The position numbers and the translations under genes are program-made. Under the pieces are notes generated by a model, which did not search any database, was not told where the DNA came from, and worked only from the letters and a program-made list of their open reading frames with translations. This document shows, one piece after another, positions 1 through 45,706 of a DNA stretch of 45,706 nucleotides (the first letter of the stretch is position 1; each line of letters begins with the position of its first letter). Source of the stretch: Bacteroidota bacterium (GTDB taxonomy: Bacteria; Bacteroidota; Ignavibacteria; UBA10030; UBA8401); assembly GCA_005792285.1 (NCBI GenBank), contig SXSI01000036.1:1-45706 (forward strand), read 5' to 3'.

Positions 1-1
1 T

Positions 2-2635
2 GCAGAAGGACAAAGAAGATATGTAGAAAGTTTATCTGCATATGCGCGTCAATTTTTAGAAAGAATGGATAAGCCCGATGTTGATTTTATTCAGGGAATG
101 AGTCCGGCAATTGCGATTGAACAAAAAACAACTTCCAGAAATCCAAGATCAACTGTTGCTACAACTACAGAAATTTATGACTACTTAAGATTACTTTACG
201 CTAGAATTGGTAAAACAATTTGCCCAGTTTGTAAAACGCAAGTTGTAAAAGATTCTGTCCAATCGGTTTTTGAAAAAATAAGAAATTTAAGTGAAGGTAA
301 ATATTTTATTACTTCTCCATTTCCTGAACATCACGAAAAAACAATTGAAAATGAAATTGCTTTATTAAAAAGTCAGGGTTACTTCCGTTTATTAATTAAA
401 GGGAAAGTTATAAATGTAAATGAAGAAAAAATTCCTAAAGTTGAGAAAAGAGAAATCAAAGTTCTAATTGATCGATTCAATCTTAAAATAAATGAAAAAA
501 TTGATTCGAGAGTTGTTGATTCATTACAGCAAGCATTTGAAGTTGGAAGAGGAAATCTTCAATTATTTAATTCTGAATCAAATGAAGTCTATTTATTTAA
601 TCAGTTTTTCGAATGCGCAAAAGATGGAATTCGTTTTCCGGAACCAACTCCGCAGATGTTTTCATTTAATAATCCAATTGGCGCTTGTAATAAATGTCAG
701 GGATTTGGTCGTTCGATTGGCGTTGATTTAGAACTAGTAATTCCAGATAAAACAAAAACGCTAATCGCAAATGCAATTGCAACATGGTCAACTCCGGGAT
801 ATAGTGATTATTTAATAGATTTAATTTCGATTTCAGAAGAAGCAAATATAAGATTAAATGTTCCTTTTAAAGATTTAACTCCGAGAGAATTACAAATTGT
901 GTATTATGGATTTGGGAAAAAATTTATTGGAATATTTCCATTTTTTAGTTGGCTTGAGAAAAAAAATTACAAAATTCAAGTTCGTGTTTTATTAAGTCGA
1001 TATCGCGGTTATACAATTTGCGATGAGTGTCATGGATACAGATTAAGTAAAGAAACTTTAAATATTAAAGTTGGTGGAAAACAAATTGGTGATGTTGTTG
1101 GAATGACGATCGACGATGCTGACGAATTTTTTTCAAATCTAACATTGTCGCAATATGACAAAACAATCGGAAGAAGAATATTAGAAGAAATTACAAAACG
1201 ACTTCGATTTTTAATTGATGTTGGAGTTGGATATATAACTTTAAACCGTTTGTCAATGACACTTTCCGGCGGAGAATCACAAAGAATTAATTTAGCAACT
1301 TCAATCGGTTCATCGTTGGTGGGTTCAATTTATGTTCTTGATGAACCAAGCATCGGATTGCATCCAATTGATAATGACAGATTAATTAAAATTCTTAACA
1401 AGTTGCGAGATTTAGGGAATACTGTAATTGTAGTTGAACATGATTCCAGTATGATGATGAATTCAGATTATATAATTGATCTCGGTCCAAAAGCTGGTGA
1501 ACTCGGTGGGGAAGTTGTTGCAGCTGGTTCGCCAAAAGAAATAATGAATTCGAAAAATTCTTTAACTGGAAAATATCTTTCTAATAAATTAAAAATTCCA
1601 ATTCCAAATAAAAGAAAAAAACCAAACGGAAAGTCGATTAAAATTATTGAAGCAACGGAAAATAATTTAAAATCAGTAACACTTGACATTCCATTGAATA
1701 TAATTGTTTGTATTACGGGCGTAAGTGGATCCGGAAAAAGTACGCTCGCCGAACAAATTCTATTTATAAATTTAAAAAAACGATTAGGTGGCTACAAAGA
1801 ACGCGCCGGGAAAGTTAAAGCAATTATAGGAAGTGAATTTATTTCCGCGATCGAATTAGTTGATCAATCTCCAATTGGACGAACACCACGATCAAATCCA
1901 ATTACGTATATAAAAGTATTCGACGAAATTAGAAATTTATTTGCACACACTTCATTAGCAAAAAGAAATGGATATCATCCGGGATATTTTTCTTTTAACG
2001 TTCCAGGAGGAAGATGCGACGCTTGCGAAGGAGATGGTTATCAAAAAATTGAAATGCAATTTATGGCTGACCTTTATTTACAATGCGATGTTTGTAAAGG
2101 AAGCAGATATAAAAAAGATGCATTGGAAGTTTATTGGAACGGTAAAAATGTAAAAGATATTCTCCACTTAACTGTGGATGATTCAGTTGAGTTTTTTGGA
2201 AAATATAAAGAGTCATCAAGAATTGCACAGAAATTAAAAGTTTTGCAACAAGTTGGTCTCGGCTATATTCGATTGGGACAATCTGCAATAACATTATCCG
2301 GTGGTGAAGCGCAAAGGATGAAGCTCGCTTCATTTCTTTCGACCGAACATACTGGTCCGACACTTTTTATTTTTGACGAACCAACAACCGGATTACATTT
2401 TGATGATATTGCTACACTTCAAAAATGTTTCATTCAACTTATTGAAAAAAAACACTCCGTCGTAATTATTGAACATAATTTAGATATTATAAAGTGTGCT
2501 GATTATATAATTGATCTCGGTCCTGGCGGTGGTGAAAATGGTGGATATATTGTAGCGACTGGAACTCCAGAAGAAGTATCATTAAATTCAAAATCATATA
2601 CAGGAAATTTCTTGAAGAAGATTTTAGAAAAATAA
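2..2635 (+). CDS. uvrA: Excinuclease ABC subunit A (UvrA), 5' end outside window
   Basis: Damage-recognition ATPase of UvrABC nucleotide excision repair, cytoplasmic. The frame is open from base 2 and already reads the conserved 'EGQRRYVESLSAYARQF' segment, so the ATG at 65 is internal and about 50 N-terminal residues with the first Walker A lie upstream. Visible parts in order: a zinc-site CPVC near residue 70; GACNKC and CDECHG zinc-module cysteines; the first ABC signature LSGGESQR and Walker B VLDEPS; the second Walker A GVSGSGKST; the CDAC...CDVCKGSRY zinc finger; the second signature LSGGEAQR and Walker B FDEPTTGLH. The 877 visible residues plus the missing start fit the usual length of about 940. 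The next gene starts 4 bases after the stop, suggesting co-transcription. Family assignment is certain; nothing suggests decay. Confidence 0.97.
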   Translation, partial: AEGQRRYVESLSAYARQFLERMDKPDVDFIQGMSPAIAIEQKTTSRNPRSTVATTTEIYDYLRLLYARIGKTICPVCKTQVVKDSVQSVFEKIRNLSEGKYFITSPFPEHHEKTIENEIALLKSQGYFRLLIKGKVINVNEEKIPKVEKREIKVLIDRFNLKINEKIDSRVVDSLQQAFEVGRGNLQLFNSESNEVYLFNQFFECAKDGIRFPEPTPQMFSFNNPIGACNKCQGFGRSIGVDLELVIPDKTKTLIANAIATWSTPGYSDYLIDLISISEEANIRLNVPFKDLTPRELQIVYYGFGKKFIGIFPFFSWLEKKNYKIQVRVLLSRYRGYTICDECHGYRLSKETLNIKVGGKQIGDVVGMTIDDADEFFSNLTLSQYDKTIGRRILEEITKRLRFLIDVGVGYITLNRLSMTLSGGESQRINLATSIGSSLVGSIYVLDEPSIGLHPIDNDRLIKILNKLRDLGNTVIVVEHDSSMMMNSDYIIDLGPKAGELGGEVVAAGSPKEIMNSKNSLTGKYLSNKLKIPIPNKRKKPNGKSIKIIEATENNLKSVTLDIPLNIIVCITGVSGSGKSTLAEQILFINLKKRLGGYKERAGKVKAIIGSEFISAIELVDQSPIGRTPRSNPITYIKVFDEIRNLFAHTSLAKRNGYHPGYFSFNVPGGRCDACEGDGYQKIEMQFMADLYLQCDVCKGSRYKKDALEVYWNGKNVKDILHLTVDDSVEFFGKYKESSRIAQKLKVLQQVGLGYIRLGQSAITLSGGEAQRMKLASFLSTEHTGPTLFIFDEPTTGLHFDDIATLQKCFIQLIEKKHSVVIIEHNLDIIKCADYIIDLGPGGGENGGYIVATGTPEEVSLNSKSYTGNFLKKILEK

Positions 2636-2639
2636 TATT

Positions 2640-3137
2640 ATGAATTCAAAAAGACAAATTTATACTTCATCACTTTATGGTGGATTGGTTATTGCCGGAA
2701 TTTGGAATATCCCCGGACTTAATTTTATAAATGCATTTTGTTGTATTGGTACAATCGCCGGAAGTGTGTTGGCAGTTTATTTATTCAAACAAGAAATAAA
2801 ACAAACTGAACTTTTATTTACTAAAGATAATTGTCTTCAAGTTGGAATTTTTACCGGAATTTTTGGTGCAGTCGCTTCGTCATTTCTTTCCGTTTTAATT
2901 CAACTTATTTTTGGAAATCTTGCTTTGGATATTATGATGCAACTTATTCCATTGGGACAAGTTGAGTTGCCACCATTCTTTTACGATATAATAATTGAAG
3001 CCAGAAACGAAAGAATGACATTGTTATTTGCCCTTCCTTCTTTTATACTCGGATCAATATTTTATGTTTTTATTATAACACCATTTACAATTATTGGTGG
3101 ATTAATTGCTTGGGGATTATTCAAAGAAAATAATTAA
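2640..3137 (+). CDS. Hypothetical multi-pass membrane protein
   Basis: 165 residues with about four hydrophobic segments (roughly residues 11-28, 32-48, 67-92 and 125-160), so an integral inner-membrane protein. I recognise no family motif and give no function. It starts 4 bases after uvrA stops, on the same strand, and probably rides on the uvrA transcript. Its TAA (3135-3137) directly abuts the stop of the convergent kinase gene (3138-3140) with no base between, so no terminator sits between the two. The ATG start is the only reasonable one. Confidence 0.75.
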   Translation: MNSKRQIYTSSLYGGLVIAGIWNIPGLNFINAFCCIGTIAGSVLAVYLFKQEIKQTELLFTKDNCLQVGIFTGIFGAVASSFLSVLIQLIFGNLALDIMMQLIPLGQVELPPFFYDIIIEARNERMTLLFALPSFILGSIFYVFIITPFTIIGGLIAWGLFKENN

Positions 3138-4358
3138 TTATCCGCGAGAAAGAATAATTCTAAAAGTAGTACCTTTTAGCGCGGAACTTTCTTTAACAAA
3201 TAATTTCCCATTGTGATAAATTTCTATAATTCTTTTAGCTAAACTTAAACCTAATCCCCATCCTCTTGATTTTGTAGTAAATCCCGGACGGAAAATATCT
3301 TTTTTAAATGAACCGCTAATTCCGTGTCCGCTATCTTTTACATCAACATAAACTAATTTATCTTTTTCAGTAAGTGTGAAGGAAATACTTCCTTCATCTT
3401 GTGCAATAGCATCAATTGCGTTTTTAATTAAATTTTCAATAACCCATTCAAAAAGTTCTTTATTCAAAATTGCTCTGCATTTCAAATCGCCAAGTATGTG
3501 AAATTGAATTCTTGATTTAACAGCGAGTGATGAATTTAATCTCTGTTCGAAATAAAGAATTACTTGCTCAATAACTTCAGTTGGAGATGAAGAAATAAGA
3601 ACTGGCTTGGATCCGATTTTTTGGAAACGATCAGCAATTTTTGTTAAATGCACGAGGTCATTCTCCATACTCCCAATTGTATTTTGTAAATCAGAATTAG
3701 AAATATTTTCTTTCGATATTTTTTCTTTTAGAATTTCAATCCACCCAAGTAAACTTGAAAGTGGAGTGCCAAGTTGATGTGCAGTTTCTCGCGACATCCC
3801 AATCCAAATATTTCCGTGTTCCATTTTTTTAATGTAGCTGAATGAAATATAACCGATGAGAATAAACATGATGCCGGCAATTAATTCTATTAACGGTAAA
3901 ATTCTAAGTTGCGAAATTAATTTCGATTCGCCGTAATGAATGTTGCTTAATGTAATTGTGTTGTTAAATTTAACTGCAATTGGTGGATGAAGCTGATCCA
4001 TTAAATCAATTTCTTCAATTAATAAATCCAATTTATCTTCTTCGGATATTTGAGAATCAAATTCAAAATTCCGAAAACCCTTTATTATTTTATTTGTTGA
4101 ATCAGTTTCAATAATCGGGAAGTTAATATTTCTGATTAGTTCATTAAAAATAAAACTATAATCACCGCCGGTTGCATTGCTTCCAGCAATGTAGGACATC
4201 GACTTCGCATATAAATCTGCAAAATATTTTTCTCTTTCCTGAAGTTGAACAGTTAAATTATGAGTGTAAAAAAAAGTTGGTATGATAATTAAAAAAGCAA
4301 TTATCAATAAAAATAATTTTAGTTTAGTTGAACGAGGACTTTGTTCACTAATGGTCAT
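3138..4358 (-). CDS. Membrane sensor histidine kinase
   Basis: 406-residue two-component sensor kinase. TM1 is at about residues 13-31 and TM2 at about 154-175, enclosing an extracytoplasmic sensing region of about 120 residues. The phospho-acceptor is His194 in the H box 'ETAHQLGTPLSSL'. It is followed by an N box (NLIKNAIDAI), G1 (DSGHGI) and G2 (GWGLGLSLAKRI). There is no HAMP or PAS between TM2 and the H box, only about 18 residues. The gene begins one base after purA ends, so it is very probably translated from the purA transcript. No response regulator is present in the window, so its partner is unknown. Kinase assignment is secure; the signal is not predictable. Confidence 0.93.
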   Translation of the reverse strand: MTISEQSPRSTKLKLFLLIIAFLIIIPTFFYTHNLTVQLQEREKYFADLYAKSMSYIAGSNATGGDYSFIFNELIRNINFPIIETDSTNKIIKGFRNFEFDSQISEEDKLDLLIEEIDLMDQLHPPIAVKFNNTITLSNIHYGESKLISQLRILPLIELIAGIMFILIGYISFSYIKKMEHGNIWIGMSRETAHQLGTPLSSLLGWIEILKEKISKENISNSDLQNTIGSMENDLVHLTKIADRFQKIGSKPVLISSSPTEVIEQVILYFEQRLNSSLAVKSRIQFHILGDLKCRAILNKELFEWVIENLIKNAIDAIAQDEGSISFTLTEKDKLVYVDVKDSGHGISGSFKKDIFRPGFTTKSRGWGLGLSLAKRIIEIYHNGKLFVKESSALKGTTFRIILSRG

Positions 4359-4359
4359 T

Positions 4360-5664
<1,305 letters not shown>

Positions 5665-5740
5665 TTACTGAATTTCTACTTTAAAAAGCAATATTTTCAT
5701 CCAAAGCAGTTATACTCAACAACTCAATATTTTAATTAAG

Positions 5741-5752
5741 TAAACTAGTTTA
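5741..5752. promoter_or_regulatory. 12-bp perfect palindrome between purA and merR-like gene
   Basis: TAAACTAGTTTA reads the same on both strands and lies in the divergent gap between purA (minus) and the MerR-family gene (plus). MerR regulators bind short dyads in promoters, often their own, so this is a candidate operator. In AT-rich DNA a 12-bp palindrome can also arise by chance. Confidence 0.25.
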
Positions 5753-5800
5753 ACTTTATTATTTGCAATTGAGTTACGTTTTTTATAATTTCATTGTCAA

Positions 5801-6223
5801 ATGCAGAAAGCAAACGGTATAAAGAAGCTTTATTACTCAATAAGCGAAGTAAGTAAAATTACAGAGTTAGAGCAATATGTACTTCGATACTGGGAAACTG
5901 AATTTGAACAATTGAATCCAGCAAAGAACAGAGCCGGAAATAGAGTTTACACAAGTAAAGATATTAAATTAATTTTATTTATTAAAGATTTATTAAAAGA
6001 GAAAAAATATACAATTGAAGGGGCGAGGCAAATTCTTTTAAGTTGGAATAATGAAACTGAATCTGGCAAACAAACAGATATGTTTGATGCAGTTCAAATA
6101 AATGGTGAACAAGGTTCGCAAATTCAGCAGCAACAAAAATCTGAATCATTGCCAATAAATTTTTCAGAAGATATTGAAGCGATTAAAAACTTATTACAAA
6201 CAATCCGTACAAAGTTATTATAA
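5801..6223 (+). CDS. MerR-family transcriptional regulator
   Basis: 140 residues. The N-terminal 75 form a MerR winged helix: 'YYSISEVSKITEL...VLRYWETEF' (helix-turn-helix and the RYWE wing motif), then 'NRVYTSKDIKLILFIKDLL...YTIEGARQIL'. The C-terminal part is Gln/Glu-rich and ends with a short helix (EDIEAIKNLLQTIRTKLL). It lacks the effector domain or metal-binding cysteines of classical MerR proteins, so the inducer cannot be inferred. Small MerR proteins of this shape are common in Bacteroidota. It is transcribed divergently from purA and ends 48 bases before a tRNA gene on the other strand. Confidence 0.9.
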   Translation: MQKANGIKKLYYSISEVSKITELEQYVLRYWETEFEQLNPAKNRAGNRVYTSKDIKLILFIKDLLKEKKYTIEGARQILLSWNNETESGKQTDMFDAVQINGEQGSQIQQQQKSESLPINFSEDIEAIKNLLQTIRTKLL

Positions 6224-6271
6224 GTTTGCGATTGTATACCGAGAAACAAAACCCCATAAAATTTTTTATTG

Positions 6272-6345
6272 TCGGAACGACGGGATTTGAACCCGCGACC
6301 CCTTGCACCCCAAGCAAGTGCGCTACCGGGCTGCGCTACGTTCCG
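6272..6345 (-). tRNA. tRNA-Pro (anticodon GGG)
   Basis: On the minus strand the sequence folds as a complete cloverleaf. It has a 7-bp acceptor stem CGGAACG/CGTTCCG, a GCGC D stem with an AGCCCGGTA loop, an anticodon stem CTTGC/GCAAG with loop TTGGGGT (anticodon GGG at positions 34-36), and a T arm GCGGG-TTCAAAT-CCCGT. It closely resembles the E. coli tRNA-Pro set. The discriminator is A and the CCA end is not encoded (the DNA continues CAA), so it must be added after transcription. Confidence 0.95.
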
Positions 6346-6373
6346 GATTTTCGGTTTCAATATAATTAGAAAC

Positions 6374-7096
6374 ATGAAAAAAACCTCTCTTTATTTATTG
6401 TTGATTTTATTTTTACATTCAGATAATCTTTTTTCACAATTGGAAAAGACTAATCAACTTATACTTGTCATCTCGAAGAACTGGTCTTCGACAATTTGCG
6501 ATTTATATATTTTTGAAAAAGAAAATAATAAATGGAATTTAATATTTGATCCATATAAAGTAAAAATTGGATCGAAGGGATTTGCATGGGGAATTGGTTT
6601 ACATGAAAAACAAAATGGAATTCAAAAAGTAGAAGGTGATAAAAAATCACCTGCAGGTATTTTTGAATTTGGAACGGCATTTGGTTACGATCCGATTCCT
6701 CCAATTGGTATAAAAATTCCATATTCATTTTCTGATAAGTTTATGAGATGCGTTGATGATACTTCGTCCATGTTTTACAATCAACTAGTAAGTGAAAGAG
6801 AAGTTGAAAAAGATTGGAACTCAGCAGAAAAAATGAAATTTCAGGATTCAGATTATAAATATGGAATTGCAGTAAAACATAATAAAGAAAATGTAGCAGG
6901 AAAGGGAAGTTGTATTTTCTTACATTGCTTTGGTAAAGATGAATCTACTACGATTGGGTGCACTGCAATGACTGAAAAAAAATTAAAATTTATTATTACT
7001 TGGCTAAATCCAGAAAAAAATCCACGAATTATTCAGCTACCAATTGCGGAATATGATCGCCTTAAAATTGAGTGGAATCTACCGACTATAAATTAA
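6374..7096 (+). CDS. Secreted L,D-transpeptidase-like (YkuD fold) protein
   Basis: 240 residues. The frame stays open further upstream, but that part runs through the tRNA-Pro gene; the ATG at 6374 gives a typical signal peptide (hydrophobic residues 5-20, cleavage after FSQ). The conserved core has 'SPAGIFEFGTAFGYDP' and the catalytic block 'SCIFLHCFG....TIGCTAM' with His184 and Cys196, corresponding to the His...Gly-Cys signature of YkuD/ErfK-type L,D-transpeptidases. Such proteins act in the periplasm on peptidoglycan stems, making 3-3 crosslinks or anchoring proteins; some homologues are of unknown activity. The downstream acylase-family gene starts 2 bases after the stop. Confidence 0.85.
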   Translation: MKKTSLYLLLILFLHSDNLFSQLEKTNQLILVISKNWSSTICDLYIFEKENNKWNLIFDPYKVKIGSKGFAWGIGLHEKQNGIQKVEGDKKSPAGIFEFGTAFGYDPIPPIGIKIPYSFSDKFMRCVDDTSSMFYNQLVSEREVEKDWNSAEKMKFQDSDYKYGIAVKHNKENVAGKGSCIFLHCFGKDESTTIGCTAMTEKKLKFIITWLNPEKNPRIIQLPIAEYDRLKIEWNLPTIN

Positions 7097-7098
7097 AA

Positions 7099-9528
7099 AT
7101 GGCAAAAAAATCAAAAACAATATTTAGTATTATTATTTCAGTTGTAATTATTCTTCTCGGCACATTTTTTATTTTAAGATATTTGGTTGTAAAATCTTTA
7201 CCCGATTATAATGAAAATGTAAAAATTGATGGCTTGAAAAGCGAAGTCTCAGTTTTTTATGATAAATATGCAGTTCCTCATATTTATGCAAAAAATCAGT
7301 CCGATTTACTTTTTGTTCAAGGTTATATTCACGCACAGGAACGATTGTGGCAAATGGATTTAATTCGAAGAGCCGGCGAAGGAAGATTATCAGAAATTTT
7401 TGGCGCATCTACAATTAGTTACGACAGACAATTAAGAGTGATGGGGATAAAAAGTATTGCGAAAAAAATTGATCAAACACTTTCAAAGGAAGATAAATTT
7501 TTACTCCAATATTATGCAGATGGAGTGAATGCATTTATAAAAGAACATAAAGGAAAATATCCGATTGAATTTGACTTGTTAGATTACTCACCTGAAAATT
7601 GGGAACCCTTTCACACTTTGATGATTTCTCGATTAATGGCTTTCGAATTGAATATTAGTTGGCACGTTGATGTAACTTTAGGCGAAATTATAAATCGTAT
7701 TGGTTTAGAAAAAGCAAAAGAAATTTTTCCAACTTATCCTGAGAACGCTCCTGTAACAATTCCGTTTGCAACAAATATTTCTTCCACTAATTATAAAAAT
7801 TCAATTCTTGCGCTAACTGATTTAGTTAATATTGATAAATCCCGAAGAAAATTTATGGGAACTTCTGGAATGCATATTGGAAGTAATTCATTTGCAGTTT
7901 CTGCTGCAAAGTCAACAACCGGACATGCATTATTAGCAAGCGATCCTCATCTTGCATTGGCTTCGCCGGCAAAATGGTATGAGGTTCATCTCGTTAGTAA
8001 TGAAATTAATTTACATGGAATGTCGTTACCCGGAGTTCCACTTGTAATAATTGGAAATAATAAATCAATTGCATGGGGATTAACAAATGTAATGTTGGAT
8101 GACACTGATTTTTATATTGAAGAAGAAGATTCAACTAAAAAAAATTATTTCAGCAATGGAAAGTTAATTCCATATAAATTTGTAAATGATTCCATTTTTG
8201 TAAAAGATTCAGGATTTGTTTCGTTGAATTATCGTCTATCATATCATGGACCAATAATTAATGACATTCATCCAATATTAAAAAATGAAAAAGCTCCACC
8301 AATTGCGTTTAGATGGTCGGCTAATGATGTTACAACAGAAATTCATACAATCGATCAACTATCTCGTGCAACAGATTGGGAAAGTTTCAGAGCTGCAGTA
8401 AAAAATTTCAAAGTTCCTGCACAGAATTTTATTTATGCTGATGCAAAAGGAAATATTGGATTTCAATTGGGTGGGAATATTCCAATTCGTTCACAAAATA
8501 ATCCAACGCTACCGGTTAATGGAAATACAACTTCAAATGACTGGAAAGGATATGTTCCTTTTGAAGAACTTCCTTCGATTTACAATCCAAGTCAAAATTA
8601 TATTGCTTCAGCAAATAATAAAACAACTGCAAGAAACTTTCAATATCATATTTCAAATTTATGGGAACCACCATCCCGTATTCAACGTATTGCAGAAATG
8701 TTAGGGGGAAATGAAAAAGTTTCACCGGATCTTCTTCAGAAAATTCAAAATGATCAGTATTCTTATTTTGCAAAAGATTTAACAAAACATATTCTACTAG
8801 CGTACGAAGGGGAAACAGTTGAAATACATTTACAAGAAGTTTTAAATTATCTTAAAAATTGGAATTTCGAAATTCAAGCAACAAATGTTACACCTTCTAT
8901 CTATGCGGTATTTTTTAATTATCTCATAAAAAATACTTTGCACGATGAAATTGGAGATAACTTGCTCGAAGGATATCAGCATCTTGCAAATATTCCACTT
9001 CGAGTATTAATTAATCTTTTAGAAAAAGAAAACTCAGAATGGTTTGATAATGTTAATACAGATGAAGTTGAAACTAAAAATGATATTATTAAAAAAAGTA
9101 TGAATGACGCAATTTCATATTTAGAAAAAAAACTTGGTTCCGATATTAAAATGTGGCAATGGGGAAAACTTCATACTTTAACATTTAAACATCCAATAGG
9201 CGGAGAGCCACCATTTGGAATTTTATTTAATGTTGGTCCTTATTCAATTAGTGGCGATGGAACAACTGTAAATAATGGTGAATATTCTTTTAATCATCCA
9301 TACGAGATGAATTTAGGACCTTCAATGAGGAGAGTAATTGATTTTGGAAATATGGATAAATTGCAAACAATAATAACAACCGGACAATCCGGACAACCGT
9401 TGAGTGACCATTATAATGATCAAGTTTTGATGTGGTTAAATGGAAAATACAAAACTACAACAATGAACAAAGCCACAATCGAGAAAGAGGCGAAATATAA
9501 AAATGTTTATCAACCGAAAAAAAAATAA
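7099..9528 (+). CDS. Penicillin acylase family (Ntn-hydrolase) protein
   Basis: 809-residue member of the penicillin amidase/acyl-homoserine-lactone acylase family. One N-terminal membrane segment (about residues 8-30) suggests export or anchoring. The precursor is expected to self-cleave before Ser262 in 'GSNSFAVS', which becomes the nucleophile of the large subunit. Supporting family blocks are 'GYIHAQERLWQMDL' and 'RAGEGRLSEIFG' in the small chain, then 'LLASDPHL' and 'AWGLTNVMLDDTDFY' in the large chain. An in-frame ATG at 7072 overlaps the previous gene, but 7099 starts directly at the Lys-rich lead of the membrane segment. Substrate (beta-lactams, N-acyl amino acids or lactones) cannot be told from sequence. 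Confidence 0.93.
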   Translation: MAKKSKTIFSIIISVVIILLGTFFILRYLVVKSLPDYNENVKIDGLKSEVSVFYDKYAVPHIYAKNQSDLLFVQGYIHAQERLWQMDLIRRAGEGRLSEIFGASTISYDRQLRVMGIKSIAKKIDQTLSKEDKFLLQYYADGVNAFIKEHKGKYPIEFDLLDYSPENWEPFHTLMISRLMAFELNISWHVDVTLGEIINRIGLEKAKEIFPTYPENAPVTIPFATNISSTNYKNSILALTDLVNIDKSRRKFMGTSGMHIGSNSFAVSAAKSTTGHALLASDPHLALASPAKWYEVHLVSNEINLHGMSLPGVPLVIIGNNKSIAWGLTNVMLDDTDFYIEEEDSTKKNYFSNGKLIPYKFVNDSIFVKDSGFVSLNYRLSYHGPIINDIHPILKNEKAPPIAFRWSANDVTTEIHTIDQLSRATDWESFRAAVKNFKVPAQNFIYADAKGNIGFQLGGNIPIRSQNNPTLPVNGNTTSNDWKGYVPFEELPSIYNPSQNYIASANNKTTARNFQYHISNLWEPPSRIQRIAEMLGGNEKVSPDLLQKIQNDQYSYFAKDLTKHILLAYEGETVEIHLQEVLNYLKNWNFEIQATNVTPSIYAVFFNYLIKNTLHDEIGDNLLEGYQHLANIPLRVLINLLEKENSEWFDNVNTDEVETKNDIIKKSMNDAISYLEKKLGSDIKMWQWGKLHTLTFKHPIGGEPPFGILFNVGPYSISGDGTTVNNGEYSFNHPYEMNLGPSMRRVIDFGNMDKLQTIITTGQSGQPLSDHYNDQVLMWLNGKYKTTTMNKATIEKEAKYKNVYQPKKK

Positions 9529-9547
9529 AGAAATTCAAAATGTTCCA

Positions 9548-10978
9548 ATGAGAATTTACGGCAAAACAAAAATTGTTTGCACGCTTGGTCCTGCTACTTC
9601 AACTGAAGAAATAATAATTAAAATGTGTGAATCTGGAATGGATATTGCACGATTAAATTTTTCTCATGGTTCTCACAAAGGACAACTCAGTTTAATAAAA
9701 AAAATTAGAAATGCGGCAAAGATTGTTGGCGAACCAATTGCAATCATGCAGGATTTACAAGGTCCAAAAATAAGAACAGGATTATTGGAAAATAAAACTG
9801 TTGAACTAAAAGCGGGAGATAAATTTGTACTTACTCCCAGCGATGTTCTCGGAAATGAAAAAATTGTGTCAACTTCCTACAAAAATCTTGCTAAAGAAGT
9901 TGAAGTTGGTGATAATATTTTAATGGATGATGGCTTATTGCAATTTAAAGTTATTGGTTGCACTGAGAAAGATGTAATTACAGAAGTAATTCATGGTGGT
10001 ATTTTAAAAGAAAGAAAAGGAATTAATCTTCCCGGAGTTAAATTAAATGTTCCGGTATTTACAGAAAAAGATTTAAAGGATTTGGAATTTGGTATTCAGA
10101 ATGATGTTGATTACGTAGCACTTTCATTTGTTCGAACAGCAGAAGATATTCGACAATTAAAAAAGTTTATTGTTTCCAAAATTGATAAAGGGAGAAAACT
10201 TCCAATAATTGCCAAGATTGAAAAGATCGAAGCGCTTAAAAATATTGATGAAATAATAAAAGAAGCAGATGGAATTATGGTTGCACGTGGTGATTTAGGA
10301 GTTGAATGTGAATTGCAAGAAGTACCAATTGCGCAAAAAATGATTTGTAAAAAAGCTAATGAAGCTGGAAAGCCTGTAATTATTGCGACTCAAATGCTCG
10401 AATCAATGATAGAAAATCCACGACCAACACGCGCAGAAGCAAATGATGTAGCAAATGCAGTGCTTGATGGTGCCGATGCTGTTATGTTAAGTGGCGAAAC
10501 TTCTGTTGGAAAATTTCCAATTGAAACTATAAAAATTATGGAATCGGTAGTTCGGAGAGCAGAAAAAGTTTTAACAGAAAAATATAATTTGGATGATCAT
10601 TTAATTGAAAGCGAATTTTCAAAATCAAAAGCAATTGGAAAATCAGCTTGTATTTTAGCAAAGCAAATTGGAGCAAGTGCAATTGTTGTTGTAACATATT
10701 CTGGAGACACGGCTTGTATTATTTCCCGCTATCGTCCATCAATAAAAATAATTGCAATTACTGATCGAGAAAAAATAATGAAACGATTGAATTTATATTG
10801 GGGAGTTCGATCAATTAGTATAAATAAAATTAAGGATACTGATAAAACTTTGGATAAAATTATTGAGTTATTGCTGAAGCAAAAATTTGTGTCAAAGGGA
10901 GATAAAGTTGTAATAACTGCCGGTATTCCACTTCTCAAACGTGGAAGTACAAACATGGTTAAGGTCGAGCAGCTTTAA
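9548..10978 (+). CDS. pyk: Pyruvate kinase
   Basis: Glycolytic enzyme making pyruvate and ATP from phosphoenolpyruvate and ADP. The 476-residue protein from ATG 9548 opens with 'YGKTKIVCTLGPAT' as expected; a start at 9503 would add 15 residues and overlap the acylase gene. Visible motifs: 'RLNFSHG', 'DLQGPKIRTG', 'KIEKIEALKNIDEI' (catalytic lysine region), 'VARGDLGVE', and 'ATQMLESMIENPRPTRAE' with the metal-site Glu. The C-terminal domain has the usual 'SGDTACIISRYRPS' block. Length fits the family. It lies 19 bases after the acylase gene and is probably co-transcribed. Confidence 0.97.
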   Translation: MRIYGKTKIVCTLGPATSTEEIIIKMCESGMDIARLNFSHGSHKGQLSLIKKIRNAAKIVGEPIAIMQDLQGPKIRTGLLENKTVELKAGDKFVLTPSDVLGNEKIVSTSYKNLAKEVEVGDNILMDDGLLQFKVIGCTEKDVITEVIHGGILKERKGINLPGVKLNVPVFTEKDLKDLEFGIQNDVDYVALSFVRTAEDIRQLKKFIVSKIDKGRKLPIIAKIEKIEALKNIDEIIKEADGIMVARGDLGVECELQEVPIAQKMICKKANEAGKPVIIATQMLESMIENPRPTRAEANDVANAVLDGADAVMLSGETSVGKFPIETIKIMESVVRRAEKVLTEKYNLDDHLIESEFSKSKAIGKSACILAKQIGASAIVVVTYSGDTACIISRYRPSIKIIAITDREKIMKRLNLYWGVRSISINKIKDTDKTLDKIIELLLKQKFVSKGDKVVITAGIPLLKRGSTNMVKVEQL

Positions 10979-10993
10979 AAATTATTTATTTTT

Positions 10994-11140
10994 TTAAGAT
11001 TGTAAATAATCAGAGTTATCGTAGCGGATATTTTTTTTAAGTTCCTCTTTTTTCTTTTTCTTTTTTCTGAGTAGAAAAGGAAGAGAAATTACCCCTGCGA
11101 AAACTAAAAGCCATTTAAAAAAGTTTACTTGTTTTTTCAT
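10994..11140 (-). CDS. Small single-pass membrane protein (48 aa)
   Basis: A short minus-strand frame in the 215-base gap between pyk and the NagB-LmbE gene. It begins MKKQVNFFKWLLVFAG, has one hydrophobic helix (about residues 7-24), a run of Lys/Arg (25-31), and an acidic/polar tail ending NSDYLQS. The positive-inside pattern puts the C-terminus in the cytoplasm. The shape (start Met-Lys-Lys, helix, basic stop-transfer, polar tail) looks like a genuine small protein rather than random AT-rich sequence, but no family is recognised. It lies 53 bases downstream of the NagB-LmbE gene on the same strand. Confidence 0.5.
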   Translation of the reverse strand: MKKQVNFFKWLLVFAGVISLPFLLRKKKKKKEELKKNIRYDNSDYLQS

Positions 11141-11193
11141 TTAAGTGGGAGAATTATAATAAAACTTTCAGTCAGCTCCAACAATATCTATAA

Positions 11194-13530
11194 TTAAAGT
11201 TCAGTCAATTTTTTTAAGTCAGCTGAATATTTATAAAGTTCATCTAAGGAAAGTTTTTTAAGATAAGCCAATCCAAATGCAGCTCTTACTCGTGGATGAG
11301 TATGAGTAACAAAAAATTCTTTTCCAAGGCAAGTTCTAATTGCTTCAAACTGATCTGCATAAATTTTTTGAGCTAATCTTGAAAATGGTCCATCGTATTC
11401 GTAAGAAGGGAAACTCGCAGTTCGTTGAGAACCATAACAATAATGAAATACATTTTCCATTATTGCCATTGAGTTTAAACTTACCGGTACATATAAATTA
11501 GCATCACTTGGGTGAAATCTATTCCAGACATTCCGATAACCCCAAATAACTAAATCTTTTTTACCAGTTTCTTTTTCATATAATTTTATAGCTTCAGTTG
11601 TTGCCTGAAGAACTTTATAATGTGTATCAGGACCGCTCCCTTCAGGATCTAATGCAAGTGTAACAATCGTCGGTTTTAATTTTCGTAGTAAATTTAAAAT
11701 TGGAATTACATCTCTTTTAATTTTTGGATTCTCATTAAATATATCTCCCTGATAAAATCCCAATCGTAAGTGAGATACATCCTTTGAATTGAAACCATAA
11801 AATGCCCAAACTAATTCTTCTTCCCATTCTCGGATCATACCTTTCAATTTTTGAATTGAAATAATATCTTTTTGTCCGGGATATTGTTTTTCAAAATATT
11901 TTAATAAGCTTTCAATTTTTTGTGATAATTTTGAAAAATCTTTGATTTTATAAATTTCAATAATATATCTCAATAATCTGTCCGAAGTAGCTTCACTTCT
12001 AATTGTTTTACTATGTTCAGCAATTCCAAATAAATATTGATTGGCTTCAAAATCTCGCCATCCAATATTTTTATGATTGAAATAATTAGTTTGAAATTTA
12101 TTTTTACATTCCTTTGAATTTAAATATGATTTAAGATTATTTAATAATTCTACAAAATAAGAATTTGTAACGGCAGTAAACCCACTTGTCAAAGTTGTAA
12201 AGTGATGTTTATTTGATGGCTCACGAACCAGATGAGTTATGTAAGGTAAGTAACCAAGCATAATGTCATCGTGATGTGGTGCTGTGTGAAGAATTACTTG
12301 ATTGGTAAGTTGTTGCATTCCTTCTTCGAGATGAGTAATTATATTTTGATAAACTTTGTTACAAATATTTCGATGATTTTTACTGCTCTGTTCTAAAACG
12401 TACCTTGCTAACCTGTTTGAATCAAAATCATTATTTGTTAATTCAATTAAAGGTTTATTTTTTTCAATACTTAAATTAATAATAGCACGTTCAAGTGAAT
12501 CTTCGGACAAAGGATTTTCTTTTTTAACTGAATGGAATCTTCTTTCTGTTAATCTTATTGAAGCACCATTTGTTAAATAAAATCTTGCATTTGGAATTTT
12601 ATGAAGCGCAGAAGCAGGGTAATTATTTGAAGCAGCTTTTTGAATCGAATCTCTCACAATATTAGATTTTGACTCGCCTGTTGCAATAATTATGGCAGTA
12701 ATATTTTTGTTATAAGTAATGGTTTCCAAACCAATCGTTATCACAAGTCGATTTCTTGAAATTTCTATTCCTCCTAAATCTGTAGAAGAAGCGGCTTGAG
12801 TTTCGTAATTAGTATTTGTTAAGCGTGTTGTCGAATGTAGATCGCTTCCTTTTACATTAAAACAAATATGTCCATCGGGACCAATTCCACCGAGAAAAAA
12901 TCCGATGCCACCTTTTTCTCTAATTTTATTTTCATATTCAGTACAAAACTGATCTATAATTTGAATAGTCTCTTTTTGTAATCTTTCAATTCTGTTACTT
13001 GGCCATCTTGTTCGAAGGGATAAGTCAACGTTGTTATCTAAAAATATTTTATCAATCGGAAGATTCGATGCTGTTCCAATTCCATTTGAATTAATCAGTA
13101 GTGATTTATTTTTTTGAATACCCCAATTTGATAAATAATATTTATTTATATAGTAATGAAAGCTGTTATGTTGACTTGGGTTAATCGGATAAAATTCATC
13201 TATTTGAACAAATTGTAATCCCGATAAATTTGGTTGAGCTTTCGAGGGAAAATTAACTGCACTTAATATTTTTTGAACTCTTTCAGTTTTCCAATTTTTT
13301 AGAAAGTAATCAACCCATTTAATAAAATATTCAGGAGTTTTTCCTGTCGGTAATGAAACTACTCCTTTGGGATTTTTAGAAACCCATTCAAGTAATCTTA
13401 GCGCGGTTAGTTTTCCAAGTTCTGAGAAATTTTTAACTTGAATTAAAGAAATTTTTTCGGTTGGTGGATAAATCAGTTTCATTCCTGATTTTGAGAGGAA
13501 GTAATTTTCTACATTTGAAGATAGAATCAT
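11194..13530 (-). CDS. Glucosamine-6-phosphate deaminase-like / LmbE-like fusion protein
   Basis: 778 residues with two domains. Residues about 25-330 are NagB-like: 'GVVSLPTGKTPEYF' (phosphate loop), 'QIDEFYP' (D111, catalytic Asp position) and 'GGIGPDGHICFN' (D219, H221). Residues about 410-778 are LmbE/PIG-L-like: 'HTAPHHDDIMLGY' (418-422, metal-binding) and 'TLALDPEGSGPDTHYKVL'. Fused NagB-LmbE proteins annotated as glucosamine-6-phosphate deaminases of about 660 residues are known from Bacteroidota; this one is longer. Family knowledge predicts amino-sugar deamination plus a deacetylase-type domain. At the position of E. coli NagB Glu148 there is a Val (V226), so classical deaminase activity is uncertain. 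It starts 13 bases after the geranylgeranyl-reductase-like gene in the same operon. Confidence 0.88.
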   Translation of the reverse strand: MILSSNVENYFLSKSGMKLIYPPTEKISLIQVKNFSELGKLTALRLLEWVSKNPKGVVSLPTGKTPEYFIKWVDYFLKNWKTERVQKILSAVNFPSKAQPNLSGLQFVQIDEFYPINPSQHNSFHYYINKYYLSNWGIQKNKSLLINSNGIGTASNLPIDKIFLDNNVDLSLRTRWPSNRIERLQKETIQIIDQFCTEYENKIREKGGIGFFLGGIGPDGHICFNVKGSDLHSTTRLTNTNYETQAASSTDLGGIEISRNRLVITIGLETITYNKNITAIIIATGESKSNIVRDSIQKAASNNYPASALHKIPNARFYLTNGASIRLTERRFHSVKKENPLSEDSLERAIINLSIEKNKPLIELTNNDFDSNRLARYVLEQSSKNHRNICNKVYQNIITHLEEGMQQLTNQVILHTAPHHDDIMLGYLPYITHLVREPSNKHHFTTLTSGFTAVTNSYFVELLNNLKSYLNSKECKNKFQTNYFNHKNIGWRDFEANQYLFGIAEHSKTIRSEATSDRLLRYIIEIYKIKDFSKLSQKIESLLKYFEKQYPGQKDIISIQKLKGMIREWEEELVWAFYGFNSKDVSHLRLGFYQGDIFNENPKIKRDVIPILNLLRKLKPTIVTLALDPEGSGPDTHYKVLQATTEAIKLYEKETGKKDLVIWGYRNVWNRFHPSDANLYVPVSLNSMAIMENVFHYCYGSQRTASFPSYEYDGPFSRLAQKIYADQFEAIRTCLGKEFFVTHTHPRVRAAFGLAYLKKLSLDELYKYSADLKKLTEL

Positions 13531-13543
13531 TTCAACAATTAAA

Positions 13544-14716
13544 TTATTTTAAAAATACTTTTGCCACCTCTAATACCATTGAGGGTTTATTCCACAAAGC
13601 TTTTCTAAAAATTGCAGCAAGAGTACGTTTCTCCATTGGAAGTTCAAGAGTTGAAAGCGTAAGCGAATCGAATGTTTCATCAGAAATTCCCCAAATTGCA
13701 TTTTTAATTGATGCGAAAACTTCGTGCCGCCAACCGAGTCTTGAATGAAATTTTGTTTCATATTCTGATAATTGTTTTAGGTTTTGGTTTTTAATTGAAT
13801 CAGCTGCAACTTCTGCGGCAAGCATTCCACCAATCATACCTGAAATAATTCCACCACCAGAAATGGGATTGACTTGGTGACCAGCATCTCCAACTAACAT
13901 TACTCTATTTTTAACTAACACTTTATTTGGTTTTGCACAAGGAACTCCGCCTGCAATTCTGGTTAATATAGATGCGTTTGGATAATTTTTTTCAAGGAAT
14001 TCATTTAAATATAAAATTGCTGATTTCTTTTTTGCTTCTTCAACAGTAACACCAACTCCAATATTTGCAGAAGTTTTACCTTTTGGAAAAACCCATAAAT
14101 AACCACCGGGAGAAACTTTTTTACCGAAATAAAGATCGAGTGTATCTTCTTCAAAATTTAATCCAGAGACAGTAACTTGTGCGCAACTTTCCATATCGCG
14201 GATGTGACAAGTTGTATCAATCCCTGCCCACTTACCAACACGCGATTCAACACCATCTGCAGCAATTACAACTTTACATTTGATTTCAACTTTTTCATCT
14301 TTGATAAGAGCTTTTACTCCAACTGCTTCACCATTTTCATTTTTGATTAAATCATAAACATATGCTTTCGTAACAACTTCAGCTCCGTTGGTTGCAGCAA
14401 TTTTTGCAAGTTCATAATCAAAAATCCGTCGCTCCAAAACATATCCAATGTTTGAATCTATTGGCATCGTAACACTTGTGTTGGAAGGAGAAATGAATTT
14501 CATTTTAGTAATTGTGCCGGCAATCCACTTTGGATCGGGTTCAATAAATTGTGCAACACCTTCGTGACTCACTGCTTCACCACAACGAACAGGATAACCG
14601 ACATCGCGATCTTTTTCAAGAAGTAAAACTGAAGCACCTTTTTGTGCTGCGTATCGTGCTGCAGTAGATCCCGCAGGACCAGCTCCAACTACAATTATGT
14701 CGTATTCAGATTTCAT
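13544..14716 (-). CDS. Geranylgeranyl reductase family FAD oxidoreductase
   Basis: 390-residue flavoprotein of the geranylgeranyl-reductase group, which saturates double bonds of polyprenyl chains (archaeal lipids, chlorophyll side chains, or menaquinone tails in some bacteria). The N-terminal FAD motif is GAGPAG at 11-16. 'GYPVRCGEAVS' places Cys45 where archaeal reductases have a conserved cysteine near the flavin. 'GGYLWVFPKG' carries the YxWxFPK substrate-pocket signature. 'VMLVGDAGHQVNPISGGG' is the second FAD motif. Its start overlaps the stop of the ferredoxin gene by 4 bases, so the ferredoxin is the probable electron donor. I infer action on a polyprenyl quinone or lipid; no substrate gene is nearby. 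Confidence 0.9.
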   Translation of the reverse strand: MKSEYDIIVVGAGPAGSTAARYAAQKGASVLLLEKDRDVGYPVRCGEAVSHEGVAQFIEPDPKWIAGTITKMKFISPSNTSVTMPIDSNIGYVLERRIFDYELAKIAATNGAEVVTKAYVYDLIKNENGEAVGVKALIKDEKVEIKCKVVIAADGVESRVGKWAGIDTTCHIRDMESCAQVTVSGLNFEEDTLDLYFGKKVSPGGYLWVFPKGKTSANIGVGVTVEEAKKKSAILYLNEFLEKNYPNASILTRIAGGVPCAKPNKVLVKNRVMLVGDAGHQVNPISGGGIISGMIGGMLAAEVAADSIKNQNLKQLSEYETKFHSRLGWRHEVFASIKNAIWGISDETFDSLTLSTLELPMEKRTLAAIFRKALWNKPSMVLEVAKVFLK

Positions 14717-14976
14717 TTGGAAAGTGATTTTGAAAATTGGTTTTCATCAATTGCAAATAATTTTTTTGGAAGTGTGTTAATTCCATCTCGATGAAATTCA
14801 ATTACATCCCACGGGCAAGCCCAAACGCATTTTTTACAATTTGTACATCTTTCTTCAATAATTGCAATTTCGGATTCCTTCAATTCAATTGCATCTTCAG
14901 GGCAAACACCAACGCAGCATCCACAAAAATCGCATTTGTCTGGAACAATGTGAATCATTAAATGTGGAGTTGCCAA
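14713..14976 (-). CDS. 2[4Fe-4S] ferredoxin
   Basis: 87-residue (or 81) ferredoxin with two complete cluster motifs, 'CDFCGCCVGVCPEDAI' and 'CTNCKKCVWACPWDVI', each CxxCxxCxxxCP. The longest frame starts at a TTG (14976), which has an AAAGGG 6 bases upstream and so may be real; an ATG at 14958 has no such sequence but fits the usual family N-terminus 'MIHIVPDKC'. Stop and start overlap by 4 bases with the downstream geranylgeranyl-reductase-like gene, implying translational coupling and a shared electron-transfer job. The low-potential clusters suggest ferredoxin-dependent reduction of the flavoprotein. Confidence 0.93.
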   Translation of the reverse strand: MATPHLMIHIVPDKCDFCGCCVGVCPEDAIELKESEIAIIEERCTNCKKCVWACPWDVIEFHRDGINTLPKKLFAIDENQFSKSLSK

Positions 14977-15047
14977 TTTGATCCCTTTTTATTTATTAAT
15001 AATGTTTGAAAAATTTAAACTCATTTATAATATTACAATATAAATAA

Positions 15048-15080
15048 AAAATCCATGCGCCGTATTGACACATGGATTTT
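15048..15080 (-). terminator. Rho-independent terminator after the HU-like gene
   Basis: Inverted repeat AAAATCCATG ... CATGGATTTT (10-bp arms at 15048-15057 and 15071-15080, 13-base loop). On the minus strand it is followed by TTTTTATTTA, and it sits 24 bases after the stop of the HU-like gene. It separates that gene from the ferredoxin operon. Confidence 0.75.
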
Positions 15081-15104
15081 ATTATAACAAAAAAAGCGTA
15101 TTAC

Positions 15105-15398
15105 TTAGAAAGAAGGAACTCTTGAAAGAATTGCTTCTTTTGCAACTTTTGAAACTTTAAACTTTACAACTTTTTTCGCAGGAATCGATATTGATTCTCC
15201 TGTTTTTGGATTTCTTCCCATGCGAGCATTACGTTGTACAAGCACAATTTTACCAAGACCTGGAACTGAGAATTGGTTTGGTGCTTCACGGTAAGCTAAT
15301 TCGGATAACTCTTCAAAAAAAGCTGCAACAGCTCTTTTTTTCATATCGAATTTTGTTGCGAAGTGGTTGATTACAGCGGATTTTGACATTCCTGGCAT
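15105..15398 (-). CDS. HU/IHF-family DNA-binding protein
   Basis: 97-residue nucleoid protein. The N-terminal helical part 'MSKSAVINHFATKFDMKKRAVAAFFEEL' is followed by the beta-arm region 'RNARMGRNPKTGESISIPA', the diagnostic HU/IHF DNA-binding motif, and the terminal 'KFKVSKVAKEAIL'. Dimeric proteins of this family bend and wrap DNA. The Lys/Arg-rich C-terminal half is slightly divergent from E. coli HU, so it may be one of several paralogues. The gene has a perfect AGGAGG 4 bases before ATG, its own likely promoter, and a terminator behind it, so it forms a single-gene transcript, probably highly expressed. Confidence 0.95.
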   Translation of the reverse strand: MPGMSKSAVINHFATKFDMKKRAVAAFFEELSELAYREAPNQFSVPGLGKIVLVQRNARMGRNPKTGESISIPAKKVVKFKVSKVAKEAILSRVPSF

Positions 15399-15402
15399 AA
15401 AG

Positions 15403-15408
15403 CCTCCT
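15403..15408 (-). promoter_or_regulatory. Shine-Dalgarno of HU-like gene
   Basis: AGGAGG on the minus strand, 4 bases (CTTT) before the ATG. It is one of only two full matches seen before genes in this window and fixes the start at 15398. Confidence 0.8.
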
Positions 15409-15468
15409 GTTTATTTAGTTAATGATTAAAGTGAATTATTAAAACCAAACTACTAACTCGTTATTATT

Positions 15469-15497
15469 AATTTACAATGGGAATGCAGAAAAGTCAA
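15469..15497 (-). promoter_or_regulatory. Probable promoter of HU-like gene
   Basis: On the minus strand TTGACT (15497-15492), a 17-base spacer and TAAATT (15474-15469) form a sigma70-like promoter about 70 bases before the start codon. Read as a Bacteroidota promoter the TTG lies 20 bases before TAAATT. No other good promoter was seen in this gap of about 230 bases. Confidence 0.45.
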
Positions 15498-15631
15498 GTG
15501 TTTATTGAATAAATTTTTATGTGGTTTTTAATCAATTAAATCAATACTTTTATAAGATTAAACAAGTTAATAATTATATTGTTTCTATTAACTTCTATTG
15601 CAATCATAAAAAATTACTAATAATTTATAGC

Positions 15632-16819
15632 ATGTTTGAAGAGCAGATAAATTTTCTACAAGAAAAAATTAGGATAAATACAATTGATTCGAATGAGTCA
15701 ATTGTATTAAGGGTTATTCTTGAGTCAAATATTCCTCAATGTATTAAAGTATATTTTAGAGCACGCGCAAAAAATGAAGTAAACAAAGAAAAAGAAAACG
15801 TTTTACGATCGCCTCAATTAGCCTATAATAATCAAGATGTAATTGCACTCCAAAATCAAATTGATTTATTGTTACTTCATAATTATCAATTTTCGAAAGA
15901 AGAATTTTATTCAATTTTAGAACAGGGATTAAATTTTTCTTTTAATTATTTAGTTCGACCTCAATGGACATTAAAAGAATTTCTTTTGCAGAAAAGTCAA
16001 TTTCTCTCATCAAATGAAGTTGATGATCATTTTCAATATTGTAATGACTATAATTATTATTCAATAATTATAAAACAATATTTTGAAAATAAAGATCCAA
16101 ATTATCAATTAGGTTTCGAAGAGCTGACTCAACTTCTCAAAAAAGTTGATATTGAAGTTTTATCGGGACACACAAGTACTGAACTTGCAAAAGTATTTCA
16201 ACCAATATTTAAATTAATCAGTTATTCAAATAATGAAAATATCGAAGAAATAAAAATTCCAACAAAGGCTCCTATTTTGTATTTCGAAGATAAAGGCATG
16301 ACGACAATTGCAACTCGTTTATCGAGTGAAAGAGAAAATGGATTAAGAGAAATTTCTCTTCCACAACTGGCAACAATAATTGAAAGAATAAAAACCGGGA
16401 ATAATGATTTCATTGCTCATCCTGAAATTTTTAAAGAAGAAAAAGAGGAAGAAGTGAAAATAATTATTCAAAAAGAAGAGCCAGCTGTTCAATTTCAAGA
16501 AATAAATTCTAAGCCCGAAGAAGAAATAGATCTTCTAACTGAAAATTATAAAACAGAAGAAGTTTATCCAACTTCACAACCACTACCACCAATTTTTACT
16601 TTACAAGAAAAATCACAAATTATCGGGTTGTTATTCGATGGCAATGAACATGAGTGCGATAGTTTTATTGTTGATGTTTTAGATTCAATTGATGTGCAAT
16701 CTGCAGATTCAATAATTCAATCTTATTTTGAGGAAAGTAATATTGATGTAAATCTACCGATTTCTATAAAATTTTATACAACGCTAAAAGACCGATACAT
16801 TCTTTTACGCAGTGTTTAA
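15632..16819 (+). CDS. Hypothetical protein upstream of obgE, acidic linker
   Basis: 395 residues from the ATG at 15632. A longer frame from 15521 reads through low-complexity Asn/Tyr/Lys-rich sequence without coding character, so I prefer the internal 'MFEEQINFLQEKIR'. No known family is recognised. The N-terminal two thirds look globular and helix-rich, with many aromatic residues (FNYLVRPQW, YCNDYNYYS). Residues about 265-325 are a Glu/Lys/Pro-rich, probably disordered linker. A C-terminal segment of about 70 residues follows (LLFDGNEHECDSFIVDVL...). No signal peptide or membrane segment. It stands 34 bases before obgE on the same strand and may share that transcript; function unknown. Confidence 0.7.
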   Translation: MFEEQINFLQEKIRINTIDSNESIVLRVILESNIPQCIKVYFRARAKNEVNKEKENVLRSPQLAYNNQDVIALQNQIDLLLLHNYQFSKEEFYSILEQGLNFSFNYLVRPQWTLKEFLLQKSQFLSSNEVDDHFQYCNDYNYYSIIIKQYFENKDPNYQLGFEELTQLLKKVDIEVLSGHTSTELAKVFQPIFKLISYSNNENIEEIKIPTKAPILYFEDKGMTTIATRLSSERENGLREISLPQLATIIERIKTGNNDFIAHPEIFKEEKEEEVKIIIQKEEPAVQFQEINSKPEEEIDLLTENYKTEEVYPTSQPLPPIFTLQEKSQIIGLLFDGNEHECDSFIVDVLDSIDVQSADSIIQSYFEESNIDVNLPISIKFYTTLKDRYILLRSV

Positions 16820-16853
16820 TTCTGTTCTAACTTTTCCATAACTTAAACTAATT

Positions 16854-17834
16854 ATGTTTATTGATTCAGCAAAAATATTTATTCGTTCCGGAGATGGAGG
16901 CAATGGAATAATTCATTGGCGTCGAGAAAAATTTATTCCAAAAGGGGGACCCGATGGTGGGAATGGAGGCAAAGGTGGTGATGTTTTCATCCGAGCAAAT
17001 AAACAACTCTCAACACTTTTGGATTTTAAATACAAACGAAAATATATTGCCAAAAATGGAAATCAAGGTGAAGGTTCAAATAAAGAAGGAAAATCTGCTC
17101 ATTCAATAACTATTGAAGTTCCATGCGGTACTATTATTAGAAATTTTGAAACAAAGGATTTGATTACTGACCTTATTGTTGATGGTGATGAAATAATTAT
17201 TGCAGAAGGTGGAAGGGGAGGAAGAGGAAATTCTGAATTTGCAACTCCAAGTAATCGTGCACCAAGAATATGTACACCAGGTACTAAAGGTTTTGAATTA
17301 AATCTTGAACTTGAATTAAAATTATTAGCCGATGTAGGATTAGTAGGATTACCAAATGCTGGAAAATCAACATTAATTTCTACAATTTCCCATGCCAGAC
17401 CGAAAATTGGAAGTTATCCATTCACAACGCTGGTCCCAAATTTGGGAATAGTTTACTTCAAAGAAAATGCAAGTTTTGTTGTTGCAGATATTCCCGGATT
17501 AATTGAGGGCGCTCATCTTGGAAAAGGATTGGGAATTCAATTTCTAAGACACATAGAACGTACAAAAATACTTTTATACCTACTCGATTCAACTTCACCA
17601 GATATTTTACATGATTATAATATTTTAAAAAGGGAATTGGTTCTCTTTAAAAAAGATATTTCAACTAAGTTAAGTATGATTGCGATTACAAAGATTGATC
17701 TTCTTGATGAAAAAGAAAAATCTAAATTAAAGAAAATAAAATTTCCGAAAGCAATGAAAGTTCATTTTATTTCCTCTGCAATACGTGAAGGAATCGATAA
17801 TTTAGTTTCACAACTTTGGAAAAATCTTACTTAA
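16854..17834 (+). CDS. obgE: GTPase Obg (CgtA)
   Basis: 326-residue Obg GTPase involved in 50S ribosome assembly and stress control. The N-terminal Gly-rich Obg fold is plain: 'MFIDSAKIFIRSGDGGNG' and 'KGGPDGGNGGKGGDV'. The G domain follows with G1 GLPNAGKST, the switch 'YPFTTLVPNLG', G3 DIPGLIEGAH and G4 TKID. It ends right after the G domain, so the C-terminal OCT extension seen in some homologues is absent, as in many FCB bacteria. ruvB starts 3 bases after the stop. Confidence 0.97.
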   Translation: MFIDSAKIFIRSGDGGNGIIHWRREKFIPKGGPDGGNGGKGGDVFIRANKQLSTLLDFKYKRKYIAKNGNQGEGSNKEGKSAHSITIEVPCGTIIRNFETKDLITDLIVDGDEIIIAEGGRGGRGNSEFATPSNRAPRICTPGTKGFELNLELELKLLADVGLVGLPNAGKSTLISTISHARPKIGSYPFTTLVPNLGIVYFKENASFVVADIPGLIEGAHLGKGLGIQFLRHIERTKILLYLLDSTSPDILHDYNILKRELVLFKKDISTKLSMIAITKIDLLDEKEKSKLKKIKFPKAMKVHFISSAIREGIDNLVSQLWKNLT

Positions 17835-17837
17835 TAA

Positions 17838-18884
17838 ATGAAAAAAGATCGTGAAGACAAAATAATTTCATCTGAAAAAATGCCCGCAGATGTAGAATTC
17901 GATTCTGCGTTAAGGCCAACTTCTTTAACTGAATTTGTAGGTCAACAATCAATAGTCAATAATTTAAAAATTTTTATTGCTGCTGCTCAAAAAAGAAAAG
18001 AAACTCTTGATCATGTTTTATTAACCGGCCCTCCCGGTCTCGGTAAAACAACTTTAGCAAATATTATTTCGAAGGAAATGAATTCTCATCTCAAGTCAAC
18101 TTCCGGACCTGTGCTTGACAAACCTGGTGACTTAGCAGGAATATTAACTGAGTTGCAGGATGGTGACATTTTATTTATAGATGAAATTCACAGACTAAAT
18201 CCAGTTGTTGAAGAATATTTATATCCGGCAATGGAAGAATTTAGACTAGATATAGTAGTCGATTCGGGACCGAGTGCAAGAACAATTCAATTAAAGCTTC
18301 CATCATTTACTTTAATTGGAGCAACCACAAGAGCTGGTTTGTTAACTGCTCCTTTGCGATCAAGATTCGGAGTTACAAATAGATTAGATTATTATGTTCC
18401 TTCAGATTTAATAAAAATAATTAAACGATCTGCAAAACTTTTAGGGATTGAAATTACAGAAGAGGGAGCAGATATTTTATCGCATCGATCTCGCGGAACA
18501 CCACGCATTGCAAACAGATTATTAAAAAGATGCAGAGATTTTGCACAAGCTGACAAAGCTCTTCAACAATTCAATGGAATAATTACAAAAGAAGTTTCTG
18601 AGCATTCTTTGAAAGCGCTTGATGTTGATTTGCACGGCCTCGACGAAATGGATAAAAGAATTTTAAAAGTAATAATAGGAAAATATGGTGGTGGACCAGT
18701 TGGAGTTTCAACAATTGCAGTTGCTGTTGGTGAAGAATCCGGGACAATTGAGGAAGTGTATGAACCATTTCTAATTCAGGAAGGATTTATAAAACGAACT
18801 CCAAGAGGAAGAGAAGCTACAGAATTAGCTTATAAACATTTTGGTTTAAATTTTAAAGATTCAAACCAACAGAAAATTTTTTAA
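17838..18884 (+). CDS. ruvB: Holliday junction branch-migration helicase RuvB
   Basis: 348-residue AAA+ motor that drives RuvA-bound Holliday junctions. Motifs: '[12 protein letters not shown]' N-terminus, Walker [10 protein letters not shown], Walker [10 protein letters not shown], sensor I '[20 protein letters not shown]', sensor II '[16 protein letters not shown]', and the C-terminal winged helix '[17 protein letters not shown]' and '[10 protein letters not shown]'. Length matches the family (about 340). It is tightly linked to obgE; ruvA and ruvC are not in the window. Confidence 0.98.
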
Positions 18885-18903
18885 AAAGGGAGTTTTAAAA
18901 AAT

Positions 18904-19104
18904 TTATTTTTTTATTGGCTCGAAACGATGAATCACTTTTGATTCGCCACCCTCTAACCTTAAAACTAAAGCAGTATCAGCATTTAGTGTAATAAGTTTC
19001 GACTTTGCAATATTAATTGCATCTTCTTCAGAAGTGGTAACTGTTTCAGTTGCAATATTTTTCGGGACATCTAAAAATTTTGTAAACACAACTCGATAAA
19101 TCAT
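18904..19104 (-). CDS. Small hypothetical protein (66 aa)
   Basis: 66-residue soluble protein beginning MIYRVVFTKFLDVPKNI, with predicted strand-helix-strand character and a basic end (HRFEPIKK). It lacks cysteines, a signal peptide and membrane segments. It follows the EMO-type oxidoreductase gene by 3 bases on the same strand and is probably the last gene of that unit. Function unknown; a small helper or unrelated conserved protein are both possible. It converges with ruvB with 19 bases between. Confidence 0.65.
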   Translation of the reverse strand: MIYRVVFTKFLDVPKNIATETVTTSEEDAINIAKSKLITLNADTALVLRLEGGESKVIHRFEPIKK

Positions 19105-19107
19105 TTA

Positions 19108-21075
19108 TTAATTTCTTTCTATTGATTCTAAAATAATTTCTGCAATATCTTTTACAGTAACTTTTTCCGATGCTTCTTTTGCTTTAACTCCATCATTTAA
19201 CATTGTCAAACAAAAAGGACAACCAACTCCAATTGTACTCGCATTTGTAGAAAGCGCTTCTTCGGTACGTTCAATATTTATTCGTTTGCCAATTGTTTCT
19301 TCCATCCACATTCTGCCTCCACCTGCACCACAACAAAGTCCTTTATCTTTTGACCGTGGCATCTCAACAATTTCAAGCCCGGGAATTGATTTTAAAACAT
19401 CCCGCGGAGCATCAATAACGTTGTTATACCGAGCAAGATAACAAGAATCGTGGTAAGTTAATCGCTCTTTTTTTTCTTTGTTGACATTTAATTTTCCATC
19501 GTCAATTAATTTTAAAAGAAAATCTGTATGGTGAACAACTTCGTAATTACCACCAAATTGTGGATATTCTTTTTTTAGGGAATGGAAACAATGCGGGCAA
19601 GTAGTAACGATTTTTTTAATGTTGTAAGAATTCAAAGTACCCACATTTTCTGTAATCAACATTTGGGCAAGATATTCATTTCCCAATCTTCGAGCTGGAT
19701 CACCGGTACACTTTTCTTCTTTTCCTAAAATTGCAAAATTAATTTTTGCCAAATTCATTAACTCGGCGAATGATTGTGTAACACGTTTATATCTTTCGTC
19801 GTAAGCACCTGCACAGCCAACCCAAAATAATATTTCAATTTGGTTTCGTTCTTCTTCTGAAAGTGTGAAAAATGAATTAATATTTTTTCCTTCAGCCCAA
19901 TTTGCACGTGTGTCGTGCGAAAATCCCCACGGAGTAAAATTGCGTTCAAGATTTTCAAAAGTAGTTTTAACTTCCGGTGGAAATCGTGAATCATCAAGAA
20001 CCATTCCTCTTCGAAGGTCAACAATTTCATCAACATGTTCAATCATAACTGGACATTCATAAACACAAGCCATGCAAGTTGTACAAGCCCAAAGTTCGTC
20101 TTCGGTTATATAATTATAAAGTAATGTATTTTCAGGGTTGAAATTTTTTTCGTCAGTTCGGCGTCTTGTTTCAGTAACTATTTTTCTGGGAGAAAGAGTT
20201 TTGCCTGTTAAATGTGCCGGACAAACTGAATCGCATCTTCCACATTCAGTGCAAGTGTATCCGTCTAATAATTGTTTCCACGACAGATCAGTAATATCTT
20301 TTGCGCCGAAAGTTGTTAATGTTTCATCAGATAAATTAATTGGCTTCAGCGCACCTTTTGGAAGTAACGATGAGAAATAGACATTTGGTATTGAAGTTAA
20401 AATATGAAGATGTTTTGAATTTGGTAGATAATTTAGAAATCCGAGAACTAATAAAATATGCGACCACCAAAAAGTAGTTTCAAATAAAATTGTTGTTGAA
20501 GAATTTGCGAAATTATTTGAAAGAATCGATGAAATAGGATATTGCCAGTTTGCAGTTATTGTATGTAGTGAAATTCTAGTTGCATTTTGTAGAAGTAAAG
20601 TGGATACAATTGCTGCAATCCAAAATAAAATTAATGCAGCATCAAATGATGCTGAACTACTTACTTGAAGTCGATTAATTTTAGAAATAAATCTTCTCCA
20701 TAAAGCTACAAATATTGAGAGTAAAACAATTAGACAGAAAATTTCTTGTGTGAAAGTTATAACTTTATAAGTTGTACCCAAAAATGAGAAAGAAAATTTT
20801 CCAAATCCTAATAAACCTTCACCAATTGATTCAATTACAGCAAACAATAAAGTGATAAATCCCCAATAAATTCCAAGATGAAGTAATCCGGGAATTGGAT
20901 CACGAAGTAATTTTGTTTGTGCAAATGCAATTACTAAAACCCGTTTTATTCTTTGTAATATATTGTCAAATCTTTTTTCAGATTTTCCTTTTCGAATTTT
21001 ATTTATTAGTTGATAAATATTAAATCCAAAAAGCGTAAAACTAGTTACAAGAATTAAGCTAAATATAATTTTCAT
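19108..21075 (-). CDS. Membrane Fe-S oxidoreductase, EMO/HdrD-like (ETF:quinone type)
   Basis: 655 residues. The N-terminal 230 contain several membrane helices of NarI/HdrE type with candidate heme ligands H66, H206, H222 and H224. A cytoplasmic di-cluster domain follows: CTECGRCDSVCP (275-285) and CTTCMACVYECP (331-341). Two HdrD-like CCG domains come last, with C421/C456/C493/C496 and C545/C581-582/C619/C622 ('GLCCGAGGGR', 'GCPFC'). This is the architecture of EMO proteins, which pass electrons from electron-transfer flavoprotein to menaquinone in beta-oxidation; DsrK/GlpC-like homologues share the C-terminal part. No etfAB is in the window. Its start overlaps the stop of the DUF4905-like gene by 4 bases. 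Confidence 0.88.
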   Translation of the reverse strand: MKIIFSLILVTSFTLFGFNIYQLINKIRKGKSEKRFDNILQRIKRVLVIAFAQTKLLRDPIPGLLHLGIYWGFITLLFAVIESIGEGLLGFGKFSFSFLGTTYKVITFTQEIFCLIVLLSIFVALWRRFISKINRLQVSSSASFDAALILFWIAAIVSTLLLQNATRISLHTITANWQYPISSILSNNFANSSTTILFETTFWWSHILLVLGFLNYLPNSKHLHILTSIPNVYFSSLLPKGALKPINLSDETLTTFGAKDITDLSWKQLLDGYTCTECGRCDSVCPAHLTGKTLSPRKIVTETRRRTDEKNFNPENTLLYNYITEDELWACTTCMACVYECPVMIEHVDEIVDLRRGMVLDDSRFPPEVKTTFENLERNFTPWGFSHDTRANWAEGKNINSFFTLSEEERNQIEILFWVGCAGAYDERYKRVTQSFAELMNLAKINFAILGKEEKCTGDPARRLGNEYLAQMLITENVGTLNSYNIKKIVTTCPHCFHSLKKEYPQFGGNYEVVHHTDFLLKLIDDGKLNVNKEKKERLTYHDSCYLARYNNVIDAPRDVLKSIPGLEIVEMPRSKDKGLCCGAGGGRMWMEETIGKRINIERTEEALSTNASTIGVGCPFCLTMLNDGVKAKEASEKVTVKDIAEIILESIERN

Positions 21076-21959
21076 ATTGAATTTATATTAATTGCAATTA
21101 TCGCAGATTTTTCCTTCAAAAGAAATAATATATCATCACCTAAAAAATAAGAATCAGGAACAATATTTGGTGTTGAACTATTTAGTACTTCTTTATAAAG
21201 AAGTTTAGTTTTAGAATTATCGATTAAAAGAAAATGATGGGAATAATTTATTTGTTCATCGGGATTGTTCTTTTCTTTTTGATGAAAACTGCACATAAAT
21301 AAATTTTTATACTCAATAATTTCAATTTGACCTTTGATATTTATTGTTGGCGCAAATTGTTCAATTAAATTTTTAAGTTCAGTTGTTAATTGCGAAGGTT
21401 GTGGATATTGAAAATTTGTTTTTCCAGTAAAGTCCTCTCGAGGAATATAAGTTTCAGGAAGTTTGTCATATTCTGCAATTAACTCACCATCTTTTGCATT
21501 AATCAAATAATATGCACGACGTTCAAAAAAATCACGAAAAGCACAAAGTTCATTTTCATTAGCAGATAAAACAGAAATATCATTTCTTGACCACAATTCT
21601 TTTCCAGTTCCTAAATCAACAGCAACTATTTTATGTTGTTCAGGCATATCCGGTTTTCGAAATCCGTGAATATATAATTTATCTTCAATCACACCTTTTA
21701 CTCCCGACCAAAATGGATCACAAAAGGAAAGATCTTTCCAGAGAACATCGCCATTTGAAACATTCAAACAAAAGTAAGTAACGATTTTTTTGTCAGCATC
21801 TCGGTCTTCACCAATAATAAAACCAGTCTGCGAAAAAGTTAATCGCCAAAGAATTCCACTTGTGCGAAATTGCCACAATGGTTTAACTTTATGTCGTTGA
21901 AATAAAGATGATAAAAACATCAAATTAATATACTCCGCATTTCGTGAAATATAAAACAT
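21072..21959 (-). CDS. DUF4905-like beta-propeller-type protein
   Basis: 295 residues with repeated propeller-like motifs typical of PQQ-repeat folds ('LNVSNGDVLWKDL', 'VAVDLGTGKELWSRN', 'INAKDGELIAEYDKL'). It resembles the Bacteroidota-centred DUF4905 family, which starts near a 'KPLWQFRTSGILWRL' block as here. I know of no established function for that family. There is no obvious signal peptide, so it appears cytoplasmic. Two starts are possible (21959, or ATG 21920 giving MFLSSLFQRHKVK); the later one fits the family better. Coupled by a 4-base overlap to the EMO-type gene; divergent from histidine ammonia-lyase. Confidence 0.7.
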   Translation of the reverse strand: MFYISRNAEYINLMFLSSLFQRHKVKPLWQFRTSGILWRLTFSQTGFIIGEDRDADKKIVTYFCLNVSNGDVLWKDLSFCDPFWSGVKGVIEDKLYIHGFRKPDMPEQHKIVAVDLGTGKELWSRNDISVLSANENELCAFRDFFERRAYYLINAKDGELIAEYDKLPETYIPREDFTGKTNFQYPQPSQLTTELKNLIEQFAPTINIKGQIEIIEYKNLFMCSFHQKEKNNPDEQINYSHHFLLIDNSKTKLLYKEVLNSSTPNIVPDSYFLGDDILFLLKEKSAIIAININSI

Positions 21960-22010
21960 TAATCTGTGAAGTTGTTTATTGTGAGTTAGGTTGCTACATT
22001 ATTTGAAATT

Positions 22011-23525
22011 ATGCAGAAACTATTACTTAACGGGACAACTTTATCAATTGATAAATTATTTTTAGCATCAACTACTAGTGTAAATATTTCGCTTGATACA
22101 TCCGCCTTTTCAAAAATTAATGCATCCAGAAAACTTGTAGAAAATTGGATAGCAAAAAATGAAAAAATTTATGGTGTTACAACCGGCGTTGGGATTTTTA
22201 GCAATGTTGTAATTCCAATTTCAAAAGTTGAAGAATTGCAACGAAATTTAATTGTAAGCCATTCTGCAGGAAGTGGTGAATTATTACCAGATGAAGTAAT
22301 TAGAGGAATGTTGATTTTGCGAATTAATGCACTTGCAAAAGGATACAGTGGAGTTCGACTTGAATTATTAAATCGGATGGTTGACTTTTTTAATTCAGGA
22401 ATAATTCCAATAATTCCATCAAAAGGATCAGTTGGTTCGAGTGGCGATTTAATTCCACTTTCTCATTTGGCACTTTGTATGATTGGTTTAGGAAAATGTA
22501 AATTAAATGGAAAAATAATTTCTGCAAAATCTGCACTAAAAAAGAAAAATTTAACTGCAATTAAACTTACCGCAAAAGAAGGATTAGCTTTAATCAACGG
22601 GACCCAAATGATGACTTCGTATGCAGGATTGATTATTAAACAAGCAATGGATTTACTTCAACTTTCGGATCTTGCTTGCGCAATGAGTGTTGAAGCGTTG
22701 AAGGGAACTGATACACCATTTCTTCCCGAGTTGCATAAAGTTCGTCCGCACAAAGGTCAACAAACTTCAGCAAAAAATATTCTTTCTTTTTTAAGAGGAA
22801 GTGAAATTCGTGAATCTCATCGTGAAAATGATGATAGAGTACAAGATGCATATTCACTTCGATGTGCACCGCAAGTTCACGGAGCATCTCGCGATGCATT
22901 GAATTATGTTTCTAAAATAATTTTTACAGAAATGAATTCTGCAAATGATAATCCATTAATATTTGCAAAAACAAAAAAACATATTGAAGGTGGAAATTTT
23001 CATGGTCAGCCAATTGCTTTGGCAATGGATTTTGCGACGATAGCATTGTCCGAACTTGCAAATATTTCTGAAAGAAGAATTGATAAAATGGTAAGTGGAT
23101 GGTGGAAAGAATTACCAAGATTTCTTACAAATAAAGGGGGATTAAATTCCGGATTGATGATGACGCAGTATTTAGCCGCGTCGCTCGTTTCTGAAAATAA
23201 AGTTCTCTCACATCCAGCTTCTGTCGATTCAATTCCAACTTCAGGAAATCAGGAAGATCATAATAGTATGGGTTCAATCAGTGCGCAAAAATGTTGGAAA
23301 GTTTTGCAAAATGTTCAAACAGTTATCGCAATAGAATTTCTTGTTGCAGCAAGCGCAATTGATTTTTATAGACCAATGAAATGTGGGAAAATAACTGAGC
23401 GTGCATATAAATTTATTCGAAGGAATATTAAATCTTCCCAAAATGACAGAGTATTGAGTACCGAAATTGAAACTGCGCTTAATCTTGTGAGAAGTGGTAA
23501 ATTATTAAATTCGATTAGTAAATAA
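22011..23525 (+). CDS. hutH: Histidine ammonia-lyase family protein
   Basis: 504-residue aromatic amino-acid lyase; the closest fit is histidine ammonia-lyase (histidine to urocanate and ammonia). Motifs: 'YGVTTGVGIF'; 'NLIVSHSAGSGE', where Ser-His is the histidine-type selectivity pair; the MIO loop 'GSVGSSGDLIPLSH'; 'NGTQMM'; 'QDAYSLRCAPQVHG'; and 'SVDSIPTSGNQEDHNSMG'. The tripeptide that cyclises to MIO is Ser143-Ser144-Gly145 rather than the usual Ala-Ser-Gly. No hutU, hutI or hutG lies nearby, so a complete histidine pathway is not evident and a related lyase role remains possible. It leads a run of five same-strand genes. Confidence 0.9.
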   Translation: MQKLLLNGTTLSIDKLFLASTTSVNISLDTSAFSKINASRKLVENWIAKNEKIYGVTTGVGIFSNVVIPISKVEELQRNLIVSHSAGSGELLPDEVIRGMLILRINALAKGYSGVRLELLNRMVDFFNSGIIPIIPSKGSVGSSGDLIPLSHLALCMIGLGKCKLNGKIISAKSALKKKNLTAIKLTAKEGLALINGTQMMTSYAGLIIKQAMDLLQLSDLACAMSVEALKGTDTPFLPELHKVRPHKGQQTSAKNILSFLRGSEIRESHRENDDRVQDAYSLRCAPQVHGASRDALNYVSKIIFTEMNSANDNPLIFAKTKKHIEGGNFHGQPIALAMDFATIALSELANISERRIDKMVSGWWKELPRFLTNKGGLNSGLMMTQYLAASLVSENKVLSHPASVDSIPTSGNQEDHNSMGSISAQKCWKVLQNVQTVIAIEFLVAASAIDFYRPMKCGKITERAYKFIRRNIKSSQNDRVLSTEIETALNLVRSGKLLNSISK

Positions 23526-23530
23526 AATTA

Positions 23531-24292
23531 ATGAAGCATTATTTATTATTTGCTTTATTCTTCTGGAATTCTATTTTTTATTCTTCAACAATTGCCCAAC
23601 AATTACCATTTGGAGTTGGAGAAAAAATCACTTTCGAAATTAAATATGGATTTATAAATGCTGGAAGTGCAGTACTTTCAATTCCGAGTTATTACTATAT
23701 AGATGGTAATGAAACTTTTCAAGTTTTATTTACGGTTCGTTCAAATTCAGCTTTCGATTTGATTTTTAAAGTCAGAGATTCGTACCAAACTTTTATAGAT
23801 TCAAAAGGAATATTCTCACGAAAGTTTGATCAGAATATAAGTGAAGGGAAATTTAAACGTTCGTATAGCGCCGATTTATATCCCGAAGAAGGATATGCGC
23901 GAACATTAACCGGAGAATATAAAATAGATCCAAATACACAAGATATACTTTCTGCATTTTTTTATATTCGTTCTATTAAATTCGAAAATTTAAAAATTGG
24001 CTCAAGAATTAAATTAAAAAATTTTTACAGAGATAAATTACATTCTCTTGATGTTATTTATACAGGAAAACAACAAATACAAGTTGACGCCGGAAAATTT
24101 GATTGCGTTGTAGTTGAACCGGTAATTATAGCCGGTGGATTATTTAGAAGCGAAGGAAGAGTTTTACTTTATTTGACAGACGACGAACGACGTTTACCAG
24201 TTCGTGTGGAAACCAAAATTGTTATCGGTTCCGTTGTTGCAGATTTAACTTCATATAGTGGATTGAATGGTGAATTAAAATCTAAAAGATAA
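23531..24292 (+). CDS. DUF3108 domain exported protein
   Basis: 253 residues with an N-terminal signal peptide (hydrophobic residues 3-20, likely cleavage near TIAQQ). The rest fits the DUF3108 family: 'GVGEKITFEIKYGFINAGSA' near the start, 'FKVRDSYQTFID' in the middle, and the C-terminal 'VVVEPVIIAGGLFRSEGRVLLYLTDDERRLPVRVE' region (described by position about 188-224). These are periplasmic or outer-membrane-facing beta proteins of unknown function. It starts 5 bases after hutH and ends 2 bases before the CPBP gene. Confidence 0.85.
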   Translation: MKHYLLFALFFWNSIFYSSTIAQQLPFGVGEKITFEIKYGFINAGSAVLSIPSYYYIDGNETFQVLFTVRSNSAFDLIFKVRDSYQTFIDSKGIFSRKFDQNISEGKFKRSYSADLYPEEGYARTLTGEYKIDPNTQDILSAFFYIRSIKFENLKIGSRIKLKNFYRDKLHSLDVIYTGKQQIQVDAGKFDCVVVEPVIIAGGLFRSEGRVLLYLTDDERRLPVRVETKIVIGSVVADLTSYSGLNGELKSKR

Positions 24293-24294
24293 AA

Positions 24295-25191
24295 ATGGAA
24301 GAAAATTTAATTCAAATTAAAATAGCTGAAACAAAATTCTCGCCAATTAAATTTGGAATAATTTCAATTATTTCGGTTATGCTATTTTATCAGTTTGCTG
24401 GAATGGTTTTATATTATTTTATTTCTTTAGTCGGACCATCGTCAACTTTTAATCTTCGATTCAGCGCACTTGCCGGACAATTACTTTTTATGTTATTGCC
24501 AACTTTATTTTTATTGAAGTGGCAACATGGTTCAATTCTAAATGGACTTCCATTAAGAATTCCAAAATTAACTGAAATACTTACAACAATTTTAATAATA
24601 ATACTTCTTCAATTTATTTTGGAAGGATTTATTTATTTTCAAATGAAACTTCCATTTCCTCAATTTGTAAAAGAAGTTTTAGACCAATTGGATCAATTAT
24701 TTGAACTAGTTTATCGTCAACTTATAATTGCAAATAGTTTCGCAGAACTTTCATTTGTACTTTTAGTTGTTGCAATTGTTCCGGGAATTTGTGAGGAAGT
24801 ATTATTCCGTGGATTATTTATGAAAAATTTATTAATTGCGAAAACGCCATTAAGTTCAATTGCTATTTCTGGAATAATTTTTGCTTTAATACATTTTAAT
24901 CCAATTGCATTGATTCCATTAATCGTTCTCGGAATGTATTTGGGATTTTTAGTTTACAGAGCTCAAAGTATCTTCATTCCAATAATTGCTCACATTACAA
25001 ACAACGCATTTTCAACAATTAAAGTTTTTTTTAATCCCGATTTAATTAAACAAGATTCAACTACACTTTCACTTGCTACCGAATCAGAAATTAATTTAAT
25101 AATAGTTATGGTAGTTGTTTCGATAATTATTTATTTTCTTCACAAATATTTCAAACAAATAACAGAATCAATTCAAGAAAAAATTGTATGA
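24295..25191 (+). CDS. CPBP-family intramembrane glutamic protease
   Basis: 298-residue multi-pass membrane protein of the CPBP/ABI family (Rce1-like). The catalytic motif EEVLFRGL supplies the Glu-Glu and Arg, followed by 'ALIHFNP' and 'IIAHITNNAFS', which give the conserved histidines and Asn. About eight hydrophobic segments. In eukaryotes Rce1 trims prenylated proteins; bacterial members act in immunity to peptides, signalling or unknown roles. It overlaps cdsA by 4 bases (ATGA), so the two are translationally coupled, although a functional link to phospholipid synthesis is only an inference. Confidence 0.92.
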   Translation: MEENLIQIKIAETKFSPIKFGIISIISVMLFYQFAGMVLYYFISLVGPSSTFNLRFSALAGQLLFMLLPTLFLLKWQHGSILNGLPLRIPKLTEILTTILIIILLQFILEGFIYFQMKLPFPQFVKEVLDQLDQLFELVYRQLIIANSFAELSFVLLVVAIVPGICEEVLFRGLFMKNLLIAKTPLSSIAISGIIFALIHFNPIALIPLIVLGMYLGFLVYRAQSIFIPIIAHITNNAFSTIKVFFNPDLIKQDSTTLSLATESEINLIIVMVVVSIIIYFLHKYFKQITESIQEKIV

Positions 25192-26153
25192 ATGAATCTC
25201 AAACATCATCTTTAAGAACTCGTGTACTTGTTTCAATAATAGGAATTCCATTTTTACTTTACTCTGCATATTCTGGCGGAATTTTATTTTTGTTAACTAT
25301 ACTTACAATTTCAATTTTTGCAATTTGGGAATATTTTGATCTTCTTCGTTTTCAAGGTGTAAATATTTCCCGTGCATCAAGTATAATAATCCTAATTGCA
25401 CTTCATCTTACATTTTACCACGAAAGATTATTCGCTTGGATTATTCCAATTATCGATCCAAATGGAAATGTTGCAACTTTATCCAAACTTCAACTTTTAC
25501 TTGTAGTATTAGTTTTGGGAATTTCAATTTTATTATTAACCGAATTATTTACAAAATCAAAAACTTCTTCATATTTAAAAATCGGAGTATCGCTGGTTGG
25601 TATTTTTTGGATTGGAATGGGAGGAAGTATGATTGTTGGAATTCGTGAATTATTTGCAAATGAATTTCCATTTTGGATATCACAAAAATATTTAAGCACA
25701 ATTTCAACAACACTTGATAGCTCTATTATAAGCAAAACCTACGAGTGGGGTGGATTATTGATGGTCGGAATTTTTATTACAATCTGGGTTTGCGATACAG
25801 CTGCGTATTTTGTTGGAGTTGGTATTGGTAAAAATTATATTTCAAAAATTTCTCCAAATAAAACTTGGGAAGGTACAATTGGTGGTGTTGTCGGTGCTTT
25901 ATTAATGATGATATTTGTTGTTCAACCGATGCTTCCATTCCTTTCAGGAACGGATGCAAAAGTTTTGGGATTGATGATTGGAATTTTCGGTCAAATGGGA
26001 GATTTTGTAGAATCAAAATTTAAAAGAGATTCAAATGTAAAAGATTCGTCCACATTAATTCCGGGACATGGTGGAATGCTAGATAGGTTTGATAGTTTGT
26101 TATTTGTAGCACCTTTAATTTATTTGTACATCGACTTCGTTGTTCTATCGTAA
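25188..26153 (+). CDS. cdsA: Phosphatidate cytidylyltransferase
   Basis: 321-residue polytopic membrane enzyme forming CDP-diacylglycerol from phosphatidate and CTP, the branch point of phospholipid synthesis. The C-terminal signature is clear: 'WVCDTAAYFVG', 'KISPNKTWEGTIGG', 'GQMGDFVESKFKRD' and 'KDSSTLIPGHGGMLDRFDS', with the metal-binding Asp pair. Eight or so hydrophobic segments. It is slightly longer than E. coli CdsA (285) because of an extended loop around residues 160-190. The start overlaps the CPBP gene by 4 bases. Confidence 0.97.
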   Translation: MNESQTSSLRTRVLVSIIGIPFLLYSAYSGGILFLLTILTISIFAIWEYFDLLRFQGVNISRASSIIILIALHLTFYHERLFAWIIPIIDPNGNVATLSKLQLLLVVLVLGISILLLTELFTKSKTSSYLKIGVSLVGIFWIGMGGSMIVGIRELFANEFPFWISQKYLSTISTTLDSSIISKTYEWGGLLMVGIFITIWVCDTAAYFVGVGIGKNYISKISPNKTWEGTIGGVVGALLMMIFVVQPMLPFLSGTDAKVLGLMIGIFGQMGDFVESKFKRDSNVKDSSTLIPGHGGMLDRFDSLLFVAPLIYLYIDFVVLS

Positions 26154-26164
26154 TTTAAAATAAT

Positions 26165-26899
26165 ATGAAATCGATTTTCATAACCGGAGCGAGTAGTGGA
26201 ATTGGTGAACATTTATCCTATAAATATTCACAAAAGGGAATTACACTCGGACTTTCTGCGCGTAGAATTGATGAGTTGAATCGAGTTAAAGCAAAATGTG
26301 AAGAACTTGGTGCAACAGTATTTATTTATCAACTCGATGTAAATGACAATGTTGCAACTAAAAATGCAATCGAGGATTTTAGTTCGAAAAATAAATCTCT
26401 CGATTGTGTTATCGCAAATGCTGGAATTGGAAAAACAGAAAATATAATGAGTGGTGACTCTTCATTCATAAATGGAATCATACAAACAAATATTCTGGGA
26501 GTTACAAATACACTCATTCCCGCAATTCCAATAATGGTAAAACAAAAATTTGGAAAACTTGTAGCAATTAGTTCTGTTGCATCCTACATTCCAACCCCGA
26601 ATAACTCGGGATATTCTGCTTCAAAAGCTGGAGTTAGAATGTTGATGGATGGATTTAGATTTAAATTAACACCTCATAACATTAAGTGTATTACAATTTG
26701 TCCGGGATTTGTTGATACACCAATTGTAAGTAAAACTCGTTCAACGCCAATGATGTTGACAGTTGAAAGTGGTGCAAAAAAAATTGCAAATGCAATTGGG
26801 CGAAATAAAAAAACATTTATATTTCCGTGGCAATACAAAATAATTTTGCCACTTCTCAAAATAATTCCTGATTGGCTGATCTTAAAATATTTAAAGTAA
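26165..26899 (+). CDS. Short-chain dehydrogenase/reductase
   Basis: 244-residue NAD(P)-dependent SDR. Cofactor motif TGASSGIG at residues 6-13, 'NAGIG' at about 80, catalytic Ser in 'VAISSVAS' and YSASK (Tyr and Lys). The 'CPGFVDTP' block after the active site is also present. The C-terminus ends in a hydrophobic, basic stretch ([16 protein letters not shown]), a feature of membrane-associated SDRs in the classical family. The substrate is not predictable. It begins 11 bases after cdsA and is the last gene of the hutH-led run; the DNA behind it is degenerate. Confidence 0.93.
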
Positions 26900-26955
26900 A
26901 GATATATAGTTTTAGAGTTAAACTAACATTACTTAATTATTCTCTTCAATTGTCA

Positions 26956-27060
26956 TATAAGTACAACTCAACTGGATTTCATGCACCACAGGAATCTGTA
27001 AGAATTTTGGGCGAGTCAGTTGACTTTATCAGAAAAGGGCAAAATGCACTTCGAAATTAG
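26956..27060 (+). pseudogene. Possible remnant of nrfA (cytochrome c nitrite reductase C-terminus)
   Basis: About 34 codons just downstream of the SDR read '[18 protein letters not shown]' and then '[11 protein letters not shown]' before a TAG. From memory this closely resembles the C-terminal end of ammonia-forming multiheme cytochrome c nitrite reductases (pattern GFHxPQExxRxLGxxID). No heme-binding CxxCH motif or other part of that gene is nearby; the preceding bases overlap the SDR end or are non-coding. I interpret it as the surviving 3' scrap of a deleted gene. No alignment was run. Confidence 0.45.
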
Positions 27061-27117
27061 AAATAATATTTAAATTCTAATTTCTTAAAACATCTCCTAA
27101 TCAAGAAAATTTTTTTG

Positions 27118-27125
27118 TAAATTTG
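27118..27125 (+). promoter_or_regulatory. Possible -7 element of the tRNA promoter
   Basis: TAAATTTG matches the Bacteroidota -7 consensus TAnnTTTG and ends 12 bases before the tRNA, which suits a transcript start just ahead of it. No TTG was seen at the -33 distance, so the call is tentative. Confidence 0.4.
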
Positions 27126-27137
27126 TAAGAATTTAAA

Positions 27138-27211
27138 GGGCCCTTAGCTCAGTTGGTTAGAGCAGATGACTCATAATCATCGGGTCGCAGGTTCAAGTCC
27201 TGCAGGGCCCA
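27138..27211 (+). tRNA. tRNA with CAU anticodon (elongator Met or Ile2)
   Basis: Complete cloverleaf: acceptor GGGCCCT/AGGGCCC, D arm GCTCAGTTGGTTAGAGC, anticodon stem GATGA/TCATC around loop CTCATAA (anticodon CAT), T arm GCAGG-TTCAAGT-CCTGC, discriminator A. It lacks the initiator features (C1-A72 mismatch, GGG/CCC anticodon stem). The acceptor end and the GGGTCGC..GTTCAAGTCC part resemble E. coli tRNA-Ile2 as much as elongator tRNA-Met, so identity depends on whether C34 is changed to lysidine. CCA is not encoded. Confidence 0.92.
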
Positions 27212-27249
27212 CAAGCAATATTATTTTTGTAAATTCAAATATATTTAAA

Positions 27250-27357
27250 TCACCCTTCGACTCCGTAAAAAACACTGCGCTCAGGGTGACTATAATTCGT
27301 CACGTTGAGCCTGTCTGCCGACAGGCAGGCGCAAAACGAAGTGAAGTCGAAACACTT
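27250..27357. repeat. Palindromic, GC-richer intergenic repeat
   Basis: A block that is GC-richer than its surroundings. It contains a TCACCCT/AGGGTGA inverted pair (27250-27256, 27283-27289) and then a tight hairpin GCCTGTC-TGCC-GACAGGC (27309-27326), with 'CGTCACGTTGAGC' before and 'GAAGTGAAGTCGAAACAC' behind. The style is that of dispersed REP-like repeats found in intergenic DNA of many Bacteroidota-group genomes. It ends at the stop codon of the msrA pseudogene, and only one copy lies in this window. Confidence 0.6.
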
Positions 27358-28065
27358 TTACTTTAATTCCCTCTCCTTAGCTAATAATTTTTCGTATCCT
27401 TCAATCAAAGGATGTTGCCAAGTTTCTTTAAGCATTTTTAAAACCCCATTTTCAAACCAAAATTTTTGATCTTTACCTTGGTTAAATTTTTTCAATTTTG
27501 GATTTATGACCAAACTGCAATATGATTGATTTGAATTCTGATTGTAATAGTTTTGATGATATTCTTCGGCTTTATAGAATTCTGTTAATTTTGAAATTTC
27601 AGTAACTATTTTATTTTCCCAAATCACTAAAGATTTATTTTTAACTTCTTTAGATATTTTATTCTGAGTTTAATCATGGTAAAATATTGCTGAACGATAT
27701 TGTGTGCCAACATCAGCACCTTGTTTATTTAAAGTAGTTGGATCATGTGTTTTGAAAAATATTTCCAATAATTCTTTATAAGAAATTATTTTCGGTTCGA
27801 ATGTAATTTGAACAACTTCAGCATGTCCCGTTTATTCTGTACAAACTTGATCATAAGTAGGATTTTTAACAGTGCCACCGGAATAACCCGATTCAACTTT
27901 TACGACACCATTTAATTGTAGATAAATGGCTTCAACACACCAAAAACATCCTCCTGCGAGAGTTGCCAATTCATATTTATTTTCCATCTTTTTACCTTTA
28001 TTTGATGAGCTATCTTGCATTAAAAGAACCGGAGACATCAGCATAAATAATAAAATTATGTTCAT
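27358..28065 (-). pseudogene. msrA: Peptide-methionine (S)-S-oxide reductase, two in-frame stops
   Basis: One unbroken minus-strand frame reads as MsrA with an N-terminal signal-like segment: catalytic 'GGCFWCVEA', '[18 protein letters not shown]', then TAA (27832-27834), '[13 protein letters not shown]', '[14 protein letters not shown]', a second TAA (27670-27672), then 'KISKE' and 'EEYHQNYYNQN'. Both TAA codons stand where functional homologues carry a residue, so each could be a single-base change (for example GAA or AAA to TAA). No frameshift is needed. The last 40 or so codons (after 'LKKFNQGKD') do not look like a standard MsrA end and reach the flanking repeat. The wild type would repair oxidised methionine, here probably outside the cytoplasm. 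Sequencing error cannot be excluded. Confidence 0.85.
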
Positions 28066-28187
28066 TTAATTGGTTTGAACATTTAAATTTATAATATTAA
28101 CTGATTAAAAAATAGTTAAACCTTTTTTAATGAAATGTATCATATGTGCAAATGAATAAACTTACTAACTAACGAAAGGCTTTAAAA

Positions 28188-28676
28188 ATGAAAAATTTAA
28201 TCATTCTCCCGCTCTTTTTATTTGTTGTTGGGTGTCAATTTGAAAATCCTTTGGATTACATCTCCGAAGTTCCATACAACGAAGATTCGATGGTTTTTAT
28301 GACACAATCTTCTGATGCAGATATTCAAAAAATGAGAGGCAATGGTCCAGGACACGATTCATTACGTCATGGAAAAATGCTTCAAAAGTTAAAAGAATAT
28401 GTTAGTTTAACTGATACACAATTTTCACAAGTAAAAGGATTTGCAGCGGTGTTATTTACAGATTTAAAAGCAATACATGTAAAAGTTAAAGCTAAAGAAA
28501 TTGTAAGAGATTCTGCTCGTAGTTTAGTTGTTGTTGCTCGTAATAAATTTATCGCTTCAGTTCGTGGTATTTTGACTTCTGATCAAAATGTAAAATTTGA
28601 AGAATGGATTTCAAAATATTGGAACAAAAATCATGGCTTTGGTGGAAGACGCCCAGGTCGTGGTCATGGTGGATAA
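28188..28676 (+). CDS. Spy/CpxP-like periplasmic lipoprotein
   Basis: 162 residues. The signal sequence ends in a lipobox (LFVVGC, Cys16), so the mature protein is lipid-anchored. The middle has 'VSLTDTQFSQVKGFAAVL', an LTxxQ-type motif like that of the Spy/CpxP periplasmic chaperone family, and a second copy-like 'ILTSDQNVKFEEW'. It is helical and charged, and ends in a Gly/Arg/His-rich tail (GFGGRRPGRGHGG) that could bind metal or be flexible. It is a single-gene unit between the msrA pseudogene and a strong terminator. A chaperone or metal-stress role is an inference from the motif only. Confidence 0.75.
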   Translation: MKNLIILPLFLFVVGCQFENPLDYISEVPYNEDSMVFMTQSSDADIQKMRGNGPGHDSLRHGKMLQKLKEYVSLTDTQFSQVKGFAAVLFTDLKAIHVKVKAKEIVRDSARSLVVVARNKFIASVRGILTSDQNVKFEEWISKYWNKNHGFGGRRPGRGHGG

Positions 28677-28702
28677 GAATAAAATAAACTTTTAATTAAG
28701 AT

Positions 28703-28734
28703 AAAAAAGCCATTCAGTTTTGAATGGCTTTTTT
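28703..28734 (+). terminator. Rho-independent terminator after the lipoprotein gene
   Basis: Arms AAAAAAGCCATTCA (28703-28716) and TGAATGGCTTTTTT (28721-28734) with a GTTT loop, followed by more T. It is the clearest intrinsic terminator in the window and is nearly symmetric, so it could work in both directions. It isolates the lipoprotein gene from the next operon. Confidence 0.92.
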
Positions 28735-28817
28735 TATTTTTATAGGTCTCATTAATAAAAAATAAATTTGTTATTTTGTATTAACTGAGTCAACTCAAAA
28801 CTTAACTTTCTAAAACA

Positions 28818-31800
28818 ATGGCAAAACTAAAACTAAATTTACCAAACTTCAGTTTTAACGATTTATTCGTACCGGATAAACTTGAAGAGTTAACGAATAT
28901 TTTCAATGCTTTTTCTGAAAAAGAAGATTTAGAAATTTATTCTAAATTTCAGAATTACAAAGAGGGGAAAGGGAATTATACTAATCCAGAAATCTCAGAA
29001 ATATTAATTGAAATGGGAAAAATGTTAAATGACTTTATCTCGATTATTTTTAAAGTGGAAGATATTACCTTAAAACTTGAAAATAATAAATTAGATGAAA
29101 GAGGAATTTTAAAATTTAAAAAAGAATTTTTCATTAGAAGAGCATTAAAGAAGTTCTCGAGGGAAGAATCTCTAAAATTATATCTTGATAATCTAAATTC
29201 TGAAATAAATAAATATTTTCAAGATTCGGATTTACAGAATGACTTTGAAAATAGTTTTGCATTATTAGCAAATCAATTAATCGAAATTGATAAGCAAGCC
29301 CGGATTAATTTAAATGATGAAATAAAAAGCAAAATTAATAAAATTGTAAAAGATAGAAATATTAAATTTTCTACTGATGATAATTATATTTCTTTTATTA
29401 ATGAAGCAATTACTCTTTTTGAAAAATGGATTACTGCAAGTTATTATCAGCAAAATTCTAAAACAAAAAATTGGATTTCATTTGTAATTCCTCAAAAAAT
29501 TGAACCACTACATTTAGTAAATTATGAAATAAAAAATGGTTCATTTATTGGAGAAGAAAGTCATTACAGAAAAAGAATTGGTTTTGATTTAACTGATGAA
29601 CGATATAACATTCGCCAAATTGCAAATGAAGTTGATTATTGTATTTATTGCCACGATAGAGAAAAAGATTCATGCTCTAAAGGATTTTGTGAAAATAATG
29701 AATTCAAAAAAAATCAACTTGGATATAAATTAAAAGGTTGTCCGCTCGATCAAAAAATTTCCGAATCACATGCAGTTGAAGCAACTGGAAAAACAATTGG
29801 TGCATTAGCAATAATAATGATTGACAATCCACTTTGTGCTGGAACTGGTCATCGAATTTGTAATGACTGTATGAAGTCCTGCATTTTTCAAAAACAAGAT
29901 CCTGTAAATATTCCGCAAGTTGAAACCGGAATTTTGACTGATGTTTTAAACTTACCTTGGGGGTTTGAAATATATTCACTTTTAACAAGATGGAATCCAT
30001 TAAATATTTCACGACAGTATCCAGTAAATTATAAAGGAAAAAAAATTCTTATCGCTGGAATGGGACCTGCTGGTTATACGTTATCTCATTATTTATTGAA
30101 TGAAGGATTTGGAGTTGTTGGAATTGATGGATTAAAAATAGAACCGATCCTTTCAGAATATATTGGTGAAAATTGTTTGCCAATAAAATATTTTGATTCA
30201 ATCAAAAGTAAATTAAGTGAAAGAATTCATCTCGGTTTTGGTGGTGTTTCGGAATATGGAATTACAGTTCGTTGGGATAAAAATTTTCTAACTGTCATTT
30301 ATATTAATTTGATGAGAAATAAATATTTCAAATTGTACGACGGAGTTCGTTTTGGTGGAACAATTTCAATTGATGATGCTTGGGAATATGGATTTGATCA
30401 CATTGCGATGGCAACTGGTGCTGGCAAACCTACTTTTGTTGACATAAAAAATAATTTAATTAGAGGGATTAGAAAAGCAAGTGACTTTTTAATGGGTTTG
30501 CAATTAACAGGAGCCGATAAAAAAGATTCACTCACAAATCTTCAAGTTCAATTACCTGCAATCGTAATTGGTGGCGGATTAACTGCAATCGATACTGCAA
30601 CTGAACTTATTGCTTATTATCCAATTCAAGTAATTAAAATTAAAAATAGATTTGTTGAGTTAAGCAAAATTTATGGCGAAGACGATATTCTAAAAATATA
30701 TAATGAAGAAGAAAAAATTATTTTAAAAATATTTTTAGAACATGCATCTGAAATTGAAAAAGTAAATAAAAAAGCTGAATTAAATAATGAATCACCAAAC
30801 TACATTCCTTTAATACGAAAATGGGGTGGAGTTAAAATTTATTATAGAAAAAGTATAATCGATTCTCCAGCTTATAAATTAAATCATGAAGAAATTATTA
30901 AAGCGCTCGAAGAAGGAATTGAGTTTGTTGAAAAAATGAATCCAACTGAAGCAATAAAAGATAATTTTGGTTCGCTTAATGAAGTATTGTTTGAAGAAAT
31001 GATATTAGAAAATGGGAAGTGGAAAAACTCAGGAAATGTAAAAAATATTTTAGTTCGAACACTTTTAGTTGCTGCAGGAACTGTTCCAAATGTAATGTAT
31101 GAAAGAGAGCATCAACAGACATTCAAGCTCGACAAATGGGATCAATATTTTAAATCTTATGAAATAAATAAAAATAATGAATCGTTGATCGAAAAACAGA
31201 GTGAATCTACTTTCTTAACTTCTTATGACAAAAATGGAAAATATATTTCCTTTTATGGAGATAGCCATCCTGAATATGCGGGGAATGTTGTAAAAGCAAT
31301 GGCTTCGGCAAAAAATGGATATAAAAAAATTGTTTCACTTTTTAATCAAAAAGATTATCTGTCAAAAGAAAATAAATCGGATTGGATTGAATTCACAAAA
31401 AAATTAACTAATGATTTAACAGCAATAGTAGTAAAAGTAGACAGATTAACTCCAACAATAGTTGAAGTAATTTTATATGCACCACAAGCTGCAAGAAAAT
31501 TTCATGCAGGACAATTTTATAGATTACAAAATTATGAAATAGATTCATTAAAAATTGACAACACATTATTAATGATGGAAGGACTTGCATTAACTGGTGC
31601 TTGGTGCGATAATGAAAAAGGACTTTTAAGTTTGATCGTTTTAGAAATGGGTGCGAGTACAAAAATGTGCAGTATGTTAAAACCAAATCAAAAAGTTGTT
31701 TTGATGGGACCAACTGGCGAACCAACCGAAATTGAAGAAAATTCTACAGTATTATTGCTTGGTGGCGGTTTGGGAAATGCAGTTCATTTTTCAATTGCGA

Positions 31801-32390
31801 AAGCTTTTAATGAAGCCAACAGCAAAGTTATTTATTTTGCAGGATACAAAAAGAAAGAAGATTTATTTAAGCAAGATGAAATTGAAAAAAATACTGACGT
31901 AATTGTTTATAGTGTGGATAGCGGTGAAGAAATTCATCCAAGAAGAAGTCAAGATAAAACTTTTGTGGGAAATATTATTCAAGCGATGATTGCTTATGCG
32001 AATGGAGAACTTGGCAATGTTGAAATTCCATTAAATAGTGCAACACGAATAATTGCAATTGGTTCAGATAGAATGATGGCTGCGGTTTCAGCAGCTAGAC
32101 ATACAACTTTAAAACCATTTCTAAATCCAAATCATATTGGGATTGCATCAATAAACTCCCCAATGCAATGTATGATGAAAGCAATTTGTGCGCAGTGTTT
32201 ACAAAGACATGTAAATCATGAAACGGGAAAAGAAGAATTTATTTTTTCTTGTGTAAAACAAGATCAATGTATGGATGATGTGGACTTCGAACATTTAAAA
32301 TCGAGATTGAAACAGAATACTGTATTGGAAAAAATATCCAACAGTTGGTTCGACTATGTAGTTGAAAAAAATAAAGTTGAACGGATTTAA
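28818..32390 (+). CDS. Fused NfnB/GltD-like and NfnA/PyrK-like flavo-Fe-S oxidoreductase with novel N-terminus
   Basis: 1190 residues. Residues 1-265 match nothing I know and are helical and charged. Residues about 270-360 form a GltD-like cluster region: C275, C278, C286, C291, C308, C340, and C348/C351/C355 ('RICNDCMKSC'). Residues about 405-880 are the GltD-type flavoprotein: 'ILIAGMGPAGY' (FAD) and 'IVIGGGLTAIDTATEL' (second nucleotide). Residues about 890-1160 are ferredoxin-reductase/PyrK-like: 'FHAGQFYRL', 'LLLGGGLGNAVHF', and a [2Fe-2S]-type set C1118, C1124, C1127, C1145. NfnAB bifurcates electrons between NADH, NADPH and ferredoxin; a similar redox role is inferred, not shown. It overlaps the convergent barrel-like gene by 4 bases. 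Confidence 0.85.
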   Translation: MAKLKLNLPNFSFNDLFVPDKLEELTNIFNAFSEKEDLEIYSKFQNYKEGKGNYTNPEISEILIEMGKMLNDFISIIFKVEDITLKLENNKLDERGILKFKKEFFIRRALKKFSREESLKLYLDNLNSEINKYFQDSDLQNDFENSFALLANQLIEIDKQARINLNDEIKSKINKIVKDRNIKFSTDDNYISFINEAITLFEKWITASYYQQNSKTKNWISFVIPQKIEPLHLVNYEIKNGSFIGEESHYRKRIGFDLTDERYNIRQIANEVDYCIYCHDREKDSCSKGFCENNEFKKNQLGYKLKGCPLDQKISESHAVEATGKTIGALAIIMIDNPLCAGTGHRICNDCMKSCIFQKQDPVNIPQVETGILTDVLNLPWGFEIYSLLTRWNPLNISRQYPVNYKGKKILIAGMGPAGYTLSHYLLNEGFGVVGIDGLKIEPILSEYIGENCLPIKYFDSIKSKLSERIHLGFGGVSEYGITVRWDKNFLTVIYINLMRNKYFKLYDGVRFGGTISIDDAWEYGFDHIAMATGAGKPTFVDIKNNLIRGIRKASDFLMGLQLTGADKKDSLTNLQVQLPAIVIGGGLTAIDTATELIAYYPIQVIKIKNRFVELSKIYGEDDILKIYNEEEKIILKIFLEHASEIEKVNKKAELNNESPNYIPLIRKWGGVKIYYRKSIIDSPAYKLNHEEIIKALEEGIEFVEKMNPTEAIKDNFGSLNEVLFEEMILENGKWKNSGNVKNILVRTLLVAAGTVPNVMYEREHQQTFKLDKWDQYFKSYEINKNNESLIEKQSESTFLTSYDKNGKYISFYGDSHPEYAGNVVKAMASAKNGYKKIVSLFNQKDYLSKENKSDWIEFTKKLTNDLTAIVVKVDRLTPTIVEVILYAPQAARKFHAGQFYRLQNYEIDSLKIDNTLLMMEGLALTGAWCDNEKGLLSLIVLEMGASTKMCSMLKPNQKVVLMGPTGEPTEIEENSTVLLLGGGLGNAVHFSIAKAFNEANSKVIYFAGYKKKEDLFKQDEIEKNTDVIVYSVDSGEEIHPRRSQDKTFVGNIIQAMIAYANGELGNVEIPLNSATRIIAIGSDRMMAAVSAARHTTLKPFLNPNHIGIASINSPMQCMMKAICAQCLQRHVNHETGKEEFIFSCVKQDQCMDDVDFEHLKSRLKQNTVLEKISNSWFDYVVEKNKVERI

Positions 32391-33061
32391 ATTGCCTTAC
32401 CAAAACTAAGAGTAATAAAAAGTCCACCAAATTCTTTCATACTTTTAGTTTCACTTTCAGATAATTTCATACTTGGAAGACCAGATCTATAAGGAATAAA
32501 ATAGTAACGAATATTTACACCATTTAACGCAGAAGTTGATGTCCCAAAATGTGCACCGAATCCAACATAGCCGCCAAAAGTCCAATACGATTTTCCTTTT
32601 CCCAAACTTGAAAAAAATTCTTTACCATAATTTGTTGTAAAAATCATAGTCGGTCCAATTGCTGCATTTATAAATGGACGAAAGTTGTCTAAAATATCTT
32701 CCGAAAATATTCTGTATTGAGCTCCTGTATAAATTGGAATTATAAGAAATCTATTAATTTTTCCAGGAGTATAAATTTGTCCCCAATAATCGTAATACTC
32801 AACTTCATTGTCATCCTTCGATTCATTAAATGTAAGTGAAGTGAGAACAGTTAATTTCGGATTTAATTTCAGAGCATAAAATCCTCCAACACCAAATCCG
32901 CCATTTGATATTAAAATATCAACTCCCCACATTTTTGATGGTTGAATATATTCGAAAGATGAGACTCTTTTATTTAGAATTGATTTGCTGGAATTCTTTT
33001 CAAAACTAAAGGAAGAATTTAATGATGCGATAAAAAGAAAAATTAAAATAGATTGATTCAT
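32387..33061 (-). CDS. Exported beta-barrel-like hypothetical protein
   Basis: 224 residues with a signal peptide (hydrophobic residues 4-18, cleavage near SFS-F). The mature part alternates hydrophobic and polar residues with many Gly and aromatic residues ('ISNGGFGVGGFYALKLN', 'YWTFGGYVGFGAHFG') and ends in 'FGGLFITLSFGKAI', a beta-rich end. This looks like a small outer-membrane beta-barrel, but no family is recognised. It begins 3 bases after the RlmI-like gene on the same strand and is likely co-transcribed. The stop overlaps the convergent oxidoreductase end by 4 bases. Confidence 0.7.
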   Translation of the reverse strand: MNQSILIFLFIASLNSSFSFEKNSSKSILNKRVSSFEYIQPSKMWGVDILISNGGFGVGGFYALKLNPKLTVLTSLTFNESKDDNEVEYYDYWGQIYTPGKINRFLIIPIYTGAQYRIFSEDILDNFRPFINAAIGPTMIFTTNYGKEFFSSLGKGKSYWTFGGYVGFGAHFGTSTSALNGVNIRYYFIPYRSGLPSMKLSESETKSMKEFGGLFITLSFGKAI

Positions 33062-33064
33062 CTT

Positions 33065-34234
33065 TCATTCTACGTGAAAAATAGCAAATTTCAAATAAGA
33101 AGTTTCAGGCATTGATAATAATTCAGGATGATCTGGTGAAGGACCGCTAAAAGTTAGCAATTGTAATGTTTTTCCCGATTTGATTTCACTTTCATTAATG
33201 ATGTTTAGAAAAGTTTCTTTATCGATATGATGTGAACAGGATGATGTAGCCAAAAATCCACCACTTGAAATTAACTTTAATGCATTTGTATTTAATTCTA
33301 AATATCCCCGTTTTGCAATTGAAACATTTTTTTTACTTTTTGTAAATGAAGGAGGATCAAGAATTATTAAATCAAATTTTTTCTTTTCAACTGAAAATAT
33401 TTTAAGTGATTCAAAAACATCTTCAACTTTTGTTTCAACATTTGATAAATTATTAAGTTTAATATTTTTATTAACTCGATCAATTACAGCTTTTGAGATA
33501 TCGATTGCAATTACATTTTTTGTACCGGAAGTTGCAGCTGTTAATGAGAATCCACCTTCGTTACAAAAACAATCGAGCACATTTGAATTTTTACAAAATG
33601 GAATAATTGATTTTCTATTTAATCTTTGATCGAGAAAGAATCCTGTCTTTTGTCCATTCAACAAATCAATTTCATATTTTATTCCATCTAAATTGATTTC
33701 TGTAATTGAAACATCCCCAAAAAGAAATCCAGATTTTTCTGAAAGACCTTCAAGAATTCTTAATGGCGATTCGTTGCGTTCGATAATTGTCTTCGGAGAA
33801 AAAATTTCTTTTATCACTTCTACAATTAATCCCAATCGTTGATCACTTCCAGCAGAAAAAGTTTGAATTGAAAAGTTATCATTGAATCTATCAATAATCA
33901 ATCCCGGCAAACCATCGCTTTCCCCGTGAATTAATCGATACACATTTTTACCATTAAATAATTTTTCTCTTAAATGAAGTGCTTTCTGAATTGCTGTAGA
34001 AAGAAAAATTTTATCAAAATTTATATCTTCTTTCGAAAATAATCGAACTGAAATAAGTGAATTTGGGTTATAAAATCCAACTCCTAAAAAAGTACCTCGA
34101 GAATTATAAAGTGATACTATTTCGCCAACAATTGGTGTGCCTTCAATTTTATCAATTTCATTACTAAAAATCCAATGGTGCCCTTTTAAAATGCGATGTT
34201 CTTCATTTTTTTTTAAAATGATTTTGCTGTTCAT
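33065..34234 (-). CDS. rlmI: RlmI-like 23S rRNA m5C methyltransferase
   Basis: 389 residues. The N-terminal PUA-type domain begins 'KIILKKNEEHRILKGHHWIFSNEI', as in RlmI/YccW and its relatives. Next come an EEHEI-like linker and a SAM-binding Rossmann domain: 'VLDCFCNEGGFSLTAA' (motif I), 'VIAIDIS' (motif II), 'IILDPPSF' (motif IV) and 'SCSHHI' with the expected Cys nucleophile. E. coli RlmI methylates C1962 of 23S rRNA; relatives with this architecture act on nearby sites, so the target base is inferred. The ATG at 34234 is chosen over 34243 because it starts directly at the conserved fold; both are possible. Confidence 0.87.
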   Translation of the reverse strand: MNSKIILKKNEEHRILKGHHWIFSNEIDKIEGTPIVGEIVSLYNSRGTFLGVGFYNPNSLISVRLFSKEDINFDKIFLSTAIQKALHLREKLFNGKNVYRLIHGESDGLPGLIIDRFNDNFSIQTFSAGSDQRLGLIVEVIKEIFSPKTIIERNESPLRILEGLSEKSGFLFGDVSITEINLDGIKYEIDLLNGQKTGFFLDQRLNRKSIIPFCKNSNVLDCFCNEGGFSLTAATSGTKNVIAIDISKAVIDRVNKNIKLNNLSNVETKVEDVFESLKIFSVEKKKFDLIILDPPSFTKSKKNVSIAKRGYLELNTNALKLISSGGFLATSSCSHHIDKETFLNIINESEIKSGKTLQLLTFSGPSPDHPELLSMPETSYLKFAIFHVE

Positions 34235-34287
34235 ATAGACCAAATTAAGGAATAATTATTTCGATTGATAATAGAGTTTTCAGTTCG

Positions 34288-34318
34288 TTGCAGAGATAAA
34301 AGTCCTTTTGTATATTTG
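34288..34318 (+). promoter_or_regulatory. Bacteroidota-type promoter of the fbaB operon
   Basis: TTG (34288-34290), a 20-base spacer, then TATATTTG (34311-34318), matching the TTTG-N19/21-TAnnTTTG consensus of the Bacteroidota primary sigma factor. The start codon is 28 bases downstream with AAAGG in between as a probable RBS. It is the clearest promoter in the window. Confidence 0.75.
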
Positions 34319-34345
34319 TAATTAATTTTCCAATAAAGGTTAAAA

Positions 34346-35398
34346 ATGACAAATATAAATATTGAACAATTATTAGGTGCCGATGCGAAAAATTTACTCG
34401 AGCATAAATGTACCACAATTTCTAAAGATCAATTACATTTACCCGGACCTGACTTTGTTAGTAGTGTTGTAGCAAGTTCAGATCGTTCTCCAAATGTACT
34501 TCGGAATATGCAAACTCTTTTTAATTCCGGAAGATTACGTGGAACGGGATATGTTTCGATTCTTCCAGTTGATCAGGGAATTGAACATTCTGCTGGTGCA
34601 TCATTTGCAAAAAATCCAATTTATTTTGATGGCGAGAATTTAATTAAACTTGCAATCGAAGGTGGATGCAATGCAGTCGCTTCAACTTTGGGTGTTCTTG
34701 GTTCTGTTTCAAGAAAATATGCTCATAAAATTCCTTTCATTTTAAAAATTAATCATAACGAATTTCTTTCGTATCCAAATACATACGATCAATCGATGTT
34801 CGCAAGTGTTACACAAGCGTTCGATATGGGTGCAGTTGCAGTTGGAGCTACAGTTTATTTTGGATCTCCGGAATCGCGAAGACAAATTTGGGAAGCAAGT
34901 CAGGCATTTCAACGAGCTCACGAACTTGGAATGGTTACAATTCTTTGGTGTTATTTAAGAAATAGTAGTTTTAAAAAAGAAAAAGATTACCATGTTTCTG
35001 CAGATTTAACCGGACAAGCAAATCATCTTGGTGTTACAATCCAAGCAGATATTATAAAACAAAAATTGCCAGAAAATAATGGTGGCTTTGATGCAATTAA
35101 ATTTGGAAAAACTGATAAGAGAGTTTATTCAGAATTATCAACTGATCATCCAATTGATTTAACAAGATATCAAGTTGCAAATTGTTTTATGGGACGATCA
35201 GGATTAATAAATTCCGGCGGAGCTTCCGGCGAAAATGATTTACTCGAAGCAGTTAAAACTGCAGTAATAAATAAACGAGCTGGTGGAATGGGTTTAATTT
35301 CCGGAAGAAAAGCATTTCAACGACCAATGAAGGATGGAATTCAAATTTTGAACGCCATTCAAGATGTTTATCTTTCAAAAGAAGTGACAATAGCATAA
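34346..35398 (+). CDS. fbaB: Fructose-bisphosphate aldolase, class I (FbaB/DhnA type)
   Basis: 350 residues, the same length as E. coli FbaB. It cleaves fructose-1,6-bisphosphate to glyceraldehyde-3-phosphate and dihydroxyacetone phosphate through a lysine Schiff base, without metal. Family blocks include '[20 protein letters not shown]', '[10 protein letters not shown]', '[10 protein letters not shown]', '[14 protein letters not shown]' and '[13 protein letters not shown]'. I did not assign the Schiff-base lysine with certainty. The stop TAA overlaps the proposed AUA start of the HAD gene (ATAA). Confidence 0.95.
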
Positions 35399-36057
35399 CA
35401 AACTTTTCTCCAAAAATAGAGTGCATTATATTTGATATGGATGGGACGATAACCCAAACCAATCAATTAATTTTTGACTCATTCAACTTTATTGCAGAAC
35501 GATATCTCAAAAAAAAATTAACTCCAACTGAAATAGTTTCATTGTTTGGTCCTCCTGAAAGTGGTGCATTGCAAACAATGTTGGGATATGAAAATATTGA
35601 AGTTATTCTCGAAGAATATCATAAGTTTTATGAAGAAAAACATAATGAGCTCGCAACACTTTATCTGGGAATTCGTGAGATATTAAAATTTATTAAAGAT
35701 AAAGGAATTATTGTTGCGCTCTTTACCGGAAAGGGAAGATTATCAACTGATATAACTTTGCGCGAATTTGGAATTGAAAAATATTTCGAAATGGTTGTGA
35801 CTGGAGATGATGTTGAAAAATATAAACCTTCGGGAAATGGAATTCAAAAAATTTTAGATAAATTTTCACTCAATCCTTCAAATGTATTAATGGTTGGCGA
35901 TGCGGTTTCTGATATTCTTGCTGCGAGAGAAACAGGTGTTCGTGTTGCATCGGTAGTTTGGGATTCTTACGGAAAAGATAAAGTTTTATTAATGGAGCCG
36001 GATCATCTTTTTTATAGTGTTGTAGAATTTGAAAAATGGATTCAACAAAATATATGA
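35395..36057 (+). CDS. HAD-family phosphatase (phosphoglycolate-phosphatase-like), AUA start
   Basis: 220 residues if translation begins at ATA 35395, overlapping the fbaB stop as ATAA. HAD motif I is '[10 protein letters not shown]', with nucleophile Asp14 and general acid Asp16. The only ATG nearby (35437) lies between these two aspartates and would delete the nucleophile, and no ATG, GTG or TTG exists in frame between about 35281 and there. Other motifs are 'VALFTGKGR' (motif II Thr), the Lys of '[10 protein letters not shown]' (III) and '[15 protein letters not shown]' (IV). The cap fits phosphoglycolate phosphatase or beta-phosphoglucomutase relatives. It ends in an ATGA overlap with the next gene. 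HAD membership is certain; substrate unknown. Confidence 0.88.
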
Positions 36058-37028
36058 GTAATAAATTAAAAGTAGGTGTAATTGGAGTTGGACATTTAGG
36101 TTCGTTGCACGCAAAAATGCTTGCACAAAATTCCGAAATTAATTTTGTTGGAACTTTTGATATTGATCAGAATAAAAATAAATCGATAGCCTCAACTTAT
36201 AATGTTACTCCATTTGAAACTTTAGAAAAATTTCTTTCAGAAGTTGAAGCTGTAAGTATTTCTACAAAAACATCTTCACATTTTCAAGTTTCAAAAAAAG
36301 TTTTAGAAAATGGAAAGCATACTTTTATTGAAAAGCCAATTACAGAAACTCCCGAAGAAGCACAGGAGTTGATTGACATCGCCAAAAAAAATAAATTAGT
36401 TTTACAAGTTGGACATATTGAAAGATTTAATTCTGCAATACTTGCATTGGAGTCGTATAATTTGAATCCAATGTTTATAGAATCTCACAGGTTATCACAA
36501 TTCAATCCGCGCGGAAGTGACGTTGCGGTAGTTCTCGATTTAATGATTCACGATATCGACATAATTTTAAGTTTAATTAAATCCCCCGTTTCCAGAATTG
36601 ACGCGACTGGAGTTTCTATTGTTTCAAAGTCGCCGGATATTGCGAATGCGCGGTTGCAGTTTAAAAATGGCGCGGTTGCAAATATTACATCGAGCAGAAT
36701 TTCACAATCTAAAATGAGAAAGATGCGTTTATTTCAAAACAAAGAATATATTTCAATTGATTTTCTTTTAGGATTGGCAGAAGTTTTCAGAATTTCAGAT
36801 GACAAAGCAATACATCCGACAACAATGTTACTTGGACAAATTAGTGAAGGCGCAATTGAAAAAAATATTGTTTACGAACGACCAATTCTAAAAGAAGTAA
36901 ATGCACTTCAATTTGAATTAAATTCATTCGTTGATGCAATTACAAAAAATACAAATGTAATTGTTACTGGAGAAGATGGAAAGCGTGCTCTTGAAGTTGC
37001 AAGTGAAATTATCAGAAAGATTGGATAA
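36054..37028 (+). CDS. Gfo/Idh/MocA-family oxidoreductase
   Basis: 324 residues from ATG 36054, which overlaps the HAD stop as ATGA; a start at 36036 would add six residues. The N-terminal Rossmann motif is GVIGVGHLGSLHA, followed by 'FIEKPITET' (the EKP signature) and 'LQVGHIERFN'. The C-terminal half, with 'VVLDLMIHDIDIIL' and 'ARLQFKNGAVANITSSR', is the usual beta-sheet domain of sugar-type dehydrogenases. Some close relatives are sugar-nucleotide oxidoreductases of lipid A or surface-sugar synthesis; that role is a weak guess here. Fourth family member by position in the aldolase operon is the CCA-type enzyme that follows after 5 bases. Confidence 0.9.
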   Translation: MSNKLKVGVIGVGHLGSLHAKMLAQNSEINFVGTFDIDQNKNKSIASTYNVTPFETLEKFLSEVEAVSISTKTSSHFQVSKKVLENGKHTFIEKPITETPEEAQELIDIAKKNKLVLQVGHIERFNSAILALESYNLNPMFIESHRLSQFNPRGSDVAVVLDLMIHDIDIILSLIKSPVSRIDATGVSIVSKSPDIANARLQFKNGAVANITSSRISQSKMRKMRLFQNKEYISIDFLLGLAEVFRISDDKAIHPTTMLLGQISEGAIEKNIVYERPILKEVNALQFELNSFVDAITKNTNVIVTGEDGKRALEVASEIIRKIG

Positions 37029-37033
37029 TTTTT

Positions 37034-38443
37034 ATGAGCATCAAAAAACTTAAAATTGAAAATCAACTTTTAACAACTATTGGCAAAATAGCCGACGAAA
37101 ATAATTTTGAAATTTATACAGTGGGTGGATTCGTAAGAGACAAATTACTAAACAAAGAAGTTAGTGATATTGATATTCTTGTTGTTGGTAATGGAGTTGA
37201 ATTTGCAAAGCTTGTTGAAAAAAAAATGAATCGAACAAATCTAGTTGTATTTGAAAAATTTGGAACTAGTATGTTGCAATTGGATGATGCGAAATTAGAA
37301 TTTGTCGGCGCACGAAAAGAGAGTTACGCAAAAGAATCCCGAAAACCGAGTGTTGAAGCTGGTTCTCTAATGGATGATTTGGCTCGTCGTGATTTTACAA
37401 TTAATACACTTGCAATTTCCTTAAATAAAAATAATTGGTGTCAGTTGAGCGATCCATTTAATGGAAAGGAAGATTTAAAAAATAAAATTATTAAAACTCC
37501 ACTCGAACCAAATCATACATTTGATGACGATCCTTTAAGAATGATGAGAGCCGTTCGGTTTGCATCACAAATTGATGCAAAAATTGAACAAAAAACTTTT
37601 GATGCAATTGTTTCAATGAAAGAAAGATTGTCAATTGTTTCGCAAGAAAGAATTACGCACGAGTTTATTAAATTACTTGAAAGTCCAAAACCTTCGATTG
37701 GATTAAAATTGATGTTTGATACAGGATTAATGAAAATTGTTTTTCCTGAAATTTGCGAACTTGCTGGAAGTGAACAACGAGAAGATTATCATCACAAAGA
37801 TGTGTTTCTTCACACTTGCAAAGTAGTTGATAATATTTCGAAAAAAACTGAAAATGTTTATTTAAGATTAGTTGCATTAGTTCACGATATCGCAAAACCA
37901 AAGACTAAACAATTTCGAGATGGAATTGGATGGACATTTCATGGACACGAAGAACTTGGTGCGCGAATGATGAAATCAATTTTTAAACGAATGAAGTTAC
38001 CTCTTTCAAAATTAAATTATGTTGAAAATTTAGTTCGATTGCATCTTCGTCCGATGTCGCTTGTTGATGAAGAAGTTACAGATTCAGCATTACGCAGATT
38101 GCTTGTTGATACTGGTGAAGATATTGACGACTTAATTACTTTGTGCCGAGCAGATATTACTTCTAAAAATCCTTCACTTATAAAACAGTATTTAGAAAAT
38201 TATAATATTGTTTGTAAAAAATTAAAAGAAGTTGAAGAAAAAGATAAAATGCGAGCTTTTCAATCGCCAGTTCGCGGAGATGAAATAATGAAAATATTTA
38301 ATCTCGAGCCTTCAAGATTAGTTGGAAAAATTAAATCTGCAATTGAAGAAGCAATTTTAGATGGTCGAATCGAAAATAATTACGATTCAGCTTATAAATA
38401 TTTGATTGAAAATAAAGAATCACTAATTAATTTCAACCGTTAA
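37034..38443 (+). CDS. tRNA nucleotidyltransferase / poly(A) polymerase family, HD domain
   Basis: 469 residues. The class II nucleotidyltransferase head is plain: 'YTVGGFVRDKLL' and the metal-binding 'DIDILVVG', then 'ARRDFTINTLAI' and 'DDPLRMMRAVRFASQ'. An HD domain follows with 'LVALVHDIAKPKTKQF' and 'HGHEELGARMM'. This architecture is that of CCA-adding or A-adding enzymes. The two tRNA genes seen here lack an encoded CCA end, so a CCA-adding activity is needed in this cell. It could alternatively be one half of a split C-adding/A-adding pair or a poly(A) polymerase. Confidence 0.92.
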   Translation: MSIKKLKIENQLLTTIGKIADENNFEIYTVGGFVRDKLLNKEVSDIDILVVGNGVEFAKLVEKKMNRTNLVVFEKFGTSMLQLDDAKLEFVGARKESYAKESRKPSVEAGSLMDDLARRDFTINTLAISLNKNNWCQLSDPFNGKEDLKNKIIKTPLEPNHTFDDDPLRMMRAVRFASQIDAKIEQKTFDAIVSMKERLSIVSQERITHEFIKLLESPKPSIGLKLMFDTGLMKIVFPEICELAGSEQREDYHHKDVFLHTCKVVDNISKKTENVYLRLVALVHDIAKPKTKQFRDGIGWTFHGHEELGARMMKSIFKRMKLPLSKLNYVENLVRLHLRPMSLVDEEVTDSALRRLLVDTGEDIDDLITLCRADITSKNPSLIKQYLENYNIVCKKLKEVEEKDKMRAFQSPVRGDEIMKIFNLEPSRLVGKIKSAIEEAILDGRIENNYDSAYKYLIENKESLINFNR

Positions 38444-38517
38444 ATTGGAGTAAAGAAAGCTTCATTCTACTTTAGTATCGTTTATATAATAGATAGCAAA
38501 TTTAACCATTTCATTCG

Positions 38518-38525
38518 TATATTTG
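38518..38525 (+). promoter_or_regulatory. Possible -7 element ahead of the TolC operon
   Basis: TATATTTG matches the Bacteroidota -7 consensus in the 220-base gap before the export operon. No clear -33 TTG was found at 19-21 bases. A hairpin ACCAC/GTGGT (38547-38551, 38560-38564) and a 25-codon frame (38590-38667) lie between it and the TolC start. Confidence 0.35.
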
Positions 38526-38663
38526 TCGAACATAAAACATAAATCGACCACTTAATTCGGTGGTTAAACTTTGTTGGCAAATTAAAAAGATGATTCAAAA
38601 ATTGAATTCTCTCTGTCTTAATCAACCATATTTAAAGAATTACTTAGTTTATAAAGGAAAAAA

Positions 38664-39992
38664 ATGAAGTTACAAAATAAAATTGGATTTGTATTTTTAA
38701 TATTATTGAATTTTGCAAATCTATTTTCTGAATCAAAAAAATTAACACTTCCGCAAGCAATTGAACAGGGACTCAAAGCAAATTTTGATATTATACGAGC
38801 TGCGAATATTTCTGCGATGCAGGAAGTTGGAGTTACTTCTGCAAAATGGGCACTCATCCCAACGATAAATATGAGCACTTCCGGAAGTCAAAATAAAAAA
38901 AGTAAAGTTGATGTAATCGATGGATTTTTAAATACTCCAAATCCATCAAATTCATTTTCTTCTAATTTTAATACGTCGGTTGTATTGTTCGATGGAATGA
39001 ATAATTGGGAAAATGTAAGCAAAGCAACAAATACTTTCGAAGCTAGTAATTTAGATTTTATTCGAACAAAACAACTTGTTGTGTTCGAAGTGAATAGAAG
39101 ATTTTTTACACTTTTAAGAAATAAATCTCTGTTGCAAGTCAGCGAAGATAATCTCAAACGAAGTCAGCAACAATTAAAAAGAATTGATGAATCAAATAAA
39201 GTTGGTGCATTATCAAAAGCGGAATTTTATCGTCAACAAGTTTCAACTGCGAATGATGAACTTTCACTAATCAGAGCAAAAAATAATTATGATAATTCCG
39301 TAGCTGATCTTTTAACTTATTTATCGCTCGATGTAACAGAAGAATATGAAATTGAAAATTATAATATTGAAAAGGAAATTGAAGAGACGAACGTAAATCA
39401 ATATCTACAAGAATTTAGCAATGCGAATAATGTTTCTGAAATTTCAATTGCATCTCGTACAGATTATAGCAGTGCAATTCTAAATGTTACAAATGCCTCT
39501 TCGGATATAACTATTGCAAATAGTACTTACTGGCCTACAATTTCTGCAAATGCCGGATTTAGTATGAGCGCAGATACACTTACAAATTTGGGAAAAAAAA
39601 GTAATGCAAATTTTGGACTCTCATTTAGTTTTCCAATTTTTTCCGGATTTCGAACTTCGGTTGCAGTTGAACAAGCAAAGTTAAGATTGAATACTGCAGA
39701 AGAACAATTGCATCAAACAAAAAGAAAAATTCAAGTTGAAGTTAAAAAAGCAATTCTTGATCTTGAATCTGCACATAAGCAAAGAGAAGTTTCGCTAAAA
39801 AATATTATTGCATCAAACGAAGATAGAAGAATTGCAGAAGAAAGATATACGCTCGGAGCAGGTACATTGCTCGATTTATTAATTGCAAATGCAAATAATA
39901 CACGGGCATTAAGTGACAAAGTAAATGCTGATTATGATTTTCTAATTGCAAAACAACAATTGATTCTCGCAGTTGGAAAAGAAAGATATTAA
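38664..39992 (+). CDS. TolC-family outer-membrane efflux protein
   Basis: 442 residues with a signal peptide (about residues 1-22). It has the two-repeat architecture of outer-membrane efflux proteins: long coiled helices ('SQQQLKRIDESNKVGALSKAEFYR' region around residues 165-195, and 'ERYTLGAGTLLDLLIA' around 390-410) with beta stretches such as 'NFGLSFSFPIFSGFR'. It forms the trimeric exit duct of tripartite pumps. AAAGGA precedes the ATG. It is the first gene of a five-gene operon and is the partner of the adaptor and ABC genes that follow. Confidence 0.93.
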   Translation: MKLQNKIGFVFLILLNFANLFSESKKLTLPQAIEQGLKANFDIIRAANISAMQEVGVTSAKWALIPTINMSTSGSQNKKSKVDVIDGFLNTPNPSNSFSSNFNTSVVLFDGMNNWENVSKATNTFEASNLDFIRTKQLVVFEVNRRFFTLLRNKSLLQVSEDNLKRSQQQLKRIDESNKVGALSKAEFYRQQVSTANDELSLIRAKNNYDNSVADLLTYLSLDVTEEYEIENYNIEKEIEETNVNQYLQEFSNANNVSEISIASRTDYSSAILNVTNASSDITIANSTYWPTISANAGFSMSADTLTNLGKKSNANFGLSFSFPIFSGFRTSVAVEQAKLRLNTAEEQLHQTKRKIQVEVKKAILDLESAHKQREVSLKNIIASNEDRRIAEERYTLGAGTLLDLLIANANNTRALSDKVNADYDFLIAKQQLILAVGKERY

Positions 39993-40014
39993 TTTTATAA
40001 ACTAAAGGATTAAA

Positions 40015-41292
40015 ATGGCTATTACACCAAAACAAAAAAAGAAAAGAAAAATAATTATTTTATCAATTATCGGATTAGTGATAATTGCAATTACAATTTT
40101 TGTTATTTATGGAAGAAATAAAGAAGTTGAAATTCCAGTTCAAACAGAAAAAGTAAAACGCAATACAATTACACAAACTGTTACTGCCTCAGGAAAAATT
40201 CAACCTGAATTACAAGTAAAAATTACTGCTGAAGTTAGTGGCGAAATTACTCAACTAACTGTTAAAGAAGGTCAACCTGTAAAAATTGGTGAATTATTAA
40301 TTCGAATAAAACCAGATCAATATCAGGCGCAAGTTGATAGAGTAACTGCACAACTTCAATCGGCGAAATCTTCACTCGCACTTCAAAAAGCAACTTTAAA
40401 TAAAGCCGAATCAGAATTTAAACGCGCAAAAGAATTGTACGAAAAAAATCTTTCGTCCGAACAGGAATTTATTTCAGCAAATACATCAAAACAAATTGCA
40501 ATTTCACAATACGAGTCAGCTTTATCTGGTGTAAAACAAGCGCAAGCAACTTTAAAAGATGCGAACGAAAATTTATTTAAGACTACAATTTATTCACCAA
40601 TGACCGGAGTTATTTCATCTTTGAAAATGCAAAAAGGTGAACGAGTTAGTGGTAGCGGATTTATGCAAGGAACCGAAATAATGACTGTTGCAGATTTAAG
40701 TTCAATGGAAGCAAGAGTTGATGTTGGAGAAAATGATATTGTTCTTATTGCAATCGGTGATACTACAAAAATTGAAATTGATGCAATCTCGAATGTTAAT
40801 TTTATTGGAACTGTTTATGAAATTGCAAATACTGCAAAAACTAAAGGACTTGGAACTCAAGAAGAAGTCACAAATTTTGAAGTAAAAATCAGAATTAATA
40901 ATTCTAATTTATCGCTTCGTCCCGGAATGTCGATGACGGCTGAAATTATGACTGAAACAAGATTAAATGTTATCACTGCTCCAATTCAATCTGTAACAAG
41001 CAGAAAGAAAAAAGCAAAAGAAAATGCTGAAGAGGGAAATTCAAATGATTCTCCAAAAGATAAAACTAAACCGAAGGAAATTGTTTTTGTTGTAAAAGAT
41101 GGAAAAGTTTCTACTGCCGAAGTAACTCGCGGAATTAGTGACGATGAAAAAGTTGAAATTATTTCCGGATTAAAAGAAGGAACAGAAATTGTAATTGGAA
41201 GTTTCAAAGCAATTAATAAAGAATTAGAAGATGGTTCGAAAGTTAAAGTTGAAACCGGATCTAAAAAATTTGAAATGAAAAAAGAAAAATAA
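40015..41292 (+). CDS. Periplasmic adaptor (MacA/HlyD-type)
   Basis: 425-residue membrane-fusion protein. One N-terminal anchor (about residues 14-34) is followed by a lipoyl-like half '[19 protein letters not shown]', a coiled-coil hairpin of about 95 residues, the second lipoyl half '[22 protein letters not shown]' (residues about 195-216) and a beta-barrel/membrane-proximal domain. It bridges the inner-membrane ABC transporter and TolC. A charged, Lys/Glu-rich insertion near residues 325-350 looks flexible. AGGA precedes the start. The context (TolC before, ATPase and permeases after) gives a MacA-type role. Confidence 0.94.
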
Positions 41293-41297
41293 TTTAT

Positions 41298-41999
41298 ATG
41301 CCAAACGTAATTAACATTCAACATATAAGTAAATCCTATGAAATGGGAGATCAGACCGTTCACGCATTGGAAGATGTTTCTTTAAGAATTGATCGTGGCG
41401 AATATCTTGCGATTATGGGACCATCAGGTTCTGGGAAATCAACTTTAATGAATATGCTCGGATGTCTCGACACACCAACTTCCGGACTTTATCAATTTAA
41501 CGATGCGAACGTTAGTAGTATGACCGATGATGATCTTGCACGAATTAGAAATAAAGAAATCGGATTTGTATTTCAAACTTTTAATTTGCTTGCAAGAAGT
41601 AATACACTTCACAATGTTGAACTGCCGCTTATTTATGCTGGTATTAGAAAAGAAGAAAGATACAGACGCGCATTAGAGGCGCTTACACATGTCGGTTTAG
41701 AACAAAGAATTCATCACAAACCAAATGAACTTTCCGGCGGACAACGGCAAAGAGTTGCAATTGCGCGTGCATTAGTTACTAAGCCATCAATAATTCTTGC
41801 AGATGAACCAACTGGGAATCTTGATACAAAAACCGGCGATGAAATAATGCAACTTTTTGGAGAACTTCATAAAGAAGGGCATACAATAATTTTAGTTACT
41901 CACGAAGAATATATTGCTGAACATGCTCATCGAATTATAAGATTAAGAGATGGTCGTGTTGAAAAAGATGAAGTAGTAATCAAACAAGTAAAAAAATAA
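41298..41999 (+). CDS. ABC transporter ATP-binding subunit (MacB/LolD type)
   Basis: 233-residue ATPase. Walker [10 protein letters not shown] at about 41-49, the Q-loop 'FVFQTFNLL', signature LSGGQRQR, Walker B '[12 protein letters not shown]' and the switch His in 'LVTHEEY' are all intact. The 'EPTGNLD' form is characteristic of the MacB/LolD/FtsE group that energises mechanotransmission rather than import. It lies between the adaptor and the two permease genes and drives both, most likely as a homodimer. Confidence 0.96.
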
Positions 42000-42016
42000 A
42001 TATTACTTTATAATAA

Positions 42017-43255
42017 ATGAAAAGAAATTTTTCATCTTTTTGGTTTGAAATTAGAGAAGGTATTGGTATGTCCTTCTCCGCAATTCGTGCAAATAAAATG
42101 CGTTCATCTTTAACCACTCTCGGAATTGTTATCGGAATTGTTTCTGTTACTTTAATGGGAACTGCAATTGAAGGATTAGATCGTGCATTCAACGAAAACA
42201 TTACAAAACTTGGTGCCGATAATTTATACGTTCAAAAATTCGCATGGTTCGATAATGATAATTGGTGGAAGTTTCGAAATAGAAAAGATATAAAAATGGA
42301 GCAGTTCTTTGTTGTGCAAAGAGAAATAACTTCGGCTACTCTTGTTACACCTGTTGTTGGAACTGTTAAAACTGTCCAACATAAATCGAAAGATCTTCCC
42401 GGTGTATTTACTGTTGGAACTTCAGATCAATTTTTTCCATTAAACAATATGAATGTGGAATACGGAAGAGTTTTTACTGAAGCTGAAGCATTTGGCGGAA
42501 GACCTGTAGTTGTACTTGGTTCTGCTGTTGCAGAAAATGTTTTTCCAAATGAATCGCCAGTTGGAAAAAATGTTCGCGTTGGTACACACACTTATCGTTG
42601 TATTGGTGTTCTTGAAAAACAAGGAAGTTTTCTTGGATTGTTTAGTTTAGATAACAGAGTTTTTGTTCCGATAAATTCTTTTTTCACACGTTTTGGTTCA
42701 GAATGGGGAATTCAAATTCATGTGAAAGCTGGCGATTCAAAAAATATGGATGAAACAAAAGAAGAGCTTCGTGGAATTTTAAGAAAAGTTCGCAGAGTTC
42801 CTCCCGGCATTGAAGATGATTTTGCAATTAATCAGCAAGATTTATTTATTCAAACATTTAATGCAATTGGTCTTGTAATTGCCGGAATTGGATTATTTAT
42901 TACTGCACTTTCACTTTTTGTTGGCGCAATCGGAATTATGAATATTATGTTTGTAACAGTTAAAGAACGAACAAAAGAAATTGGAATCAGAAAAGCAATT
43001 GGCGCAAGACGCAAAACTATTTTACTTCAATTTTTAATTGAATCATCAAGTTTAAGTTTATTTGGTGGAATTTTAGGAATAATAATTTCGTATCCATTAA
43101 GTTTACTTATTAATCAATTTATTCCAACTTCAATGCCAATTGCGATTATAGTTGTAGCAATTTTAATTTCATTGATTGTGGGAGTTGTATCAGGACTTTT
43201 ACCTGCAATTCGCGCATCAAAATTAGATCCTGTTGAAGCTTTGAGGTACGAATAA
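42017..43255 (+). CDS. MacB-like ABC permease 1
   Basis: 412 residues with the MacB_PCD/FtsX layout: TM1 around residues 22-45 (after 'AIRANKMRSSLTTLGIVIG'), a large periplasmic domain (about 50-270), then three TM helices in the last 130 residues. Motifs include 'IGIMNIMFVTVKERTKEIGIRKAIGA' near 305-330 and the C-terminal 'IRASKLDPVEALRYE'. It lacks a fused ATPase, which is supplied by the preceding gene. The next permease starts one base after it; the two probably make a heterodimer. Confidence 0.93.
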   Translation: MKRNFSSFWFEIREGIGMSFSAIRANKMRSSLTTLGIVIGIVSVTLMGTAIEGLDRAFNENITKLGADNLYVQKFAWFDNDNWWKFRNRKDIKMEQFFVVQREITSATLVTPVVGTVKTVQHKSKDLPGVFTVGTSDQFFPLNNMNVEYGRVFTEAEAFGGRPVVVLGSAVAENVFPNESPVGKNVRVGTHTYRCIGVLEKQGSFLGLFSLDNRVFVPINSFFTRFGSEWGIQIHVKAGDSKNMDETKEELRGILRKVRRVPPGIEDDFAINQQDLFIQTFNAIGLVIAGIGLFITALSLFVGAIGIMNIMFVTVKERTKEIGIRKAIGARRKTILLQFLIESSSLSLFGGILGIIISYPLSLLINQFIPTSMPIAIIVVAILISLIVGVVSGLLPAIRASKLDPVEALRYE

Positions 43256-43256
43256 T

Positions 43257-44534
43257 ATGCAACTTCAAGAAAGTTTTTCAATGGCAATGAATTCGATTAA
43301 GTCGAACAAACTTAGATCGATTTTAACTTTACTCGGAATTGGTGTCGGTGTTTTTTCAATTATCGGAGTAATGACCGCAATGGGAGTTTTGCAAAACTCA
43401 ATCGAATCCGGAATAAATAATTCAATTGCATCTCACACTTTTGTAATTCAAAAATATCCTGCTATTTCTTTTGGACCACGCAACATGCAGTTCAGAAAAA
43501 GAAAAGATATTACACTCGAACAAGGAATTGCCCTACAAGATAAATTATCTGGCAAAGCTACTGTCTCTTTAGATAAAAGAGTGAATATGAAAATTATTTC
43601 TTTCCAGAAAAATAAAACAAATCCAAATGTGCAAGTTGCCGGAGTTTTACCGGAAGGTTTCTCTGCAAATAATTGGAATGTTGACGAAGGAAGGGGATTT
43701 GATGAAACTGATTTGAGGTATTCTAAAAATGTTGCAATTGTCGGACAGAATGTAATTAAAACAATTATGCCTTATGCAAGTCCAGTTGGACAAGAAATTA
43801 AAATTGATGGAGTTCCTTACACAGTAATCGGAACTATAAAAGAAATCGGTTCATTTTTGGGAAGTAATCAGGATAATTTTGTTGTGATTCCACTTTCAAC
43901 TGCACTTGAACAATTTGGAAAAGAAAAATCGATTGGAGTTATGGTTCAAGCAAGTTCACGAGAAGTTTATGATGAAGTTATTGAAATTGCACGAATGGCA
44001 TTCCGTGCAATTCGACAAGTTGAACCTGGCGCGGATGATGATTTCGAAATTGTTTCGAACGATTCAATTGTAAAACAATTTAATGAACTAACTTTCATGA
44101 TTAAAATTGGAACACTTGGTATTGCTTGTATTGCACTTCTTGCTGCCGGAATTGGAATTATGAATATTATGTTAGTTTCTGTAACTGAGCGAACAAAAGA
44201 AATTGGAATTAGAAAAGCAACTGGTGCAACAAAAAATAATATTCTTTCACAATTTTTAACTGAGTCAGTTATATTTAGTCAGCTTGGTGGATTAGTTGGA
44301 ATTATAGCTGGTTCATTATTGGGGAATGTAGTTTCACTTTTAATGAATTCACCAATTTTATATCCATGGAATATGTCAGTTGCAATTTTACAAACACCCT
44401 TTTTTAGTGTAACCCCCTTCGGAATGAATGTAATTGCAATTTTATTTTGTTCATTTATTGGAATTGTTTTTGGGCTTTATCCCGCTTGGAAAGCTGCAAA
44501 TTTAGACCCTATCGAAGCACTTCGTTACGAATAA
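43257..44534 (+). CDS. MacB-like ABC permease 2
   Basis: 425 residues and the same layout as its neighbour: N-terminal TM after 'MAMNSIKSNKLRSILTLLGIG', periplasmic domain, and 'GIGIMNIMLVSVTERTKEIGIRKATGA' before the final TM helices, ending 'WKAANLDPIEALRYE'. The shared ends with permease 1 show they are paralogues, while their periplasmic domains differ. It closes the five-gene export operon. Cargo could be a peptide, macrolide or lipid-like molecule; nothing in the window tells which. Confidence 0.93.
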   Translation: MQLQESFSMAMNSIKSNKLRSILTLLGIGVGVFSIIGVMTAMGVLQNSIESGINNSIASHTFVIQKYPAISFGPRNMQFRKRKDITLEQGIALQDKLSGKATVSLDKRVNMKIISFQKNKTNPNVQVAGVLPEGFSANNWNVDEGRGFDETDLRYSKNVAIVGQNVIKTIMPYASPVGQEIKIDGVPYTVIGTIKEIGSFLGSNQDNFVVIPLSTALEQFGKEKSIGVMVQASSREVYDEVIEIARMAFRAIRQVEPGADDDFEIVSNDSIVKQFNELTFMIKIGTLGIACIALLAAGIGIMNIMLVSVTERTKEIGIRKATGATKNNILSQFLTESVIFSQLGGLVGIIAGSLLGNVVSLLMNSPILYPWNMSVAILQTPFFSVTPFGMNVIAILFCSFIGIVFGLYPAWKAANLDPIEALRYE

Positions 44535-44591
44535 TTATCATTGACAAATAAATAAATATAGTTTAAGTTGATTCTAATTACGGATTCACTT

Positions 44592-44605
44592 ATAACTTAA
44601 GTTAT
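44592..44605. promoter_or_regulatory. 14-bp perfect palindrome before the surface-protein gene
   Basis: ATAACTTAAGTTAT reads the same on both strands and lies 19 bases before the start codon in the 90-base gap after the export operon. It may be an operator or part of the leader; chance is possible in AT-rich DNA. Confidence 0.25.
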
Positions 44606-44614
44606 TCTATTCAT

Positions 44615-44620
44615 AGGAGG
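44615..44620 (+). promoter_or_regulatory. Shine-Dalgarno of the surface-protein gene
   Basis: AGGAGG with a 4-base spacer (ATTT) before ATG 44625. It matches the arrangement of the HU-like gene and fixes the start. Confidence 0.75.
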
Positions 44621-44624
44621 ATTT

Positions 44625-45706
44625 ATGAAAAAACTAATACTAGTTTTTTTGGTTTCAATTAATTTTATTTATTCTCAAGTTGGAATTGGAACAACTACTC
44701 CAGCTTCTACATCGCTACTTGATGTAACCAGTACAACAAAAGGATTTCTTGTGCCAAGAATGACAGCAACTCAAAAAGATGCAATCACTTCTCCAGCAAC
44801 TGGATTATTAATTTACCAAACAGATGGCACGGCAGGATTTTATTATTATACTGGAAGTGCTTGGATTAGTTTAACTTCTTCATCTGTTGCAGTAACAGGA
44901 TTAGATGGATTAAGTGATGCAAAAGTTGGAGGAAGTAATTTTGCTGGTGGATTATTACTCGGTCATCAGGGTACTGGTACGCTGTCTTATGCAAATTATA
45001 ATACAGGTGTTGGTGAATATGGCACATTAAGATCTATTACTAATGGTGATAATAATTCTGCTTTTGGATATCAAGCACTTGAATCTAACACTATTGGGAG
45101 TAGTAATAATGCATTTGGTTTTCGAGCGCTTCAATCTAATACATCAGGTAATAATAATATTGCTAATGGAGATTATTCTCTAAACTCTAACACCACCGGA
45201 AGTGATAATATTGCCAACGGGGTTTTTGCACTTAGATCTAATACCACTGGAGGTTTTAATATTGCCTACGGAGGTGAAGCACTTAGATTTAATACCACTG
45301 GAACTTCTAGCACAGCAATTGGTTATATGGCACTTTATAACAATACTACAGGATATGCTAACACAGCAATTGGTTATAGTTCTGGATCAACTGTTACGAC
45401 AGGAGTAAATATAACACTTTTAGGACATGATGCAGAACCATCAACAGCAACTGCAGTAAATCAAATTACACTCGGCGATGCCGCAATTTCTTCACTTCGC
45501 TGTCAAGTAACATCGATTACTTCATTATCAGATAAAAGAGATAAACAAAATATTACAAAGATTACTGAAGGAATTGATTTTGTAAAAAAATTAAATCCAG
45601 TAACATTTGAGTGGAATACAAGAGACAAAGCAAAAGTTGGAATTAAAGCAGCTGGTTTTATTGCACAGGAATTATTGGAGCTTCAAAATAATTCTGCAAT
45701 TGGTAA
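44625..45706 (+). CDS. Exported tail-fibre-domain surface protein with S74-type chaperone end, 3' truncated
   Basis: About 360 residues are visible and the frame runs off the window end. A signal peptide (residues 1-18, FIYSQ) is followed by '[19 protein letters not shown]' and '[15 protein letters not shown]', a module common in Bacteroidota surface proteins. Seven tandem 17-residue units (pattern A-x-G-x-x-AL-x-SNTTG-x-x-N-x) follow, resembling YadA-like head repeats. '[14 protein letters not shown]' and 'AAGFIAQEL' then mark the start of an intramolecular chaperone (Peptidase_S74) that trimerises and often cleaves itself. It is probably a trimeric adhesin or fibre on the cell surface. No phage genes accompany it. 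Confidence 0.87.
45009..45386 (+). repeat. Seven 51-bp coding repeats in the surface-protein gene
   Basis: Units begin at 45009, 45060, 45111, 45162, 45213, 45264 and 45315, with a partial unit at 45366. Each encodes 17 residues built around ALxSNTTG. The later units are more alike at DNA level (repeated 'TCTAATACCACTGGA'-type stretches), so copy number could vary by recombination or slippage. Confidence 0.85.

Follow-up and report, generated by a model that had tools for sequence, protein, structure and literature searches.

This locus raises the question of what reaction would be carried out by a single-chain protein of 1190 residues that begins with a helical head (residues 1-211), continues with an NfnB/GltD-like module, and ends in a module of the NfnA/PyrK type. 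The window that we analyzed, by which we mean the whole stretch of 45,706 nucleotides from a Bacteroidota bacterium, contains the gene together with the features collected in Table 1. The reading frame is not there by chance, since full-length identity to the window protein is 55-73% for 10 relatives within its order, and the observation of a fused Nfn-like protein is confirmed. There are at least 575 related loci, with relatives in several bacterial phyla (among them Methylococcus, Methylomonas, Myxococcus, Polyangium, and Pyrinomonas), and a phylum sample of 99 genomes gave 2 matches at an E value of 1e-30.

As originally predicted, the gene is monocistronic and has a terminator-like stem-loop before it. 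The two stems found upstream are one palindrome read on both strands (shuffled sequences gave a mean of 1.0 with a standard deviation of 1.0), and the downstream neighbor (32387-33061) lies on the opposite strand, so that the gene stands alone at its locus. Whether the protein falls in a well-characterized family with an assigned reaction, as the original prediction had allowed, has a divided answer: it belongs to a large named family, NF005128-like, but that family appears to be uncharacterized. We found no laboratory study of the single-chain family in the literature. Overall, the interpretation that came with the prediction is supported in part.

Table 1. Positions of the gene, its modules, and the conserved sites of its product in the window
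Feature	Position	Strand	Basis
Whole gene, 1190 aa, ATG start	28818..32390	+	ORF and full-length relatives
Terminator-like stem-loop with T run, 5' of gene	28703..28734	+	Stem of 14 pairs
Head, residues 1-245: helices to 211, beta hairpin 236-245	28818..29552	+	Model, profile and fold searches
C275, C278, C286, C308: first [4Fe-4S] motif (Cx2Cx7Cx21CP)	29640..29741	+	Alignment
C348, C351, C355 (RICNDCMxxC): second [4Fe-4S] motif	29859..29882	+	Alignment
E369, aligned with Glu ligand of NfnB proximal [4Fe-4S] cluster	29922..29924	+	Alignment
NfnB/GltD-like FAD and NAD(P) domains, residues 405-845	30030..31352	+	Pfam, sequence, fold
R485 in GFGGVxEYGITxRWDKN, aligned with Nfn Arg at N5 of bifurcating FAD	30270..30272	+	Alignment
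Residues 603-668, insertion in NAD(P) Rossmann domain	30624..30821	+	Model and alignment
R677-K678 in YRK, counterpart of YRR NADP-phosphate motif	30846..30851	+	Alignment
NfnA/PyrK-like FAD and NAD module with Nfn-type C-terminal extension, residues 867-1185	31416..32372	+	Sequence, fold, profile alignment
Residues 921-926, EGLALT replacing ERxPxT at a-FAD	31578..31595	+	Alignment
C1118, C1124, C1127, C1145: all-Cys [2Fe-2S] motif	32169..32252	+	Alignment

Modules, cofactor sites, and the head

An AlphaFold2 model built on a 72-sequence alignment (pLDDT 90, pTM 0.91) had its best matches in NfnA and NfnB. The C-terminal module of the predicted structure matched NfnA (5jca_S) with a Z score of 32.9 (rmsd 1.8, 277 residues aligned), above the best PyrK entry (5ksw_B; Z 28.0, rmsd 2.3, 254 aligned), and it also matches NfnA by sequence. 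Likewise, residues 248-844 matched NfnB (5jfc_L; Z 20.6, rmsd 2.2, 439 aligned) better than the best GltD entry (2vdc_G; Z 18.5, rmsd 3.3, 430 aligned). The fold comparison thus bore out the original parsing of the protein into an unfamiliar head and NfnB/GltD-like and NfnA/PyrK-like modules. Pfam placed Pyr_redox_2 at residues 409-758, with a subthreshold Fer4_20 match at 306-371. The insertion of about 65 residues in the Rossmann domain, missing from the canonical NfnB and PRK12779-type proteins compared, falls within two long predicted helices (588-619 and 630-655).

Conservation was read from an alignment (A2) of 72 rows, hand-picked for spread, that comprises the window protein, 63 loci from the collection of 80 (L080 has an X, and L090 is partial), and 8 rows taken from alignment A1, which has 10 besides the window. 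Eighteen of the 21 positions checked are invariant in all 72 sequences, including ten cluster cysteines and the counterparts of the Nfn Glu ligand and the flavin N5 Arg. The GltD/NfnB-type cluster cysteines noticed at the outset are indeed present: 275, 278, 308, 348, 351, and 355 are each conserved in 72/72 and C286 in 71/72, while C291 and C340 are not conserved among relatives. E369 and R485 are each present in 72/72, the latter aligning with GIPEFRLPK of Nfn and placed by alignment rather than from a holo structure. At the counterpart of the two-Arg NADP 2'-phosphate site, R677 is invariant (72/72) and residue 678 is Lys in 60 sequences and Arg in 12. The ERxPxT motif of Nfn is absent; instead, E921, A924, and T926 occur in 72/72 and G922 in 70/72. 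The Cx5Cx2C...C set was as first described, each of its four cysteines being conserved in 72/72, with C1118 at the position of the Nfn Asp. Proteins that consist of the head and the NfnB-like half alone, which occur in family f10, were left out of A2, so "invariant" says nothing of them; their cluster cysteines and counterparts of E369 and R485 are readable in their sequences.

The head was proposed to be a domain of no known family, and the searches agree. Pfam gave no match to it in the window protein and six stray single-member matches among 56 family heads (from alignment A4, which is 56 of the A2 rows), a sequence-profile search of the PDB found no relative, and fold searches gave no clear match (best Foldseek E value 1.4; Z at most 4.5 on a second look), which does not prove that the fold is new. 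By itself, the head matches NF005128 in 22 of the 56 cases. It accompanies the enzyme in 61 of 62 carrier genomes, was not seen apart from it in 294 genomes, and always sits on the NfnB-like half, next to the cluster domain. It is less conserved than the remainder, at 20-54% identity to the window head and a mean column identity of 34% compared with 54% for the whole protein, and we noticed no cofactor motif in it. Most likely, we infer, the head gives shape or shelter to the docking site of the carrier; the earlier suggestion of a docking or sensing module is a guess.

Genomic context and co-occurrence

We rejected a conserved operon partner, as no neighboring family is shared by more than 6 of 80 loci, apart from antisense shadow open reading frames of the gene itself (12), in a survey in which contig ends often cut the flanks. 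The original statement that no partner gene hints at the donor stands at the window locus but not in family f16, where the gene lies directly downstream of canonical nfnB in both carriers. In families f11 and f19, the gene is split, and all 8 matching genomes have both halves, on different contigs or more than 1 Mb apart. At one split-gene locus, the NfnB-like half adjoins, by eye, an apparent lipoyl synthase gene, a single case that we dropped as evidence. Joint retention of the halves is contradicted as a general rule by three f10 genomes (G113, G142, and G205), which have the head and NfnB-like half alone in frames of 866-869 aa and in which a search for the NfnA-like half returned just the junction stretch. 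In these genomes, electrons cannot reach NAD+ by the Nfn route.

Canonical NfnB occurs in 2 of 47 carriers outside the order of the window and in 12 of 15 inside it (kinship between genomes ignored), so that the family is not simply a replacement for NfnB. With kinship likewise ignored, no genome has both in f10 (15 carriers, 11 NfnB genomes) or in f15 (6 and 5). Neither canonical NfnB nor PntB was found in genome G000, in which a 2-oxoacid:ferredoxin oxidoreductase domain was found. Replacement of Pnt was rejected as a general rule, PntB being present in 6 of 10 carriers tested, as was a link with 2-oxoacid:ferredoxin oxidoreductase: POR_N is missing from 2 of the 7 carriers tested, and hence the enzyme is not bound to any one source of ferredoxin. 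An association with aerobes was also rejected, COX1 being missing from 2 of 62 carriers versus 12 of 232 other genomes (p 0.74); COX1 does not discriminate, because 280 of the 294 genomes from the class have it. A post hoc comparison within f10 (COX1 missing from 4 of 11 NfnB-only genomes versus 0 of 15 carriers, p 0.02) was not relied on.

Candidate reactions

At about even probability, we place the reading that the protein is a single-chain Nfn-type NAD(P)H/ferredoxin flavoenzyme with a remodeled high-potential arm. NADPH (or NADH) would reduce the FAD of the NfnB-like module, from which one electron would reach ferredoxin or another one-electron carrier by way of two [4Fe-4S] clusters, and the other would travel through the [2Fe-2S] cluster and the FAD of the NfnA-like module to NAD+; in reverse, NADH and reduced ferredoxin might yield NADPH. 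We infer these cofactors and substrates, as well as the direction of the reaction and the survival of bifurcation with an all-Cys [2Fe-2S] site. Support comes from the module order, the predicted fold, the conserved ligand and flavin residues, the wide spread, and the co-retention of the halves in the split-gene families, though not in the three f10 genomes. The rarity of NfnB among carriers outside the order of the window, the position next to nfnB in f16, and the gene content of G000 also favor this reading; the changed Nfn motifs, the three f10 genomes, the presence of NfnB in most carriers of the window's order, and the POR_N and PntB counts weigh against it. That the chain may do "bifurcation or NAD(P)H/ferredoxin exchange," as first proposed, is the best reading of a sequence in which the N5-Arg and Glu are kept and the Asp ligand, ERxPxT, and the NADP domain are changed. 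It is doubtful that the enzyme is a widespread one-chain bifurcating transhydrogenase of respiring bacteria, in which the high-potential arm would use an all-Cys [2Fe-2S] cluster and a remodeled flavin site, and in which a helical head of new fold, guarding or guiding the low-potential exit toward ferredoxin, would allow bifurcation in oxygen-exposed cells.

A possible but rather unlikely alternative is a nonbifurcating NADPH:ferredoxin (or flavodoxin) reductase, whose NfnA-like arm no longer passes electrons to NAD+. The passages on Pyrococcus furiosus NfnII in PMC8097209 offer a precedent, describing an enzyme that acts simply as an NADPH:Fd reductase and whose NADH site is obstructed, and the changes to the a-FAD motif (EGxAxT) and the [2Fe-2S] ligand both lie in the NfnA-like arm, a half that went undetected in G113, G142, and G205. 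However, the NfnA-like module has an NAD-domain signature (GGLGNAV from G983 and IGSD.MM from I1081) that is invariant in the 72 aligned full-length members, which would be unexpected of a dead arm. In glutamate synthase and DPD, according to the passages of PMC8097209 concerned, modules of the GltD type work for unrelated partners, and the constancy with which the head accompanies the enzyme would suit a reductase in which GltD-like and PyrK-like modules feed a dedicated protein or small molecule bound to the head; the scarcity of recurrent neighbors and the weaker conservation of a head with no noticed cofactor motif argue against this, and we consider it improbable. The name of the nearest NCBIfam model would make the protein a fusion between the small subunit of glutamate synthase and a 2-polyprenylphenol hydroxylase, and the passages of PMC5481527 on Neorickettsia use the name in this way, building a glutamine-to-glutamate step on a protein so called. 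That reading is scarcely credible, being contradicted by the domain content: the protein has no glutaminase or synthase domain, it scores 34.2 bits against a cut-off of 447.7 with TIGR01317 (GltD), and its C-terminal module is NfnA/PyrK-like and not a hydroxylase. The database name (glutamate synthase beta/polyprenylphenol hydroxylase), for which we found no support, is probably wrong.

Methylococcus, Methylomonas, Myxococcus, Polyangium, and Pyrinomonas live aerobically. Nfn bifurcation is seen mainly as a device of anaerobes, and a single Acidobacterium is the only aerobe known to have Nfn homologues, according to the relevant passages of a review (PMC6405883). Bifurcation by the single-chain family would extend the range known for the mechanism, and the all-Cys cluster would permit the need for a +80 mV Asp-ligated cluster to be tested; if the family does not bifurcate, it offers a ready natural contrast to Nfn. 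Either way, the current database name misleads.

Comparison with known systems

The closest named model, NF005128 (PRK06567), aligns with residues 10-1011, head included, over profile positions 6-928 of 1031, leaving the last 179 residues outside. The score of 659.3 bits (E value 9.9e-198) is below the curated cut-off of 1072, as are those of seven more members checked (600-675). In Pseudomonadota, 15 of 299 genomes matched at an E value of 1e-60 and none above the cut-off; the proteins examined did not knowingly include the Rickettsiales copies of NF005128. Of the weak matches near 285-438, in frames of about 1050-1110 aa, the one read, at L113, looks by eye like a NuoF/HydB-GltD fusion and not like a member of the window family. 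The L113 frame adjoins, again by eye, an [FeFe]-hydrogenase-like open reading frame.

In the PyrK [2Fe-2S] motif, the spacing is Cx4Cx2C. PyrK, the electron-transfer subunit of class 1B DHODH, shares with the window protein an FAD/NAD module and an all-Cys [2Fe-2S] motif, but the window protein has Cx5Cx2C and an Nfn-type C-terminal extension. The PyrK models PRK00054.1-1 to -4 gave 36 to 40 bits against cut-offs of 219 to 314, and none of the 18 window genes searched is PyrD-like. The fused Nfn proteins termed Pattern C in the relevant passages of Liang et al. 2019 (PMC6405883) resemble the window protein in having an N-terminal extra part, the NfnB-like module first, and the NfnA-like module last. 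Judging from length and order, Pattern C is probably NCBIfam NF009415 (PRK12779), with which the window protein scores 129.3 bits against a cut-off of 1519. Unlike the window family, six NF009415 proteins retain the Asp motif (VDATGMCGAC), GIPEFRLP, and YRR, and kinship between the head and the PRK12779-type N-terminal stretch received a probability of 0.4%, with six low-diversity sequences on that side.

NfnAB (PDB 4ylf, 5jca, and 5vj7) shares with the window enzyme both modules, the N5-Arg and proximal-cluster Glu positions, and the C-terminal extension, whereas the window enzyme is a single chain in which the NfnB part precedes the NfnA part, and it has an extra head and an insertion in the NADP domain; it scores 74.8 bits against a cut-off of 471.75 with TIGR01316 (gltA/NfnB). 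The Asp ligand, ERxPxT, and the YRR pair are treated as conserved in a review of Nfn. In the window family, by contrast, a Cys stands in for the Asp of the Asp(Cys)3 motif (DGTGMCGxC) and the motif is one residue longer, ERxPxT becomes EGxAxT, and YRR is mostly YRK. The Asp in our 12 canonical NfnA comparison sequences, one from each of 12 nfnAB loci, is there by selection, because they were picked with the pattern DG.G.C..C. The [4Fe-4S] motifs of NfnAB (RCx2Cx4Cx3CPV and GRVCPQExQCx3C) give way to Cx2Cx7Cx21CP and a shortened Cx2Cx3C, but the ligand residues themselves, seven Cys and one Glu, are kept.

Gene, surroundings and predicted fold

The enzyme gene has an ATG start and 1190 codons. 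It had been predicted to be monocistronic and preceded by a terminator, and this was upheld by a 14-pair terminator-like stem upstream and by the orientation of the following gene (see the table). Pfam searches of 10 neighboring ORFs identified an aromatic amino-acid lyase, a CAAX-like protease, a cytidylyltransferase, a short-chain dehydrogenase, a methionine sulfoxide reductase fragment, a methyltransferase with a PUA-like domain, a DeoC-type aldolase and a HAD hydrolase, and two ORFs had no match. None of the 10 suggested a functional link, so the claim that no partner gene hints at the electron donor stood at the window locus, but in family f16 of the same class the enzyme gene lies directly 3' of nfnB. 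The MsrA (peptide methionine sulfoxide reductase) gene looks decayed, its remnants (an N-terminal-looking motif recognized by eye and a C-terminal end matching PF01625 positions 119-152) lying in separate short frames. Rfam model RF00005 (74.1 bits) marks a tRNA gene shortly upstream of the region. Elsewhere in the window, a 655-residue protein resembling TfrB, LdhH and GlpC (its TfrB score is 173 bits, the cutoff 385) is, from its sequence, probably a heterodisulfide-reductase-type Fe-S protein.

Features of the window and of related loci
Feature	Position	Strand	Remark
Enzyme gene	28818-32390	+	
Terminator-like stem	28703-28734		14 pairs
Next gene	32387-33061	opposite to enzyme gene	
MsrA remnants	27358-28065	−	
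tRNA gene	27138-27211	+	
655-residue protein	19108-21075	−	
f16 locus L147 (genome G050)	587-6902	one strand	nfnA, nfnB, enzyme gene; last gap 254 bases
f16 locus L146 (genome G094)	426-6029	same direction	nfnB, enzyme gene
Split loci L116-L121, L125, L126			head+NfnB-like gene and NfnA-like gene at separate places; split near residue 790
f10 locus L149	5556-8162		head+NfnB-like half only
f10 locus L150	5952-8558		head+NfnB-like half only
f10 locus L151	2627-5224		head+NfnB-like half only

An AlphaFold2 model built on a 72-row alignment had a mean pLDDT of 90.0 and a pTM of 0.91. In this predicted model, residues 248-844 were closest to Pyrococcus furiosus NfnB (5jfc_L; Z 20.6, rmsd 2.2, 439 aligned), with the top GltD entry ranking below it (2vdc_G, Z 18.5), and residues 867-1185 were closest to NfnA (5jca_S; Z 32.9, rmsd 1.8, 277 aligned), the top PyrK entry scoring lower (5ksw_B, Z 28.0). 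The modeled folds thus agree with the original assignment of GltD/NfnB-like and PyrK/NfnA-like modules. The head is helical over residues 1-211; modeled by itself (pLDDT 92.8), it had a hairpin at 236-245. Its best Foldseek match had an E value of only 1.4, and on a second look Z never exceeded 4.5.

Cofactor positions and the likely reaction

Among 21 positions checked in the 72 aligned sequences, 18 were invariant (C275, C278, C308, C348, C351, C355, Q358, E369, R485, K488, R677, E921, A924, T926, C1118, C1124, C1127 and C1145), including all four C-terminal cysteines whose conservation had been in question; C286 was present in 71 and G922 in 70, and residue 678 was K in 60 sequences, with R in the other 12. 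The signatures were still present down to 35% identity in 16 Pseudomonadota loci (three of them, L100, L110 and L111, partial), the most divergent full-length one, L109, departing at the a-FAD motif. When profiles were aligned with the canonical NfnB and NfnA of the window's class, E369 fell on the AIGKLER glutamate, R485 matched the YGIPEFRLPK arginine, and C1118 lay near the DGTGMCGGC aspartate. The enzyme has EGLALT and YRK where canonical Nfn has ERIPIT and YRR, retains the Nfn-type C-terminal segment VDFDEL...EKIS, and carries an insertion of ~65 residues (603-668) in its NAD(P) domain, after the first helix and before the second strand.

The available text of PMC6405883 describes the N5 Arg as conserved in all Nfn and an Asp ligand as accompanying the +80 mV cluster; that of PMC8097209 gives the Glu ligation, the PyrK flavin potentials and a non-bifurcating NfnII. 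The low-potential branch of Nfn (N5-Arg position, Glu-ligated proximal cluster and distal cluster) looks intact, and the high-potential branch is, judging by its motifs, rebuilt relative to Nfn and absent in three f10 genomes. We favor, at about an even chance, a single-chain Nfn-type enzyme joining NADP(H), NAD(H) and ferredoxin; its cofactors, direction and partner we infer. The chief rival, a plain NADPH:ferredoxin reductase, seems rather unlikely to us.

In f11 and f19 two separate genes encode the enzyme, both halves being present in 8 of 8 carriers, on different contigs or 1.3 Mb apart (G064), and in the three f8 carriers read (G061, G070 and G079) the halves are adjoining frames. The head remains on the NfnB-like half, matching weakly in three of four f11 carriers and at its end only in G148. 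In f10 genomes G113, G142 and G205, frames of 866-869 residues stop just past the NfnB-like module, and a genome search (E 1e-3) found no NfnA-like half beyond the junction stretch. These proteins retain the cysteines of the clusters as well as the glutamate in VNIPLVE and the arginine in GITVRWDKN, and the three genomes count against a strict rule that both halves are kept.

We also searched for the head elsewhere, as originally proposed. With 56 heads as queries, 62 of the 294 genomes of the window's class matched, 61 in common with the whole-enzyme search. The exceptions look like contig-end fragments (in G185 the enzyme piece starts at base 1 of a contig; in G193 the head stops 221 bases short of a contig end), and so no free-standing head was seen in these genomes.

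Distribution and co-occurrence with canonical Nfn

The top NCBIfam model was NF005128/PRK06567 (E 9.9e-198, residues 10-1011), although at 659 bits its curated cutoff of 1072 was not reached. Ten more members from the window's order shared 55-73% whole-length identity. Scanning genome contigs with the conserved peptides RICNDCM and MQCMMK[AE] gave at least 583 stretches, at least 575 of which encode a relative; the 80 loci kept, many from metagenome bins, span Ignavibacteria, Acidobacteriota, Myxococcota, Pseudomonadota (Methylococcus, Methylomonas), Planctomycetota, Nitrospirota and a few other phyla. Matches occurred in 62 of 294 genomes of the window's class (E 1e-100), 2 of 99 in a phylum sample (NF005128) and 15 of 299 in the phylum of Methylomonas. 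The 72-row tree largely tracks phyla (13 label changes; minimum possible 8), which is compatible with transfer as well as with its absence. The enzyme was absent from all 20 f1 relatives searched outside the window's genus; the window's genome and its congener are ~1.7 Mb, versus 2.9-4.5 Mb for the f1 relatives searched.

Canonical NfnB (TIGR01316, E ≤1e-110) was called in 138 of the 294 genomes: 14 had both, 48 the enzyme only, 124 NfnB only and 108 neither (odds ratio 0.25, p 1.4e-5, a statistic that ignores kinship). Of the 47 carriers belonging to other orders than the window's, just 2 had NfnB, and no genome had both in f10 (15 enzyme, 11 NfnB) or f15 (6 and 5). Avoidance is weakened as a reading because 12 of 15 carriers within the window's order have both. 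The window's genome and its congener had a POR_N domain; neither canonical NfnB nor PntB was found in them. None of eight named genomes (two Methylomonas, Methylococcus, Methylomagnum, Pyrinomonas, Myxococcus, Corallococcus and Polyangium) exceeded the TIGR01316 cutoff; the top matches in seven (258-291 bits) are probably GltD. In G050 the canonical copy has DGTGMCGGC, ERIPLT and YRR and the fused copy its family's own motifs, so this genome retains the two forms next to each other.

Relation to known Nfn enzymes

We found no experimental study of the family in the open-licence literature, and the accessible part of Poudel et al. 2018 (PMC6085437) does not mention it. Glutamine breakdown in Neorickettsia was inferred, in the portion available of PMC5481527, from an NF005128-type database name; the domain content of the window enzyme does not support such a role, although the Neorickettsia protein may differ. 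The family is real, widespread and already named and, as far as searched, uncharacterized. An uncharacterized fused Nfn with a C-terminal NfnA part, "Pattern C," is described in the text available of Liang et al. 2019 (PMC6405883) and likely corresponds to NF009415 proteins. The six compared retain the Asp motif, GIPEFRLP and YRR, unlike the enzyme family, which is therefore a separate variant from NF009415; it is a variant within the Nfn kind and not a separate kind.
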